Assembly (NCBI GenBank): GCA_030706745.1
Contig: JAUZNX010000015.1
Span: forward strand, 1-64,000
Direction of reading: 5' to 3'
Origin: Bacteroidota bacterium
GTDB lineage: Bacteria > Bacteroidota > Ignavibacteria > Palsa-1295
Length of the DNA: 64,000 bases
Shown: positions 1 to 64,000 of the stretch, one piece after another
How positions within the stretch are numbered: position 1 is the first letter of the stretch
Layout of the letters: each line of letters begins with the position of its first letter
Position numbers and translations under genes: made by a program
The notes under the pieces: model-generated
What the model saw: only the letters and a program-made list of their open reading frames with translations
Told to the model about the DNA's origin: nothing
Database searches by the model: none

Positions 1-153
1 CTCCGGAACAGGGTCGATAATGCATCTAACAGTATCGCCGCTAAGGAACGGTGAAGTTCACCACGCTTCTGCTACACTCCGTCTGTTGCGGTTTATATAC
101 CGTAACAAAGGCTGCTACAGAATGTGAGCAGTATACAAGGGGCGGAGTACACC

Positions 154-265
154 GCCCCCTCCGGGGCTAATAAATTTTTCCACTCACGTGACCCAGGGTT
201 CCGCTTCGCATCGTTGGCGATGCTTCGCTTCACCCTGGGCTGCGGGTACATCGTGCCTCCGGCAC
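154..265. repeat. Triple-hairpin palindromic element (REP-like)
   Basis: Three inverted repeats follow each other. The first is GCCCC (154-158) with GGGGC (163-167). The second is CCCAGGGT (192-199) with ACCCTGGG (232-239), enclosing an inner stem GCATCG (208-213) with CGATGC (218-223). The third is GTGCC (253-257) with GGCAC (261-265). All pairings are read directly from the sequence. The compact series of GC-rich stems resembles dispersed palindromic elements of other bacteria, but no transposase lies nearby. Identity as a mobile repeat is inference. Confidence 0.5.
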
Positions 266-360
266 TTTATTCTAGCGTCCCTGCGATTATTTGCAGAATT
301 CATCGAAAATATGCGATACCGTAGGTTATATATTAGGTGGAGGGGAGTCTCTTCGTCAAT

Positions 361-388
361 TTACGAATTACGAATTACGAATAACGAA
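361..388. repeat. Tandem heptamer TTACGAA, four copies
   Basis: Three exact copies of TTACGAA (361-367, 368-374, 375-381) are followed by one copy with a single change, TAACGAA (382-388). It is noncoding and lies about 190 bases upstream of the first gene. I assign no function; slipped-strand expansion is a simple explanation. Confidence 0.8.
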
Positions 389-576
389 TTTGAAGCAAAA
401 TAGGCATCTTTGCAATGCGAAAGATCATTGCTGTCCAAGTGACACCGCGACCGTTTCATGAAACACTTCCGAAAATCAAATACAAAATAATATATAGTGT
501 CTCAGTGACACGGCAGAAACAGTAGGGCAGGAATGACCAGGTGAGACTATGCCATGAGCCCGATTGTTGAATAGCG

Positions 577-1581
577 ATGAAGCTAACTATGTTCGAACTC
601 GTGACGCGAAGTATTCGGAATCTGGCGCTGGGTGTGGTGGTGAGCGTAGGCGTGCTGCTCGCGCTGATGGTCGTGGACCGGTGGAGTGCGGGGCATAACG
701 CGCTCGAAATATCGCGGACGCAAGCCGCACCTCCCTTCGGTGAACCCGGCTACGCGCCGGGACCCTTTGCCGGTGGCCGAAGCATCACCGATCTCGAATT
801 GCCGAAGGAGGTCTCGATCTTCGGCGAGCGAGTGCCGCTGGAGAATTGGGAAATGCGCGAGCGGTTCGAGCGCGAGTTCTACTACAACTGGAACAACGCG
901 AGCGCGCTCGTCATCTGGTGGAATCGGTCGGGGCGATACTTCCCGATGATCCACAAAATGTTGGAAGATGCGGGTCTGCCAACGGACCTGCAATATCTGG
1001 CCGTTGCGGAGAGCGGTCTGGCGAATATCAAGTCGCCGGCGAATGCGAATGGCTTCTGGCAGTTCATCCCCGGCACGGCGCAGCGGTTCGGTCTGCGCGT
1101 GGATGACTTGATCGACGAGCGGCTCGATCCGGAGAAAGCGACTCGCGCGGCGATTGCCTACTTCAAGTATATGAAGTCGATGTTCTCGACGTGGACGCTT
1201 GTCGCCGCTGGTTACAACATGGGCGAGGACAACGTGGCGACGGCGATGCAATGGCAGCACGCCGAGAGTTACTGGAATCTGAATCTGAACGATGAGACGA
1301 TGCGCTATGTGTTTCGTATCGCGGCACTCAAAGAGCTGATGACACATGGCGATAAGTATGGTCTGGACTTCGGTCACCTGAAGCCCTATCACACGCCAGC
1401 GGTGAAATATGCATCGGTGACCGGACCAATTGCATCGATTTCGGATTGGGCATTTGGAATGGGATACCTGTATAAAGATGTGAAAGTGCTGAATCCGTGG
1501 CTGGCGGGGCGATCGATCCCGTCGGGGACTTGGCAGATTGCGCTTCCGCTTACAGAAGCAGATCGGCCTGTAATAAGATGA
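577..1581 (+). CDS. Membrane-anchored lytic transglycosylase (SLT domain, MltD-like)
   Basis: A peptidoglycan-cleaving enzyme that would act in the periplasm, cutting the MurNAc-GlcNAc bond to leave an anhydro end. Residues 14-33 form one N-terminal membrane segment or signal anchor. The catalytic glutamate of the SLT fold is E145 in the motif LAVAESGL, followed by the conserved GFWQFIPGTA (159-168) and by AAGYNMG (210-216). At 334 residues it ends soon after the SLT domain, with no LysM repeats of the kind that MltD enzymes usually carry, so wall binding must differ. The start is ATG at 577; a second ATG four codons in is possible. The family call is firm, the exact subfamily less so. Confidence 0.9.
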   Translation: MKLTMFELVTRSIRNLALGVVVSVGVLLALMVVDRWSAGHNALEISRTQAAPPFGEPGYAPGPFAGGRSITDLELPKEVSIFGERVPLENWEMRERFEREFYYNWNNASALVIWWNRSGRYFPMIHKMLEDAGLPTDLQYLAVAESGLANIKSPANANGFWQFIPGTAQRFGLRVDDLIDERLDPEKATRAAIAYFKYMKSMFSTWTLVAAGYNMGEDNVATAMQWQHAESYWNLNLNDETMRYVFRIAALKELMTHGDKYGLDFGHLKPYHTPAVKYASVTGPIASISDWAFGMGYLYKDVKVLNPWLAGRSIPSGTWQIALPLTEADRPVIR

Positions 1582-1647
1582 ACAGGCCATTGGCACGCTT
1601 TCGGCATATAATGCAAAGTGAGATTACCATTATTCCACTTTGAGCTT

Positions 1648-2430
1648 ATGTTATTCCTACGAAGAAATTTTCCATTTATTTTCATTCCAGTATCCTTTGC
1701 AGTAGCGCTTCTGCTCGTTGGCGGCTGTTCGAGCACCACGAGCGTTTCCACGAACGATGGGACGGTCACGATGCAATCGCAGCTAGCCACCTCGGACGTA
1801 AACCAAATGGTCGTCAAAGGCCAGGTCCCAACGGATTTGACATTTTCGTCGATCGTCGTGACGCGAGTTCAGGTGTTCATCAAGGACATCAAATTGCATT
1901 CGGATGTTGAGGACACATCGAAGGACGATCATGATGCGGAGATCAAGACCGGTCCGTTCGTCATGGTGTTCGATTCGACTGGAACCCATGTGGTTACGAC
2001 GGTTACAATCCCTGCCGGGACATACGATCGCGTCAAGTTCGAGCTTCACAAGCCTAACCAGAACGATGCGGCCGATGCGGCGATCCTGGCGGCCTATCCT
2101 GATTTTGTAAGCGGAAACCAGACGTACACGGTCGTTATCGATGGCTACACGGTTTCGAATGGCGTGCGAACGTACTTCCGCAATCGCTCGATTTCCTCGA
2201 AGAATTTCACGCTCCGCTTTAAGGACCACGACAACCAGTTCAGCGATCTGAATAATATCGTGATCTCAGGTGGGTCATCCATGACGCTGGCCTTCCAGTT
2301 CGATCCGAGACTCGTGTTCCACATTGAAGGACTGCTGAATGGGACGATGTTCGATCCGCGAGATACGAGCCATCAGAAGGATATCGACGATCATGTGCTG
2401 ATCGCGATCCGCCTGGTGAAGATTTCTTAA
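1648..2430 (+). CDS. Lipoprotein with DUF4382-like domain
   Basis: An exported lipoprotein of about 260 residues. From the ATG at 1648 the protein begins with an RR-containing n-region and a hydrophobic stretch ending in LLVGGC, a good lipobox with C27 as the lipidated residue. A GTG at 1618 is in frame but would only extend the n-region. The body has alternating beta-type segments; the segment around SSIVVTRVQVFIKDIKL resembles the DUF4382 family of predicted surface beta-sandwich domains. That match is made by eye and is tentative. It follows the transglycosylase by about 65 bases in the same direction and may be co-transcribed. Function unknown. Confidence 0.72.
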   Translation: MLFLRRNFPFIFIPVSFAVALLLVGGCSSTTSVSTNDGTVTMQSQLATSDVNQMVVKGQVPTDLTFSSIVVTRVQVFIKDIKLHSDVEDTSKDDHDAEIKTGPFVMVFDSTGTHVVTTVTIPAGTYDRVKFELHKPNQNDAADAAILAAYPDFVSGNQTYTVVIDGYTVSNGVRTYFRNRSISSKNFTLRFKDHDNQFSDLNNIVISGGSSMTLAFQFDPRLVFHIEGLLNGTMFDPRDTSHQKDIDDHVLIAIRLVKIS

Positions 2431-2497
2431 GCACAATAGAACAGTACTACGAAGCCAACCCGGAACCGTGCATCCAGCATGACGTTGATACAATGTC

Positions 2498-3499
2498 ATG
2501 CATGTACGGTTCTGGGTTTTAATAGGGCTAGTAGGTATTGGGCCTTCGCTGGTGAGCCCCGCAATGGCACAGCGGCCTCAAAAGGGGAAGAAGAAGCCGG
2601 TGCCGAAATTAGCGGTCTCGCCCTTCGCGACTCCGTCAAAATATTATCGGATCGCCGGTTTGGGCAGCTCCGAAGGCGATACGTCGAACACGTTTCCCTA
2701 TCCGACTGCTGTGCTGCAAGTGCTGGACACCGTGAATACCAGGATTGTCGTCCGGTTTCCGGAGCTTGGGATGCTGGGTGTTCGCGAAGATACGGTGACG
2801 GAGCCGGCGTTCTACATTAACGATACCCTTCGTGGCTATGAGCCGCATGAGCCGCTGGTGCTGCTGAGCTTCCCGAAGACGCAATACTTCGTCCTTATCG
2901 ATGTCTGGTCTCGCGACCGCAAGACCCTACTCGACTCTCGACCGTTCGAATACGAAATGGACGTCCAGAAATATCATACGGCACGCCTTACGTATGTTCA
3001 CGACCCAACGGCAGGTCCTGGTGCTCCGACCTTACGTCGACCATTCCAGCCCTCGCTGCTCCCCTTCTCAATCGAAACGAACCCGGCCTGGGGCGGCATC
3101 GAAACACTCGACTCCACCGGCACGTACTCGTTGATCTTCCGCGACCCACTGGAACCGAAGAAGGTGGCAATGTCACTTTCCATGCGGCCGACGTTGGTGG
3201 GGACAATTGACTCTGCGACCTGGAGGAACTTCCGCATGAAGGCGGAAATGGCATTTGGTGCAAAGGGAGTCGCCACGAGTTCGATTGGCGATTTTCAAGT
3301 TGATGACCTTGCCACGCGTAAGTATATCCGCGGCGGGTATGAGTTCGTCTCGAAAACCGGCGACAGTACAGTGGACTATGTCGCGGCATTTCTGACACCT
3401 CGGGCGATCCTACTGCTCTTCGCACCAATGGATATGCCGAATCAGCAACTGCAGTACGCATACTTCCGGGCAATTGCCAGAAGCCTGAAACTTGACTAA
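2498..3499 (+). CDS. Exported protein of unknown function
   Basis: I do not recognise a family. The 333-residue product starts with a classic signal peptide (residues 1-24, cleavage after AMA before QRPQ), followed by a short lysine-rich linker, so it should be periplasmic or outer-membrane associated. The middle part (40-160) looks like a beta-sandwich. The C-terminal 120 residues have an alpha/beta pattern with a final amphipathic helix (YFRAIARSLK), vaguely reminiscent of PsbP-like folds, but I would not rely on that. It sits between two other exported proteins, only 15 bases before the next start codon, which suggests an operon. Confidence 0.75.
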   Translation: MHVRFWVLIGLVGIGPSLVSPAMAQRPQKGKKKPVPKLAVSPFATPSKYYRIAGLGSSEGDTSNTFPYPTAVLQVLDTVNTRIVVRFPELGMLGVREDTVTEPAFYINDTLRGYEPHEPLVLLSFPKTQYFVLIDVWSRDRKTLLDSRPFEYEMDVQKYHTARLTYVHDPTAGPGAPTLRRPFQPSLLPFSIETNPAWGGIETLDSTGTYSLIFRDPLEPKKVAMSLSMRPTLVGTIDSATWRNFRMKAEMAFGAKGVATSSIGDFQVDDLATRKYIRGGYEFVSKTGDSTVDYVAAFLTPRAILLLFAPMDMPNQQLQYAYFRAIARSLKLD

Positions 3500-3514
3500 G
3501 CTTTGATAGGACAC

Positions 3515-4012
3515 ATGAGACTGATCGGCCTAATCGCTTTGAGCCTTCTAGTGACGGACGCATCCTTCGCGCAACCTGGGAAACCGTTCGAGTTGCATGG
3601 ACTTCGACCAGGGATGTTGACTCGAGAGATTATCCTATATTCCCACGCTCCACTGGATACAATCCTCTGGGGTGGTGGAGATGGAGCGAGCATCATTTCC
3701 TTCAAAGGTGAATGCCTGCATGATTCGGGGGAGTTTCGAGTCTCGGTTGAAGGACCGGAAGTCACCCAGCTGCTCTTTGTGTCAAAGCAGCGGGATTCCA
3801 CGCACGCGCAAATGGCGTTCAACCACACGAGCGCCGCGCTTGACAAGCTCTATGGCACTCCGGAGAAGTACCATAATGTCTATCGCATCATGACCTGGGA
3901 GGGCGCTGGCCAACAGCTCAAGCTCTCCACCAAGGATGGCGGGCTCTTCTACTCGCTTGGCCTCACGGCCCGGCGAACGCGTTCGGTGCCTCGCCAAGAT
4001 TCACCCAAATGA
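3515..4012 (+). CDS. Small exported protein of unknown function
   Basis: A 165-residue product with a signal peptide (MRLIGLIALSLLV, cleavage near SFA before QPG). ATG at 3515 is preferred; a TTG four codons upstream (3503) is possible but would touch the preceding stop. The mature part is mostly beta-strand with no known motif. The C-terminal tail is arginine-rich. It is placed directly behind the previous exported protein and is probably translated from the same message. No function is proposed. Confidence 0.7.
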   Translation: MRLIGLIALSLLVTDASFAQPGKPFELHGLRPGMLTREIILYSHAPLDTILWGGGDGASIISFKGECLHDSGEFRVSVEGPEVTQLLFVSKQRDSTHAQMAFNHTSAALDKLYGTPEKYHNVYRIMTWEGAGQQLKLSTKDGGLFYSLGLTARRTRSVPRQDSPK

Positions 4013-4110
4013 TGATTTCCGGAACAAATCATGGTGCGCCGGTCTTTCGACAATGGCACACACCAATGCCATCATTCCTCACCTTAGTAGATCGGACTTA
4101 GCACTTTTTC

Positions 4111-5211
4111 ATGGGAATACGCTGCGGCATTGTTGGTCTTCCGAATGTTGGCAAATCCACGCTATTCAATGCGATCACGGCATCCAGCCAGGCTGCCGCT
4201 GAGAATTACCCATTCTGCACGATCGAGCCGAATACTGGAATCGTACCGGTGCCAGACACGCGCATTCACGAATTGACCGAAATCGTCAATCCTGCTCGCG
4301 AAGTCCCGGCCACAATCGAGTTCGTGGATATAGCCGGACTCGTCAAGGGCGCCGCACAAGGTGAAGGGCTCGGGAATCAGTTTCTCTCCCATATTCGCGA
4401 AGTCGATGCCATCGCGCATGTCGTTCGATGCTTCGATGACCCGAATGTGATCCACGTCGATGCGGATATCAACCCCCGGCGAGACATCGAAGTCGTCGAA
4501 ACAGAATTGATTCTCAAGGACCTCGAGACGCTTGACAAAAAATCGGACGCCGCACAACGCAAGGGGAAGACCGGCGACCCCAAGGCTCGGGCCGAAGCGG
4601 ACTTCTACGAACGTCTGCGCGAACATTTGGCCAAGGGTAGACTCGCTCGATACTTCCCCATCGCCAATGATGATGAGAAAGAATGGATGCGTGATACTTA
4701 TCTTCTCACCTCAAAGCCAGTTCTGTATGTTGCGAACACCGATGAAGCCGGCGTCGTGAATGGCAACGACTACATCGAGACAGTGCGCGAGATTGCTTCA
4801 AAGGAAGGGGCCCGCGTGGTACCCGTCTGCGCCAAGATCGAAATGGAATTGGTCGAATTGCCGGAGGAAGACCGTACACAATTCTTGCACGAGCTTGGAC
4901 TAAAGGAACCGGGGCTCAATGCGCTGGTGCGCGAAGCTTACGATCTGCTGGGTCTCCAGACATACTTCACGGCTGGACCAAAAGAAGTTCGAGCCTGGAC
5001 CGTTCGAAAAGGTGCGAAAGCACCAGAAGCGGCGGCTGTCATCCATACCGATTTTGAAAAAGGCTTTATTCGAGCCGAAGTCATGCGGTTTAACGACTTT
5101 ATTCGGCTTCAGTCAGAGGCTGCTGTCCGCGATGCGGGATTGCTCCGAAGCGAAGGCCGAGAGTATCTTGTGCAGGACGGGGATATTATGCACTTTAGGT
5201 TCAACGTCTAA
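4111..5211 (+). CDS. ychF: Ribosome-binding ATPase YchF (Obg-related P-loop protein)
   Basis: A universally conserved P-loop NTPase that binds the ribosome and, unusually for the TRAFAC GTPase class, prefers ATP. The G1 loop GLPNVGKST is at residues 9-17, the switch region DIAGLVKGA follows, and the NKxD specificity motif is replaced by NTDE. That replacement is typical of YchF and explains its altered base preference. The C-terminal TGS domain is complete ([10 protein letters not shown] to the end). The length, 366 residues, matches the family norm of about 363. The start at ATG 4111 gives the standard [12 protein letters not shown] opening. The next gene follows after 34 bases. Confidence 0.97.
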
Positions 5212-5245
5212 GTTTGATGATGACGCCACATGGCGCGGACAACGA

Positions 5246-5872
5246 ATGCGACTTGAAGAAGGGATACCAAAATATAATCTAACATTTCTCTCCCGCGAGG
5301 ATCTCGAATCGATGCTCCGCGAGCGAGGAATGGACGCGGTCGATGTCAATAAAGTGCTCGATGCCTACGACATGGCCGAGAGCGTTCACGAATTCCAAAA
5401 ACGTCTGGACGGTACCCCATACTTCTGGCATCCAAGCCGTGTCGCAAAAATCTTTATCGAAGAACTCAATCACTTCGATCCTCCGCTGATCTGCGCGGCA
5501 TTACTCCATGATGCTCTGGAAGATTCGAACGTGCTTACGCCAGAGATTATCGAACTGAATTTCGGATCGTACACAAGCTATCTCGTTCAAAAGCTTACGA
5601 AGGACATCAAGGCCACTGGTCCAATGAAGGACTGGGTCGAGCGCGAATATGTCGAGCGGCTGATGCAGTCGAGCGAGGACGCGCGGATGCTAAAGCTCGC
5701 TGACCGTTTGGATACCTATCGCTGCCTGGAGTTCAACGTAAAGAAGAATCCGATCAAGTATATTATGGAGACGACCGAGCACTACTTCCCGCTCGCCCAC
5801 GGCTCCCAGAACCCGCGCCTCCGCTATCTCATCAAAGAGCTACAGAAAGAGCAGAATAAGTTTTTGGGATAA
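5246..5872 (+). CDS. Small HD-domain hydrolase, MESH1/SpoT-hydrolase-like
   Basis: A single-domain metal-dependent phosphohydrolase of 208 residues related to the hydrolase half of RelA/SpoT. The visible metal and substrate motifs are H62 in YFWHPSRVA, H88-D89 with E92-D93 in AALLHDALEDS, and D153 in KLADRL. These correspond to the HD, ED and D motifs that chelate manganese in SpoT and MESH1. There is no synthetase, TGS or ACT domain. The likely substrates are ppGpp-type alarmones, though MESH1 relatives can also hydrolyse NADPH. The start is ATG at 5246, because reading further upstream would run through ychF. It lies 34 bases behind ychF, so two ribosome or stringency-related genes are probably co-expressed. 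Confidence 0.85.
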   Translation: MRLEEGIPKYNLTFLSREDLESMLRERGMDAVDVNKVLDAYDMAESVHEFQKRLDGTPYFWHPSRVAKIFIEELNHFDPPLICAALLHDALEDSNVLTPEIIELNFGSYTSYLVQKLTKDIKATGPMKDWVEREYVERLMQSSEDARMLKLADRLDTYRCLEFNVKKNPIKYIMETTEHYFPLAHGSQNPRLRYLIKELQKEQNKFLG

Positions 5873-5901
5873 GCCATCGTTGTGGCGAATCCCATATTTC
5901 T

Positions 5902-8796
5902 TCAGAAGCCAGTGGTAACCCGGAAGAACCAGTCCGCCGAGGAGTTCTTCACCAGCTCCCAGCCAACGCCACCTTCGAACGGTCCGCTACGAAGTTCAGC
6001 GCCGGCGGTTTTCAGCCACTCTGTTTTAGAGAGTGGAGTAATGGTCACATTGGGATTATTCGTTGGAGCGTCCGCATACCAGGTCGAACCAATATCGAAG
6101 AATTCGACAAGAGATGGTGAGAGAGCTTTTAGGATCGGCACTAGGCCGCTGAATATCTTATCTTGCTGAACGATCTCAACGGATCCCATTACCAGCCGAT
6201 TACCATAATAATAGCGACGAATACCGCGCAGCCGATCGAGTGTATGAATGCCCGTAAGATTGAAGCCCTCTTCAAAATTATCATACTTGTAAAACCCGAG
6301 GAAGTCTTGCGGTAACTCGTCTCCTAGATCGGCTGCGATTCGGCCGCTAAAGGCAATTTGACTACGCTCATCCTCGCCGGAGAACGCCTGCCGGATTGTT
6401 GCGCGCAACCGTGTTCGCGTCAAATCACTCGCGAGTTTCTTGTCGCTATGTTGCGCCTCGAGTCGCAGCTCGCTTAAGGGTGACACGAATGCATAACTGG
6501 CAGTGAGTTCGAGAAGTTGTACCGATATCGGACGATGCGCAGCCGGCACCGAATCGAACTCGATGGTATTCCATGGATCGAGCTTCATCCATTGGCCGCC
6601 GAAGAATAGATTGTGAAGCTTCGTCAACGAGTTCGGTGTATGAAGCGCCAGATTCAGCCCAACATTGGCTCGATGGGATTGTTCGTAATATGCAACGTCA
6701 GAGAGGACATCGCAAAAATCGAGTGAGTTCGATGTGCCTGCGATTATGCTGGGCAGAAGTTGATTGTTCACATACTCGACGCCGTATGAGAATGTTTTGC
6801 TCACATCACCGTAGAGTCCGTAGGCTTGCAGAGCATGCTTTTGCATCTCATCCGACATGAGTGTAAATCCACCCCACTGAGTGCCAGCGTCTCCAGTGTG
6901 TGTTAGGTCGGAGCCGATAAGCGGAAGGATGAGCAACGGATGAATATGTCCCAGCGAGTTGTATTCGTATGGCCCGACTGTGATGGTTGAAGGAATCGAA
7001 TCTGGCGCTCGCGTGATGAGTGGCCACCGCACCGTTCTCCACGCCGTGTATTTCGTGGCAAGTGGCGGCAACGGGGCACTTCGAATTGTGCGGCTCGTGG
7101 TAAGCCAATACATCTGCACGGAATTTCTCGATGCGAACGAAGTGATGAGAACCGAATCCTGACGCACGTCCCACGCAAGGACGTTGGAAGCAGCGTCGGT
7201 CAGTTGCCGTCCAGAGCGTCCACTCTGTCCGTCTCGTCCATCGATCACGTACAAATTCGGCAGCCCATTACGAAAGGAGAGAAAGATGATTGAATCACCA
7301 CTTGGCATCCAGACCGGATAACGATCGTTGATCGAGTCATTCGTGAGATACGCAACCGCTCCAGAAGCCACATCGACACTGGCCACATCCCGCATCCCAT
7401 TTTTGCGAAAGATACTGAAGGCAATATGCTTCCCATCAGGCGACCAATGCGGCGAATAGACCTCGATGTTGTCGTCATCAAAGTGCGTGAGATTGCGAAT
7501 GTGCTCCCCATCCGCATCGAGCAAGGCAAGATCGGATCCAGAGCGCCGGAATTGCGCACACACGATGGTTCGGCCATCGGGCGAGAAATCGGGATATTCA
7601 AGCCGCTGATTCGAAGAAATGCGCGTCAAGTCTCCGGACTCGGTACTACATGTGAACAGATCGTAAATCAGATCGCCATGATCGCCGAAACGAATTTTCG
7701 AAAAGAGAAGCTGCTTGCCATCCGGCGACCATGAAAGATATGGTTCAATTCCCGATTCGGCGGTTAGCAGTTTCGCGGAGCTGCCAGTATCCTTATCGAG
7801 TATGAAAAGCTTCGTCGATTCTTCGATCGTTCGTTTACCGAGAATTGCGATCCGTTTGCCATCCCGTGCCAGCCTGGCCGCACCAACGACCGCCAGACCC
7901 GATGGGATCTTCCGGGCGATGTCCTCGACATCTTCTTTCTGGCCAAACTCAGTGTTATAATACACATTGAGCGACTTGTGCCACTCCTCCATGATCTCAC
8001 CCAGCTTATGCTTCGTTACGCCGTGAACAGCTTCGTCGAAATCATACGGCACCAGGCCACGCGTGCCATGCTTGATAATTCTGGCAAGCGAGCTATCGCC
8101 ATACTTCCACGCAATATACCGGACGAGCGATTGACCGCCCTCATAGATCAGCGTGCCGGCAAGGAAGTCATCCGACCCAAGATCGAGCTTACTGGATACT
8201 GCGGCAATGCGCAGCGGAACATCGAGATCGTTTGTCCAGCCGTCGGGCTCCATGTACCGCGCCATCCCTTCGTTGAACCATCGCGGCACTTTGGGCTCTG
8301 GGGCAAGCACATCGAGCCAGGTATGTGTCGCGCGGGCAATTACAATATGCGTGAACTCATGCGAGAGCACCGAGCGCAGCCACTTCGAAGTGCCACTTGC
8401 ACGCAGCGAAAAGAGGTTATCATCCAGGATGCCGCGCAGCCAGACGAAAATGTAGTCGTCCATAAATGCGAAGGCATTGCGTTCCTCGTCGTTATCAGAA
8501 AGATAAATCCGGACCTTGCCAGACATCTCTGTCTCGAGATTTGTCGTGACGACCCGATAGACTTCCTCCGCAATCGGCGCCGCGATTCGCGCGATGGAAT
8601 CGAGGCCCTGATGATATACGATCACGAAATGATCGGTCTCGATCTCTTGCCAGAATAATTCTGGATGATTCGCTCCGGTCACACCAAACAGTTGTGCGGA
8701 TGCGGGCTGGCTGCCAAAGATCACGCCAGCAAGGAGGAGCAGCGATAATACGGTCGAGCGACGTATTACAAATGCCCTGGTCCGGATCTGCATCAT
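5902..8796 (-). CDS. Secreted zinc metallopeptidase/TolB-like propeller/outer-membrane barrel protein
   Basis: A large exported protein of about 964 residues with three modules. After a signal peptide (cleavage near PASA before Q) comes a gluzincin peptidase domain: the HEFTH zinc motif has H146, E147 and H150, and the third ligand is likely E176 in FNEGMARY. Next come WD40-like PD40 repeats of the TolB type (for example LSWSPDGKQLLFS and FSPDGRTIV). The last 300 residues are beta-rich and end in a terminal phenylalanine, as in BamA/D15-type outer-membrane barrels. The start is taken as the ATG-ATG pair at 8796; a TTG at 8820 is the only longer choice. It probably anchors in the outer membrane. 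Substrate unknown. Convergent with the HD hydrolase gene. Confidence 0.85.
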   Translation of the reverse strand: MMQIRTRAFVIRRSTVLSLLLLAGVIFGSQPASAQLFGVTGANHPELFWQEIETDHFVIVYHQGLDSIARIAAPIAEEVYRVVTTNLETEMSGKVRIYLSDNDEERNAFAFMDDYIFVWLRGILDDNLFSLRASGTSKWLRSVLSHEFTHIVIARATHTWLDVLAPEPKVPRWFNEGMARYMEPDGWTNDLDVPLRIAAVSSKLDLGSDDFLAGTLIYEGGQSLVRYIAWKYGDSSLARIIKHGTRGLVPYDFDEAVHGVTKHKLGEIMEEWHKSLNVYYNTEFGQKEDVEDIARKIPSGLAVVGAARLARDGKRIAILGKRTIEESTKLFILDKDTGSSAKLLTAESGIEPYLSWSPDGKQLLFSKIRFGDHGDLIYDLFTCSTESGDLTRISSNQRLEYPDFSPDGRTIVCAQFRRSGSDLALLDADGEHIRNLTHFDDDNIEVYSPHWSPDGKHIAFSIFRKNGMRDVASVDVASGAVAYLTNDSINDRYPVWMPSGDSIIFLSFRNGLPNLYVIDGRDGQSGRSGRQLTDAASNVLAWDVRQDSVLITSFASRNSVQMYWLTTSRTIRSAPLPPLATKYTAWRTVRWPLITRAPDSIPSTITVGPYEYNSLGHIHPLLILPLIGSDLTHTGDAGTQWGGFTLMSDEMQKHALQAYGLYGDVSKTFSYGVEYVNNQLLPSIIAGTSNSLDFCDVLSDVAYYEQSHRANVGLNLALHTPNSLTKLHNLFFGGQWMKLDPWNTIEFDSVPAAHRPISVQLLELTASYAFVSPLSELRLEAQHSDKKLASDLTRTRLRATIRQAFSGEDERSQIAFSGRIAADLGDELPQDFLGFYKYDNFEEGFNLTGIHTLDRLRGIRRYYYGNRLVMGSVEIVQQDKIFSGLVPILKALSPSLVEFFDIGSTWYADAPTNNPNVTITPLSKTEWLKTAGAELRSGPFEGGVGWELVKNSSADWFFRVTTGF

Positions 8797-8836
8797 AAAC
8801 CTCGGTGATCTCAATCTCAAAACGCGCGCTAATTCA

Positions 8837-10252
8837 CTACACCGTTAGATCGACGATCTCATTTAACTTTGGAAGATATACATTCCATCCAAGCTCCTTC
8901 TCGATGACGCCTTTGAGTATGGTACGCGGACCATCCTCTCCGTGAGTCAGAAAGAGCCGTTTCGGCGGTTTGGGAATTTGGCGGAGCCAAGCGATGATTT
9001 CCCGCTGATCGGCATGGGCACTGAAATTCGTGAGTGACAAGATACGTGCTTTCACAGGAATATGCTCGCCAAAGATCGTCGCTGTCTGGGCACCATTGAG
9101 CAAATCCCGCCCGAGTGTTTCTTCGGCTTGATACCCTGTGAAGAGAACGATCGTATTCTCATCCGGCAACCGGTTCGCCAGATGATGCATGATGCGTCCG
9201 CCGGTGGCCATTCCGCTTGCGCTGATGATGATCGCTGGGCCTTTGAGTTGATTCAGACGCTTCGAATCCTCCACGGTCTGTGTAAAATGCAGGGAGGGAA
9301 AAGACAGAGGATTCTTGTCGGGCTCCTGCATCTCGGAAGTCAGCAGCGTGTGCTCCTCAGGATACTTCTCGTACAGCGCAGTGACCGAGGTGGCCATCGG
9401 GCTATCAACATAGGTCGGGACCGCCGGGATTCGCTTATCACGAATCAGCGCATTCAAACAGTAAATCAATTCCTGCGCGCGATCGACTGCAAACGCTGGA
9501 ATGACCAGCACGGCCGCCGAGGCCAACACGTCCTTCATAATCCCATACAGCTCCTCTGTCGGATCGATGTTCGCATGTTGCTTGTCCCCATACGTCGATT
9601 CGCAGACGACATAATCGGCGGCCGGCGGCGGCTCTTTGACTTTGAGATAGATCGGATGCTCGCGGCCAATATCGCCGGAGAAGAGCACGCGGACCGCGCC
9701 AGTCGCATTATCATTCGGGCCATCGATGCGCTTCTCCATCAGCACCGAGCACGAACCCAGGATATGGCCCGCGTTGGAATACTCGAAGCTGATCGAATCC
9801 GGCAGCACCTTCTTCGTATGACGTTCCTGCACGTGGAAGAATCCGAGCGCGCGTTCTGTGTCGATGTCATCATACAGCGGAAGTGCCGGCTTATGACGGG
9901 AGTAATGATGCCGGTTGGCAGACTGCGCGTCCTCCATTTGCAGATGCGCGCTATCGCGCAAAATAAACTGCGTGACCTCGTGCGTTGCCGGTGTACACCA
10001 GACTTGTCCGGCAAAACCGGATTTCACAAGACGTGGGATATATCCGGTATGGTCGAGGTGCGCGTGGGTCAGCACAACATTCGCGATGTCCGAGATCTGC
10101 ACCGGAAATGGAGTCCAGTTCATTTCACGGAGCGCTCGACCGCCCTGGAAGAGTCCACAATCGAGCAAGACGCCGCGATGGGTCGCGGTGCGTAAGAAGT
10201 ACTTCGAGCCGGTCACTTGTCCGGCTGCGCCAAGAAATTGAAGAGATAGCAC
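8837..10252 (-). CDS. Beta-CASP metallo-beta-lactamase ribonuclease (RNA-processing exonuclease family)
   Basis: A 471-residue metallo-beta-lactamase fold enzyme of the beta-CASP group, related to archaeal and eukaryotic CPSF73-type and bacterial YSH1-like RNA nucleases. Visible motifs are HAHLDH at 63-68 (motif 2, two zinc ions), DIGREHP, the CESTYGDK segment at the entry to the beta-CASP domain, and the terminal NFSAHADQ plus FLTHGE of the RMMBL region. The start is GTG at 10252, the only start giving the usual MLSLQFLGAAGQVTG opening. It is expected in the cytoplasm, acting on RNA. The preceding gene (transcription order) ends at 10383 with its own terminator, so this gene is probably expressed from its own promoter. 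Confidence 0.92.
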   Translation of the reverse strand: MLSLQFLGAAGQVTGSKYFLRTATHRGVLLDCGLFQGGRALREMNWTPFPVQISDIANVVLTHAHLDHTGYIPRLVKSGFAGQVWCTPATHEVTQFILRDSAHLQMEDAQSANRHHYSRHKPALPLYDDIDTERALGFFHVQERHTKKVLPDSISFEYSNAGHILGSCSVLMEKRIDGPNDNATGAVRVLFSGDIGREHPIYLKVKEPPPAADYVVCESTYGDKQHANIDPTEELYGIMKDVLASAAVLVIPAFAVDRAQELIYCLNALIRDKRIPAVPTYVDSPMATSVTALYEKYPEEHTLLTSEMQEPDKNPLSFPSLHFTQTVEDSKRLNQLKGPAIIISASGMATGGRIMHHLANRLPDENTIVLFTGYQAEETLGRDLLNGAQTATIFGEHIPVKARILSLTNFSAHADQREIIAWLRQIPKPPKRLFLTHGEDGPRTILKGVIEKELGWNVYLPKLNEIVDLTV

Positions 10253-10324
10253 GGATGATCAGGTTTGATGATTGGTTGCAGCGACAATATGGGAACGGAG
10301 AGAGCCTCTTCATAATTCGGCGGC

Positions 10325-10364
10325 AAAACAACAAAGCCCCTCACCACTCAGGCAAGGGGCTTTG
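10325..10364 (-). terminator. Rho-independent terminator of the 1613-residue protein gene
   Basis: Read on the minus strand, the stem CAAAGCCCCT pairs with AGGGGCTTTG (10355-10364 with 10332-10341) around a 13-base loop, followed by a T-rich run TTGTTTT. It lies 19 bases past the stop codon at 10383. Stem, loop and U-tract are all read from the sequence. Confidence 0.88.
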
Positions 10365-10382
10365 AGACACTTCAATTCCGAA

Positions 10383-13300
10383 TTATTCTTTCACTAACTT
10401 AATCGTCCGCACTTCCCCAGTGCCGAGCGTGATGCGGAGATAGTACGTGCCCGAGGCGCAGCGCGAGAAGTCGATTGGGATTTGGTGCTGGCCCGATTCG
10501 AACAAGCCATCCCCCGTCTTTTGAAGCGAGGGGCACGGCGTGTTGTTGCCCATCACATCGAAGACCTCCACGCGCACATACTCCGCATCCGAGAGATCGA
10601 ACCGAAGCGTCGTCACGTCATGCAGCGGGTTCTCCGATACCGAGTACGACGAGACGTGCTTGCCAAAATCTCCGCCGCTCGGCACCCAGGCGTATTTAAA
10701 GTGGATCGCCAAAAGTGAGTCTAAGCCAAGCTGCTGCATCGTCGGCAGAGTAGTATCCAGCTTATAGGCAGAAGGATTGTTCGCCCATTGCTCGCGCTGA
10801 GCTTCACGCGACCAATCATACTCTTGTCTCAAGGCTGGAGTATCGCATGTAGTATTGTGGATAAGCCACGCGAGGACCGCCAAGCTGATATTTGTCCCTC
10901 TCGAAAAACTTCCGGGCGTTGTATCGTTCGGCAATGGTAACGATCCCATGATTTGCTCGACGTCCGCGCAAAAATATTCCTGATCCCGAGTGTTCAAATA
11001 GAGTACAGACTCAAGCCACTTAAGATATGGATCGCGCATCACACCGCCGTAAGGCCCATAAAGATGTGTCACCGCACTCGTCATGTCCCTAAATGCCTGA
11101 GGAGTACTAACGTTGTACGAGCAAGTTTCGATGAACCGCTTGAGTGTGTCATAGGATTTCTGCCATTCATGATATTCTGATCCCAAATAATCACCTGACC
11201 AGAACATGTCATTGCAAGCTTGGGCGGTATCCGCCCACTCCGGTGCTTTCTTGCTCTGGGGATTGGGGAGCTGTTTAACGGCTGCGCCACCACCCCAACC
11301 GGTGCCACAACTGACAGACGGGCGCGATGTAATTGTGGGCGCCGTTCGCCGACCAGTAGGGTTGGCCGAAAAGGTAATCGTGTAGTATGGTGGGTGAAGC
11401 GGAGGTATTTCCGCCTCCGCGTTTATGTCAGTGCCACTATTCCAAACGCACTGGTAGCACGGAGATGCAGACGTGTATGCATCGGGATAAACACCATAGC
11501 CCCAGAAGTTATTATCGATGTTACCAAGATTGATGGTTGCGTCGGTATGAATCACAGGGCTGTACGAACCAGTTGATGTAGAGTAAAGATCGTTCTCACC
11601 CCAGTTAGTCCACCCACTCAGAAGCTTACCTACGAATATATTAGAGGTACCATCCGAAATATAGATAGGAATCGGAAAAGGAGCAGCAACGGTATTGCCG
11701 GATGAGGGCCCGTAAATTTCATTATACGCCGCATAATCATCCGTTGGGCCATGGACCCCGGTTAAGTTGGGCCGCGAAGAATTCCACAATTCAATTTCAT
11801 AGTCCACATTGTCATATATGTTATTGAAGATGAGAAATGACCTATCGGCAAATAGACCAAAATAGCCGACATCATTGCTACTCAAAGTATTCAACTTTAA
11901 GTAACCTCCTCCATAACGCGAGACTATCCCTCTTCCGCCCCAATTGAAGCCGCCTGTGCCACACCCTTTCTCGCTCTCTAGTTGCAAGTACTGTATGGTG
12001 TTGTTGCATATGAAAGGGTATGACATTGTCGTATAGGGGCCACCTGCAACGAGTTCTCGTACAAAAATTCCGTATGCAAATCCGTAGTCAGTAATAGTAT
12101 TGCCTTCAACATTCGCCGTGGTGTTTTCAAGAATGATCGCGACGGGCGGTTCATCTTGCACGTCAACATTCTGATCACAATTATTATACTCGAAGTGATT
12201 ATCGAAAATGTCGATCGGTCCGATTTGAGAGCCGTCGTATCCTTCACTATTGAAACTCCGAATATATATCCCATAGACTGGAAAAGGCAGACCGCTGGAG
12301 GTATGAGGGAATGCTTGATTGGGTGAAAATGCCTCGAAATGATTTCCTGATATTGTGATATGGGGATAACCCGGCGCCGGATAGCCGCCAATAGTCGAAT
12401 AAGTATATTGATCATTCTCGGCCAGTATCGTGTACCCTCGCAAATTGTTAAACGTCATATTCTCAATTTGGTATGTGTCGGTTGCATACCGGGTCAAGTC
12501 TCGCATCTCGCCTGGATAAGGGTCAATCATATGTATCTCAATCGCATCGGCCACACCACCGGTGAAGGCAATATTCCCACCGTCGCCGCCCCATGCGAGA
12601 TCGGTAGGATCTTTGTGCCCAAATCGAAGCTCCGAGGAAGCCATATTGCTAGAATTGAAAAAATTGAAGTCTTGCGCGTCGAACTGGGTCGGGGCAGTCG
12701 CATGGTCGTAAGAACTCCAGCCCTCATCCACGTAGAGTATGACTCCAGTAGCCTGGTAATTTGCATTGACGGGATTCGTCACGTCGACCGTACTGTAATA
12801 GGGTATGTGACCTCGGATACATCCTCCGGCCGCCCAGTTCGCAGCCCAATCGGCAGATGAACTGTACGCCGTTGACTGACTTGCACGAGTCAAAGTGATT
12901 TGGCCATGCAGTGACATGATCCCTGTTGTGTCAGGCAACCCTGTAGGCGTCCTGCTGTTGTCGCTCGGCCACACGTTGCCATCATACAAAACGTCAATAT
13001 TTCCCGACATGCCACTCCCGTCAGGAGCTACAGTGAGGGATGTCCATTCGCCTGTCCAGAAATTTGCGCCACCGTGCAAGGTCAGAACTCCCGGATGATC
13101 GGCGAAGGATGCGTCCCTAAAGGTGGCAACCTGTATTGCTCCACCGCCAATTTCCTCAACGTCATACTGGACCAAACAGCCAGTACACCTTGAGTCAGGC
13201 TCCAGATTGCCATCCGTAAAGGGGGAAGCAATGAGCGTTGCAGCAAGTGTCGTAGGATCGTGCTGTGAAAGCAGCCCATAGTAATCCCACATCCCATGCA

Positions 13301-15224
13301 CGACGACACCCTGAGAGCCACCGCGATTGGACCCGAGGAAATTGAAATAGAAATATGGCACATCCGTTAAGTGGCCGGGACTGCCATTTACTAATTCGCT
13401 TGTGCCGCCGACGTTCAAGCTGATATTGTCGGCAAGGAAGTCGAGTTGACCGACGTGCCGGTCGATGGCGGCCATCGTGGTGCCGCTGCCGAGCAAGCGC
13501 GGTTGCCAAAGGCCCGAGTATACAGCCGTCAGCGAGAACCCATAATTGGGATCGGTCCAAATGGCCATCGTCTTGTTTTGGAGGATGGTCGCGCCGGTGG
13601 TGCCGCCGTGGTTGCTGCCCGTCGCAGACCCATCGGTGACCGTGCAAATATCGGTCACGAGGGTATTCTCTTCCACATCTTCATCGAAGGCGCGGCTCGT
13701 GTCGCGTGCGTAGTAATGTGTTCCGCCACCATCGCCGGTCCGCCAGTGAACGTGAATGCCCATTTGGTTTACCGCGGCAACGTAGGAAGTCGGGTCGGTC
13801 AGCAACGTGGTCCCGGTCCTATTCAGCACGAGCCGGACATCCGTTGTGCCAGCAGGGAATAATGCTCCATTATCATGGCCTTCGACGATAACCAGCGGAT
13901 TCTTGCCGGTCGTATTGTCAGACAGTTGATACAGGCAATGGAACTGGTCCGGACCTGTTCCGCCATCATGACGATCGGTATAATCGTAGGGGTTTGCAAA
14001 TGCAGTGATGAAATTATCGATGATGGGTCTAGGGGCGCCAATCGGCGAGGCGGGTGGCAGCAGCGCACCATCGACATAGTCCGCGACAGGAGCCGGTGCG
14101 ATTGCTGGCCGATAGAACAGAAGTGCGTTATGGCCCACGATCGGATCGACCTGGACGATGGCGTACACGGAAATCGTTGGAGCGGCAAACGGAGCGCTGC
14201 TGACGAGCACTCGCGCGTGTAACGCATGGTCGAACCAGACCGTCAAGCCGGTCGCGGGATCGATGTAGGTGTTGGGCAATACGAGCAGCGCTCCCCATGC
14301 GCCGGCATAATCTATTCGTTCAATGCTTGGGGCAGGGGTGTTGTCAATCCAGGCAACGCTGAATGTCGGGATGGCTCCCGTCCGGTTGTTCCGCACGTCG
14401 CATGCGACGGTCGGCTTCATGCCGCTGCCGACATACTGCGGCCATCCGAAAACGGGAAGCTGCGTCGTGCGGTCCACAACAGTGGCCCAAATCTCGCTCG
14501 TTGGTGAAACGCAGATTTGCGTATGCGTACACCAGACGATGTAGATATAGCGGGCATCGGACGCTATCTGATATTCGTCCTGATACGGTGTCGTCGTCCA
14601 AATATCGTGCGTGCAGTTTGGCCCAGGGCAGCCGCAAGGTGAACTGGTCGGCACCGCCGCATAGGCGTGGATCGCGCTGGTTACCACGTTCATCGGTGGC
14701 GCTGGATTTGTGCAAAACGCCAGCGAGAAATCCTGATCGCTCGATGTGAACTCGTCGATGAAAAAGTGCTGTCCCACTGGGTCGGGCCACACGTAATCGA
14801 CCGCGCCATCCAGGTTGGCGGTCACCTCGGTCTTTGTGGGCATTGGGGCGCTCAGCGGCCCGCTCTGGACGACGCCAGGCGGAATGCAACTGGGATGGTG
14901 TGGCAGGTCGCTGGCGTTGTAGTAGCTGGATGGCTCGTAAAGTCCGTTGGCAAGCAAGTACCATCCTGTACCGAACGTCGGTTCATAGCCAGGGGCACCA
15001 AATGTCGTGAGCACGCTTCCAGGGGTAGAACTGATCGTCCATTGTCCCGAGCCGTTCGCAGCGAGACAGTCCATCGAAAGGATGGGCGCATTATCATCCG
15101 TGCTGTACTTGACGCCAGTAGGCGAGCCATCGTTGACGAACTGTTGCCGGAATTGATATTCCAAGTTCGATTGCCCTCTGGCTCCGGCAAAGCAAGCAGC
15201 AACGAGTGCGAGCGCGATAATCAT
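10383..15224 (-). CDS. Giant secreted beta-helix protein with T9SS sorting domain
   Basis: A 1613-residue cell-surface or secreted protein. It begins with a signal peptide (MIIALALVAACFAGARG). Residues about 1-760 form a beta-rich region of unknown fold. Residues about 895-1155 show repeated N-x-I/F strands with glycine turns (such as ITISGNHFEAF and VEGNTITDYG), typical of a right-handed parallel beta-helix. The last 85 residues are a type A T9SS sorting domain: NPLHDVTTLRFDL, VEVFDVMG, SGTYYLRI, and the basic end KLVKE. It should be carried across the outer membrane by the type IX system, whose genes are not in this window. The central segment is richer in A+T than the N-terminal part. Binding target unknown. 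Confidence 0.88.
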   Translation of the reverse strand: MIIALALVAACFAGARGQSNLEYQFRQQFVNDGSPTGVKYSTDDNAPILSMDCLAANGSGQWTISSTPGSVLTTFGAPGYEPTFGTGWYLLANGLYEPSSYYNASDLPHHPSCIPPGVVQSGPLSAPMPTKTEVTANLDGAVDYVWPDPVGQHFFIDEFTSSDQDFSLAFCTNPAPPMNVVTSAIHAYAAVPTSSPCGCPGPNCTHDIWTTTPYQDEYQIASDARYIYIVWCTHTQICVSPTSEIWATVVDRTTQLPVFGWPQYVGSGMKPTVACDVRNNRTGAIPTFSVAWIDNTPAPSIERIDYAGAWGALLVLPNTYIDPATGLTVWFDHALHARVLVSSAPFAAPTISVYAIVQVDPIVGHNALLFYRPAIAPAPVADYVDGALLPPASPIGAPRPIIDNFITAFANPYDYTDRHDGGTGPDQFHCLYQLSDNTTGKNPLVIVEGHDNGALFPAGTTDVRLVLNRTGTTLLTDPTSYVAAVNQMGIHVHWRTGDGGGTHYYARDTSRAFDEDVEENTLVTDICTVTDGSATGSNHGGTTGATILQNKTMAIWTDPNYGFSLTAVYSGLWQPRLLGSGTTMAAIDRHVGQLDFLADNISLNVGGTSELVNGSPGHLTDVPYFYFNFLGSNRGGSQGVVVHGMWDYYGLLSQHDPTTLAATLIASPFTDGNLEPDSRCTGCLVQYDVEEIGGGAIQVATFRDASFADHPGVLTLHGGANFWTGEWTSLTVAPDGSGMSGNIDVLYDGNVWPSDNSRTPTGLPDTTGIMSLHGQITLTRASQSTAYSSSADWAANWAAGGCIRGHIPYYSTVDVTNPVNANYQATGVILYVDEGWSSYDHATAPTQFDAQDFNFFNSSNMASSELRFGHKDPTDLAWGGDGGNIAFTGGVADAIEIHMIDPYPGEMRDLTRYATDTYQIENMTFNNLRGYTILAENDQYTYSTIGGYPAPGYPHITISGNHFEAFSPNQAFPHTSSGLPFPVYGIYIRSFNSEGYDGSQIGPIDIFDNHFEYNNCDQNVDVQDEPPVAIILENTTANVEGNTITDYGFAYGIFVRELVAGGPYTTMSYPFICNNTIQYLQLESEKGCGTGGFNWGGRGIVSRYGGGYLKLNTLSSNDVGYFGLFADRSFLIFNNIYDNVDYEIELWNSSRPNLTGVHGPTDDYAAYNEIYGPSSGNTVAAPFPIPIYISDGTSNIFVGKLLSGWTNWGENDLYSTSTGSYSPVIHTDATINLGNIDNNFWGYGVYPDAYTSASPCYQCVWNSGTDINAEAEIPPLHPPYYTITFSANPTGRRTAPTITSRPSVSCGTGWGGGAAVKQLPNPQSKKAPEWADTAQACNDMFWSGDYLGSEYHEWQKSYDTLKRFIETCSYNVSTPQAFRDMTSAVTHLYGPYGGVMRDPYLKWLESVLYLNTRDQEYFCADVEQIMGSLPLPNDTTPGSFSRGTNISLAVLAWLIHNTTCDTPALRQEYDWSREAQREQWANNPSAYKLDTTLPTMQQLGLDSLLAIHFKYAWVPSGGDFGKHVSSYSVSENPLHDVTTLRFDLSDAEYVRVEVFDVMGNNTPCPSLQKTGDGLFESGQHQIPIDFSRCASGTYYLRITLGTGEVRTIKLVKE

Positions 15225-15718
15225 GGCACGAACGGATGCAAAACGCGGACTGAGGCAGTGCCCCCCCGAAAACTATTAGCTTTTCTCATGACTCAATATG
15301 TTAGGGTGTGAACGAATCGGAACGGGCGGAGGGAGCCGGTGTCAGGGCTGGCGGGAACACGAAATCGGGGCCAGAGCAGGCATCGGGACGAGCGTCGTCC
15401 GAAGTAACCGCCGCTAATATACGAATTAATTTTGCGATTTGTCCAAAAATAATTTGAGAGTCGAGTACCAATCACACTTGCATATGGTATATTACATGCA
15501 GGGTGATATGCACCTATTGCTCATTGAAAAATCCGTTCGCGCGCGCTTGGCTGGGACCGGGCGTTCATTAAATGACAATTCAAAAGAGAGAGTTAAAGCG
15601 TTACTTTAACTTTGGGCACCTGTTTTCAAATAGGATATTTGTATCGAATGAAAGACTTCCCAAACGACCGGATTACCTACCACGGAATTACAGTAGGCGG
15701 TTTGGTGTCGATTGCGAT
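15225..15718. other. Divergent intergenic region with promoter candidate
   Basis: A noncoding stretch between the divergent 1613-residue protein gene and the NfeD-type gene. It contains a run of seven C near 15262, an A+T-rich middle, a small hairpin GTTAAAG (15592-15598) with CTTTAAC (15604-15610), and a TAACTTTG motif (15607-15614). A 60-residue minus-strand frame here has no support. The two genes must each have a promoter in this interval. Confidence 0.6.
15607..15614 (+). promoter_or_regulatory. Candidate Bacteroidota -7 element TAACTTTG
   Basis: It matches TAnnTTTG exactly and lies 105 bases before the start codon of the NfeD-type gene. I do not see a clear -33 TTTG at the expected distance, and the motif overlaps a short hairpin, so this is a weak candidate. 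Confidence 0.4.
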
Positions 15719-17152
15719 ATGAAGACTTTCATTTTTCTTCTTATTTCTGGTGCGGCTCTTTTGATGGCCAGGCCGGCCGCATCGCAGCAACCTCTGACTC
15801 AAAAAGTCCACGTGATCTCGATCGCGACTGAAGTCGATCTTGGGATGGTCTCGTATGTTCAGCGGGCGGTTGAAGAGGCGGAGAAGGCCCATGCCGTCAT
15901 CCTGCTGCATGTGAATACATTCGGCGGACGATTAGACGCCGCGACGAAGATTCGGGATCTGATTTTGAATGCGAAGGTCCCGATGACCGTTGCCTTCGTC
16001 GATAAGCGGGCGATTTCAGCGGGCGCACTGATCACGCTGGCTGCGCAGAAGATCGTAATGTCGAGTGGCTCGACGATGGGAGCCGCTACTCCGATCTATG
16101 AGACAGGCGAGAAGGCATCCGAGAAGGTCAACTCCTACATGCGAGCTGAGATGCGCTCGACTGCCGAGCGCAACCATCGCGATCCAAGAATTGCCGAGAC
16201 AATGGTGGACGAATCGATTGGACTCGACTCATCATACAAGATCAGTGTCCCGCAAGGGAAGCTGTTAACGCTGACGGAGGAAGACGCGATTAAAGTCGGC
16301 TACGCCGATGCGAAGGCCGAGACGGTACCGGCTGCGCTTCAAGCGGTTGGAATCAGTGCAACGGATATTGTAAATTCCGAAGAAGGATTTGGTGACAAGC
16401 TGATTCGGTTCCTGACTTCGGGCCTTGTCAGTTCGCTGCTCATCATGATCGGCATGGCCGGCGTGTTTTATACGATTAAGACCGGCCACTTCGGCGCAAT
16501 TACGATCGCCGCTATTGCTGCCTTCGTGCTGTTCTTTGGCGGGCAATATATCACCTCGGTTGCGCCGCTGATCGCGATCGTGCTATTCCTTGCCGGCTTG
16601 ACGTTATTGTTGATCGAGATCTCGCCAGTACCAACATTTGGACTTGCCGGTGTTCTCGGTATTGCCGGAGTAGCGTTTGGGCTATTTCTGGCACTGGCCG
16701 GCGATCTCAGGACTCTAACACCCGATCGAATGACGCAAACCTTTGTCACACTCGCGATAGCACTCACGGGAGTAATTGTGCTTGGATACGTCATCATCAA
16801 ATATGCGCCGAAATCGTTATGGCTTAGGAAATTCCGCAATGAGGCGACGACGGCCGATACAGGATTTTATGCTGCCGAAGAGGCACTGATCATTGGCAAG
16901 AGCGGCATCGCACAAACAATGTTGCGTCCGGCCGGGATCGTGCTGTTGGGTGATCGGAAGATCGATGCTGTGACCGGTGGCGAATTCCTTCCACCCGGCA
17001 CGGCAGTCACGGTTATGCGGATGAGTGGCAACCGTGCAGTCGTCCAAGCCGCTACTGACGCAGTGACTACGCGAGCGACTTCTGAAAGTCACATCAGCGA
17101 GGAGCGCGAGCGCGGCGACAGTTTCGGTGGCCGCATCGCGCGGACGACTTAG
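15719..17152 (+). CDS. NfeD-family membrane serine protease (ClpP-class)
   Basis: A 477-residue membrane protein of the long NfeD (1510-N type) family, thought to cut or process membrane proteins of the stomatin/SPFH group. After a signal peptide (cleavage near AASQ) comes a ClpP-like domain: VNTFGG (65-70) and the nucleophile S100 in DKRAISAGALI; K136 is a likely partner of the Ser-Lys dyad. Residues about 230-380 hold four or five membrane helices, and the last 60 residues form the soluble NfeD OB-fold. ATG at 15719 is chosen because it directly precedes the signal peptide; an in-frame ATG at 15572 would bury it. No stomatin partner gene lies beside it here. The stop overlaps the stop of the convergent next gene. 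Confidence 0.9.
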   Translation: MKTFIFLLISGAALLMARPAASQQPLTQKVHVISIATEVDLGMVSYVQRAVEEAEKAHAVILLHVNTFGGRLDAATKIRDLILNAKVPMTVAFVDKRAISAGALITLAAQKIVMSSGSTMGAATPIYETGEKASEKVNSYMRAEMRSTAERNHRDPRIAETMVDESIGLDSSYKISVPQGKLLTLTEEDAIKVGYADAKAETVPAALQAVGISATDIVNSEEGFGDKLIRFLTSGLVSSLLIMIGMAGVFYTIKTGHFGAITIAAIAAFVLFFGGQYITSVAPLIAIVLFLAGLTLLLIEISPVPTFGLAGVLGIAGVAFGLFLALAGDLRTLTPDRMTQTFVTLAIALTGVIVLGYVIIKYAPKSLWLRKFRNEATTADTGFYAAEEALIIGKSGIAQTMLRPAGIVLLGDRKIDAVTGGEFLPPGTAVTVMRMSGNRAVVQAATDAVTTRATSESHISEERERGDSFGGRIARTT

Positions 17153-19263
17153 CGCTCGATCACGATGCGGCCAATGGCTTGCACGTCCCCATCAGCGATG
17201 ACGACATAGCTGCCATTTGGCAGATTGTTCATTGAAAGCGGAAGATCGGTATGACCCGTTTCGATCGAGCCATCATAGATGACTGCCCGCAGGGCGCCGG
17301 CCTCGTCATACAATCGAAGCGTGACGTGCCCTCGCGTCGTAAGGTCAAGTGATATGGTGGCGTTCGATGCCATTGGATTTGGATAGATGCAAAGTTCCCC
17401 GAGCGTAATTGCCGCATGCATTGGGACGCTCAACGGGATGTTCGAAAGTGGCACAGCCCAGAGTCCGTTTTGAACTGTCCCGATATAGGCGGTTGAACTG
17501 TCGATCCCGAAGGCCTGCATCGGACCGGTCGTTGACTCTGGGATAAGCTGCGTCAGATTCTGATCCAGAACGAAGAGGCCGTTATCAGCGGGAGAAGGAT
17601 TGTACGCTAACGTCAGAAATATTTTCGATCCGATGGTATGAGCAGATGAAGCCATCAGATTGATGCTTGACCAGTTAGCGCCACCATCTATCGATGTCAG
17701 AATTTCATCGCCGAAACACAAGCACATTCTTGATTCGGTAACAGCGGAAGCTACAAGCCATCCACCGGTCAAGGGAAGAATGCCAGCATCACTCCACGTT
17801 TTTCCAGCGTCGGGAGAACGCCAGAGGCGCCAAATAGTATCTGCTTGCAGGGTTAATGCGAGAACTGTATCGCGAAATGTTATCACTGCCTCAACTGCAA
17901 ACGGAACCTGTTCGGGTATTGGTGACAAGGCCTGCCAGGAACTGCCATTATCCAATGACTCAAACGCATCACCCGTAGCAGATCCTAAAATCAATGTATC
18001 TCCAATCGCAGTCAGGGTTGGAGTCAATGCGGGCGATGCAAGCGCTTCCCAGGAGGTACCGTTCCACCGCCAGATGACGGAGCCATCTCCAACAGCGTAG
18101 AGGTTACCGAGCAAATGATAAAAGGTGCTGGCACCTTCAATCGTAGCGGGGGTCAGCCATGTCAATCCGCGATCCGAACTTTGAAAGATGGCGCTGCCGG
18201 GTCCGAAGTCGGTGCTAGCGAATAGAGTACCTTCGGATGAGGCAACATTCGCGATGAACGAGGCATGAATACCTTGCGGCACATACTGCCAGGCTTTACC
18301 ATCGGAAGATTGGAACAATCCCCCTTCCTCACTTGAAAGAAACGACCCACTCACGTAGGTCAGTCCATAGGCTCCGCCGCCACCTGTCGAGTAGTAATCT
18401 GGATAGCCACCCTGACCGTCAACCGATGTCCATGATCGAGCACCATCGGTAGAGAGGAAGATGCCATTGGATGTACCGGCCACCATCGTGAGACCATTCA
18501 CCACAAGTTGACCGATATCGTCTATGTTAGAATCGAGACCATAGTTGATCGGAGTAACCCAAGACTGACCGAAGTTGGTCGAAAGATCGACACGTCCTGT
18601 GCTTCCAGCGAATAAGTTCGTGCCAAACGTTGCGAGTGACATCGGCCCTTGCGTAGAAGAATAACCCGTCTGGCCCCAACCTCCTCCAGCAAATGGAAGG
18701 CTCCAAACAAAGGGGCCTCCATTAATCACGAATAGATATCCTCCGCATGGCACTGCGGCACTGATAGAATATGCGTCAGAACCCGGTGGAGCTTTCGCAA
18801 AGCGATTCCAATGATCTCCCAAATCCGATGATCGAAAAACACAATCGTTCGTATCGTCATTGGTTAGCACCACGAGGATCGCTTGCCCCTTCGGGATCAG
18901 GGCGATATAGGATGATTGCTTGGAATCCGGCAAGACATTTTGCCAGGTCGACCCGCTGTCAAGCGAGCGATACACACCTGAATCAGCACCTGCAAAAAGC
19001 ACATCCCCTTGAAGCGGTACGAAGATGCTTGCAAGTGCCGTGATCGTTTTCCCAGCAAGGCCAGCCCGTTTCCAAGTCTGAAAATGATCGGTCGTACGCC
19101 ATGCGCCATCTTCGGTACCGGCATAAATGTGGCTGCCCTTGGAACCTGCAAGCGTATCATAGCAATAGGGTCCTGCGCCTGGGGGGCCAGGAATTTGATG
19201 CCATTGGCCGAAGGCGCCAAAAGGAAGCAGAATTAGGAACGCAACGCTGTAAAATATTTTCAT
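17149..19263 (-). CDS. Secreted Asp-box (Ycf48-like) repeat protein with T9SS sorting domain
   Basis: A 704-residue exported protein. It has a signal peptide (MKIFYSVAFLILLPFGAFG) and then many repeats of the sialidase/Ycf48 Asp-box type, such as AGADSGVYRSLDSGSTW, which build beta-propellers; there are enough for two. The last 85 residues are a type A T9SS sorting domain: IYPNPMASNATISLDL, VTLRLYDEAG, NGSYVVIA and the end IVIER. ATG at 19263 is preferred over a TTG at 19278. Such proteins are usually exposed on the cell surface or released. The ligand is unknown. Convergent with, and overlapping by four bases, the NfeD-type gene. It lies 35 bases downstream of tilS. Confidence 0.88.
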   Translation of the reverse strand: MKIFYSVAFLILLPFGAFGQWHQIPGPPGAGPYCYDTLAGSKGSHIYAGTEDGAWRTTDHFQTWKRAGLAGKTITALASIFVPLQGDVLFAGADSGVYRSLDSGSTWQNVLPDSKQSSYIALIPKGQAILVVLTNDDTNDCVFRSSDLGDHWNRFAKAPPGSDAYSISAAVPCGGYLFVINGGPFVWSLPFAGGGWGQTGYSSTQGPMSLATFGTNLFAGSTGRVDLSTNFGQSWVTPINYGLDSNIDDIGQLVVNGLTMVAGTSNGIFLSTDGARSWTSVDGQGGYPDYYSTGGGGAYGLTYVSGSFLSSEEGGLFQSSDGKAWQYVPQGIHASFIANVASSEGTLFASTDFGPGSAIFQSSDRGLTWLTPATIEGASTFYHLLGNLYAVGDGSVIWRWNGTSWEALASPALTPTLTAIGDTLILGSATGDAFESLDNGSSWQALSPIPEQVPFAVEAVITFRDTVLALTLQADTIWRLWRSPDAGKTWSDAGILPLTGGWLVASAVTESRMCLCFGDEILTSIDGGANWSSINLMASSAHTIGSKIFLTLAYNPSPADNGLFVLDQNLTQLIPESTTGPMQAFGIDSSTAYIGTVQNGLWAVPLSNIPLSVPMHAAITLGELCIYPNPMASNATISLDLTTRGHVTLRLYDEAGALRAVIYDGSIETGHTDLPLSMNNLPNGSYVVIADGDVQAIGRIVIER

Positions 19264-19298
19264 AGACTTGATTGACAAATAGCCAACGACGAATCAGG

Positions 19299-20366
19299 TC
19301 ATTGCGTTTTGCAGAAGATTAGTACGGCATCCTTCTTCTTAAGGAGTGAAACGCCATTTCGAAGTTCGGTGCGACGAGAAGTTGAAGCCAGGAATCGCTC
19401 GATCTTGCGCGTCTCAATTTCGGTCAGCCGGTAGCACCCTATTTTGAGATTAACCCAGGCTTCAACCACGCCGTGGAGTAGAAACCCCTGCAAGTTGCGC
19501 AGTCCACTTAAGTTGATCGATCCATCTGGTTGCAGGAGCATCTCCAGATTTTCTTGGGTCAATGAAGCCAGGAAGTTATCTAACTTGGCCATTCGATGAG
19601 CTAATCCGGCAAGTGCGCGGACGGGGGAGCGGTCGGGATAGGCTTCGATGAGTGCAGGAATTACTGTATGCCGGATGCGATTTCGCTGGTAGTTCAGCTC
19701 CTCGTTCGATTCATCACGGTTGAACCGAAGTTTCTGATCGAGCAAGTACTCCTCGATCTCATCTCGCGTTACTCCAAGCCAGGGTCGGATAATGCTAAGG
19801 GCACCGAGCTTCCGCATTTGTGGTATCCCGGCCAACCCGCGCACGCCAGCTCCACGTACAGCATGCATTATGACTGTCTCTGCCTGATCGTTTGCGGTAT
19901 GCGCCGTCAAAATGAATTGCGCACCGTGCCTCACGGCTAATTCTTCAAAGAACTCATAGCGAATGTTCCTGGCGGTCTCTTCGATTCCTTTTCTTTCTTC
20001 ACGTGCACGAGCTGTGGTGTCCGCTTGCCAAATTGCATTGGGTAAATTCCACTCTTTAGCATGTTGCGAAACGAGAGTCTGATCGGCATCGGAGGCGGAT
20101 CCGCGCAAGCCATGATTGATATGCGCAAGAAACACCTCGCCAACCCTTCCGCGCAACTTCAACTGCAACATCACGTGCGCAAGTGCAACGGAGTCCGGGC
20201 CGCCACTGACACCGACAATAACACTGGAATCCGAAGTGACACTGAGACTCTGGAGAATTGCTCCTGTTCGAGCAACTATAGCTGGAAGAACGTGGGACAT
20301 GGTTCGCGTCTTACCACGACTTATCATCCTCTTGCCTTCACTGACAACCGGTTTAGAATTGTCCAT
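19299..20366 (-). CDS. tilS: tRNA(Ile)-lysidine synthase TilS
   Basis: It ligates lysine to C34 of the CAU-anticodon isoleucine tRNA, changing its identity from Met to Ile so that AUA is read. The PP-loop SGGPDS is at residues 54-59, followed by FLAHINHGLRG and by ILTAHTANDQAET, the standard TilS signature. The 355-residue product has only a short C-terminal extension compared with E. coli TilS (432), as in many other phyla. ATG at 20366 overlaps the end of lptD by 14 bases; M23 (20300) is an alternative start. It is the last gene of a block of tRNA-modification genes. Confidence 0.95.
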   Translation of the reverse strand: MDNSKPVVSEGKRMISRGKTRTMSHVLPAIVARTGAILQSLSVTSDSSVIVGVSGGPDSVALAHVMLQLKLRGRVGEVFLAHINHGLRGSASDADQTLVSQHAKEWNLPNAIWQADTTARAREERKGIEETARNIRYEFFEELAVRHGAQFILTAHTANDQAETVIMHAVRGAGVRGLAGIPQMRKLGALSIIRPWLGVTRDEIEEYLLDQKLRFNRDESNEELNYQRNRIRHTVIPALIEAYPDRSPVRALAGLAHRMAKLDNFLASLTQENLEMLLQPDGSINLSGLRNLQGFLLHGVVEAWVNLKIGCYRLTEIETRKIERFLASTSRRTELRNGVSLLKKKDAVLIFCKTQ

Positions 20367-23079
20367 ATGTGCTCTCAGTTCGCGTAAGCTTCACATCCTG
20401 CAACTGCGGCGCCTTGATTCGGATTTCAAGATTGAATCCCGAGATGCGAGATCCCGGCGGGCGATATGAAAAGTCCATTTCCCAGCAATGCAAGTCACGA
20501 TGAATACGAAGTTCCGGGATAATGATTTTACCTTCCGTAAGATCATAGGAAGCGGTGGTCGTGAATTGCCAGTTCTTGGTTAGTGTTAGTGAGAGCGAGG
20601 TCGTCGCGCCGAAATTGCGTTGAAGGGTGGAAATAATGGAATTGCCAACCAGATTGGCTGTATAAGATTGCGAGTATGTCAGACCATAATTTACATTCCA
20701 TTTGGGCCGGAATGGTACGCTAATAAACGGTCCAGGAAAATACCCGCCCAACATCAGTGCGCGCTCATCATCCGGACTGGTGATATTGAACAACCGCCTC
20801 AACGAATCATAGTTGTCACCCTCAACTGTCGTCGCGCTCGAAAAACTGCCACTTAAGCCGAAAGATGCATTGGTCGGACGAAGGTAGCCTTGGTGCAGAG
20901 AGATAAGTGTCGCATCGGTACTATCCTGCCCATACGAGTTCACAGGGTAAAAGGAATAGCTCACAGTACCACTCATTGAGAGGAATGTACCAATTGAAGA
21001 TGACGTCGAGATCGAGAAGGGACTGAGTATTTTCGTCGCAAGATTGTAACCACTCGACGCATTCAGATTCAGCAATTGCAGGTGATCGATCGTCGTTGAG
21101 TCTTTCGTAACATTTCGCTCGACTTTGGCTTCGAAGTTGTTGCCCAGGCTCATTCCTAGAGTTGCATTCTTCCCGATACCAACCAGCCCCCCATTCAGCT
21201 CGCCCTCATAAATATTATAGTGCTGCAACTGTCCCGTTTGGGGGTCGATATAGGCTACATAATTTTGGGAGGACAAATCCGGGTGATAGGAAAAGCTAAT
21301 GGAAGGCTGCACGGTATGGCGGATCGCCTGAATTCCAAACGCACCTATATTTGCAATGCCATAGAGCGTTGTAGAAACGCCGATGCCCATATTGTAATTG
21401 TAGAGCCTGTTAAAGCCACTGGTGGTATCCTGCGTGAAGATTATCGCTGTGTCGTTCTTGCCGGTCAGGCTATCGTAAGTGATTTGAGTGCCATAAATTC
21501 GATGATGCTGTTTGAACATCCACGCCTCTGAATAGCTAAAACTCGGGTTGACCGTGAAATGACCAAACTTCGGTGAAATCCCAATAGAAGGATTATGAAG
21601 TACTCCATAATGCTCCGAGGTGAACCAATGGCTGGTATCAGTGGGTAGTGGAACATTGCCGCCGATATGCCTGCTTACCTGACGGTCCGCATTCAGGGAG
21701 TACCCAATCCCGAGTGAGGACAAAGTTGGATCAACCGTTTCGCCTTCAGTCGAAGCGAACGGATACCAGGTCGATTTCGAAAAATTCAGCGAGGGACTCG
21801 TCTCGTCATACGTGCTATTATTAAGGTCCTGATTACGATTATAGTCAATGCCAAGATTCATTCCCAAATCAGACCATCCAGTATTGAAACTCGCGTTACT
21901 GGAGACATTCTGGGTATAGAAGTCTCTCTGATTCCGAGCATTATCCTGAAAATAGCCGTCGCTCTGGAAACTGAGATTCGCGGAGAGAGCAGTCTCATAC
22001 CCCAAAATAAGATTCGGCAGCGAACTTTGCACAAGCCAATTCTTCGTATAGGGATCAACACTATTGAACCGTGTGAACCCATAGCCAAGTCTTAGCGAAG
22101 CAGGGCTGTTCAGAAGGTACTTCTTCATCCATTCGCCACGGACATCAATGTTATATCCGCCTTTGGTATAGAGGTCCGTTTGGGCAGCGGCATCGAGATA
22201 ATCATTGAAAACCCAGTAATAGCCAAGATGTGTCAGACCATAGCCACGGTCCCCTGTTACTTGATAATTCGGCGCAATAATTCCGGAATGACGTCCACCA
22301 CCGTGATTCGGGAAGACGCCAAAGGGAAGCGCAAAAATTGGAACATCCGCTACATAGAGATAAACCGGCTCCGCAAAGATTTGGTCCTGCATAACGACCT
22401 TCATCTTGGGCGATTCAAAGTAATAATGTGGGACCGGCGCATCGCAGGTAGTATAGCGTCCGTTTTCGACGAATAGCGTTTGCGGTGCGACTTGTTTAAT
22501 CTTCTCGCCATAGTAGAATCCACCCTCAAGTTCGGTTGTGCCAAGCTGCACGGTCCCGTGCTTAGTCTTGAAATTGTAGACGATCACTTCGCCCTCATAC
22601 GTCGTCGGACCTTCTGTAAGTTTTGGCGCACCACGCGATTTCGTGCGGTTCGTATCACGTATGATCCGCCGCCGAAGTGCAAGGGATGCGCTTACGACCG
22701 AATCGACATCGGCGCTGTACGCCGTCAATGTGTTGTGTTGAAAGTCCATCACAATGGTATGCGCATCGAGCTCGCGGTTCTGGAATTGAACGACCGCGTT
22801 ACTCACCAGCGTCATCGTTTTTCTGGCGACATCGAATGTAGTCGAATCCTTCGCGGTGTAGCGAACAATCGTATCGACATCACCACGAATCGTGTCGGCG
22901 GAGATGTAAAGCGAATCCGGCAGCTCGAATCCGGGGCGGACTTGCTTTGGAGCGGGTGCTTTCGTAGATGTGTCGGTGGTGCCTGGAGGGGTCTGGGCAC
23001 GCACCAGGAATGGAATGAGCAGGATCGCTGACATCACGACCGGGATGACCAATATCCGATAGCCTACTCCTGATTTCAT
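20353..23079 (-). CDS. lptD: LptD-like LPS-assembly outer-membrane protein
   Basis: The outer-membrane translocon that inserts lipopolysaccharide into the outer leaflet. It has an N-terminal signal segment, then an OstA/LptA-type beta-jellyroll region (about residues 60-260, with DSTTFDVARKTMTLVSNAVV and YNFKTKHGTVQLGTTELEGG). The following 600 residues have the alternating aromatic pattern of a large beta-barrel with many tyrosines and NF/YN strand ends. At 908 residues it matches the long Bacteroidota-type LptD. Its ATG overlaps the queC stop by four bases (ATGA), and tilS overlaps its end, so it is translationally locked into the tRNA-modification operon. Confidence 0.88.
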   Translation of the reverse strand: MKSGVGYRILVIPVVMSAILLIPFLVRAQTPPGTTDTSTKAPAPKQVRPGFELPDSLYISADTIRGDVDTIVRYTAKDSTTFDVARKTMTLVSNAVVQFQNRELDAHTIVMDFQHNTLTAYSADVDSVVSASLALRRRIIRDTNRTKSRGAPKLTEGPTTYEGEVIVYNFKTKHGTVQLGTTELEGGFYYGEKIKQVAPQTLFVENGRYTTCDAPVPHYYFESPKMKVVMQDQIFAEPVYLYVADVPIFALPFGVFPNHGGGRHSGIIAPNYQVTGDRGYGLTHLGYYWVFNDYLDAAAQTDLYTKGGYNIDVRGEWMKKYLLNSPASLRLGYGFTRFNSVDPYTKNWLVQSSLPNLILGYETALSANLSFQSDGYFQDNARNQRDFYTQNVSSNASFNTGWSDLGMNLGIDYNRNQDLNNSTYDETSPSLNFSKSTWYPFASTEGETVDPTLSSLGIGYSLNADRQVSRHIGGNVPLPTDTSHWFTSEHYGVLHNPSIGISPKFGHFTVNPSFSYSEAWMFKQHHRIYGTQITYDSLTGKNDTAIIFTQDTTSGFNRLYNYNMGIGVSTTLYGIANIGAFGIQAIRHTVQPSISFSYHPDLSSQNYVAYIDPQTGQLQHYNIYEGELNGGLVGIGKNATLGMSLGNNFEAKVERNVTKDSTTIDHLQLLNLNASSGYNLATKILSPFSISTSSSIGTFLSMSGTVSYSFYPVNSYGQDSTDATLISLHQGYLRPTNASFGLSGSFSSATTVEGDNYDSLRRLFNITSPDDERALMLGGYFPGPFISVPFRPKWNVNYGLTYSQSYTANLVGNSIISTLQRNFGATTSLSLTLTKNWQFTTTASYDLTEGKIIIPELRIHRDLHCWEMDFSYRPPGSRISGFNLEIRIKAPQLQDVKLTRTESTYGQF

Positions 23080-23756
23080 GAGTAGCGGGGCCTAATCCTA
23101 TACTGAATCGGATCTTCCACTCCGGCCATTGCGAACCCACGAAGGCGAAGCGCGCAACTATCGCACTCGCCGCAAGCCAGATTTTCAGACTGGTAGCACG
23201 ACCATGTCCGCTCGATTGGGGCACCAAGCCGAACCGATTCGCGAACAATCTCACTCTTCTGCAAATGGATCACTGGTGTCATTATGCGGATGCGTGTATC
23301 TGGCTTCACACCTAATTCGATCGCGCGTTCATATGCATCGAAAAAAGACCGCCGGCAGTCTGGATAGCCCGATGAATCTTCCTCGACGGCACCAATGTAC
23401 ACCTGATTCGCTCCGATCACTTCCGCCCAACTCGCGGCAATCGCCAGGAAATTTCCGTTGCGAAACGGAACGTACGAACTTGGAATACCTGAAGCGTGAA
23501 GATCGGCGAGTGTCACCGCGATGCTCGCATCCGTCAAGCTCGATCCACCAATCTCCCGCAAAAATTCAATGTCAACCACAAGACGCTCCCGAATGCCGAG
23601 GACATCCGCCACATCGTGAAAGGCCTGCAACTCTCGGTTCTCGGTTCGGTGACGATAGTTCAGGTGAAGCGCGGCAAGATTTCGCGACTCATTACGGGCA
23701 ATGGTTGCCGTGAGGGTCGAGTCCATCCCGCCGGAGAGTAAGACGATTGATTTCAT
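23076..23756 (-). CDS. queC: 7-cyano-7-deazaguanine synthase QueC
   Basis: It converts 7-carboxy-7-deazaguanine to preQ0 with ATP and ammonia, in the queuosine pathway. The PP-loop LSGGMDST is at residues 7-14. The C-terminal zinc site is visible as C-Y-Q-S-E-N-L-A-C-G-E-C-D-S-C. The substrate-binding segment SYVPFRNGNF is intact. The length of 226 residues is normal. It starts five bases after queD and overlaps lptD by four bases. Confidence 0.97.
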   Translation of the reverse strand: MKSIVLLSGGMDSTLTATIARNESRNLAALHLNYRHRTENRELQAFHDVADVLGIRERLVVDIEFLREIGGSSLTDASIAVTLADLHASGIPSSYVPFRNGNFLAIAASWAEVIGANQVYIGAVEEDSSGYPDCRRSFFDAYERAIELGVKPDTRIRIMTPVIHLQKSEIVRESVRLGAPIERTWSCYQSENLACGECDSCALRLRGFAMAGVEDPIQYRIRPRYS

Positions 23757-23761
23757 GCGGA

Positions 23762-24184
23762 TTACAGCGGACCGGACACCTCAGCATACGTCCGTTCCGT
23801 TTCCTGAATACGCACGCGGAGTTCACGCAAATGTTTCATCGAGGCAAATGTGAGGCTAAGTCGCTCGAAAAACCAGCGGGCAATATTCTCGGCCGTCGTC
23901 GGCCAATCGACATAGACGGCCTTAAGCCCGCTTCCACGTAAGAAATCAGAAATGAGCACATCGGAGCGGGTGCATAGGAAAGCATGATCTAATTCGGCGA
24001 CCATTGGATCAACCATCCTTTTAAGATCGAAGTAGTCGAGGACCATGCCTGCGGATTGGGGCTCACCTGAGAGCTCGATCCACATGCAGTATGAGTGACC
24101 GTGGACATTCCGGCAGCCGCCATCGTGCTCGGGCAGACGGTGCGCCATCTCCCAGCGGAAATCTTTCGCTATATGGGTAAGCAT
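23762..24184 (-). CDS. queD: 6-carboxytetrahydropterin synthase QueD
   Basis: It makes 6-carboxy-5,6,7,8-tetrahydropterin from dihydroneopterin triphosphate, an early step to queuosine. The zinc ligands H15, H28 and H30 and the catalytic C24 (GGCRNVHGH) are in place, as is LDHAFLC. The start at ATG 24184 gives the compact 140-residue protein usual for QueD; in-frame codons upstream would add a serine-rich tail without counterpart. The gap to queF is 73 bases, the largest within the que genes. Confidence 0.96.
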   Translation of the reverse strand: MLTHIAKDFRWEMAHRLPEHDGGCRNVHGHSYCMWIELSGEPQSAGMVLDYFDLKRMVDPMVAELDHAFLCTRSDVLISDFLRGSGLKAVYVDWPTTAENIARWFFERLSLTFASMKHLRELRVRIQETERTYAEVSGPL

Positions 24185-24257
24185 TATACTAGTGCGCCTG
24201 GATGAGACAGATGGAACCGACGACGCCAGATGAATTTTGCGGCCCGTTCTCTGAGTC

Positions 24258-24671
24258 TCATTGTATCGCTTTCTCAAGTTTCGTAATCGTAATTCTATCG
24301 GAGATTGGCACCGGGCTCTCCCCTTTCGTATACTTCGCCACCACGTTCGAGTGCAGCCCGCCGCGTGTGGAGAATTCGCCGGTCACTTCCAGCCATCGTG
24401 GATCAAGAGCACTCACCAAATCTTCAAGAATTTCATTGATTACAGCCTCGTAAAAAATACCTCGATTTCGAAAGCTGATGAAGTAATATTTTAGCGCCTT
24501 CAGTTCGACACAGAGCTTATCCGGCACGAAGACGATTGTAATCTCTCCAAAATCAGGTAAGCCCGTCACCGGACAAACAGAGGTAAACTCCGGATTCGTG
24601 TGCGTCACGACGTACTCCCGATTTGGATACGGATTTGGAAAAACGACAAGTTCAGGTTTGCTTGATGTCAT
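24258..24671 (-). CDS. queF: NADPH-dependent preQ0 reductase QueF (type I)
   Basis: It reduces the nitrile of preQ0 to the amine preQ1. The short, single-domain form (137 residues) has the catalytic C33 and D40 in SVCPVTGLPDFG, and the family motif CVELKALKYYFISFRN followed by FYE. ATG at 24671 overlaps the queE stop as ATGA and is preceded by AAGGGG, which favours it over the upstream in-frame codon. Confidence 0.96.
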   Translation of the reverse strand: MTSSKPELVVFPNPYPNREYVVTHTNPEFTSVCPVTGLPDFGEITIVFVPDKLCVELKALKYYFISFRNRGIFYEAVINEILEDLVSALDPRWLEVTGEFSTRGGLHSNVVAKYTKGESPVPISDRITITKLEKAIQ

Positions 24672-25375
24672 ACCCCTTTTAATATTCCCGGCCAAATTAG
24701 TTTATGCAACTGCGTTTGCAGGCGGACGGGCAGCCCATCTTCAAGGATCCAGGCTGCTAATGCCGCGAGATCGAGTTCACCTTGGACCGGCGAAAAAAGA
24801 ATAGTCCCTACGCAATTACGTAGTTGATATAGCACAAGTTGCTGACGTGCCCATTCATAATCCTCTCGCGATCCGATTACAAATTTCACCTCGTCTTGTT
24901 TCGTCAGGTGCAGGATGTTCTCGTATCGATTTCGCTTCACCATTCCCGATGATGGTGTCTTGAGATCGACAATACGTTTGACTCTCGGATCGACACGCGA
25001 AATATCGACATGGCCGCCGGTTTCGATCATCACCTCATATCCATGCTCGAAGAGTCGCTGCATCAGTGGGTACACCCCTTCCTGCTCCAAAGGTTCGCCA
25101 CCTGTCAACTCGATAAGGTGGCAGTTGAACCCCTCAATCCGACCGAGAATATCTGTGATGAGGAGGTCTTCTCCGTCGTAAAACGCATATTCCGTATCAC
25201 AATAAGAGCAGCGCAAACCACACCCCGTCATGCGAACAAAGACACAAGGTTCACCAGCGCGAGAACCTTCCCCTTGAATCGAGTAGAAGATTTCGTTAAC
25301 GCGTAGCATGTCCTCGCGTTGTCGTTCAGACAATGTAAGCCTCTTTGGATGCTCGATTTCAGGTATTTCTGGCAC
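24668..25375 (-). CDS. queE: 7-carboxy-7-deazaguanine synthase QueE (radical SAM)
   Basis: A radical S-adenosylmethionine enzyme that contracts the carboxy-pterin ring to 7-carboxy-7-deazaguanine. The cluster motif C-x3-C-x2-C is visible in CGLRCSYCDTEYAF, preceded by the family opening IFYSIQGEG and followed by ELTGGEPLEQ. A GTG at 25375 gives 235 residues; ATG at 25309 would start right before VNEIFYSIQGEG and is an equally reasonable choice. It is the first que gene after sua5. Confidence 0.94.
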   Translation of the reverse strand: MPEIPEIEHPKRLTLSERQREDMLRVNEIFYSIQGEGSRAGEPCVFVRMTGCGLRCSYCDTEYAFYDGEDLLITDILGRIEGFNCHLIELTGGEPLEQEGVYPLMQRLFEHGYEVMIETGGHVDISRVDPRVKRIVDLKTPSSGMVKRNRYENILHLTKQDEVKFVIGSREDYEWARQQLVLYQLRNCVGTILFSPVQGELDLAALAAWILEDGLPVRLQTQLHKLIWPGILKGV

Positions 25376-25396
25376 GTGGAGCAGAAACGTGTGACG

Positions 25397-25414
25397 TCGG
25401 GAGTATACTCCCGA
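25397..25414. promoter_or_regulatory. Perfect 18-base palindrome between sua5 and queE
   Basis: TCGGGAGTATACTCCCGA is fully self-complementary and lies four bases beyond the sua5 stop and 21 before the queE GTG. It could be an operator, or a hairpin with a two-base loop that ends or processes the upstream message. No T-run follows, so a classical terminator is less likely. Confidence 0.55.
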
Positions 25415-25417
25415 GGA

Positions 25418-26389
25418 CTACCCCCGCCAATTCATTCCTTTTGCCGAAGCCCGTCGAAGCCGGTCATTGATTGCACGTCCGAGGCCGAGTTCTGGAAGCG
25501 GTTCGGCTAAAATCAGTTGCATGCCAAGTGAATCAAGGTATCGGATGGCCCCAAACAAGTTCTTCGCCGCTTCGTGCAAACTGCCTTCCGGAGATAGGAC
25601 AACTTGATGGCCGATTGGCACCTCCTTAAAGCGCCTTTGAAAGCTAAGTATGCCGACTCGCTCTGCATCGAAGCGTTCAAGATCGATCCTACCCAGTTTC
25701 AGAGGAGTACGCGGTGCATAATGTGATTCAAGTCCTCCAGGCGCAATCGGGTTGGAAGACGCCTGAACCTGAAGGCGAACGGGACCAAGTAGCGATTCTA
25801 TATCTTCGACAGCAACCCCGCCGAGGCGTAAGATTACGATCTCACCATCTCTCTCAGTAACGATGGTAGACTCCAGCCCAACTATACATTCACCTCCATC
25901 GAGAATGTATGGTATTTCGCCACCCAGTTGATCGAGCACATGCTCCGCGCTCGTAGGACTCACATACCCGAACGGATTGGCACTCGGAGCCGCAATGGGA
26001 AAGTCCAGTTGTGAAAGAAGATCGAGCGTCATCGGATGGTTCGGCACTCGAAGCGCGACGGCATCCAATCCCGAAGTGACGATGTCGGGAATACTATCTC
26101 GCTTTGGAAGAACGAGTGTGAGTGGACCCGGCCAAAAGCGTTCTGCGAGTATGACGGCCCATTCCGGGAAAGTCCTCACATAATCCGTGAGCTGATCAGG
26201 TGAGGCACCATGCACAATCAGAGGATCGAAGCGTGGCCGACGTTTAATTTCGAAGATTTGGAGAACAGCCTCAGTGTCCAGCGCATTTGCCGCCAGGCCG
26301 TAGACTGTCTCGGTCGGAATCGCCACGACAAGGCCGCGCTCCAGCAGTGCGCGAGCCTTCGCAACGTCAATTCCAATCTCTGTCGTCAC
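25418..26389 (-). CDS. sua5: L-threonylcarbamoyladenylate synthase (Sua5/YrdC)
   Basis: It makes threonylcarbamoyl-AMP from threonine, bicarbonate and ATP, the first step of the t6A37 modification of ANN-decoding tRNAs. The YrdC domain covers residues 1-200 with IPTETVYGLAANA, IKRRPRFDPLIVH and APSANPFG. Residues about 205-323 form the Sua5 C-terminal domain, making this the longer two-domain type (323 residues). The start is GTG at 26389, overlapping the stop of the AtuA-family gene by four bases (GTGA), so the two are translationally coupled. Confidence 0.95.
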   Translation of the reverse strand: MTTEIGIDVAKARALLERGLVVAIPTETVYGLAANALDTEAVLQIFEIKRRPRFDPLIVHGASPDQLTDYVRTFPEWAVILAERFWPGPLTLVLPKRDSIPDIVTSGLDAVALRVPNHPMTLDLLSQLDFPIAAPSANPFGYVSPTSAEHVLDQLGGEIPYILDGGECIVGLESTIVTERDGEIVILRLGGVAVEDIESLLGPVRLQVQASSNPIAPGGLESHYAPRTPLKLGRIDLERFDAERVGILSFQRRFKEVPIGHQVVLSPEGSLHEAAKNLFGAIRYLDSLGMQLILAEPLPELGLGRAINDRLRRASAKGMNWRG

Positions 26390-27759
26390 GCCTGCTGCAC
26401 CACCACACGCGGTAGCACGGCCTTCTTATCTAGCAATGCCGGCCAGTATGCCACGACTTCACTCGGTTTTGGACGACCGCCTGCAAATCCGGTCACGCTT
26501 GGCGGACCGGTCAGGATGAGCGGCGCGATTTCCTTACCAAATCGCTCGATGGCCTTCTTGTCTTGTCCTCGGACCCCCCACTTGGCCACGACCTCTTGCA
26601 CTTCATCGAAATCCACCGGTGTAAGCGGACCGTGACATGAGTTTACACCCAAAAATTCGGTGCGCATCTCATCATAAGTACATCCAGCGTCTTTCAGACG
26701 CGTTCTGAGGATTTGATCGGCAAGCCGCGCTTTGTGCATTGCGTCCGGCCATGTGTACGTGAGTGTTCCCTGAGCAGAGAAACCATCGTTGTAAGACATG
26801 GAGACTTTGTAGGAATCTGTTGCGGCTCTGCCTTTAATACTATGGACACGCACGCGGTCCTTGCCGCTGTCTTCAATCTGAATGCTCGTGAAATCCGCGA
26901 TACAATCAGGAGTGATATAATCGCGCGGATCGCCGATCTCATAGAGCAGTTGCTCGGCAACCGTTTGGCGCGAAACCCGCCCGCCGGTTTTTGGATGCTT
27001 TGTAATGATAAAATCGCCATTGGGATAAGCCTCGGCAATTGGGAAGCCGATGTGAGCCATATCTCGGACAGACTTCCAATCGGCTGAAAAATTTCCGCCG
27101 GATGACTGCGCACCACACTCGAGGATGTGGCCCGCAACGGTACCGGCGGCGAGCCTGTCCCAATCGTCGGGCTTCCACCCAAATTCGTGAATCATCGGAG
27201 CGAGCGTGAGTCCTGTATCCGTTGTGCGGCCAGTGACGACGATCTGGGCTCCTTGCTGGAGCGCCTCGACGATCGGCCACGCGCCAAAATAGACATTTGC
27301 CGAGAGGACCCGATTGCGAACAGAACTAAGCGGATCGCCACTTTCCATATTCTTGAGCTGATGACCCGCACTGAGCATCGAATCGAGATCATCCAGGATG
27401 TTGTCCCCAAGAACAACGCCGACTTTAATCGGAATGCCGCGCTTGCGTGCGACTTCGAAAATCGCATCACGGCAACCTTCGGGATTCACACCACCTCCGT
27501 TGGTGATAATTTTGATGTTCTTCTCGACGATATCTGGCAGTACGGCATCGATGACCTCGACGAGATCGCGCGCATAGCCCATGCGGCCATCGCGAAGCTT
27601 CTGTTTTTGCATGATGGACATCGTCACCTCGGCCAGGTAGTCCATCATCATATAGTCTATGGGCGATTCGGCCGAAGAGCGACGAATTTGGTCAATCGGC
27701 GCACTGGGCAGGTCACCCCAAAATCCCTGCCCGGAGGCAATTCGAATACGGTCTCTCAT
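26386..27759 (-). CDS. AtuA-family (DUF1446) protein
   Basis: A 457-residue cytoplasmic protein covering the AtuA/DUF1446 domain along its whole length: IASGQGFWGD, ITNGGGVNPEGC, the central VTGRTTDTGLTLAPMIHEFGW, and GHILECGAQSSGGNF. AtuA is named from the acyclic terpene utilisation cluster of Pseudomonas, but its biochemical role is not established. The small AtuA-like C-terminal domain seen in many fusions is absent. None of the usual partners (carboxylase, acyl-CoA ligase) is nearby; instead it is coupled to sua5. Either a metabolic passenger or a different role is possible. Confidence 0.85.
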   Translation of the reverse strand: MRDRIRIASGQGFWGDLPSAPIDQIRRSSAESPIDYMMMDYLAEVTMSIMQKQKLRDGRMGYARDLVEVIDAVLPDIVEKNIKIITNGGGVNPEGCRDAIFEVARKRGIPIKVGVVLGDNILDDLDSMLSAGHQLKNMESGDPLSSVRNRVLSANVYFGAWPIVEALQQGAQIVVTGRTTDTGLTLAPMIHEFGWKPDDWDRLAAGTVAGHILECGAQSSGGNFSADWKSVRDMAHIGFPIAEAYPNGDFIITKHPKTGGRVSRQTVAEQLLYEIGDPRDYITPDCIADFTSIQIEDSGKDRVRVHSIKGRAATDSYKVSMSYNDGFSAQGTLTYTWPDAMHKARLADQILRTRLKDAGCTYDEMRTEFLGVNSCHGPLTPVDFDEVQEVVAKWGVRGQDKKAIERFGKEIAPLILTGPPSVTGFAGGRPKPSEVVAYWPALLDKKAVLPRVVVQQA

Positions 27760-27856
27760 ATCAACGTGTTGAAACTAATGTTCTGAAGTGCTTAGGTCCC
27801 ACTGTGCGAAGGCGCGGAGGATACCGCCAATGGGTCTTCATTCGAGAATCGTTTTG

Positions 27857-30112
27857 TTACTCGATGCATCGCATAACAACGAGGGTGGCATCATCGTCAA
27901 AGTTACCCGATTGTGTGAATTCAGCCACGGATTGCAGCACTTTGAGTGTCAAATCGCGGGAGTTGCTGACATCCAGGTTGTCTGACACATAGTGCGCGAG
28001 GCGGTCGTAACCCAATTCCTCCCCATTGGGGTTTCGCGCATCCGTAATCCCGTCGCTAAACAGTACCAGTACATCGCCCAACAACGGTTCGAGTTTGAGT
28101 TCTTCCATCGTCTGAGCGACATCCGGCCTGCGGATGAGACCGACGGCAATTCCGCGTGGCTGATAAAATTGATACTGGCCATCGGCACGGACGTGAAGGA
28201 GTGGTGTGTGCCCCGCTCGTGCATACATTACGCCTCGCTTCGTAAATGCGATAAGCCCGAGAGTCACAAACGAACGCCGGAGTGATGACAGAGTTGGCGA
28301 ATTGTGCATTAAGGCTTCGTTCGTTCCTTCGAGCAGTTCGGTCATGTTCGCCATGACCGGCGCTAACGCCTGAACGACACCCTTCGTCTCGGCCATATAG
28401 AGCGAAGCAGAGATGCCTTTGCCCGAGACGTCTCCGATCGTTATCATCGTCGAGCCATCCCAGAGAGTGGAAGCATCGTAGTAATCTCCGCCTACATCAT
28501 AGGCAGGAATACTAATCGCATATATATCGAAGCCAGGCACATTCGGAAATCGCTCCGGCAACAGACTTTTTTGCATCAGTCTTGCCGCGCGGAGTTCGCC
28601 ATCGAATTTCTGTTTTTCTATCGAGTCCTGAAGCAGACGCGCGGTTTCAAGTGCAAGAGAGGCAACATCCGTGAAAGCGGTTAAGACAGTCAGGTCATCA
28701 TCGTCAAAACCATCCTCACGGTTTTTGGCGACGTAAAGTCCACCTCGCACTTCATCCTTGCGAAGCAACGGTACGGCGACCATTGAATGAAGTGCCTTAT
28801 TTCCGCGAGCTTGCTCAGGCGTGGGGAAAAGATACTGCTGGGTACTAATGCGTCGCTGAAAGATAATGGGGCGTCGTGTCCGATCGAGTTCGGCGCGAGG
28901 CGAGGAAACCTGACGTCCGGCATCAGGAAATCCTTCGGCTTCCTCCATGATGCTCTCAGCCGCACGCTCTCCAATTCCTATATAACAACGAACTGGTGTC
29001 TCATGATCGTCCGATGACCGAAGTTCGAGCCATGCGCAGTCCGACTCGGTCGCTTCGCAAGCAAGCGATGTAATTTGCTCCGCCAGCCTCGGTAGATCGA
29101 GCAAGAGTTCGCTCGACAAAATATCCGATGAAAAGCGGGTGAGCTTCGCAAGCGATTGAACTTCGGCAGACTTTCGTTCGACCAACTCGGTCGACGAAAG
29201 GGAGAATAAGGTGCTGAAAAAGACCATCGCAAAATAGATCGCAAGAGTACCGAATGTCGCTACCGCAATCATTTGCCAAAATAGAGCGTAACGCTCGAAA
29301 AGAACATCGGCAAATAACTTATCACCACCAAACGCTATTAATGCGGCCGCAGCCAACACGGCATCGAGCGCTGCGAACGCGAGGAGCTTTCTCTTTCCGA
29401 TTCGTGATGCGTGCGGGAGCCATGCTAGTCGATACCCAAGTAGCAGAGCCGCAAGCCCGGTGGCAAGTACCAGTACGGTATAAACCGTCAAGGTCAAGGC
29501 ATTTCGCGGCACAACGGACTCGGATTGCCACAACGTAAAGACGGCAAGAACGGCAGCAGTGATTGCCCATCCGACAAACCGCCGACGCGCAAATCGTGGC
29601 GACTGACGAACGAGGTTGATCTGCCAGAAGCTCATGAGCACGAAGACGAGAGCCATTAACCAGATGGCACCAAGAATATCGATGGAAATGACGGTTGGAA
29701 AGGTCGCCGGCTCGATTTTGAACGGCTCCGGGACGGTTACATGTCGAACCGAGAGGGTAAAGAGCGCAGGCGCAAGGGCAACCAGAACCGACGCGCCAAG
29801 AATAATCGCAAATCGCTGCACAAGTCGAACGGGCCAATCGGCACCTCGGCGGGCTTCTTCAGGGCGACTGACAGATGACGTTCGAAAGAATACAATTTCC
29901 AAAGCCCGAGCCAGCCATAACATGGCCGCGCCCTGAAGTCCCGCCCGGATTAGCTCGAGCACGGCGCCCTGAATAGCAGTATACGAGTGCGCGACGAGAT
30001 CGAGCACTAGCAACGCTCCCAAAATGAGCGCCCCTAAGACGATATAGAAAATTGCCCGTGTCCGCATCCGGCACGCAAACTTTAGTTTTATGGTGAAAAG
30101 TCCCGCAGGCAT
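27857..30112 (-). CDS. Membrane SpoIIE/RsbU-type serine phosphatase with GAF domain
   Basis: A signalling phosphatase of 751 residues. About eight hydrophobic helices occupy residues 15-300. A GAF-like sensor domain lies at about 330-510 (with ESDCAWLELRSS and VAVPLLRKDEVRGGLYVA). The PP2C_SIG domain follows from 530 to the end, with its metal-binding aspartates in YDVGGDYYDAS and ITIGDVSGKGISASLYMA and the terminal DDATLVVMR. Members of this group dephosphorylate anti-sigma antagonists in partner-switching pathways; no such partner is adjacent. ATG at 30112 is used; M16 (30067) is an alternative. Divergent from the SUI1 gene. Confidence 0.9.
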   Translation of the reverse strand: MPAGLFTIKLKFACRMRTRAIFYIVLGALILGALLVLDLVAHSYTAIQGAVLELIRAGLQGAAMLWLARALEIVFFRTSSVSRPEEARRGADWPVRLVQRFAIILGASVLVALAPALFTLSVRHVTVPEPFKIEPATFPTVISIDILGAIWLMALVFVLMSFWQINLVRQSPRFARRRFVGWAITAAVLAVFTLWQSESVVPRNALTLTVYTVLVLATGLAALLLGYRLAWLPHASRIGKRKLLAFAALDAVLAAAALIAFGGDKLFADVLFERYALFWQMIAVATFGTLAIYFAMVFFSTLFSLSSTELVERKSAEVQSLAKLTRFSSDILSSELLLDLPRLAEQITSLACEATESDCAWLELRSSDDHETPVRCYIGIGERAAESIMEEAEGFPDAGRQVSSPRAELDRTRRPIIFQRRISTQQYLFPTPEQARGNKALHSMVAVPLLRKDEVRGGLYVAKNREDGFDDDDLTVLTAFTDVASLALETARLLQDSIEKQKFDGELRAARLMQKSLLPERFPNVPGFDIYAISIPAYDVGGDYYDASTLWDGSTMITIGDVSGKGISASLYMAETKGVVQALAPVMANMTELLEGTNEALMHNSPTLSSLRRSFVTLGLIAFTKRGVMYARAGHTPLLHVRADGQYQFYQPRGIAVGLIRRPDVAQTMEELKLEPLLGDVLVLFSDGITDARNPNGEELGYDRLAHYVSDNLDVSNSRDLTLKVLQSVAEFTQSGNFDDDATLVVMRCIE

Positions 30113-30180
30113 CAATTGAATTCAGGATGCCCGCGAGACTTATTGGACTTATACGAAATGAAGAATCGTTTTGACTAAGA

Positions 30181-30522
30181 ATGAAGCTCACAGATTTGAC
30201 CCAGTTATCTGGCTTGCTCACTGCGGAGCAATCGGCCGCGCTTGAAAAAGAAAGAGCACTTCGTGCCTCCAAACGGAAGATTGGCGAAGGACAAGATGTA
30301 CAACTCTACATCGACCGAAAGGCTCGGCGTGGCAAGAGCGTGACAATTGTTGCCGGGCTACGGCTTTCGACTGAAATGCGAGACAAGCTTGCCAAGGACC
30401 TGAAGCATCTTGTCAGTGCAGGAGGTACTGTGTATCAGGACACGATCGAACTTCAGGGCGAACACATTTCGCGCATCTTGGAATATCTCAAAGAGAACGG
30501 CTTTCGCGTTAAGACCAAATAG
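30181..30522 (+). CDS. yciH: SUI1/eIF1-like translation factor (YciH)
   Basis: A 113-residue protein with an SUI1 domain at about 37-111: a basic loop (DRKARRGKSVTIVAGL), then AKDLKHLVSAGGTVYQDTI and the final helix ISRILEYLKENGF. Bacterial YciH resembles eukaryotic initiation factor 1 and has been linked to initiation fidelity, although it is not universal in bacteria. ATG at 30181. The rhomboid-like gene starts three bases beyond the stop, which suggests tight co-translation. Confidence 0.9.
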   Translation: MKLTDLTQLSGLLTAEQSAALEKERALRASKRKIGEGQDVQLYIDRKARRGKSVTIVAGLRLSTEMRDKLAKDLKHLVSAGGTVYQDTIELQGEHISRILEYLKENGFRVKTK

Positions 30523-30525
30523 TCT

Positions 30526-31293
30526 ATGTTCCGAAATCTTCCGCCAGTCTGTCGTGCACTAATTATCGGGCTAATTGCCTCAACTGTGCTTTCGCTAATC
30601 TCACCGTCGCTTGTGATTGCTAGTTTGCCTCTATATGCAGAATCTGTCCTTCATGGCTTCCAAATCTGGCGCATCCTGACCTACCCGTTCTTCTTCATTG
30701 CCTCCGGCCATTCACTGATCGGGAGCTTGTTCACCTTGCTATGGAATTGTATGCTCATCGCGTTCTTTGGGGGTGAATTGGAGGAGATCATTCATTCGAA
30801 TCGGTTTTGGCGAGCGCTTGTCGTCACGCTCGTTGCCGCCGGACTGGTTTTTCTTTTACTTGATCCACACGGCATACTGGCGGGACCTGGAATTCTCACG
30901 ATGTTTGTCCTTGGAGGTTTTGCCTATATGTGGCCGAAGCGCGAGATCTCGGTCTTCGGGGTCTTTTGGATCAAGGCATGGATTATCGCGCTCGTTATCT
31001 TTGTCGTCTCGATCATTCCGCTCTCAGGCTTCGCATTGGATACGAGCGCATCAAACCTTTTCGCGCCGCTCGCCGGCGCATTTGGCGCGATGCTTTACTT
31101 GCACTTCACTTACCGGCAGTACCATTTTGCTGACACAGTGTTTTCTCGTTTCGAGCATAACAAGACTACTGCAAATGAAGCTGACATGCCTGTCGAGCAC
31201 CGGATTGACATGATTCTCGACAAAATCAGCCGCTCCGGAATCGATAGTCTATCTCGCGAGGAGCGGGACTTTTTGCTAAAAAATACAAAATAG
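30526..31293 (+). CDS. Rhomboid-like membrane protein lacking protease residues
   Basis: A 255-residue polytopic protein with the rhomboid outline: WRILTYPF (48-55), H62 to N74 in the second helix, and FFGGELEEII (80-89). The catalytic GxSG motif is replaced by GPGI (120-123). The histidine of the last core helix is also missing (FAPLAG, 179-184, where active enzymes have HLGG). It should therefore be a pseudoprotease that binds rather than cuts membrane proteins. The C-terminal 40 residues (IDMILDKISRSGIDSLSREERDFLL) form the small helical tail common in Bacteroidota rhomboids. Convergent with the cytochrome gene. Confidence 0.85.
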   Translation: MFRNLPPVCRALIIGLIASTVLSLISPSLVIASLPLYAESVLHGFQIWRILTYPFFFIASGHSLIGSLFTLLWNCMLIAFFGGELEEIIHSNRFWRALVVTLVAAGLVFLLLDPHGILAGPGILTMFVLGGFAYMWPKREISVFGVFWIKAWIIALVIFVVSIIPLSGFALDTSASNLFAPLAGAFGAMLYLHFTYRQYHFADTVFSRFEHNKTTANEADMPVEHRIDMILDKISRSGIDSLSREERDFLLKNTK

Positions 31294-31295
31294 GA

Positions 31296-31745
31296 TTAGG
31301 ATCGCCTATACGTACTGCTAAGCGTCCGGACAAACGCGATCAGATCTTTTATTTCGTCATCGCCGAGCGAGGGTTGTGCAGGCATGGCTGGATAGCCAAA
31401 CATCACTCCGCCGAATTTGACCACCTTGTATATGTGCGAGTTCGAGAGCTTGTCCATATAGGCCCCATTCGTGTGATCGCGAGGCTTGGCGGCTAAGGCC
31501 GCCGCCGCTGGGCCATCGCCACGGCCTTGTGTCCCATGACATACCGCGCAACTTGACATGTAGGTCGCTCGGCCTCGCGAAACAGCCTCTGGCGTCATAG
31601 AAATTGAGAGATCCGGCGCACCAGCGGAGGATCCCTGCATGGAAGCCTCAGCGTGGCTATTCTGCTGATTATCGCCAGAATTACAGCCAGTAAACGGGGA
31701 ACAAATAGAAAATGCGAGTGCTAACACTCGGGCAGCATTCTTCAT
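31296..31745 (-). CDS. Mono-haem cytochrome c lipoprotein
   Basis: A 149-residue lipoprotein with a lipobox ending FTGC (C21) and one haem site, CAVCH (C66, C69, H70). The distal methionine is probably M121 in GYPAMPAQP. A serine-, glutamine- and alanine-rich linker separates the lipid anchor from the cytochrome fold. It would carry electrons on the periplasmic face, but no oxidase or reductase gene lies beside it. ATG at 31745 is chosen; a TTG four codons upstream is less likely. Confidence 0.92.
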   Translation of the reverse strand: MKNAARVLALAFSICSPFTGCNSGDNQQNSHAEASMQGSSAGAPDLSISMTPEAVSRGRATYMSSCAVCHGTQGRGDGPAAAALAAKPRDHTNGAYMDKLSNSHIYKVVKFGGVMFGYPAMPAQPSLGDDEIKDLIAFVRTLSSTYRRS

Positions 31746-31841
31746 GTTTTCAGACAACAGACTAAGGTTTTGACGACATTAATACCATAACGCGGCCAAC
31801 TTTGTTCTCAACTATTCTGAAAAAAAATGGACTCTGACAAA

Positions 31842-31849
31842 TAACTTTG
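31842..31849 (+). promoter_or_regulatory. Candidate -7 element TAACTTTG of the acyl-CoA dehydrogenase gene
   Basis: An exact TAnnTTTG match 76 bases before the ATG at 31926. A TTCTG sequence ends 22 bases upstream and is only a poor -33 match. The intergenic position between divergent genes supports it. Confidence 0.45.
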
Positions 31850-31925
31850 GTGCACAATCGGTAACGACCCCTCAGCCTGCGGTGTTCACTGGCCACTTAT
31901 TACCCACAAACCCTGACCTCCTCCG

Positions 31926-33098
31926 ATGCTGGTTGATTATTACGATATTGATTCTCTGCTCTCTGAAGAGCAAAGAATGATCCGCAACACCGTCCGTCAA
32001 TTTGTAGAGACTGAAGTACTCCCGATCATCGAGGAGCACAGTCAGGCAATGAGCTTCCCGCGAGAGCTTGTAGCCAAGATCGGTGCACTCGGTCTGCTCG
32101 GTCCAACGATTCCCGAAGAATACGGCTGCGCGGGATTAGATAGCATCGTCTATGGACTCATTATGCAGGAGCTCGAGCGGGGCGATTCCGGCGTGCGGTC
32201 GTTTGCAAGCGTGCAAAGCTCGCTAGTCATGTATCCGATCTTTACCTATGGCACGGAGGAGCAGCGCATGAAGTGGTTGCCACGGCTTGCCACTGGTGAG
32301 GCAATCGGATGCTTTGGACTGACGGAGCCAGACTATGGGTCGAATCCCGGTGGGATGGTAACAAATGCAAAGAAGACGGGTAGTGGTTATCTTCTAAACG
32401 GCGCCAAGATGTGGATCACCAATGGCACAATTGCCGATGTTGCCGTCGTGTGGGCCAAGTTGGATGGTGATGATTCGCGAGATATTCGCGGCTTCTTAGT
32501 TGAACGCGGAATGAAAGGCTTCACAGCACCCGAGATGAAAGGCAAATACTCACTAAGGGCAAGTGTTACCAGCGAACTGGTTTTTCAAGATGTTGAACTT
32601 CCAGAGGAGAATCTCCTGCCCGGCGCTCTGGGGATTAAAGGACCGCTGAGTTGCCTGACCCAAGCGCGCTATGGCATTGCCTGGGGTGCGATCGGCGCCG
32701 CAATGGCGTGTTACGAGAGTTCGGTCGATTATGCGAAGAGTCGTATTCAGTGGGGTCGTCCTATTGGCGGCTTTCAACTCACGCAGCTGAAGCTTGCGGA
32801 AATGTTGACGGAGATTACAAAGGCGCAACTCCTGGTGTGGCGATTGGGTACACTCAAGAACGAAGGCACAATGCGACCCCAGCAAGTCTCGCTCGCCAAA
32901 CGGAACAACGTCGCCATGGCGCTTGATATTGCTCGCGCTGCTCGCGATCTTCATGGTGCAAATGGAATTCTTGGCGAATACCCGATCATGCGTCATATGA
33001 TGAACCTCGAATCAGTTAAAACATACGAGGGGACACATGATATTCACACGCTGATACTGGGCGAGGATATTACGGGGTTAGCCGCATTCGGGGGCTGA
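31926..33098 (+). CDS. gcdH: Acyl-CoA dehydrogenase, glutaryl-CoA dehydrogenase type
   Basis: A flavoprotein of 390 residues that oxidises an acyl-CoA at alpha-beta; in the glutaryl-CoA dehydrogenase group this is coupled to decarboxylation to crotonyl-CoA in lysine and tryptophan breakdown. The flavin-binding segments GCFGLTEPDYGSNPG and MWITNGTIADVAVVWAK are present, and the catalytic base is E368 in VKTYEGTHDIH, the arrangement of the glutaryl group. No electron-transfer flavoprotein or other lysine-degradation gene is nearby, so substrate assignment rests on sequence alone. It has its own promoter candidate at 31842. Confidence 0.87.
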   Translation: MLVDYYDIDSLLSEEQRMIRNTVRQFVETEVLPIIEEHSQAMSFPRELVAKIGALGLLGPTIPEEYGCAGLDSIVYGLIMQELERGDSGVRSFASVQSSLVMYPIFTYGTEEQRMKWLPRLATGEAIGCFGLTEPDYGSNPGGMVTNAKKTGSGYLLNGAKMWITNGTIADVAVVWAKLDGDDSRDIRGFLVERGMKGFTAPEMKGKYSLRASVTSELVFQDVELPEENLLPGALGIKGPLSCLTQARYGIAWGAIGAAMACYESSVDYAKSRIQWGRPIGGFQLTQLKLAEMLTEITKAQLLVWRLGTLKNEGTMRPQQVSLAKRNNVAMALDIARAARDLHGANGILGEYPIMRHMMNLESVKTYEGTHDIHTLILGEDITGLAAFGG

Positions 33099-33151
33099 TT
33101 GGTCTTCGCGGCTACATGGAAGCCTGCTCTATGCGAGTCCTTGAGGCTCGT

Positions 33152-33832
33152 TCACAGTGTCCCCTGTCCGCTTCCATGATGCCGCAGCAACTTGGCTTCC
33201 GCGATAAAGACCACATCCTCCGCAATATTTGTCGCGTGGTCGGCAAGACGCTCGACGTGACGTAAGAGCGCCATCAAGTGGGCCGCCGGCTCGATCAGCA
33301 CCGGATCGGATTTCATGGCGTCGATCAGATTGTAGAACGTCTCGCGTGTTAGCGCATCGACCTGATCTTCTTTTTCGAACACCGTACGAGCTTGCGCACT
33401 ATCGCTGTGAATGAACGCATTAATCACATCGGTGAGCATTTGCCGCGCAGTCGCGATCATATCCAGTGCCTTTACGCGCTCGATCAGCCCGCTATGTCCC
33501 GCGAGTGGCTCAACGCGTTCAGCGATGTTAACGGCGATATCTCCAATGCGCTCGAAATCACTGTTCATTCGCATCGCTGCGAGTAGCAATCTTAGATCGA
33601 CCGCGACTGGCTGAGCCGTGGCAAAAATGCGCTGGCATTGAGCTTCAACTGCCAAGTCCAGTTCGTTAACACGCGCTTCGCGTTCAACGACATAGGCAGC
33701 CAATTCTTCATTGAATTCCCGAAGTGCAGTGATCGCTGTCTCGACCTGCTCGTCCACAAGCGAACCCATACGGATTAGCATGGAGCGCAAGGTATCCAAT
33801 TCGTCTTCAAAATGCCGGTGAACGCGGGCCAT
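33152..33832 (-). CDS. phoU: Phosphate signalling protein PhoU
   Basis: A 226-residue all-helical cytoplasmic protein with two three-helix PhoU repeats, each with the metal-binding E/D-x3-D pattern (SDFERIGDIAVNIAERV and RHVERLADHATNIAEDVVF). PhoU restrains the PhoR kinase when phosphate is plentiful and interacts with the Pst transporter. ATG at 33832 begins one base past the pstB stop, so the two are translationally coupled. Confidence 0.95.
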   Translation of the reverse strand: MARVHRHFEDELDTLRSMLIRMGSLVDEQVETAITALREFNEELAAYVVEREARVNELDLAVEAQCQRIFATAQPVAVDLRLLLAAMRMNSDFERIGDIAVNIAERVEPLAGHSGLIERVKALDMIATARQMLTDVINAFIHSDSAQARTVFEKEDQVDALTRETFYNLIDAMKSDPVLIEPAAHLMALLRHVERLADHATNIAEDVVFIAEAKLLRHHGSGQGTL

Positions 33833-33833
33833 A

Positions 33834-34685
33834 TTATCCAAATCGTCCGGTGATATAATCTTCCGTCTGTTTCTTTGCCGGATTCGTGAACATCTCGCGC
33901 GTCTCTCCGGCTTCAATTAATTCTCCGAGATAGAAAAATGCCGTCACATCGCTCACACGGGCGGCCTGCTGCATATTGTGTGTGACAATAATGATCGTAT
34001 AGTTCTTTTTCAGCTCAAAGATCAGCTCTTCTATTTTTGCCGTTGAGATGGGATCGAGCGCACTCGCAGGCTCGTCCATCAGGATCACTTCCGGATTGAC
34101 GGCCAATGCCCGTGCAATACAGAGCCGCTGTTGCTGACCACCAGATAGCCCGAGGGCGCTGTGATGCAGCCGATCTGAAACCTCGTCCCAAATCGCAGCT
34201 CGCTTAAGGCTTTGCTCGACGATTTCTGCCAAGCGTACCTTGTTCCGTTCTCCCATCAACTTCGGGCCGTAGGCGACATTCTCGAAAATAGACTTCGGGA
34301 ATGGGTTCGACTTCTGAAAAACCATCCCGACCCGTTTACGAAGTTCAACAACATCGAGTCCCTTCTGGTATATATCAACATCATCGATGCGGACTTCGCC
34401 AGTGATCCGAACCCCTGGGATCAGATCGTTCATCCGGTTGAGTGTTCGAAGATAGGTGGACTTTCCACAGCCCGAAGGGCCAATAAATGCGGTCACTTGC
34501 CGCTCGCGTATATCGAGTGTAATGTCCCTAAGCGCCTGCTTTATGCCATAGAACAGGTTAAGATTCTTTGTTTGCACTTTGACCGACGTTTCAAGAGTTT
34601 GTGGCAATTCAGCCAACAACGGCAATCCACCATTACCGGGTGGAACTCTATCTCTTGCGCGCTCTTGCTGATAATCGATCGTCAT
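33834..34685 (-). CDS. pstB: Phosphate ABC transporter ATPase PstB
   Basis: The ATP-hydrolysing subunit of the high-affinity phosphate importer. The Walker A motif GPSGCGKST, signature LSGGQQQR, Walker B VILMDEP and switch ITHN-type VTHNMQQA are all intact. The 283-residue form from ATG 34685 has an N-terminal extension of about 35 residues relative to typical PstB (about 255). The permease genes pstC and pstA and the binding protein pstS are not adjacent, so the ATPase must pair with components encoded elsewhere. Confidence 0.95.
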
Positions 34686-34751
34686 GGAAATGGCTTGGCG
34701 TAATTGCGTTATGCAACGAAGCAAAGGGGGTTTTAATCGGTAAAGCTTCAG

Positions 34752-34768
34752 TTATCTCTGTGTTAACA
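34752..34768. promoter_or_regulatory. Possible Pho box between pstB and phoB
   Basis: TTATCT, five bases, then TTAACA: a direct repeat with 11-base spacing, resembling the PhoB/PhoP-binding Pho box, in the interval shared by divergent pstB-phoU and phoB-phoR. The first half-site matches only four of six positions, so this is weak. Confidence 0.3.
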
Positions 34769-34887
34769 AATCATTACCAGAGTGGTGACCGGGTCATGGG
34801 AGGATTACGAAATCATTAGGCTTGTCAAATGAGCGCACGATGGAACACCGCTTCGCTGTTTCAGTACGATCATTATCATTCGAACGC

Positions 34888-35583
34888 ATGAGTAAAACGA
34901 TTCTTATCGTTGACGATGAACCCGATATTCGCGACCTGATCTCGTATAATCTGACGCGGGAAGGCTTTATCTGCGAAACGGCCGCCAATGGCAAAGAGGC
35001 GCTTGCAAAGCTTGAGCATTCGGCAGTCGCGCTCGTTATTCTTGATATCATGATGCCCGAGTTGGATGGCTTCGATACGTGTCGGGCCATTCGCGCGAAT
35101 CCCAAGACGGCGACAATTCCCGTTCTCTTTCTGACCGCTCGCCATGCTGAAGTCGATCAAATTGTCTCGCTTGAGCTAGGCGGCGATGACTATGTGCAAA
35201 AGCCTGTTTCTCCACGTGTTCTTGTGGCCCGCGTTAAATCTCTTCTTCGGCGTTCGGATCGTGTCGCACTGGGTACGATTGCTCGCGAGCAGATTATCTC
35301 CCCCGGACTCAAGATCGACCGCGGATCGTATAAGGTCTTTGTCGATGAAACAGAGATTCCCTTTCCGCGAAAGGAATTCGAATTGCTCTTTTTTCTGGCT
35401 TCTCATCCAGGCCGCATCTTCAAACGGGAGGTTCTCCTTGATGAAGTTTGGGGCCGCGATATGTACGTCGTCGAGCGAACGGTCGATGTTCATATATTCA
35501 AGCTTCGTGAGAAGCTTGGGAAATATGGTTCGCGTATCGAAACAGTCAAGGGCGTAGGCTATCGCTACGCGCTGGAAGGCTGA
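34888..35583 (+). CDS. phoB: PhoB-like response regulator
   Basis: A 231-residue OmpR-type regulator. The receiver domain has the acidic pair D10/E11, the phosphoacceptor D53 in VILDIMMPELDG, T83 and K105. The winged-helix domain covers about 130-231, ending in RTVDVHIFKLREKLG and VKGVGYRYAL. Its position opposite pstB-phoU and in front of a phoR-like kinase supports control of phosphate genes. ATG at 34888 gives the normal start; an upstream in-frame codon at 34822 would add 22 residues without counterpart. Confidence 0.93.
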   Translation: MSKTILIVDDEPDIRDLISYNLTREGFICETAANGKEALAKLEHSAVALVILDIMMPELDGFDTCRAIRANPKTATIPVLFLTARHAEVDQIVSLELGGDDYVQKPVSPRVLVARVKSLLRRSDRVALGTIAREQIISPGLKIDRGSYKVFVDETEIPFPRKEFELLFFLASHPGRIFKREVLLDEVWGRDMYVVERTVDVHIFKLREKLGKYGSRIETVKGVGYRYALEG

Positions 35584-36626
35584 TGCGCTCACTCCGACGC
35601 TCCGCCGCAGTCTTCCCGATTCTACTCGCGGTCGGGATTACCCTGCTTATCTTCTTGCTGCCCGGCATTGGCATACCCGATAAATTCACATTCCCATTCG
35701 CACTCGGGCTGGCCATAATCCTGAGTCTGTGGCATGCCCGACGGCTCGTGCGTCCTATCCAGAACCTCATTCCTCAAGTCGATTCTCAGGGCCACTTGTC
35801 GTTTGTAGGCACCACGCGGCTGGCCGTGCCGCCGGAAGAAGTTCAGGCCTTATCCGAAGCCATGGACGCCATCGCTCGAAAACTTGAAGGTGATCGCGAG
35901 GCTCGGCAGAAACTCGAGCGGGTCCGATCTGAATTTCTCGCTAACGTCTCGCATGAACTTCGAACACCGATCTTCGCCGTTCAGGGATTTATCGAGACGC
36001 TCCTGGATGGAGCGATCGACGATCCAAAAGTCAACCGAGATTTTCTCGAACGCGCTCATGTCCAATCTGAGCGCCTCAACAATTTGCTCAGCGATCTTAT
36101 CGATATTTCCCGGATCGAATCTGGCGAAATGCGCATGAGCTTTCGCGTTTTCGATCTTCAACCCTTCTTGAGAGAGTTGACGAACGAACTTCAAATCCTT
36201 GCCAAAGCCAAGAATATTGACCTCTACTTCACCGGCAATGTGCTTCCTCACCACGAAGTTCAGGCCTACGCCGATAAGGATCGTGTCAAGCAAATCCTCA
36301 TCAACCTGGTCGATAATGCGATCAAGTATTCCGGCGAAGGCAGCTCGATCAAGATCGAACTTGCCAACTCAGAACCCACACCGCATGAAGTCACGATACG
36401 GGTCTCCGATAATGGCATCGGGATCGCCCCAGAACATTTGCCGCGATTGTTCGAACGCTTTTATCGCGTCAACAAAGACCGGTCGCGGTCTTCGCCAGGA
36501 GGCACCGGACTCGGGCTTGCGATCGTCAAGCACCTCGTCGAGGCACATCATGGCAAGATCATGGTCACCAGTGAACCCGGCAAAGGATCCACGTTTCAAG
36601 TCATCCTAAACAAAGACCCGTTCTAA
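35583..36626 (+). CDS. phoR: PhoR-like sensor histidine kinase
   Basis: A 347-residue membrane kinase that starts on the last base of the phoB stop (TGATG), indicating coupled translation. Two short membrane helices lie at about 10-29 and 37-50. The phosphoacceptor is H124 in NVSHELRTP, followed by the N box QILINLVDNAIKYS and by DNGIGI and GGTGLGLAI. There is no PAS domain between membrane and kinase, making it shorter than E. coli PhoR (431). Its ligand input probably comes through PhoU and Pst components. Its end overlaps the convergent small gene by four bases. Confidence 0.92.
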   Translation: MRSLRRSAAVFPILLAVGITLLIFLLPGIGIPDKFTFPFALGLAIILSLWHARRLVRPIQNLIPQVDSQGHLSFVGTTRLAVPPEEVQALSEAMDAIARKLEGDREARQKLERVRSEFLANVSHELRTPIFAVQGFIETLLDGAIDDPKVNRDFLERAHVQSERLNNLLSDLIDISRIESGEMRMSFRVFDLQPFLRELTNELQILAKAKNIDLYFTGNVLPHHEVQAYADKDRVKQILINLVDNAIKYSGEGSSIKIELANSEPTPHEVTIRVSDNGIGIAPEHLPRLFERFYRVNKDRSRSSPGGTGLGLAIVKHLVEAHHGKIMVTSEPGKGSTFQVILNKDPF

Positions 36627-36886
36627 GCGCTCGTCGGTGGTGGCACGAAGATCGCCACAATCGGCTCCTGCAGATGTGCCATCACGCGATCCTTTAGTGA
36701 TGGAGGCGGTGCTGCTGGGGGAAGAATATCCGGCAAGACCGCAATCGCTTCCAACGCTCCATTCATCGATCCGGATGGATCGTCCGGATCTTGAGCATCG
36801 ACATAAGCAGGTAGATCCGAATCCTCGAAGATGCTCGCGAATGTAATATAGCGCGTCCCTGTGTCCAAATTGTTGATGTCACTCAT
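36623..36886 (-). CDS. Tiny anti-sigma-like protein
   Basis: An 87-residue product whose ATG overlaps the end of the sigma factor gene by eight bases (ATGAGTGA), a sign of translational coupling. The segment PPPSLKDRVMAHLQ (about 60-73) is the short motif found between the N-terminal zinc-finger-like part and the membrane helix of RskA/anti-sigma-K proteins. Here no membrane helix or sensor domain follows. It may be a minimal cytoplasmic anti-sigma factor or the remnant of a longer one. Only context and this short motif support the function. Confidence 0.6.
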   Translation of the reverse strand: MSDINNLDTGTRYITFASIFEDSDLPAYVDAQDPDDPSGSMNGALEAIAVLPDILPPAAPPPSLKDRVMAHLQEPIVAIFVPPPTSA

Positions 36887-37709
36887 TTCCGTATGGAGTG
36901 ATGGTAATTTCATTCTTGATCAACCGATCTTCCGGCAATCGTTTAACCTTTTTCCGGCGCTTGACCGGCTCTGCAAAACGAGGCGCCAACACTTTGGAAA
37001 GTTTTCGAATCGCACTGTAGATCGCATAGTCGACTGTGGTTTCGGCCACCTTCAGCCGTGCGGCAATTTCCGCATGGGTGAGACCGCCAAAATATGCAAG
37101 ATCGATTGCCGTCCGTTGCGAATCATTGAGCGTCAGCAGTGCCTCGCGTAAATTCTCGCGCGCTTCCTTAGCGTTCAGATTATTCTCCGGCGTCCGCTCA
37201 TCGCGCAACAGATCGTCCAGGGTCGGCTGATCTTCCGGCAATGGCTCGAACCGAAGCTTGCCCCGCCGACGCGACCGGATCGCATCGATCGCACAGTTGC
37301 GTGCGAAATGATAGATGGCCGCCCGAGCATGCGTATTCTCACGATACAGCAGTGGCGCTTTTTCCCATAGCAGAATGAACGTGTCCTGCATCAGATCCAG
37401 CGCGTCCTCCTCGATGCGAACATAGTGCAGCATCATCGCATAAAGCCGCGGCGCATAGCGATCGTAGAGCTCGCTGAATGCCTGCTCCGACCGCTCCAGC
37501 GCGACCTGCTCGAACAGTGCCAGATCGACTGCGTCGGCCCTTCGCTGACGCGTCTCCGCAGCATCCCGCCGCTTTTCGCTGGACGGCTCCGGCTTCACTG
37601 GCACGTCCAGCGGGATGCCCGGACCAAACCCAAGCACGCTGGCCGGAATCGTCAACGGATCGATCTGCACAAATCCGCCGGAACCGCCGGTGGTCGGTTG
37701 ATGACTCAC
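36879..37709 (-). CDS. ECF-type RNA polymerase sigma factor with long N-terminal extension
   Basis: A 276-residue sigma-70 family factor. Region 2 is at about 75-145 (AFSELYDRYAPRLYAMM, DLMQDTFILLWEKA) and region 4 at 185-242 (SQRTAIDLAYFGGLTHAEIA, ETTVDYAIYSAIRKL). A basic tail follows (RRKKVKR). The first 65 residues are an unusual proline- and glycine-rich extension, so the true start may be downstream of the GTG at 37709. It likely controls its own operon and envelope genes, with the small overlapping gene as partner. Confidence 0.9.
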   Translation of the reverse strand: MSHQPTTGGSGGFVQIDPLTIPASVLGFGPGIPLDVPVKPEPSSEKRRDAAETRQRRADAVDLALFEQVALERSEQAFSELYDRYAPRLYAMMLHYVRIEEDALDLMQDTFILLWEKAPLLYRENTHARAAIYHFARNCAIDAIRSRRRGKLRFEPLPEDQPTLDDLLRDERTPENNLNAKEARENLREALLTLNDSQRTAIDLAYFGGLTHAEIAARLKVAETTVDYAIYSAIRKLSKVLAPRFAEPVKRRKKVKRLPEDRLIKNEITITPYGNE

Positions 37710-38036
37710 GCTCTCATGGATTTCGTAGTCGTGTCCTTAAGGCAAGGCTTCCAAATCAACAGAGCTAATGCCATAGGAGTTTAGTCCGCGTTAGCTCCCT
37801 TGAAATTTTTGTTTTTGAATTTCATATTCATAATCACTATCGAATCGGCACGAATTTGGCGGTTTGGTCAGATGTCATTCATGAAGAAATTCTCTCTTTT
37901 GAATTGTCATTTAATGAACGCCCTCCCCGCTCCCGTGAGCCGCGATGAGTCATTTGTCAACGAGCAAACTGGTGCCTATTAAGCACCCGGACAACATACA
38001 CGTAAACAAGAGTCGTTATTGCCAGTTCCCGAAGGA
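37710..38036. other. Intergenic region, no gene seen
   Basis: A+T-rich noncoding sequence between the sigma factor gene and the end of the XRE regulator gene. A 60-residue plus-strand frame (37800-37982) has no recognisable features and I do not call it. The sigma factor promoter should lie here, but I cannot point to one. Confidence 0.55.
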
Positions 38037-38270
38037 TTAGGACTGCTTGTAGCTATCGGGAATGAGTAGGATGTACGGTTCGATCTTAAGGGCCTTGGCA
38101 ATTTTTGCGAGACTGACGGTCGTCGGTGATTTCTTGGCCCGCTCAATGTCGCCGATAAATGTCTTACTCATGTGGGCAATGATTGAGAGGTCTTCCTGGG
38201 TGAGGTTGCGTTTCTCCCTTATAAACCTGACATTGTCTCCGACTACCCGCTTGATATTCACGGATGTCAA
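38037..38270 (-). CDS. XRE-family helix-turn-helix regulator
   Basis: A 77-residue DNA-binding protein made only of an HTH_3 domain: VRFIREKRNLTQEDLSIIAHMSKTFIGDIERAKKSP (split here: recognition helix around SKTFIGDIERA), then LAKIAKALKIEP. There is no ATG; TTG at 38270 or GTG at 38261 must start it. It has no ligand or oligomerisation domain, so it probably binds as a dimer to palindromes. Two such palindromes lie 28-64 bases upstream, between it and the divergent fibre protein gene. Confidence 0.88.
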   Translation of the reverse strand: MTSVNIKRVVGDNVRFIREKRNLTQEDLSIIAHMSKTFIGDIERAKKSPTTVSLAKIAKALKIEPYILLIPDSYKQS

Positions 38271-38297
38271 GTTATGGGAACGGCCAGCAATTGCAAG

Positions 38298-38334
38298 TCC
38301 TCAATCGAGTGTCAAATCCTCAATTGAGGGTCAA
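38298..38334. promoter_or_regulatory. Tandem operator-like repeats
   Basis: Two 18-base copies, TCCTCAATCGAGTGTCAA (38298-38315) and TCCTCAATTGAGGGTCAA (38317-38334), agree at 16 positions and are spaced 19 bases apart, about two helical turns. Each centres on a CTCAAtYGAG palindrome, perfect in the second copy. They sit directly upstream of a promoter candidate for the fibre gene and between two divergent genes. Binding by the XRE protein is inference. Confidence 0.7.
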
Positions 38335-38342
38335 TATTGTTG

Positions 38343-38350
38343 TATCTTTG
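38343..38350 (+). promoter_or_regulatory. Candidate -7 element TATCTTTG of the fibre protein gene
   Basis: An exact TAnnTTTG match. A TTG lies at 38324-38326 with 16 bases between, somewhat short for the Bacteroidota -33/-7 pair; it falls within the second operator-like repeat, so bound regulator would block it. The mRNA leader would be about 120 bases. Confidence 0.5.
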
Positions 38351-38460
38351 TATCGTTGTAGCCAAGTTTTGTTGAATAGCCTGTAACAAGGTGCTCTTTG
38401 CCGAGTTGTTCTTGTCAAAGGGTTCGTCTCATGGAGGTCAAACGCTCTAACCCAATAATT

Positions 38461-38466
38461 AGGAGG
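38461..38466 (+). promoter_or_regulatory. Strong Shine-Dalgarno AGGAGG
   Basis: AGGAGG seven bases before the ATG at 38474. Such a clear ribosome binding site is uncommon in this window, where most starts lack one, and suggests high expression of the fibre protein. Confidence 0.75.
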
Positions 38467-38473
38467 AAATCCT

Positions 38474-41400
38474 ATGAAGAGACTCTGCGTGCTATTGCTC
38501 GTTTCGTTGTTCTTTAGTCACACGGCCCATGCGCAGTCCAGCGGTGGCCCGATCATTAGCTACCAAGGCACAATCACGAATTCGGATGGCTTGCTGGGAG
38601 ACGGGTCGTTCCATATTGCTGTTTCGCTTTGGACCGAAGAGTCCAGTGACCATCCGATTTGGTCCGACGAATTCGTGACGCAAGTGACACATGGGGTGTT
38701 CAATATTGGGCTCGGCTCGGGCAAACCGTTGCCGAAACCATCGGATATGAATAAGCCGCTTTGGATTTCAGTCTCGATCAATGGCGAGGTATCTGCTGCC
38801 TTCACCCGGCTGGCCGCTGTGCCATTTGCCCTAAATGTTGCCGACAGCTCGATCACTGCTTCGAAGCTTGCGACGGATTACGTTGGCTCGATCAGCGTCA
38901 ATGGCAAAAAGGTTACGGGCAACGGTACCACACTTAATATCGCGGCGGGCAATGGCCTTCAAGCGCAGTTTGATCCATCCTCATCCACGATCTTGCTTGC
39001 AGCAGATGGCGGTACGCTGGGCAAAGGAGCAAAGCCCCAATCGGTTGTCGGGGTTGGATCGACATCCACCCCTGATAGCTGCACTACAAATTCCGATGGT
39101 GGACATGGAACGAATACGGTATCGGGAGGATGTGGAAATACTGCCGATCCTCCACAGGGTTATGCAACTGTAGGAGGGGGTCAGGGCAATAGCGCCCACG
39201 CCAAGTATTCAATCGTTGCTGGAGGATCGTCAAACACGATCGATACGTTTGCCAACAACGCTGCAATCGGAGGTGGTGAAAGCAATATGCTATGGAATAG
39301 CATTTCATTCATCGGAGCGGGCAAGCGAAATACAGTGGGTCAGCACGAGGCGTCTGATGGGGAGGATGAATCGAGTGCCATTGTCGCAGGCGATTCCAAT
39401 TTTGTTGAAGAAGGATGGGGATTCATCGGCGGAGGCTCAAGAGATAGTATTATTGTCGGATCCTATTATTCCTCAATTCTAGGAGGGAACGCAAATGCAA
39501 TCGGAAAGGGACCTATTGGTTTGTCTGCATATAATTCTCCATACTCTTCCATTTCGGGTGGGTCACAGAATAGCGTGCTGGGCCAATTGAATGCAATTGT
39601 CGGAGGCACACAAAATTACATTTCGTTCTTCTCCGTCTCTTCGATTATTGGCGGCGGCGAATCGAACCTGCTCCAAGGCGAGCATTCGGGGATCATTAGC
39701 GGACAGAATAACAGGATCGGATCTGGCAATGACGGGTCGGATAATGGGAACAATTTCAGCGTCATTGCCGGTGGCGATTCGAACAGGATAACGGGAAATT
39801 CAAGTGCGATTGGCGGCGGAGATTCTAACTCTGTCTCAAAAGCCTATAGTGTCATAGCCGGCGGCGCAAGAAACATTATCGCAAATGAATATAGCGCCAT
39901 CATCGGAGGCAAACAAAACGAAGTTGATGGAAGGTACTCCACAATCCTGGGCGGACGTTCGCTCAAGTTGAGCGACTTTAGCGTAGGATTCAACGCTTCG
40001 GACAGTGTGACCGACCTCACGAATCTGCTTTCAGGGCCATTTCCGAACATCGCCTATTTTGGAGACATCAACATTTGGGTCGGAAACGTCGATGGTACGG
40101 CCCGCGAATTACGCTTCTATGAACCCAACAATAGCCTTACATATTCTGGCACGAACTATAGCTCGTTCAAAGCAGGAATCCAATCCGGAAATATCTCCTA
40201 CACGCTACCGCGAGTTGTTGCGAGCGAAGGACAATTCCTGAAAGCAGACAGCGTCAGTGGCAGTAACGTTTTCCTTTCCTGGGATGCCGTCACTGGAACC
40301 GGCGGCGCGGTCGGCAATTTTTGGAGCCTGACAGGCAATAGCGGCACGCATGATACGGTGAACTATCTTGGCACTCGTGACAGCATGGCGTTCGAGATTC
40401 ATGTTCACAATGATGCATCCACAGCAACCGGCGGCAACAAACGGGTCATGCGCTACGAAGAAGGCGCAACTTCGCCGAATATCGTTGCCGATTCAAGTTT
40501 CAACACACTCGGCGCGGGACTCAGCGGTGCGTCAGTTCTATCCGGTGGTGAGTATGGTCTCACTAACTCTGTGCTCACGCATTTTTCGGTTGTCGCTGGT
40601 GGCGAGGGTAATAAGATCAACGCAAGTCAGCTCGGTTGGAATTCTATTGGCGGCGGCTATGAGATTCGGATTGACGGAGACGCAAATACGATTGCGGGAG
40701 GATTTATCAACGCGATCTTCGATACTTCGGATATCATTCCGCAAGATAATTTTGTGGGTGGTGGAGTTGGGAATGTCATCGAATCGGCAAGAGCCAGTAC
40801 AATTGGCGGAGGGGAATCCAATCATATTCAGTTCGAAGTCAACCAGGCTACAATTGCCGGTGGTACGTCAAATACAATCAAGACAGGCTCTGATTCCAGC
40901 ACCATCGGCGGCGGCGCATCCAACACGATCGCAAACTGTACCAACTCGACGATCGCAGGTGGTAAACAGAATCAGATTCTCGGCGGATCGCGCACGTACT
41001 GTCCGCCAAATTGGAATAGTAGTGTCATTGGTGGCGGTTTAGGCAATGTGATCGACAGTACACAGTGGGGGACAATTGGAGGCGGTCATGCGAACACAAT
41101 CGGATATCAATCCGATGCATCCGCAATTGGCGGCGGTGAATCGAATACGGCCAATGATATCTATACGGTGATTGCGGGTGGCCAACAAAACACCATTGAG
41201 CGAGGCGCGTACTGGTCCTCAATCGCAGGAGGTTATCTCAATTATGTCTATTGGCCGAGCGGGAACGCCGCGATCGGCGGTGGTCAATCCAATTCGATAC
41301 ATTCGCCATCAGGGACGATTTCTGGTGGGTTCAATAATGTTATCGACACCGCTGCAGAAGGTGCGTCGATTGCTGGCGGTGAAGGTCTAATCGCAAGTGG

Positions 41401-42058
41401 TTTCACGCAGTTCGTTTCTGGCAGGTATAATGTACCCCAATCTTCGGGAGGTTATTATGTTGTTGATGGCGATTCCGCCCTTGCGATGTTCGGAAGTGGA
41501 ACCGACGATTCGCATCGTGCGAATTCGTGGGTACTTTCAAACAATGGCCACTCCGTAGCCTTACATACGCTGGAGATGCAGTTTCAGCCGCCAATACCAA
41601 TTCAAACTTCGTATAAGTCAATTCCTGGAGCAACCTATTCCGATAACACGATCGTTGCTTGGGGCCACGTAGATTCCAATGGTACCTTGTTGGATGGAAT
41701 TGGCGCTCGGGTCGTTAAGGCCTCTGCTCCGACGAAGGGAACCTACCTCGTCGTGCTGACGCTCAAGGATTGGCAAGGCCATGACGATACCCTTAAGGAC
41801 GGCTCCATTACGGTTACTCTCGAGGATCTCGATACCACGGGGATGTCTCAATTCATACCTCCTACGGATAACTCGACTCTTAAGGATGGAGTAACACCGA
41901 GCGCATACGGGACCTGTGATATTGCCAACGCGACACCGCTCGACAAATTCAATCAGCCTAACCGATTCTTGGTCCATATTCGTCTTGGTTCGTTGGCTGG
42001 CTGTGCCTACGACAACCACTCTTTCTATTTTAAGGTATGCGGACGCCCAACACATTAA
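38474..42058 (+). CDS. Giant IGGG-repeat fibre-like exported protein
   Basis: A 1194-residue protein with a signal peptide (MKRLCVLLLVSLFFSHTAHA). The N-terminal domain (about 25-160) is the tail-fibre-like ISYQGTITNSDG / WSDEF / GVFNIGLG / VPFALNVA type common in Bacteroidota. Two blocks of YadA-head-like repeats follow, at about 232-500 and 689-970, with some 34 copies of a motif like (I/V)xGGxxN, roughly every 15 residues. Between them lies a 190-residue spacer. The final 220 residues look globular. I see neither a YadA membrane anchor nor a T9SS sorting domain, so its attachment is unclear. It probably forms a trimeric coil-like fibre. Possible regulator: the divergent XRE protein. Confidence 0.85.
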   Translation: MKRLCVLLLVSLFFSHTAHAQSSGGPIISYQGTITNSDGLLGDGSFHIAVSLWTEESSDHPIWSDEFVTQVTHGVFNIGLGSGKPLPKPSDMNKPLWISVSINGEVSAAFTRLAAVPFALNVADSSITASKLATDYVGSISVNGKKVTGNGTTLNIAAGNGLQAQFDPSSSTILLAADGGTLGKGAKPQSVVGVGSTSTPDSCTTNSDGGHGTNTVSGGCGNTADPPQGYATVGGGQGNSAHAKYSIVAGGSSNTIDTFANNAAIGGGESNMLWNSISFIGAGKRNTVGQHEASDGEDESSAIVAGDSNFVEEGWGFIGGGSRDSIIVGSYYSSILGGNANAIGKGPIGLSAYNSPYSSISGGSQNSVLGQLNAIVGGTQNYISFFSVSSIIGGGESNLLQGEHSGIISGQNNRIGSGNDGSDNGNNFSVIAGGDSNRITGNSSAIGGGDSNSVSKAYSVIAGGARNIIANEYSAIIGGKQNEVDGRYSTILGGRSLKLSDFSVGFNASDSVTDLTNLLSGPFPNIAYFGDINIWVGNVDGTARELRFYEPNNSLTYSGTNYSSFKAGIQSGNISYTLPRVVASEGQFLKADSVSGSNVFLSWDAVTGTGGAVGNFWSLTGNSGTHDTVNYLGTRDSMAFEIHVHNDASTATGGNKRVMRYEEGATSPNIVADSSFNTLGAGLSGASVLSGGEYGLTNSVLTHFSVVAGGEGNKINASQLGWNSIGGGYEIRIDGDANTIAGGFINAIFDTSDIIPQDNFVGGGVGNVIESARASTIGGGESNHIQFEVNQATIAGGTSNTIKTGSDSSTIGGGASNTIANCTNSTIAGGKQNQILGGSRTYCPPNWNSSVIGGGLGNVIDSTQWGTIGGGHANTIGYQSDASAIGGGESNTANDIYTVIAGGQQNTIERGAYWSSIAGGYLNYVYWPSGNAAIGGGQSNSIHSPSGTISGGFNNVIDTAAEGASIAGGEGLIASGFTQFVSGRYNVPQSSGGYYVVDGDSALAMFGSGTDDSHRANSWVLSNNGHSVALHTLEMQFQPPIPIQTSYKSIPGATYSDNTIVAWGHVDSNGTLLDGIGARVVKASAPTKGTYLVVLTLKDWQGHDDTLKDGSITVTLEDLDTTGMSQFIPPTDNSTLKDGVTPSAYGTCDIANATPLDKFNQPNRFLVHIRLGSLAGCAYDNHSFYFKVCGRPTH

Positions 42059-43863
42059 GCGGATGCAAAACGGGAGGACGTACACCTCCTCCCGTTCTTT
42101 TGTTCATACTTATTCTCCTGCTCGGAATGACGAGCTTTGATAGCGCCCTGTTTGGACAGTGGAAGAGAGTGCTTTGTTCGGGCGAGCGCTATGCATACGC
42201 ATACACTTATTTTCTCGACCTGTCAGGTCCTCCTCGCATTGGCTTCACAGGTGCTGATGGAAGAATACTAAAGACCACTGACGGAGGAGAGACATGGAAA
42301 GTTGTAACATCGCCAATTGGTATTGCTTACGATTTCACCTTCAAGGACAGCATGACTGGTTGGTGCGCCTTTGAGGGGCAGTCTTCCGGATGTTACAAGA
42401 CAAGCGACGGAGGCGAGTCCTGGTTTGACACACCCCTCAATGGGGTTGATCCCGGGAGTATTTATTACGATAGTACATCGGACGGACTTTTTTATGGCGG
42501 AGGGGCAACCATTGGGGGTGCTAGCGGCTATTCATTGGCAGTTTCATGGGACAAAGGATTGACATGGGTGCCGGCTCAAAGCGGAAGCGGTTCTAATCAC
42601 GGATTTGCATTCGTCAATGGCGATACTGGAATTCAAGCCGGCGGTTATTGTGACCGTCCTGATAATATCCCTTGGCTGCGGACAACCGATGGTGGACACA
42701 GTTGGCAGACTCTTTCTCTTGATAGCGGTAGCCTACAACCGCTGGCCATCCCGGGCACCAGCATTTTTTTCGCTTTGACGTTCTATGGTACTGTCCTTCG
42801 CTCCACTGATGCGGGTATGACTTGGGATAGTCTAAGCGCGTTGCCCTATGTTGCGCCCGACCCTCTTCCCTATTGCTACATGTCCTCAAGTGGCTGCATC
42901 AAGGGTGATCTTAACGATCTGTATGGCACCACCGGAGAAGGATGCTATCATTCGACAGATAAGGGACAGACCTGGCAGTACCAGTGTGGACAGTCTTCTA
43001 CTAACAAATTGGTATCGGGTTCCAGATTTTATGCGAAAGCCCATATTGTTTTCATGAAATCAGTGGACGTTATCACGGATAGTGCTATTCTTTGGAAGTT
43101 GAATCTGGATTCTATGCCCTACTTCGATTCAAAAATCACCTGCACATTTGCGGACAGCTCCAAGTTGAAGACGGTTGCTGCCGGTCATTCCGCAACGGTA
43201 TACTATTTTGTTCAAGGTGCTTCTCTAATCGGCATTGATACGGTGCATCTTTCGATTCGCTATGATGATGCGTTGAATGTCCAGAGTCTTCAACTTCCTC
43301 CTGGCTCGAGCGTCTTGCGCTCCAGCACGAACAACAACATACTCGACCTCTGGTTAACGAGCGACGCACGGCTGTTGCCAAGTCAATTGCTTGCAATTAC
43401 ATTCGGGACGGCACTCGAATCCTCTTCGGCAAAAGTCTATCTCGATTCCGCGCATCTCTATGGCAAGCGGCTGAACTGCGATTGTGCGGCGCTTTCGGTG
43501 TCCGGCCCGGATTCGGTGGAGATCGACTTCACCGGCTGCGGCAATACGACACTGCTACGCACCATGTCGGGCCAGTCGCCGTTCGAGATTGTGAGTGTGC
43601 AACCTAATCCAGCACAGTCAGAAATCACCGTCCGCGTGGCGGGTGCGAGTGAGATGGCGGGTGATCTTGCGGCCCCCGGCACTCTGAGTGTCGAGATGTA
43701 CGATGTATTGGGCCGCGCTGTCAACCCGGGACAGAACATGCGCGCGACATCCGCACGCGATAGCTTCACGCTTGATGTCGCAGGGCTTCCGCCGGGATTG
43801 TATTATCTTCGCATGCTCTCGAACGGCTACGCACAAACCCGCAGCATCTCAATCGAGCGGTAA
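42037..43863 (+). CDS. Secreted Asp-box repeat protein with T9SS sorting domain
   Basis: A 608-residue secreted protein. From ATG 42037 it has a basic n-region and a hydrophobic core (VLLFILILLLGMTSF) ending near LFGQ. Several Ycf48/Asp-box repeats follow (residues about 60-330, such as LKTTDGGETW and YKTSDGGESW). A cohesin/anchor-like beta domain is at about 370-480. The last 85 residues are a type A T9SS sorting domain (VQPNPAQSEITVRV, VEMYDVLGRAV, PGLYYLRM, end SISIER). The start overlaps the previous gene by 22 bases and a terminator-like hairpin lies inside the first codons, so a downstream start (TTG 42100 or ATG 42127) remains possible. Confidence 0.82.
   Translation: MRTPNTLSGCKTGGRTPPPVLLFILILLLGMTSFDSALFGQWKRVLCSGERYAYAYTYFLDLSGPPRIGFTGADGRILKTTDGGETWKVVTSPIGIAYDFTFKDSMTGWCAFEGQSSGCYKTSDGGESWFDTPLNGVDPGSIYYDSTSDGLFYGGGATIGGASGYSLAVSWDKGLTWVPAQSGSGSNHGFAFVNGDTGIQAGGYCDRPDNIPWLRTTDGGHSWQTLSLDSGSLQPLAIPGTSIFFALTFYGTVLRSTDAGMTWDSLSALPYVAPDPLPYCYMSSSGCIKGDLNDLYGTTGEGCYHSTDKGQTWQYQCGQSSTNKLVSGSRFYAKAHIVFMKSVDVITDSAILWKLNLDSMPYFDSKITCTFADSSKLKTVAAGHSATVYYFVQGASLIGIDTVHLSIRYDDALNVQSLQLPPGSSVLRSSTNNNILDLWLTSDARLLPSQLLAITFGTALESSSAKVYLDSAHLYGKRLNCDCAALSVSGPDSVEIDFTGCGNTTLLRTMSGQSPFEIVSVQPNPAQSEITVRVAGASEMAGDLAAPGTLSVEMYDVLGRAVNPGQNMRATSARDSFTLDVAGLPPGLYYLRMLSNGYAQTRSISIER
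42069..42101 (+). terminator. Terminator-like hairpin behind the fibre gene
   Basis: AACGGGAGG (42069-42077) pairs with CCTCCCGTT (42088-42096) around a 10-base loop, followed by CTTTT. It lies 11 bases past the fibre protein stop and would end its transcript, but it also sits within the signal-peptide codons of the next gene. Confidence 0.75.
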
Positions 43864-43874
43864 ATCTGACGGAT

Positions 43875-44159
43875 TTATCGTTCTTCGAGTGCGCGCTCGA
43901 GTCCGGCGGCCATGGTCTCGATCTCGCTGGTGAGACGCTCGAGCTCTCGGTGCTCGTTTTCTCCGGCGTGCGCGGCATGTTCTGCAAAATTCAGCGCGCT
44001 CAGCACCGCCAGCGTCGTCGTGGATTGTGAGGGCAGCTTTGCCTGCAACTCGCGAATTTCGGCATCGACATCGGCGGCCAACTGCCGTGTCAGCGCTTCA
44101 TCGTTGGAGCGGAGCGGATAGTCTGTCCCCAGAATTGTGACCTTGATCGTTTGTGCCAT
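43875..44159 (-). CDS. zapA: Cell division protein ZapA
   Basis: A 94-residue protein with the ZapA layout: an N-terminal beta hairpin (IKVTILGTDYPLR) and a long helix that forms the tetramer coiled coil. ZapA bundles FtsZ filaments at the division site. In many bacteria zapA follows pheT, as it does here with one coiled-coil gene between. ATG at 44159. Confidence 0.88.
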   Translation of the reverse strand: MAQTIKVTILGTDYPLRSNDEALTRQLAADVDAEIRELQAKLPSQSTTTLAVLSALNFAEHAAHAGENEHRELERLTSEIETMAAGLERALEER

Positions 44160-44176
44160 GATCGTACTTAAAGATT

Positions 44177-44211
44177 AACCACCCCCTTCCCCCTCCTTGA
44201 AAAGGCGAGGG
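44177..44211. repeat. Short dispersed C-rich repeat, copy 1
   Basis: AACCACCCCC, then CCCCCTCCTTGAAA followed by a G-rich end. A close copy lies at 47371-47400. It can fold as a C-rich/G-rich stem with a TTGAAA loop. Between zapA and the coiled-coil gene. Confidence 0.6.
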
Positions 44212-44214
44212 TAT

Positions 44215-44826
44215 TCATTCCTGGGTCAGTGTGATTCGCGTTTCGAGAATGGAAAGCTGATCAATCAGAGCATCGACCGCTTTGGCAGCGCGCGTTCGGT
44301 CCTCCTGACTCAATCGCACCACGTACTGCGCATCCTCCCGCTCACGCTCGTAAAATTGTTTCTTGATCTCATCGCGCTCCGCGGTGGTCTCCGCCAAGCG
44401 CGCCTCGAGCCGTTCGACCTTTCCACTCCACTCCTCCAGCTCATGCCTCCATGCTGCTTCAGCCGACTCCTGCTCGCGGATTTGCATGGCCCGGGTGTCC
44501 AGGTCGGATTCGAGACGGCCAATGGTCTCGAGCTGCTGGGCGAGCAATCGCTCCTGCTCATTCAAGCGGGCACTCAGCTCGGTAAAGGCTTTTGCTCGCT
44601 CCTCGGTCTCGCTTTTGGCACTGCTCAGGAGCGACTCGCGCTGCTGGAAGTTCGAGCGTTCCTGCTCGACCAGCTTGGTAAGGTCTGAGAGCCGCCGCTC
44701 CAGTTGGTGCTTTTCCTGACGCTGATGCGTAATCGTCTCGATGGCATCGCGAGTGAGCCGTTCCAAGCGTGCTAAGGCGCGCGCAAGTTGTTCGCGGTTG
44801 GCATTCAATGCCACGCTTAAAGTCAT
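44215..44826 (-). CDS. Coiled-coil protein of unknown function (pheT-zapA context)
   Basis: A 203-residue protein, almost wholly coiled coil from about residue 10 to 170, rich in E, R, Q and L with heptad spacing (LERRLSDLTKLVEQER, LNEQERLLAQQLETIGRLESDLD). There are no membrane segments. It lies between pheT and zapA on the same strand, the position where other bacteria carry small division-associated coiled-coil genes; a ZapB-like role is possible but not shown. ATG at 44826. Confidence 0.78.
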   Translation of the reverse strand: MTLSVALNANREQLARALARLERLTRDAIETITHQRQEKHQLERRLSDLTKLVEQERSNFQQRESLLSSAKSETEERAKAFTELSARLNEQERLLAQQLETIGRLESDLDTRAMQIREQESAEAAWRHELEEWSGKVERLEARLAETTAERDEIKKQFYEREREDAQYVVRLSQEDRTRAAKAVDALIDQLSILETRITLTQE

Positions 44827-44872
44827 ACTATGGGATTCGACAGGAGTCATGGAGACGCAGTTTCTCTACCCC

Positions 44873-47311
44873 TTAAGCACGAAGTCGCGCATGAAGTTCT
44901 CCCTCTAAGTGCTTTATTATCGAATGCGTTATCTCGTCCACCTCTTTTTCTTCCAGCGTGCGCTCGGTCGACCGGAAAACCAAATGAAATGCAAGACTCC
45001 GCTCTCTGGCCCCCTTCATCTCTTTGGACTGAAACTCATCGAATAGACGGATGCTCTCGATGAGCAGGCCCGGCGCCGCCTGTTGAATCGCGGATTCGAC
45101 AGTCTGCGCCGCTATGCCGCGATCCAGCACGAGCGCGATGTCACGCTCCATGGATGGATATTTCGGAAGCGGCTTGACGTGCTTGGGCTCCGCGCGCGCC
45201 GAGCGGGCAAGTTCGTAAATCACCGGATGATCCAGCAGCGCCAAATATGCGTCGTGTCGCAAATCATATTGCTTGGCAATGGCAGCATCAAGCTTCCCGA
45301 TAGTACCGACAATCTTTCCTCCAGCCGATACTTCGAGGGACTCGCCCCGATGCAGATAGCTCACATCAGCCGGTCGAAATGCTGGCTGCGGCAGACCGCA
45401 TCGGGTGAGCAGCAGATTCACCAGACCCTTCACGGCGAAGATGTCGGAGGCGATTGCCTGTGCGTTGTATGCCGATTTCGCAACCTGCTCGCCAAAGAGG
45501 AGCAATCCGATTTGCGTCTTTTCGAGCACGTGTCCTAATTGTTGCGGCTTCGTGGCGTAGGAAAAAACATTTCCAACCTCGAAGATGCGGCCGCCACCAG
45601 CCCCAAAGCGCTCACTGACGCGCGCTGCATCCAGCAAGTTGATCGCAATACTCGTTCGCATGTGATCGCGCTCGGCATTCAGTGGATTGAGCAGCGCCAC
45701 TGGCGCCGGATCGAATCGAGCGGCATCGGCCCGCGCGATGATCGGCACAGATACGCATTCGGTCGCTCCGAGTGCAATTAACGTGGAGCGGAGCAACTCA
45801 TCGAACTCTCGGAGACTCAACGGCTCACGTGCCATACCAAGTGGAGCGCCCTCGAACGCGCTCGTCGGAATTTCGTCATAGCCAACCAGTCTCGCAACTT
45901 CCTCGATCGCGTCTTCCTCGCGTTCAAGATCGATTCGGTACGATGGCGAGCGAAGTGTCCACTCGTCCTGTCGCGCACTGGCAATTTCAATATCGAGCCG
46001 CGCAAAAATCTCGCGTATTCTTGCTTCGGGTGTTGGCATTCCGATCAACATATTCGCGCGTGCGGGTCGGAATCGAAATTCCTTTCGCGCGATCGGAGCG
46101 GGATACTCGTCGACCAGTCCACCTACCGCTTCGCCGCCACCAAGCTCTACGATCATCTGTGCTGCGCGCTCCGCGGCCGCTCGTAACACATCGAAATCAG
46201 TACCGCGCTCGAAGCGATAGGATGCATCGGTCGAAAGGCCAAGTGCCTTTGCCGTCCTCCGAATGCTCGCCGGCTGGAAATAAGCAGACTCGATCAGGAC
46301 GTTGCGCGTGGTGTCCCGAATCTCCGAGTTCTCGCCACCCATAATGCCGGCGATGCCAAGCGGCTTCTTCCCATCGGTAATCAGCAGCGCGCCCGGCGGG
46401 AGCTTGCGCGTTTTGCCATCGAGTGTGACATACTCATCCGCAAATCCCTTCGCGGTTCGGACGACGATTTGTCCCGACTCTACCACATCGAAATCGAAGG
46501 CGTGCAGCGGATGGCCATACTCCATCAGTACAAAATTCGTCACATCCACGACGTTATTGATCGGACGAAGGCCAACGGCTTCTAAGCGACGCTTGAGCCA
46601 ATCGGGCGATGGCGCAATGGTCACGCCGCGCACGAGCTTCGCGACATATCGCGGACATAGCTCCGGTTCGGGCAGCGAAATGCGGACCTGACCAGCAATT
46701 TCGCCACCAGTGGGTGCGATTTTAATTTCTGGGAGTTGCAGCATTTCTCCGGTAATTGCTCGAATCTCCCGGGCGATCCCGATGTGACTCAGGCAATCGG
46801 CACGGTTCGGCGTGATGCCAATCTCGAAAATCACATCTTCCAACCCGAGCGCAGTGGCAAGTGGCGCCCCGGTCTCGAACTCCAGCGGCAACTCCCATAT
46901 GCCTTCGTGCTTGTTCGAAATGCCAAGCTCGCGTTCGGAGCAGATCATGCCTTCACTCGTTTCGCCGCGTATCTTCGACTTTTTGATCACGAATCCCTCG
47001 CCGAGATCGGCGCCGATAAGCGCGACTGGTACTTTGAGCCCAGCCCGAACATTCGGCGCTCCGCAGACAATGCGGAGCGGCTCTGCAGCGCCAATATTGA
47101 CCTTCGCTAACCGTAACTTATCGGCGTTCGGGTGCGGCGTGACTTCGAGCACCTCGCCGACAACCACCTTCGCCATCTTCTCTGCCGGCCGCTCGATGGC
47201 CTCGACTTCAATGCCGAGCATTGTAAGCCGATCGGACAGTTCCACGGGTCCATCGCCCACGATGAACGGCACGCTGATATACTCGGAAAGCCAGTTGAGG
47301 GATATGCGCAT
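44873..47311 (-). CDS. pheT: Phenylalanine-tRNA ligase beta subunit
   Basis: The 812-residue beta chain of the heterotetrameric enzyme. The N-terminal tRNA-binding domain (about 40-155) includes VTPHPNADKLRLAKV; then come the B3/B4 editing domain (VVDVTNFVLMEYGHPLHAFD), the B5 domain, the catalytic-like core and the C-terminal anticodon-binding FDX-ACB domain (KYPSMERDIALVLD). ATG at 47311 gives the usual MRISLNWL opening. The alpha subunit gene lies 12 kb away rather than directly upstream. A TATTTTTG motif ends six bases before the ATG. Confidence 0.97.
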   Translation of the reverse strand: MRISLNWLSEYISVPFIVGDGPVELSDRLTMLGIEVEAIERPAEKMAKVVVGEVLEVTPHPNADKLRLAKVNIGAAEPLRIVCGAPNVRAGLKVPVALIGADLGEGFVIKKSKIRGETSEGMICSERELGISNKHEGIWELPLEFETGAPLATALGLEDVIFEIGITPNRADCLSHIGIAREIRAITGEMLQLPEIKIAPTGGEIAGQVRISLPEPELCPRYVAKLVRGVTIAPSPDWLKRRLEAVGLRPINNVVDVTNFVLMEYGHPLHAFDFDVVESGQIVVRTAKGFADEYVTLDGKTRKLPPGALLITDGKKPLGIAGIMGGENSEIRDTTRNVLIESAYFQPASIRRTAKALGLSTDASYRFERGTDFDVLRAAAERAAQMIVELGGGEAVGGLVDEYPAPIARKEFRFRPARANMLIGMPTPEARIREIFARLDIEIASARQDEWTLRSPSYRIDLEREEDAIEEVARLVGYDEIPTSAFEGAPLGMAREPLSLREFDELLRSTLIALGATECVSVPIIARADAARFDPAPVALLNPLNAERDHMRTSIAINLLDAARVSERFGAGGGRIFEVGNVFSYATKPQQLGHVLEKTQIGLLLFGEQVAKSAYNAQAIASDIFAVKGLVNLLLTRCGLPQPAFRPADVSYLHRGESLEVSAGGKIVGTIGKLDAAIAKQYDLRHDAYLALLDHPVIYELARSARAEPKHVKPLPKYPSMERDIALVLDRGIAAQTVESAIQQAAPGLLIESIRLFDEFQSKEMKGARERSLAFHLVFRSTERTLEEKEVDEITHSIIKHLEGELHARLRA

Positions 47312-47316
47312 TTCTC

Positions 47317-47324
47317 CAAAAATA
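47317..47324 (-). promoter_or_regulatory. Candidate -7 element TATTTTTG directly before pheT
   Basis: Read on the minus strand, TATTTTTG is followed by five bases (GAGAA) and the pheT ATG. With a start site about five to seven bases after a Bacteroidota -7 box, the message would begin at or next to the start codon. A clear -33 TTG at the right distance is not seen. Confidence 0.5.
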
Positions 47325-47370
47325 CGAAACAAGTGGCCACGGGCCGGCGGATGCGGGATGATCGTTGAAC

Positions 47371-47400
47371 AACCACCACCCCCTCCTTGAAAGCAGGGGG
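47371..47400. repeat. Short dispersed C-rich repeat, copy 2
   Basis: AACCACCACC followed by CCCTCCTTGAAAGCAGGGGG, a near copy of 44177-44211. It lies between pheT and the divergent glycosyltransferase gene. The two copies flank the coiled-coil and pheT genes. Confidence 0.6.
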
Positions 47401-47466
47401 AAGATTCAGAAGACTCACACCCGGCCAAAAACTTCTATCGATACCCATTCGTTAGCCGTGCCTGCT

Positions 47467-49686
47467 ATGAAGACGGAATTGTCCCCAACCCCACCTTCGG
47501 TTTCAGTGCCTGAGCAAAGCGACATGTCAGCCTCCTGGATCGGCCTGCTGACCGGTTTAGCAGTTCTGGCAATTGGACTATATCATGCCATCGATCTGAA
47601 ATGGGTATCGGACGATGCCTTCATCACATTTCGCTATGTCGAAAATTTTCTCGCGGGGCTAGGTCCCGTTTATAACGCGGGAGAGCGTGTAGAAGGCTAT
47701 ACCGACTTTCTTTGGTTTGTCATTCTATCGATCGCCGGATGGTTCGGAGCCGACCTGGTGGATGCTGGCGAGTGGCTGGGCATTGCCGCCTTCGCAGGCA
47801 CGTTGCTGATATACCTACGCATTGCGAAAGTGGAAAACGACCGCTCCCCAAGTCCCGGTCGTGTATTTCTCCCACTTGCGGCCCTGTTGCTGGGTCTCAA
47901 CAGAGAAGCTGCCGCCTTTGCAACCGGCGGGCTTGAGACATCCCTGTTTACCTTCCTCATTTCGCTCGCGTTCTACCTGTGGTTCTACTCGAAGCTCCCT
48001 GAGAACTGGCGGCTTCTTTCGGTTGGAGTTACGCTCATCCTGACCACGCTGACTCGTCCCGATGGTGCGCTATTCACAGTGACCGCGATAGCGCTCCTCT
48101 TCCTGAAACTGAGAATGACCAAGGCCACCGCGAAGGTCAGGAATCGGAGTCTATTGCTGCTCATTGCTCCCTCGCTGCTGCTCGGCCTGCCATACTTGAT
48201 TTGGAAACGCGGCTACTACGGAAGCATTTTTCCGAACACGTACTACCAAAAATCTGGAGGCTTGAATTATTTCGAGGAGGGCTTTTACTATATCTCCCTC
48301 TTCGTCAAGGTGTATTGGTCGGCAACGATCGCAGTCATCTTGCTTCCCTTCTTCGTTTATCTGAGAGTAGCATTTACGAAGAAGCATCGTGCAGACATGG
48401 AAGAATCCACCGTGGCGGTTGGCCACGATTCCAATCCTATCGGTTCTCCTGTCTTCGGGGCGGCTGTGTTCACTCTCATCTATCTATTCGTGTATGTCGC
48501 GAAAGTCGGCGGGGATTTCATGTTTGGCCGGTTCATTGTCCCGATCCTGCCACTTGCGTATTTTATCATCGAGCGATCGCTCGGCCGAGACTCCCTTTTT
48601 CGCAAATACCAGTGGCCCATTGCTGCCGTGCTTGCGACTCTACTCATATTCGAAGGATTGCGGCCGGATAAGCCGATGAACCCAACCCCCGATCAAGCCA
48701 CGCAGTGGACGATGAGTGTGGTGGACGAAGACCACCCCACCTACATTGCCGATGAGCGATACTTTTATACCGCCAATCGATTCCAAAGCTACGGCAAGCC
48801 CATTAGCCTCATGCAAGCCTACTCGGATGTTGGCCGGTACTACGAGCCATTCTTTCGGGGATTGCCCGTCAGCGTGATGGGCCCCGCAGCCATGAACATG
48901 ATCACGTACTACGCAAAATTTTCGCATTGCATCGACCAGATGGGGTTATGCGATAGCTTCGTGGCGCACATGCCACTCGTAAAACGCGGCCCGATCGGGC
49001 ATGAGAAATCAGCTCCAATGAGCTATCTGCACGAACGGGGCGTCCACTTCAAATTTGGCGCTATCACATTCTCGAGCGAGCCACCCACTCAGAAATTCTT
49101 GAACGTCGCCTATTTCGCCGTGCCCGGTCCCGGCGTTTGGCAAACCGCAACCGTTGTGAACGTGGACACCGCCTTGTTTTCGGAATTGAACCGCCGCTTC
49201 AAAGCGGCCGGTAATCTGAAGACCTATATCCCAGATTATCCAAGCCTGATTCCGGACTATATTGCGAACGTGATGCCGCAGCAGAAGCTCGGTGTCATCG
49301 ATTCGACATACTCCGAGTTGAAGAGTATTTACTTCAGCCACTATCCTAACCCTGTCCAGCAAAAGCAGATTGAGGATCACGTTGCCAAGTTGCGCAGCGA
49401 AATACCAGCCGCACCTGAACCAACGACCGTGGAGGGCTTCCTCAAGCGCAGTATGGAGGACTACCAAAATGGGTATTATGATAAATGTATCGCTGACTGC
49501 AAGGCGGCTCTCCAGATCGAACCGAATATCGCGATCGCTTACGTTAATATTTGCGCCGCGTATAACGCACTTGGGATTTACTGGAAGGCCGAAAAAGCTG
49601 GTGAAGAGGCCCTCCGCCTCGATCCAAATAATCAAATGGCAAAGGACAATCTCAAGTGGGCGCAGGACCTGCAGCATAAGAAATAG
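47467..49686 (+). CDS. GT-C membrane glycosyltransferase with C-terminal TPR
   Basis: A 739-residue protein with about ten membrane helices. The first external loop carries the GT-C signature D49-D50 in WVSDDAFITFRYVENF and the following GERVEGYTDFLW, as in AftB-like arabinosyl/mannosyltransferases that use a polyprenyl-phosphate sugar. The C-terminal 240 residues are outside the membrane; the last 75 contain two TPR repeats (YYDKCIADCKAALQIEPN and WKAEKAGEEALRLDPN). It would glycosylate an envelope component on the periplasmic side. ATG at 47467 is chosen; an earlier ATG (47365) overlaps repeat sequence. Divergent from pheT. Confidence 0.82.
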   Translation: MKTELSPTPPSVSVPEQSDMSASWIGLLTGLAVLAIGLYHAIDLKWVSDDAFITFRYVENFLAGLGPVYNAGERVEGYTDFLWFVILSIAGWFGADLVDAGEWLGIAAFAGTLLIYLRIAKVENDRSPSPGRVFLPLAALLLGLNREAAAFATGGLETSLFTFLISLAFYLWFYSKLPENWRLLSVGVTLILTTLTRPDGALFTVTAIALLFLKLRMTKATAKVRNRSLLLLIAPSLLLGLPYLIWKRGYYGSIFPNTYYQKSGGLNYFEEGFYYISLFVKVYWSATIAVILLPFFVYLRVAFTKKHRADMEESTVAVGHDSNPIGSPVFGAAVFTLIYLFVYVAKVGGDFMFGRFIVPILPLAYFIIERSLGRDSLFRKYQWPIAAVLATLLIFEGLRPDKPMNPTPDQATQWTMSVVDEDHPTYIADERYFYTANRFQSYGKPISLMQAYSDVGRYYEPFFRGLPVSVMGPAAMNMITYYAKFSHCIDQMGLCDSFVAHMPLVKRGPIGHEKSAPMSYLHERGVHFKFGAITFSSEPPTQKFLNVAYFAVPGPGVWQTATVVNVDTALFSELNRRFKAAGNLKTYIPDYPSLIPDYIANVMPQQKLGVIDSTYSELKSIYFSHYPNPVQQKQIEDHVAKLRSEIPAAPEPTTVEGFLKRSMEDYQNGYYDKCIADCKAALQIEPNIAIAYVNICAAYNALGIYWKAEKAGEEALRLDPNNQMAKDNLKWAQDLQHKK

Positions 49687-49769
49687 CCAGATTCCGACGG
49701 GAGTTTATCGGCTCGCCCTTCTTCAATTCCCCACGGGAACGTTCAGTTATTCTGGAGACTTTAGCTCGC

Positions 49770-51155
49770 GTGATTGAAACAGAGTGTACGCTTGATGTCG
49801 CCGCGATTCGGAAGCACTTTCCGTCTATCGCCAAAGGCCGAATTGTAACCAATAACGCCGCCAGTACGCAGCCGCCCGCCAAACTCGCGGATCTCTATCG
49901 TGCGCTCGCTCCGGACTACGAGAATGTCCATCGTGGACAATCCTCGGCCTCCAAGACGATGACACATCTCTTCGAGGAGGCCTATGATACGATCGCTGCA
50001 TTCCTTGGTGCAAAGAGCGCGAGCAATATTGCACTCTTCCGAAATGCAACCGAAGCGCACAACGCCGTCATGTATTCACTCATGACGGAATTTCGCGATG
50101 GCGACAATATCGTGACTACGATGATGGAGCACAACTCCAATTACGTGCCGTGGTATGGTTTGGCCCGCGAGATTCTTCCAAAGTTTGGCCGTACAATCGA
50201 AGTGCGCGTTGTCGATTTCGATCCCCGCACGGGTGAACTTGATATGGAAGATCTGGCCGCACAAATTGATGACCGGACGAAGCTCGTCGCGGTGAGCGGC
50301 GCTTCCAACTTCTTCGGCACGAAGAATCCGGTCAAACGGATCACGGAGCTTGCGCACGCGAGCGATTACAACCAACCTCACGGCACAAGCGGAAGCTATG
50401 TGCTGATCGATGGTGCCCAATTAGTACCAAGCACCTACGTTGATGTTGAAGCGCTCGATGTGGATTTCTTGTCTTTCTCCTTCCACAAAGTCCTTGCGCC
50501 ATTTGGCGTCGGGGTTCTATACGGGAAGTACAACTTGCTCGAACAGATGCCGCCGTTCCTCTATGGGGGCGACATGGTCCTCAGCGAAGAAGTAGCCGTC
50601 GATAGCGTCGAGTATAATTACCTGCCGTGGAAATTCAGTGCAGGCACGCCGAATATCCTTGGCGCAATCGCATCTGCACAGGCGCTTCGGATCTTGCTCG
50701 ATCTCGCCTTGAGTCCTGAAGAGGATCTATATTTTATGACGGGCAAGCCGATCGAGCGTGAAGCGGTTCGCGAGGCAATGGGCCGGATTTCCGCATATAC
50801 TCGTTCACTGGCCGAACGTGCGTTAGAGCGGATGAAGACGATTCCAGGAATTACAATCTATGGACCACTAGATGCCTCCAAACGAACGTCACTGGTGGCG
50901 TTCAATGTCGAAGGTCGCAGCCCATACGATCTGGCTGACGCGCTTAACGAATTCGACGTGGAATCCCGCGCAGGGTGCCATTGCGCCAGTCTCGCACACC
51001 GTGCGCTCATGCTCGAAGGAAGCTGCCGACTCAGCTTCTATCTCTATAACACGCTCGATGAGGTGGACACTGCTGTCGATGTGCTGGCGAAGATCGTACG
51101 CGAGAATATCTTCGCGACGAGTGAAGCGCCCAGGCGCGGGTTAGCCACGAGTTGA
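49770..51155 (+). CDS. SufS-like cysteine desulfurase / class V aminotransferase
   Basis: A PLP enzyme of 461 residues close to the SufS/CsdA group. The PLP lysine is K240 in LSFSFHKVLAPFGVGVLYGK, the cofactor aspartate is in LIDGAQLVPS, and MEHNSNYVPW matches the usual EHHANIVPW. The sulfur-accepting region reads RAGCHCA, with cysteines at 403 and 405, where SufS has a single cysteine in RTGHHCA. Other Suf or Isc genes are absent here, so it may serve another sulfur or amino acid reaction. The start is GTG at 49770. It follows the glycosyltransferase gene by 83 bases. Confidence 0.85.
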   Translation: MIETECTLDVAAIRKHFPSIAKGRIVTNNAASTQPPAKLADLYRALAPDYENVHRGQSSASKTMTHLFEEAYDTIAAFLGAKSASNIALFRNATEAHNAVMYSLMTEFRDGDNIVTTMMEHNSNYVPWYGLAREILPKFGRTIEVRVVDFDPRTGELDMEDLAAQIDDRTKLVAVSGASNFFGTKNPVKRITELAHASDYNQPHGTSGSYVLIDGAQLVPSTYVDVEALDVDFLSFSFHKVLAPFGVGVLYGKYNLLEQMPPFLYGGDMVLSEEVAVDSVEYNYLPWKFSAGTPNILGAIASAQALRILLDLALSPEEDLYFMTGKPIEREAVREAMGRISAYTRSLAERALERMKTIPGITIYGPLDASKRTSLVAFNVEGRSPYDLADALNEFDVESRAGCHCASLAHRALMLEGSCRLSFYLYNTLDEVDTAVDVLAKIVRENIFATSEAPRRGLATS

Positions 51156-51160
51156 TTGGC

Positions 51161-51185
51161 GGGACACGCCGAGGGTGGCGTGCCC
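51161..51185. terminator. Hairpin between convergent genes
   Basis: GGG-A-CACGCC (51161-51170) pairs with GGCGTG-CCC (51177-51185), with one bulged A and a six-base loop. It lies between the stops of the SufS-like gene and the last lipoprotein gene, so it could end both transcripts. No T-run follows. Confidence 0.5.
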
Positions 51186-51197
51186 CTGCCTGTTACA

Positions 51198-52583
51198 CTA
51201 CCTTACCTGAAGCGACTTTAGGAGGTAATTCGAAGACGAACTCTTCGCCGTACCGCCGAGACCGCTGATCGTTGATTGTGCATCCATCCGCTTCGCGTAG
51301 AACTTGATCGAGGGCACGTACCAGATCGTCGTGGTGAGCGATCCGAGTGGCAATGCGATTGGTCCGAGTTGATACGATGCCGTGAAGCTCAACGAACCTT
51401 GCTGCGTTGCGAAGGTCTGGTTCGCAGCGCTGACCGATGGCGACGCAAGGTACTTCGCGTCGGAACTCAGCACGAAGCCTTGCGCCGAATCGATAATCTG
51501 GGTAATCTCTTTGTGGCTTGCTAACGGAATGGTGTACCAACTCGCAGTGACTGGGATCGGAAGCCCAAACTGACTCAGATCGAGATAGGTCGAAACGTCT
51601 CCGTTCGTTTCCACGTGATAGTAGCTCAGGGAGCCGTCCGGCCCTCTCATTTCAAGCACGTTCGTCTTGCCGGAAAATGCCAGGGAATTACTGACAATGG
51701 AATAAGTCGAATCGGAATGCGTGCTCGAATTGCCGTTGGTATCGACTTGCCATGTGTCATACGTGAAGGTGCTGCCCGGTCCTGGAATTGCGCCGCCGCC
51801 GGTGCCACCGCCTGTGCCACCACCCGTGTTTGCACCTTGTCCACGATAGACAATAGTTGCGATGGCGTTAGTCCCATTAGTCGTATAGCGGATGGAATCT
51901 GTATGGACATGAACGCCTATCGAATTCGGATTAAATTGTACGTGAATAATCTGATAGCTCCCAGGTTGCAACGTCATTGGGACTGCGAAACTCATGTCTC
52001 TGGCTTCCGAACCATTCATCAGACTGCTCGAAGTAATCGTGAGCGCCACGGTCCCATTATTAGCAATCACGATCGTCGTGTCGTGCCAGGCGCCGACAGG
52101 CAGAATGCCAAAATCAACGGTTGCCGGGACGAAGAGACTACCAGTCCCACCACCAGTGTTGCCGCTCCCCTCTGCATTCGCGGTAATCGTCATGACTGCC
52201 AGCGCCCCGTTGCCACCAACGGAATAGTGGATGGTGTCATGTACCGTTCGAAGGCCAGTCGCGAGAGGCTGGAATTGCACGTGCATTGCTCGAAAACCAT
52301 AGGCTCCAATTCCAACCGGATTGAAGAAATTTGTATCGAGTTCATCCGCGGAGCTCCGGCCATCGGAGGTAATCGTCAATGAGTCCCCACCGGTATTCTG
52401 AAACGGCACCAAGGTGTCACGGAGCTGGCCGACACTCATTGCGCCAAAATCGATGGTCGTTGGCAGCACGAGCGTGCCGGCACGTGAAGATGTTGCCGGA
52501 CCAGTCGAGGAGGAACAGCCACTCCACCACATCCCACCCACAACCAAAAACGACGCGACCAAAGCAATCCGTTGAATTCTCAT
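51198..52583 (-). CDS. Lipoprotein with two choice-of-anchor-D-like domains
   Basis: A 461-residue lipoprotein (lipobox WWSGC). Two immunoglobulin-like domains of the choice-of-anchor-D/ASPM-SPD-2-Hydin type follow, opening VLPTTIDFGAMSVGQLRDT and VPATVDFGILPVGAWHDT. A glycine/threonine-rich linker (TGGGTGGGTGGG) leads to a C-terminal domain of about 200 residues with GSTFTYD, SGKTNV and VETNGDVS, motifs shared with the next two paralogues. It ends LLKSLQVR. ATG at 52583 is preferred over a TTG six codons upstream. It is the last gene of the lipoprotein operon. The function is unknown; envelope display or binding is the likely role. Confidence 0.82.
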   Translation of the reverse strand: MRIQRIALVASFLVVGGMWWSGCSSSTGPATSSRAGTLVLPTTIDFGAMSVGQLRDTLVPFQNTGGDSLTITSDGRSSADELDTNFFNPVGIGAYGFRAMHVQFQPLATGLRTVHDTIHYSVGGNGALAVMTITANAEGSGNTGGGTGSLFVPATVDFGILPVGAWHDTTIVIANNGTVALTITSSSLMNGSEARDMSFAVPMTLQPGSYQIIHVQFNPNSIGVHVHTDSIRYTTNGTNAIATIVYRGQGANTGGGTGGGTGGGAIPGPGSTFTYDTWQVDTNGNSSTHSDSTYSIVSNSLAFSGKTNVLEMRGPDGSLSYYHVETNGDVSTYLDLSQFGLPIPVTASWYTIPLASHKEITQIIDSAQGFVLSSDAKYLASPSVSAANQTFATQQGSLSFTASYQLGPIALPLGSLTTTIWYVPSIKFYAKRMDAQSTISGLGGTAKSSSSNYLLKSLQVR

Positions 52584-52603
52584 ATACTTGTCAGTCCTCA
52601 AAT

Positions 52604-53653
52604 CTATCTGAGCGTGAAGGCCCTCAGCTTGCGAAAATCTCCCGATCCCTTCTTTTGAATGACCCTTTTACCTGCGATGACTTCTGATCCTCCGAATCTT
52701 GCTTGTTGAATCACAAAACCGATCTCGGGACTAAAGTACCCGTCAAATGCCCGGAAGATTCCAAGCTCACCCTTGCCAGAGGCATATGAGGCCAATTCCG
52801 TGAGACGCACTTCGATGGCCGAATACTGCCGGCTACCGACGGCGAGAGAGCTCATGCCAATATAACTGGCGGAATCTCTGACATGCATCGCAATTGACTC
52901 ACCCGCACTGTCAGTGAAGTTACGATCGTCGGTCAGAAGCTGGAGATTCTGACCTTGAGTCTGAACCGGAAGTGTCAGCCAGCCACTGTCAACAAGGACC
53001 GTCGCAGGGTAGGTCGGAAATCCCAGGCTCCATATACTCAAATCGCCATTGTCCTCAATCTTGAAATAGGTAGAGTCAGATGTCAGCTCAACATTCGTTT
53101 TGCCTTGATACGTAATCCCACTTGCGATAATATTGACCGTTGTTGTTTGTGGACTTCCGATAGGGTGCATGCCTGTGTCAACCTGCTGGAAATCATACGT
53201 AAAATAGGATCCAACCATCGGATAGTAACGAACACCATTGCCCATCATCCCGATGATGGTAGTATTTCCGTTGGTTGAATTATCGGTCATGGTTACGCTG
53301 CTACTGGCGCTTCCCAATGTCGTGGGGCAGAATCGGATTCGAATCGAACCGGTATCGCCCGGAGCAACTTTCGATGACGAAAAGAGCACGCTAAACGAGG
53401 CCGATTGACTCGTGACGGAGTCAATGCGGAGCGTGTCACTACCGGTGTTTTGTATCGTAAGAATGGTTTCTTTTGGAATGCCATGCAGCGTGTCCGTGCA
53501 CAATCCCTCGCGCGACGATCCAAAATCGATCGATCCGGCGGAGAGTGTGAATGTCCGTGTGACGGCCGGCGGAGAGACTGCACTACTTGAGCAGCCCGCA
53601 ATCACCACGATCATCAGAAGACAGGAAAAAGCGATTGAAGTTCGGGGACGCAT
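52604..53653 (-). CDS. Lipoprotein with choice-of-anchor-D-like domain
   Basis: A 349-residue lipoprotein (lipobox VIAGC followed by SSS). One anchor-D-like domain (about 35-140, GSIDFGSSREGLCTDTL to TTIIGMMGNG) is followed by the shared C-terminal module: GSYFTYDFQQVDT, YQGKTNVEL, IEDNGDLSIW. It ends KLRAFTLR, like its neighbours. ATG at 53653. It lies 20 bases before the last gene of the array and 107 bases after the previous one. Confidence 0.82.
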   Translation of the reverse strand: MRPRTSIAFSCLLMIVVIAGCSSSAVSPPAVTRTFTLSAGSIDFGSSREGLCTDTLHGIPKETILTIQNTGSDTLRIDSVTSQSASFSVLFSSSKVAPGDTGSIRIRFCPTTLGSASSSVTMTDNSTNGNTTIIGMMGNGVRYYPMVGSYFTYDFQQVDTGMHPIGSPQTTTVNIIASGITYQGKTNVELTSDSTYFKIEDNGDLSIWSLGFPTYPATVLVDSGWLTLPVQTQGQNLQLLTDDRNFTDSAGESIAMHVRDSASYIGMSSLAVGSRQYSAIEVRLTELASYASGKGELGIFRAFDGYFSPEIGFVIQQARFGGSEVIAGKRVIQKKGSGDFRKLRAFTLR

Positions 53654-53760
53654 ACGAAATACAAATAGATTCGAAAACTCATTAGAGGAAGCTTGGGACG
53701 AAAAGTTTAGTTCTCACCGAAACCTTCGGAAGCTCCGCGACGAATTCAACGCATTACTCC

Positions 53761-54792
53761 TTACTTCAAAATGAAGGACTTCAACATTCGGAAGGAGTAG
53801 CTTTGCTGGTTGGTGGTGATATTGGTGTAATGCCCTTCATCCCGAACGACCCAACCAAGTGCGGGCGCATACCAGAGCGTTCGGACTTCCTGCCAATTAT
53901 CGTTCGTGACGCTCTGCGTCATGGTGTAACGGATAAGTATGCAGTGCACGGCTACGCCTGCGACCGCTAATTCTTCCGTCTGGATGTATTGATACTTCTC
54001 GGTCAGAGTCCCTTGAATCAGCCCCTGCGCGTTGGAGTAGCTCGAATCGAAAACAGTGTAAGTGTTCGTTGCCTGCGATCCGATTGGATAGGTCTTCCAG
54101 AGGCTCTTTCGGGCAAATCCATCCCAAAGCCCCGATTCCCTGTTGTCTTCATAGACGCTCCAATCGCCGTTGATCTCGTATTTTGCATATCTTGTCAAAC
54201 TTCCGGCAGCATAACTCGTGACGTCCGACTTGCCGAATTGATTGAGGTGCTGGGCAACGATTCGCTCGGTGTCTGGCACTGACGAGCCGCTATCGGCAAA
54301 GATGAATATGCTTCCGAGGCCTGGCTGCGTTATGCCTGGAGGAGGAGGTGGTGGTGTGGCGATGCCCTTCCCATGAAGAGTAACAATAACGCTCACCGGT
54401 CTGCCATCTGAGGTCTTTGCATCCGTGCGAATGCTGTCGTAGCCATAGTAATCGTTAGCATCTGACGGCATGAAGTGAAACCGAACACTCCGCGATGACC
54501 CGCCCGGTATTGAGAACGTGAGCGAATCGGGAGTCGTAAAGACCTCCGGTGCAATACTCTGCCCAGTAATCGCGAGAGCGACCGAGCCCGTATCGCGATA
54601 GACGATCGTCGTGTCCATCGAACTCCCCACCTGGACTGTACCAAAGTCGATCATCTTGGGGACGCTCAATCCTGCCGGGTGCGTGCTACCGTTCGTCGAG
54701 CCCCCCGGTGTCGTTTCCGTGGAAGACGAACATCCCGCTGCAAACAGGCAAGCGGTCAAAACGAGAGACGAGAGGCTCATATGGTTTTTCAT
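53761..54792 (-). CDS. Lipoprotein with choice-of-anchor-D-like domain
   Basis: A 343-residue lipoprotein (lipobox FAAGC, then SSST). The anchor-D-like domain (about 35-145, MIDFGTVQVGSSMDTT to VTLHGKG) is joined by a hexaproline linker to the C-terminal module found in the two following paralogues, here more divergent: GSIFIFAD, GKSDV and YEINGDWSVY. It ends MLKSFILK. ATG at 54792 overlaps the stop of the preceding propeller lipoprotein by four bases (ATGA), tying the two types of protein into one operon. Confidence 0.82.
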   Translation of the reverse strand: MKNHMSLSSLVLTACLFAAGCSSSTETTPGGSTNGSTHPAGLSVPKMIDFGTVQVGSSMDTTIVYRDTGSVALAITGQSIAPEVFTTPDSLTFSIPGGSSRSVRFHFMPSDANDYYGYDSIRTDAKTSDGRPVSVIVTLHGKGIATPPPPPPGITQPGLGSIFIFADSGSSVPDTERIVAQHLNQFGKSDVTSYAAGSLTRYAKYEINGDWSVYEDNRESGLWDGFARKSLWKTYPIGSQATNTYTVFDSSYSNAQGLIQGTLTEKYQYIQTEELAVAGVAVHCILIRYTMTQSVTNDNWQEVRTLWYAPALGWVVRDEGHYTNITTNQQSYSFRMLKSFILK

Positions 54793-55736
54793 TTCAGTCC
54801 GATCCCGTAGATGTATGATTCGGTAAGTCCAGTGTCGATCTTCTCCCATGTCACGCCTGCGTCGGTGCTCCGTTTCACGCCACCTGCACGCGTAGCTTCA
54901 AAGATGAATGACCCGCTTACTGCGATCGAGGAAGCGACTCCACTAAACGCATCGCCAAGGTATTGCCATGTCTGGCCCGCATCGGTTGAGCGTATGGTAG
55001 CTCGGTCCGTTCCGGCGATCATCGTGTTGCCGTTCGACCAGATCGTTGAGATATATGGTGTGCCCGGATCCATGCTATGCCACGTAAGTCCCCGATCGTA
55101 CGACCGAAGCAGACCCAGGTTGTCCGTCCCAGCGATGAAATACGTGCCCTGGATTGCAACTCCACTAATACTCATGGTCGGCAAGCCATTATTGAATGGC
55201 TGCCAATTCGCACCTGAATCAGTCGAGAGAATGAACCCTTCATCGTCGGTCCCGGCAATCAGATCGCGTCCTTTGCTCGCGAAGCACCGGAAGCCCCCTA
55301 AAAAGAATCGTGTCCACGTTTGGCCATAGTCGGAAGAACGGCAAACACCATTTGACGGCGTGCCAGCGAAAAGGTAGGGACCATATATGTACACTGATTC
55401 CGTCCCCGTTCCAGGGAGGGCGCCGGTAGTCACCCAATTAAGTCCGTCATCGATCGAACGCAATACACCATAGTTGGTGGCTACATATAGATTGTTGCCA
55501 CCCACGGCAAAGCCCGCGGCGAATGTCTTTGCGGGGGTAGTCATGACGTGCCATGTTGCTCCCGAATCCGTCGAGCGAAACACTCCACTGTTCGTACCAG
55601 CAAAAACATATCGGAAGCCAGGTCCGCTTGTTGGGATCATTAGGTTCGTTTCCGCATCCGGAACGGTACAGACAGGCGAGCAGCCTTGAGAAAGGAGCGC
55701 CACGACAGTCACGGTAAGCAGAACTCGCATGAGCAT
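54789..55736 (-). CDS. Seven-repeat Asp-box propeller lipoprotein
   Basis: A 315-residue lipoprotein. The signal MLMRVLLTVTVVALLSQGC has a second cysteine four residues after the lipidated one (CSPVC). Seven repeats of about 40 residues follow, each with an Asp-box-like end: FRSTDSGATW, LRSIDDGLNW, CRSSDYGQTW, LSTDSGANW, LRSYDRGLTW, IRSTDAGQTW, KRSTDAGVTW. Seven blades fit a Ycf48-type beta-propeller. The end is YIYGIGLK. ATG at 55736 is used; 55730 is also possible. An upstream frame start at 55823 would add a non-signal sequence and overlap the neighbour. Confidence 0.85.
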   Translation of the reverse strand: MLMRVLLTVTVVALLSQGCSPVCTVPDAETNLMIPTSGPGFRYVFAGTNSGVFRSTDSGATWHVMTTPAKTFAAGFAVGGNNLYVATNYGVLRSIDDGLNWVTTGALPGTGTESVYIYGPYLFAGTPSNGVCRSSDYGQTWTRFFLGGFRCFASKGRDLIAGTDDEGFILSTDSGANWQPFNNGLPTMSISGVAIQGTYFIAGTDNLGLLRSYDRGLTWHSMDPGTPYISTIWSNGNTMIAGTDRATIRSTDAGQTWQYLGDAFSGVASSIAVSGSFIFEATRAGGVKRSTDAGVTWEKIDTGLTESYIYGIGLK

Positions 55737-55762
55737 GAGCAAAGAATGAAAGAGTTGAATTA

Positions 55763-56773
55763 CTACTGGGCACCAAGCGAATAGACACCTTGGATGCCGG
55801 GAAAAACATTCCCATGTGCCCACGAGACTCCATCATCCGTGGAGCGATACACCACACTATCCATCCCGCCGGCAAAGATCGAGTTACCCCTCACCAAAAG
55901 AGCGCGAACGGAAGATGGCACTCCATGCACTGACGCCCAACTTGCACCAAGGTCGGTCGAGCGAAACAGCCCATTCGCATTCGTCCCAGCGAAGAGGGTC
56001 GAGCCATGCTGTTGCAGCGTAAGCACGAGTTGAGATTGTATCCCTGCATTCGAGGGTCGCCACGAGCCACCCTTGTCACTAGACCGATATATGCCGTCTG
56101 GCGTGCCCGCATATAGTATGGTGTCGATCGCCAGGATTTGGAATGCGCCCTGGCTATTGAGACCATTGTTCGCAAGCGCCCAGTTGAGTCCCGAATCGTT
56201 CGAACGAAAGCACGACCCGCCTGTCTGCATCGCGACAAAGAGCGAACTCCCGATCGAGGCAAACGACGAGAGATTGGAGTTGTATGGCCCACCGAGGCTA
56301 AGGCCAGACTGCCACACCTGCCAGTTTGCACCGTTGTCGGAGGAGCGCCACACGCCCAAACCGCCCGTGCCGGCAAGGACAAATGGGCCAAACATGCCGA
56401 GGCCATAAACATACTCAGTCTGGATACCTGGGCAAGTCGATTGCCACGTCATACCGCTATCAGTGGAGACGAACGTGCCTAAGCCGGTGCTGCCACCATA
56501 AAGATACTTGCCGTTGGTAACAAAGCACATCATGGCCCTGCCCGTCGGTTGCGTGGAGACGAGCGACCAATTCGAACCCTGGTCGCTCGAACGATACACG
56601 CCTTTGTCCGTACCAGCGAACAGATACGATACACCCGTAAACGCGCCTCCGCCATTACCATTGCCTGAGCCACCGCTATTCGGATCCGACGAGCAATTGC
56701 AACCGGAAATCGAAGACGCGGCGAATAGCAGGGTACCGGCAAGAAGATTTGCGAGCGACATTTTTTTTCTCAT
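55763..56773 (-). CDS. Seven-repeat Asp-box propeller lipoprotein
   Basis: A 336-residue paralogue of its neighbours. The lipobox is SISGC, with another cysteine two residues on (CNC), then a glycine/asparagine-rich linker. The seven repeats end YRSSDQGSNW, VSTDSGMTW, WRSSDNGANW, FRSNDSGLNW, YRSSDKGGSW, FRSTDLGASW, YRSTDDGVSW. The C-terminus is GVYSLGAQ. The start at ATG 56773 lies 12 bases behind the preceding gene. It is presumed to be a seven-bladed propeller anchored to a membrane by lipid. Confidence 0.85.
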   Translation of the reverse strand: MRKKMSLANLLAGTLLFAASSISGCNCSSDPNSGGSGNGNGGGAFTGVSYLFAGTDKGVYRSSDQGSNWSLVSTQPTGRAMMCFVTNGKYLYGGSTGLGTFVSTDSGMTWQSTCPGIQTEYVYGLGMFGPFVLAGTGGLGVWRSSDNGANWQVWQSGLSLGGPYNSNLSSFASIGSSLFVAMQTGGSCFRSNDSGLNWALANNGLNSQGAFQILAIDTILYAGTPDGIYRSSDKGGSWRPSNAGIQSQLVLTLQQHGSTLFAGTNANGLFRSTDLGASWASVHGVPSSVRALLVRGNSIFAGGMDSVVYRSTDDGVSWAHGNVFPGIQGVYSLGAQ

Positions 56774-56785
56774 GACGGTCTATTA

Positions 56786-57796
56786 TTACTTCATCCCCAA
56801 TCCATACACGACATTATAGGTCAGACCTGTATCGAGTGTACTCCACGTCTTCCCTTGGTCCGACGTCATACTCACTCCATAGCCGAAGGTACCGACAAAA
56901 ATGTATGGGCGGCTGATGGCGAGTACACTCTGCGTATATGAGTTATTGAACCCCAACGGCGTCCAGAAGTATCCGAAATCCGTGGATCGAAGGAGACCGC
57001 GATCGCTGGCCGCAAACAGGGTGTCACCCATTGTGGCAAGCCCGTAAAAGTACGGGTAGGATGTCAGTGGCATTTGCTGCCAGGTACTTCCACGATTGCT
57101 GGATCGATAGATCCCATACTGGTATGTGCCAGCATACATATAGATACTATCGAACACAACGCCGTTAACTTCCCGAGTCTGAATCGTGCTTGCTACCTCG
57201 GTCCACGTTCGGCCAGTATCCCGTGAATAGATAACTCCGAGGCCCGGATTACTGGCCAGGATGTCTCGTCCATTGGTGGCGAAGTTGCCGTACCCAGGGT
57301 CGTATACCCGTGTCCAGCTATCGCCGTTATTCGTCGAACGCCAGATGCCGTAATCGGTCGCCGCTATGACGTAGCCACCAACCGCCGTCACGCCAAGCAC
57401 TTCATTTCCACTAAGTAGAGCTGTATTGGACCACGTCACACCATCATCGGCCGACCGGAGCAGCCCTTGCACCGTCGGCGCGAAGACATAGGTGTCATTG
57501 GCCGCGAAGCAAGTTAATGTCGGTGGGGGCGTGCCAGCAACCGATTGCCAAGTCTTTCCGGAATCGGTCGAGCGGAAGATCGCCCCCTGTCTTCCAGTCC
57601 CATCCGTCGCAGCAGCAAATAGAAACTTGAATCCTCCGCGCGAGCCACCGGAGTTGTCTTGATGCCCAACTGGAACGCCGCTTCCAGCGCCGGCGACATC
57701 ACACGTAGGTGCGCAGCCACTCCCAGCGCAAAGCAGCAGCGTTAGTAATAGCACTGCGGCCCTGTTGGGTTTTCTCAAAAGATTGACTACTCTCAC
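56786..57796 (-). CDS. Seven-repeat Asp-box propeller lipoprotein
   Basis: A 336-residue paralogue. The lipobox is AGSGC with a second cysteine at +4 (CAPTC). The seven repeats end FRSTDSGKTW, LRSADDGVTW, WRSTNNGDSW, YSRDTGRTW, YRSSNRGSTW, LRSTDFGYFW, MTSDQGKTW. The C-terminus is VVYGLGMK. The start is GTG at 57796; its first bases overlap the stop of a leftover paralogue fragment lying just upstream (GTGA). The same architecture as the two downstream genes suggests repeated tandem duplication. Confidence 0.85.
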   Translation of the reverse strand: MRVVNLLRKPNRAAVLLLTLLLCAGSGCAPTCDVAGAGSGVPVGHQDNSGGSRGGFKFLFAAATDGTGRQGAIFRSTDSGKTWQSVAGTPPPTLTCFAANDTYVFAPTVQGLLRSADDGVTWSNTALLSGNEVLGVTAVGGYVIAATDYGIWRSTNNGDSWTRVYDPGYGNFATNGRDILASNPGLGVIYSRDTGRTWTEVASTIQTREVNGVVFDSIYMYAGTYQYGIYRSSNRGSTWQQMPLTSYPYFYGLATMGDTLFAASDRGLLRSTDFGYFWTPLGFNNSYTQSVLAISRPYIFVGTFGYGVSMTSDQGKTWSTLDTGLTYNVVYGLGMK

Positions 57797-57935
57797 AAGA
57801 TCGATTGGTTACTTGAGAAAGACGGCATGGACTGAGCGGCCCGCGAGGTCGGCCCGTTGTCCGTTGAGCGGAGAACACCTCCGTATGTTGAGGCAAACAA
57901 GGAGTCTCCGATTATTGCGGAACCAGGCATACCGT
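57793..57935 (-). pseudogene. Remnant of a lost propeller paralogue
   Basis: Directly behind the stop of the fusion lipoprotein, in another frame, the sequence still encodes GDSLFASTYGGVLRSTDNG, one complete repeat of the family, followed by unrelated codons and a TGA at 57793-57795. The fragment has no signal peptide and only one of seven repeats. Its TGA overlaps the GTG start of the next gene. The simplest reading is a deletion between tandem copies that left the tail of one gene. Confidence 0.75.
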
Positions 57936-59198
57936 TCATTGCAGTCCGATGGCAGTTACTGTATTTGTCGAAATCGCTCCTGTAAGCGTAGTCCACGTGG
58001 CTCCATTGTCGCTGGACCTGCAGATGCCACCGTTTCCACCGACAATCAATTGCGAGCCATACGGTGCGATGCACATATACACAGAAAAATGTGTGGGATT
58101 CGACATTGTTATCCAACTGTCACCATTATCGGTGGAGTGGTAAAGGTAGGAACCTCCCGCATAAAGATCGGAGCCATTTGCCGCAAGCGCTCCGACATCA
58201 GGAGAACTCTTGGAGAGTCCATTGTCGATCATTGTCCAACTCGCTCCATTGTCCGGGGACCGATAAACATCGCTGACACTTGCCGCGAAGAGAGTCGTCC
58301 CAACGACAGCAAGGGATCGGACCCGTTGCGCCGGGTAGTTTGTCCCGGCCCAGGTTTCACCATTATCTTGCGAGCAAAGCAGTCCTTCCGCACCAGTCCC
58401 GACGAAGATCGCCGACCCAACTTGCACGAAATTTCCAATGAACGTAGCCGACAAACCATCCACGTGCGTCCACGTGGTCCCGAGATCGCTAGAACGAAAC
58501 GCACCTGCATAGGCAGTACCGGCATAGAGGATCTTACCGATTGCGGCCAGTCCATAAATCATGTGATCCGTGAGCCCAGAATTCACCGGCTTCCATGTTA
58601 GACCACCATCCTTCGATCGAAGAACACCTTCATTGTGTGTGCCGGCGAAGACCTCGCCCCCAAGAGTCGCGATTCCCAAAACGATAAATGCTGTATCGAG
58701 CACGCCCATCTGCAACCAGGTTGAGCCGCTATCTCCCGAGCGAAACACGGCGCCGGTGATCGTGCCGGCATATAGATAGTGTTTTGGAGGCAATCCCTTG
58801 CCGTGCAAAATGATCTTCGCCCCGAACTGACCAACTACCGAAATGCTATCGGAGCCAGCATAATCGATCGTATCAGATGGCTCGAAGTGAAAAAGCAGGC
58901 CGCGCGCGGAATCCGCTGGAATGGTCGTCAGCCCATCGACTGTAAAGCATGAAGGCGAAACGGTCTGGCTTCGAATGGTGAGCGGTGCATGCGTAGTGTT
59001 CTTGAATGTGATCAGCGTATCCTTCGTCGTTCCTTCCGGTATCGATCCGAAATCGATGTTCAATGGCGTGCTGAGTGCACCCGTCAAATTCTGCCCAGCA
59101 CCACCCTGATTCGGATCCGGCGATGAGGAACAACCGATGCAGAGCACCAGCGCGACAAATAGAATAGGGGCAAGGTGAATGAGTTTCGGTGTCATCAT
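57936..59198 (-). CDS. Fusion lipoprotein: choice-of-anchor-D-like domain plus seven-repeat propeller
   Basis: A 420-residue lipoprotein (lipobox CIGC, then SSSP). Residues about 38-135 are an anchor-D-like domain (LNIDFGSIPEGTTKDT to IILHGKG), as in the three distal genes of the array. Residues about 140-420 are seven Asp-box repeats ending FRSGDSGSTW, LRSKDGGLTW, FRSSDLGTTW, LCSQDNGETW, YRSPDNGASW, YHSTDNGDSW, CRSSDNGATW, as in the three middle genes. It ends TVTAIGLQ. It is the first gene of the operon, 145 bases behind pheS. It joins both module types found separately downstream. Confidence 0.87.
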   Translation of the reverse strand: MMTPKLIHLAPILFVALVLCIGCSSSPDPNQGGAGQNLTGALSTPLNIDFGSIPEGTTKDTLITFKNTTHAPLTIRSQTVSPSCFTVDGLTTIPADSARGLLFHFEPSDTIDYAGSDSISVVGQFGAKIILHGKGLPPKHYLYAGTITGAVFRSGDSGSTWLQMGVLDTAFIVLGIATLGGEVFAGTHNEGVLRSKDGGLTWKPVNSGLTDHMIYGLAAIGKILYAGTAYAGAFRSSDLGTTWTHVDGLSATFIGNFVQVGSAIFVGTGAEGLLCSQDNGETWAGTNYPAQRVRSLAVVGTTLFAASVSDVYRSPDNGASWTMIDNGLSKSSPDVGALAANGSDLYAGGSYLYHSTDNGDSWITMSNPTHFSVYMCIAPYGSQLIVGGNGGICRSSDNGATWTTLTGAISTNTVTAIGLQ

Positions 59199-59343
59199 TG
59201 ATTATCTATGGAAATCGACTGGGGGCATCATTTCAACCCATGCCCATATTCGTATAAACAAGCCAAACCAGTATCAATCACATCCCACTGGGCTCACCAG
59301 CAGAACAAAATTTCGGCACATCGACACGAACGAACGAGACATG

Positions 59344-60390
59344 TTAGAACTGCTCGAGGAAACGGAGGTCATTTTCGAAGAAATCCCGAATATCGCTGAC
59401 CCCGTATCGCATCATCGCCGTCCGGTCAATACCAATACCAAACGCATATCCAGTGTAGATTTCCGGGTCGATGTTGCAGGCTTTGAGCACGTTCGGATGT
59501 ACCATGCCGGCCCCTAATATTTCGAGCCAGCCAGAATTCTTGCATACGCGGCAGCCCTTGCCGCCACAAATGTAACAGCTCACATCGACTTCGGCGCTCG
59601 GCTCTGTGAACGGAAAAAAGCTCGGGCGTAGACGGATCTTCGCATCGGAGCCAAAGAATTGTCGCGCGAATGAAAGCAGCACTCCTTTGAGATCGGCCAT
59701 GCTAACGCCCGGTCCGACCACGAGACCTTCCATCATAAAGAACGCCACTCCACTCCGCGCACTGATGGCTTCATTGCGATACACCCGACCTGGCATGATG
59801 GCACGGATCGGCGGCTTCTGCCGCTCCATCAATCGGATCTGCACGGGAGATGTGTGCGTGCGCAATAACAGTGGTGCTCCATCCGCACCTGCGGAAGACT
59901 TGACAAAGAATGTATCCTGCATATCTCGCGCCGGATGATCGGGCGCAAAATTCAACTTGCCAAAGTTATGCTCGTCGTCCTCAACTTCGGGGCCGTATTC
60001 AACCGCAAAACCCATTCGCTCGAAGATCGAGACCATTTCGTTCAGCGTCTTCATCAGCGGATGCTCGTGTCCGGCCGCCGAGACCGAGACCGCCCGCGCA
60101 GGCATCGTGAGGTCGATCCCACTAAGTGCGCCGGGGCCAGCACCACCAAGATACAAGGCTTCCTTTTCTTTGAATCGCTCCTCGATCTGCTGCCGGAGCG
60201 AATTAAGCTCCTTGCCGGCAATCGGCTTCTCTTCTTTGGATACTGAGCGGAGATCGTCGAACATGGCGGCGATCGTCCCCTTTCGCGTCAAATGGGCGAG
60301 CTTGTATGATTCGAGTTGATCCGCCGCGCCGATTGCATCCAAATCGGCCAGCAACTTTTCTCGGACGGTTATTATATCGTTTAATGTCAC
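59344..60390 (-). CDS. pheS: Phenylalanine-tRNA ligase alpha subunit
   Basis: The catalytic alpha chain, 348 residues from GTG 60390. It has the N-terminal coiled coil (about 5-80) and the class II core: motif 2 region PGRVYRNEAISARSGVAFFMMEGLVV and motif 3 GYAFGIGIDRTAMMRYG. The segment CYICGGKGCRVCKNSGW carries extra cysteines, as in many bacterial PheS. GTG at 60390 gives normal length; an upstream in-frame start (60459) would run through the promoter. A TATCTTTG element ends five bases before the GTG. Confidence 0.96.
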   Translation of the reverse strand: MTLNDIITVREKLLADLDAIGAADQLESYKLAHLTRKGTIAAMFDDLRSVSKEEKPIAGKELNSLRQQIEERFKEKEALYLGGAGPGALSGIDLTMPARAVSVSAAGHEHPLMKTLNEMVSIFERMGFAVEYGPEVEDDEHNFGKLNFAPDHPARDMQDTFFVKSSAGADGAPLLLRTHTSPVQIRLMERQKPPIRAIMPGRVYRNEAISARSGVAFFMMEGLVVGPGVSMADLKGVLLSFARQFFGSDAKIRLRPSFFPFTEPSAEVDVSCYICGGKGCRVCKNSGWLEILGAGMVHPNVLKACNIDPEIYTGYAFGIGIDRTAMMRYGVSDIRDFFENDLRFLEQF

Positions 60391-60395
60391 GGGTG

Positions 60396-60403
60396 CAAAG
60401 ATA
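60396..60403 (-). promoter_or_regulatory. -7 element TATCTTTG directly before pheS
   Basis: On the minus strand TATCTTTG is followed by CACCC and the GTG start. A TTG (60424-60422) lies 18 bases upstream as a -33 candidate. The distance of five bases to the start codon is the same as at pheT and implies a message with no or almost no leader. Confidence 0.6.
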
Positions 60404-60425
60404 CGGTGCTGAGGTGACAAGCAAG

Positions 60426-60433
60426 TATATTTG
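60426..60433 (+). promoter_or_regulatory. Candidate -7 element TATATTTG for the divergent membrane protein gene
   Basis: It matches TAnnTTTG on the plus strand, 29 bases before the ATG at 60463, back to back with the pheS promoter. I do not see a good -33. Confidence 0.45.
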
Positions 60434-60462
60434 TATGGTCTGCACCGAACTAACACCACAGC

Positions 60463-62199
60463 ATGCCACTCGCGCTTCCCTCCCGCATTCGACTTATTTT
60501 GGCACTCGTGTTTCTATTTGTAATCGGCGGGGCGCTGGTTTTCTGGTATGGCAGAATCGGTTTCCTCCCATCGAACCAGTCAATTATCTTCGATGGAGGA
60601 TGGAGAATCCTCTCCGGCCAAATCCCATTTCGGGATTTCACATTGCCATCCGGCATTGTTCCGAGCGCGATGCAAGCCGTCTTTTTCGATCTCTGCGGTA
60701 TCTCCTGGTCGAGCTATGTTTTACATGCCGCATTACTCAACGGGATATTTGGGATTGTGGCGTTCGCTATCCTTCGAGCGTTCGAAGTATCTCGTGTATG
60801 GGCGGTCATCTACGCCGCGTTGAGTACCTTCTATTTGTTTGTGCCACAAGGTGTTCCATATATGGAGCAGCATTCTTTTTTCTTCGGATTTGTCACGCTC
60901 GCATGTTATCTTCGTTCCGAGAGAGTCTCTAATGCTAACATTAGGGTTGTGTTGCTGGTCACTATTCCTCCATTGCTCCTGCTCGGCTACCTGAGCAAAC
61001 AGATTCCCGCTGCATTCTTTGCTTTACTGATATTCGCTGATGGGCTGTCACGGCGGAAGTGGCAAACATTGCTCTGGTTGACTGTTGGCACGGTGTTCTC
61101 GCTCTTGGGGCTTTTAATTTTGGCGTTCGCTTATCGGATTGATTGGCGCTTATTCTATTTCTACTTCTTTACTCTTCCGGGCTCCCTAGGATTCGATCGA
61201 CTCCTGACGCTTCTAAGCCGAAGGCAATTCATAGCATTTGGGCGGGATGTATTGCCACTGGCACTTCCGATCATTGCAGTAACCGGAATTGCGGCGTGGT
61301 ACTTCGTGAAACGCACGTCTGCGGGACGAATCCCATGGACGGTCGCTCTCACATTCTCGCTCTGCATTCTTCTCGCCATCGCTTCACTCGCGATCTGGCA
61401 CGTTGTAACGATCGCTATGATCGAAGTCGTCCTTCTCAATCATTTTTGTAAGGTGCGAAGAAATGGATTGGCTACCCCTCCTCGTTCTCAGAGGATATTC
61501 TTTCTTCAGGGGTTGATTGTCATTGGGATTCTTTTTGTCGCATTCACGAATATGCTGCCCGAGAACGGAATCCCTTTCGTGATGATCTGCGCTGGGATCC
61601 TTCATCGCATTGCGCTTACTCGTGAAGGATCCTATCGCCCACATCCCTTTCTGATCGCTGTATTTGTTCTGCTTGTCCTTGCGGATACCGCAGTCTTCCA
61701 CGTCCGACTTAATATGTCGCGCGCCGCTCTTTTCCTGACAAGCGAGGAATTTCAGGCACAGGCGCCGGGCCAGAATACTCAAGGCCCGCTCGCCGCAATG
61801 TATGGACCAGTTTATCGTGGCTATCGATTTTCTGTTCAAGATCTTGCCGAGCTCACAGATTCTTTGCGACGCATGGATGGCGCCTTTTGGTATTTTGGGG
61901 ACGCATCAGTAGTATATGGTGCAGCACGCAAACCGTCCGTCGATCCGGCACTTTGGTATCATCACGGAGTCACCTTGGCTCAACCGGGGAGTGCTGAATT
62001 TCTCAACTATGAACGGCGACTCCTACAGAATTTCAGGCGATATGCCGTGCGGCAAATCGTGATTGAGGACACCCTTACAAAATCCGGATGCCGGCTCTCC
62101 GATTTTGGGTTGGTTAATGATTACATCGCGCGGCATTCGCATGTCACGAGCAGTATATCCACTTTTCGCGTGATCGAGCTCTCAGTAGATAAGCGATGA
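60463..62199 (+). CDS. GT-C-like polytopic membrane protein
   Basis: A 578-residue membrane protein with about eleven helices and a C-terminal soluble domain of 140 residues. The first external loop, IFDGGWRILSGQIPFRDF (42-59), has the aspartate and the G-x-x-P-Y/F-R-D-F pattern of PMT/ArnT-like GT-C proteins of bacteria. No DDA motif is seen, so activity is uncertain; it may be a glycosyltransferase or a polymer-handling relative. It is divergent from pheS, as the other GT-C gene is from pheT. Confidence 0.72.
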   Translation: MPLALPSRIRLILALVFLFVIGGALVFWYGRIGFLPSNQSIIFDGGWRILSGQIPFRDFTLPSGIVPSAMQAVFFDLCGISWSSYVLHAALLNGIFGIVAFAILRAFEVSRVWAVIYAALSTFYLFVPQGVPYMEQHSFFFGFVTLACYLRSERVSNANIRVVLLVTIPPLLLLGYLSKQIPAAFFALLIFADGLSRRKWQTLLWLTVGTVFSLLGLLILAFAYRIDWRLFYFYFFTLPGSLGFDRLLTLLSRRQFIAFGRDVLPLALPIIAVTGIAAWYFVKRTSAGRIPWTVALTFSLCILLAIASLAIWHVVTIAMIEVVLLNHFCKVRRNGLATPPRSQRIFFLQGLIVIGILFVAFTNMLPENGIPFVMICAGILHRIALTREGSYRPHPFLIAVFVLLVLADTAVFHVRLNMSRAALFLTSEEFQAQAPGQNTQGPLAAMYGPVYRGYRFSVQDLAELTDSLRRMDGAFWYFGDASVVYGAARKPSVDPALWYHHGVTLAQPGSAEFLNYERRLLQNFRRYAVRQIVIEDTLTKSGCRLSDFGLVNDYIARHSHVTSSISTFRVIELSVDKR

Positions 62200-62215
62200 A
62201 GCTCGTCGTCCGGCA

Positions 62216-63439
62216 TCAGGTAACCTTTTGCATGCGCCGGTACTCATTGACGAAAAGCAGAATAATCCCAGTCGTTGGCACAGCAATTAGCAGACCGAGG
62301 AGGCCGAGGAAGTAGCCAAAGACGGTGAGTGCGAGAATCATCAGAATCGGTGGAATTCCGATTCCTTCGCCGATGATACGTGGGCCGATAAAATACGCCT
62401 CCAGAAAATGCAGCCCCATAATAACCAGAATGCCGCTGGCGATCACACCGAAGTTCAGGACCATCGTGAGGAATATTACGAGTTCGACGACGAATAGACT
62501 GAAGATCATTCCGACGATCGGGACTAACTCCGCAACGGCGAGCACTACCCCAAGCAGGCCCGCATAGGGAATTCCTAATATTGAATAGGCAATTGCGCCC
62601 AGCGCCCCGATAATAATAGCTACCGTGGCTTGTCCGCGAATAAAGCCATAAAGGACGCGGTCCATGTCCGCGATGATCGCATCGCGCCGTGCAGGATTCT
62701 TAACGGGAAAGAGCTCAAAGAGCAGCGGGCGCAGCTTTGGCCAGTCCTTCAGGAAATAGAACATGGCAATCGGGACGATAATGAGATTGAGCGTACGCTC
62801 CAAAAATCTTGGCAGACCGGTGATAAGATCGAAAATGATCCGAGGCACGATCGCGACGGCCTTGCGAACCTCGGGTCCAACTTGTTCGAGCAGTACACGA
62901 TCGACCAATTGTTCTGGCAGCCCCATTGTCAGCATCACTCGCCGCAGATGCGGTAGATCGAAAGAATCCGAATGCTCGCGTACAAAAAAGGTCAGCCGTG
63001 TGATAAATTCTCTCGTTTGTACGATCAAGCTTGGGATGAAGATCCATCCCACGGTAACCAGCACGGCGCAAAATAGTAGGACGAACACGATCGAGCTCCA
63101 GGCCCGAGGAATCTTCCGCGACTCATGAAGGCGTGTTACGATCGGATTGAACAAATATGCCAGCAAGCCTCCAAGGATGAATGGCACCAGTAAACCGGAG
63201 AGCGAGAAAAAGAACCAAACGGCAAAAAGCGCTCCGCCAGCAACCATCAGCCGCCGTGCCGCGCGATACTCGCGAAACGGGAACATGAGAAGAAACAGGA
63301 TTGCAACCGTAACGAACGGACTTAAGACGGATTGAACGAAAAACGCGAGGGCGATGAGTGCCATGCCACCAAGGGCCAAAGCAATGCCATCGAAGCGCCG
63401 GAATGATTCGAAAGTCCTCACAATGTGGTTAGTCGGCAT
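62216..63439 (-). CDS. AI-2E family transporter (PerM/YdiK type)
   Basis: A 407-residue inner-membrane protein of the AI-2E exporter family. Hydrophobic helices group at 15-85 and 215-395 around a soluble middle part (about 100-210). The typical segments PFILGGLLAYLFNPIV, GFIRGQATVAIIIGALGAIAYSILGIPYA and LHFLEAYFIGPRIIGEGIGIPPILMI (described in parts) are present. Some members export autoinducer-2, others act as sodium/proton exchangers, so the substrate is open. ATG at 63439. Confidence 0.9.
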   Translation of the reverse strand: MPTNHIVRTFESFRRFDGIALALGGMALIALAFFVQSVLSPFVTVAILFLLMFPFREYRAARRLMVAGGALFAVWFFFSLSGLLVPFILGGLLAYLFNPIVTRLHESRKIPRAWSSIVFVLLFCAVLVTVGWIFIPSLIVQTREFITRLTFFVREHSDSFDLPHLRRVMLTMGLPEQLVDRVLLEQVGPEVRKAVAIVPRIIFDLITGLPRFLERTLNLIIVPIAMFYFLKDWPKLRPLLFELFPVKNPARRDAIIADMDRVLYGFIRGQATVAIIIGALGAIAYSILGIPYAGLLGVVLAVAELVPIVGMIFSLFVVELVIFLTMVLNFGVIASGILVIMGLHFLEAYFIGPRIIGEGIGIPPILMILALTVFGYFLGLLGLLIAVPTTGIILLFVNEYRRMQKVT

Positions 63440-63582
63440 TTATCGTGTACTATTTTGTCATACAATGTTACGAACAATTTACGCCTAGGTAATAATTGAG
63501 TAGTAAATCATGTAACTTTTGTCCCGGCTGCTGGTTATTAGATTGAATTCATAAACCTTCATTTATCATAATAGGTAGCTCG

Positions 63583-64000
63583 ATGAAGCGTTCCATTGCT
63601 TTCTTTCTCGGATTCATCTTTCTTCCCTCCGTCGTATTAGCCCAAACGCCTTCCGGTGTTACAATCACGCAACACCATCGTGACCGCCAAGCGATCACCA
63701 GCCGTGATTATTGGGTTGCCCTTCCGGAGAATTATGGCCCTGATGGGGCAGGCTCAAAATATATAATGCTATATATCTCGAGCAGCTATCCAACGACGGC
63801 CAAGGTGGCGTATGCAGGCACAACGACGCAGGTCGCGGTGACACCTGGCACTCCGGCGGTATTCAATGTGCCACTCAGCCTGGAGATGCAGTCTAGCGAT
63901 GTGATCGAGAGCAAAGCGATCCATGTTTGGTCCGATGATGCCCCTCTCTTCGTCGATTTGAATCAGCACGAAGCCTACACTTCGGATGCAACGTACGTGA
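63583..64000 (+). CDS. Exported IgGFc-binding-like protein, truncated by the window end
   Basis: The reading frame from ATG 63583 stays open to the end of the window (139 codons seen). It begins with a signal peptide (MKRSIAFFLGFIFLPSVVLA, cleavage before QTP). Residues 42-139 show the pattern of the IgGFc-binding N-terminal domain found in Bacteroidota and Myxococcota: DYWVALPENYG, IMLYISSSYPTTAKV, KAIHVWSDDAPLFVDLN and SDAT. The rest, including a possible T9SS sorting domain, lies outside the window. Confidence 0.75.
   Translation, partial: MKRSIAFFLGFIFLPSVVLAQTPSGVTITQHHRDRQAITSRDYWVALPENYGPDGAGSKYIMLYISSSYPTTAKVAYAGTTTQVAVTPGTPAVFNVPLSLEMQSSDVIESKAIHVWSDDAPLFVDLNQHEAYTSDATYV

Follow-up and report, generated by a model that had tools for sequence, protein, structure and literature searches.

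If four neighbouring genes encode proteins with the same number of repeats, what fold do these repeats build, and does the constant count reflect selection for varied binding surfaces? We analysed this for four lipoproteins, P1 to P4, that are encoded next to pheS in an uncultured Kapaibacteria-type bacterium (Table 1); the complete stretch of 64,000 nucleotides that was analysed is referred to as the window. The genes are closely packed, with intergenic gaps of 12 and 26 nt, and the start of A5 overlaps the stop of P1 by 4 nt (ATGA). An operon is likely here. For P1, the ATG is most likely the true start rather than an overlong GTG at 55823. Scans for promoters and terminators returned sites that were no more numerous than in shuffles, and neither tRNA nor Rfam RNA genes were found in the window. 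A foreign origin judged by base composition was considered and rejected, as a GC content of 53–56% versus 53% for the window gave no signal.

Table 1. Genes and gene remnant of the lipoprotein slot beside pheS, in window coordinates
Feature	Product	Position	Strand	Characteristics
pheS		59344..60459	minus	Pfam PF01409, E 5.9e-95; upstream border of the lipoprotein slot; synteny anchor
P4	lipoprotein, 420 aa	57936..59198	minus	lipobox LCIGC; N-terminal ASH/HYDIN-type Ig-like domain and seven Asp-box repeats
P4–P3 gap		57797..57935	minus	one-blade propeller relic in another frame, GMPGSAIIGDSLFASTYGGVLRSTDNG...
P3	lipoprotein, 336 aa, GTG start	56786..57796	minus	seven Asp-box repeats; closest relative P1
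P2	lipoprotein, 336 aa	55763..56773	minus	seven Asp-box repeats
P1	lipoprotein, 315 aa, ATG 55736	54789..55736	minus	seven Asp-box repeats; AF2-modelled seven-bladed propeller
A5	lipoprotein, 343 aa	53761..54792	minus	ASH domain and C-terminal domain
A6	lipoprotein, 349 aa	52604..53653	minus	ASH domain
A7	lipoprotein, 467 aa	51198..52601	minus	two ASH domains

Asp boxes follow the standard consensus S-x-D-x-G-x-T-W. With the consensus written as [ST]-x-[DN]-x-G-x-x-W, each of the four proteins contained exactly seven boxes, while 2,000 shuffles gave a mean of 0.05–0.09 and a maximum of 3. The boxes are spaced 37–47 residues apart, and every one of the proteins ends 26 residues past the start of its last box, a distance also found in the propeller lipoproteins of locus L134 and of genome G001 described below. 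The count of seven made in the initial annotation therefore held. However, the literal pattern given with it, (S/T)-D-x-G-x-(T/S/N)-W, catches all seven boxes in none of the four proteins (by eye, it matches about 5, 6, 2 and 3 boxes in P1, P2, P3 and P4), because the residue preceding D is free and substitutions by N or F occur. Pfam BNR scored above its cut-off in P1 to P4, and in the P1 model the boxes come after the C strands, at the turn between blade strands 3 and 4 that is the criterion of the class. P2, P3 and P4 are 34–39% identical to P1, with 39% for P3.

P1 was modelled with AF2 from an alignment of P1 to P4, the G001 protein and distant propellers, the latter including those returned by searches of phage contigs, which found nothing closer. 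A run on P1 without an alignment gave a pLDDT of 33 and was replaced; an alignment led by P4 was discarded, since the first blade of P1 to P3 fell on the ASH domain. The final model (pLDDT 89.9, pTM 0.87) shows seven strands each of types A, B and C. Its closest structural counterparts were 7bid, a designed propeller with seven blades (Z 28.6), and the Asp-box protein 3b7f, aligned over 277 residues at about 20% identity (Z 27.0); one propeller of GH74 enzymes followed slightly behind (Z 24.8). Foldseek placed 3b7f on top and also returned DAIP and Ycf48, while profile searches of PDB sequences found GH74 enzymes (best), 3b7f, sortilin, DAIP and Ycf48. By our reading of the secondary structure, the C-terminal strand of the model (residues 293–296) fills the inner-strand position of blade 1, and the constant C-terminus of the proteins would follow from this closure of the ring. 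With Z scores of 24–29 to seven-bladed propellers for P1, and P2 to P4 assigned by alignment, the predictions agree with the seven-bladed fold proposed at the outset, which P2 to P4 probably share.

Seven blades are, however, no special property of P1 to P4 but a constraint that the fold imposes. In searches and retrieved stretches of this genome, at least 75 distinct open frames matched the propeller family (counted by hand from the listing), and 87 frames in the retrieved stretches, a few of them double-counted, carried three or more strict Asp boxes. Many propeller frames end in a type IX sorting-type tail. Motif walking yielded 6–7 units in most single-propeller proteins and 13–14 in long ones; thus, a unit of seven is normal for the fold in this lineage. 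Numbers of propeller matches were similar across the genus and family; elsewhere in the class, they lay between 0 and 67. The T9SS-tailed Asp-box propellers of this genome and class have the same repeat as P1 to P4, and some lie in tandem clusters. In contrast to P1 to P4, with their predicted lipid anchor and single propeller, they are secreted proteins with a C-terminal sorting domain and often two propellers per chain. We found no literature on propellers or type IX secretion in Kapabacteria or Kapaibacter.

Several further propeller genes were observed. Two within the window (17149–19278 and 42037–43863) encode Asp-box propeller proteins with type IX sorting-domain tails, the first tail scoring below the curated cut-off. 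Elsewhere in the genome, away from the pheS locus, contig C10 encodes a fifth seven-repeat propeller lipoprotein (L134:4164–5135). The related genome G009 carries on its contig 18 five propeller genes or gene fragments of the type IX kind in tandem (L116:3918–13023), four of which have very similar C-terminal tails.

How did the array come to lie beside pheS? Judged by PheS, the closest relatives that have a name are Candidatus Kapaibacterium and other metagenome assemblies of Bacteroidota/Ignavibacteria. Six other genomes of the genus encode, downstream of pheS, one or two lipoproteins of the ASH type that resemble A6 or A7; A6 has a 68% identical counterpart in the nearest relative, and A7 has counterparts in most genomes of the genus. 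A propeller lipoprotein was present at the locus in two of the seven genus genomes, with one copy in G001, the nearest relative, and four in the present genome. Copy number thus changes among relatives (4, 1 and 0), a comparison that the initial annotation had proposed. Six more genomes of the family were compared: four of them encode one or two short lipoproteins in the interval from pheS to pheT, the other two lack any, and no propeller lipoprotein was found there in any of the six. Relatives of the A5–A7 lipoproteins occupy this interval in several genomes of the family. Since slot lipoproteins are widespread and propellers are restricted to two genomes, the slot beside pheS is old, and the propellers in it appear recent.

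P1 and P3 align clearly best in blade register 0 and, at the sequence level, are whole-gene duplicates. P2, too, is in register with P1, whereas the register of P4 is ambiguous. Searched with phmmer, P2 and P4 both have a type IX-type propeller as their best non-self match, in the case of P2 one from the same genome, and both genes were probably recruited from further propellers. We do not claim a single clade for P1 to P4, as a tree built from 51 propeller units left most relationships unresolved. The N-terminal domain of P4 matched Pfam PF22544 and NCBIfam choice_anch_D, both under cut-off. Its nearest match in the genome is the ASH domain of A5 (44–46% identity, E 5e-18); that the two nearest domains share one locus indicates that P4 and A5 shared the domain locally. 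The C-terminal parts of A5 and A6, searched alone, gave no Pfam match. The relic lies directly past the P4 stop and reached local scores of 80–83 against family members and of 69 against the lipoprotein set, for which 300 shuffles gave at most 51. It is probably a decayed fifth copy.

All four proteins start with a signal peptide and a lipobox (LSQGC, ISGC, GSGC and CIGC), from which they are predicted to be lipidated; the side of the membrane they occupy is likewise a matter of prediction. The initial annotation had suggested display on the envelope. In Bacteroidia, two acidic residues within six positions past the lipid cysteine have been used to infer surface exposure (PMC5080379, PMC12578637). 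The mature N-termini CSPVCTV, CNCSSDP, CAPTCDV and CSSSPDP each contain one acidic residue or none within their first six positions, so that this signal of Bacteroidota is absent from all four. The signal may differ in the class studied here, but lipoprotein export signals of the known kind give no indication of surface display.

If the paralogues had been selected for different ligands, variable sites might cluster on one face of the propeller. We classed the residues of P1 by the AF2 model and compared identities among P1 to P4 with those among random sets of four, drawn from 45 other propeller units of related genomes. In P1 to P4, identity at the bottom was 0.59 in the Asp box and 0.46 in the AB loops, versus 0.19 in the BC and 0.19–0.20 in the DA loops of the top. 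The random foursomes gave 0.50 and 0.27 at the bottom and 0.20 and 0.17 at the top. The top loops do vary more, as had been expected, but they do so in random propeller sets as well, and the contrast does not discriminate. Per-position blade entropy of P1 to P4 followed the generic profile, without added variability and with structural positions somewhat more conserved. A variable top face and a conserved bottom are features of Asp-box propellers in general, and in the known Asp-box structures the top is the only face with a functional use (Quistgaard and Thirup, PMC2716378).

These results bear on the proposal that a constant count with divergent faces points to selection for a binding repertoire, here of surface-displayed paralogues that diversified for different top-face ligands. 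The four divergent copies, the top loops that are far less conserved than the bottom and the differing copy number among relatives would all fit such a repertoire, and so would BtuG2. This Bacteroides surface lipoprotein works with BtuB in B12 uptake (PMC10404256) and, as predicted for P1 to P4, is a lipid-anchored propeller (Z 23.7 to the P1 model); its identity, however, is 8%, and no Asp-box relation is shown. Top-loop identity equal to that of unrelated sets, the generic profile and the lack of acidic N-termini speak against the proposal. A repertoire is possible, with no support past what any such propellers show, and we regard it as unlikely. Neutral turnover provides another explanation, by which propellers, as a fold that forms easily, are often duplicated and the array would be a passing side effect, each copy having little selected function. 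Repeated amplification of propellers has been described (PMC9218822), and the decayed blade inside the array, the varying copy number and the very many paralogues agree with it. On the other hand, none of the four frames is broken, and each keeps a complete lipobox, seven full repeats and the constant C-terminus. That these features persist despite deep divergence argues for long purifying selection on the fold, and makes mostly neutral turnover rather improbable.

Would the proteins instead be enzymes? Sialidase-, GH74- or F510_1955-like activity could be suspected, since GH74 enzymes are the best sequence matches in the PDB and the F510_1955 glycosylhydrolase (NF045728) is the best NCBIfam match. 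Its scores of 90–107 bits stay below the cut-off of 175, though. 3b7f (reut_b4987), an uncharacterised protein annotated as putative glycosyl hydrolase, is a single seven-bladed Asp-box propeller like P1 to P4; we know of no tandem lipoprotein array or ASH fusion for it. Residues invariant across P1 to P4 belong almost all to the repeats, and outside the boxes no D, E, H, Y or K is common to all four. This speaks against a shared catalytic site, while each protein may still have a separate activity. GH74 enzymes are tandem propellers and GH33 enzymes six-bladed (PMC2716378), whereas P1 to P4 comprise one predicted seven-bladed unit each. Carbohydrate-active enzymes are thus very improbable. 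A role as envelope-assembly factors, akin to that of Ycf48 or of BamI, a component of the BAM complex in Bacteroidota, was weighed as well. The photosystem II assembly factor Ycf48/HCF136, named in the initial annotation, is itself a seven-bladed Asp-box propeller found by fold and by sequence and is reported to be a lipoprotein in a cyanobacterium (PMC8038367). BamI is a lipoprotein in which an Ig-like domain precedes the propeller, the order seen in P4. The structural likeness to Ycf48 stands, but membership in its family does not, as P1 to P4 scored far under the cut-off of NF010237 (at most 28.2 versus 326 bits) and below that of PF14870 (at most 22.5 versus 27 bits). The BamI profile gave at most 33.1 bits versus a cut-off of 370, and BamI has six blades compared with seven in the P1 model. 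No match in the genome reached the cut-off of either BamI or F510_1955. Moreover, the genes are missing from most close relatives, which is unexpected for a core factor, and an assembly role is distinctly improbable.

The explanation that we favour, with moderate confidence, is that P1 to P4 are lipid-anchored, seven-bladed Asp-box propellers that built up recently in the pheS slot and act as non-enzymatic binding or scaffold modules. The proteins would be made as prelipoproteins and anchored by their lipid outside the cytoplasm. Each would fold into a ring of seven four-stranded blades, with the N-terminus supplying strands B to D of blade 1 and the C-terminal end contributing the inner A strand of the same blade. 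They would belong to the very large set of Asp-box propellers of this bacterial class, most of which are T9SS-tailed, with the lipid anchor in place of the tail. Within the older lipoprotein slot downstream of pheS, the cluster would have arisen recently by whole-gene duplication, at least for P1 and P3, and by probable recruitment of P2 and P4. P4 would have been fused to the neighbouring ASH domain, and at least one further copy would have decayed. Binding or scaffolding in the envelope is the most likely role that the sequences suggest. As a speculative and rather doubtful extension, the interval downstream of pheS may be a site of lipoprotein diversification throughout the genus, where ASH and propeller modules are duplicated, fused and lost, giving rise to species-specific envelope binding proteins with top faces for different ligands.

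The propeller family itself is already known; what sets this lineage apart is that such propellers have recently accumulated within a group of lipoprotein genes next to pheS. Here, a very common type of secreted propeller would have exchanged type IX secretion for lipid anchoring and gained further copies at a stable position in the chromosome. Should P1 to P4 recognise different ligands, the locus would show in compact form how envelope receptors diversify in an uncultured lineage; otherwise, it would record the ordinary turnover of a readily copied fold.
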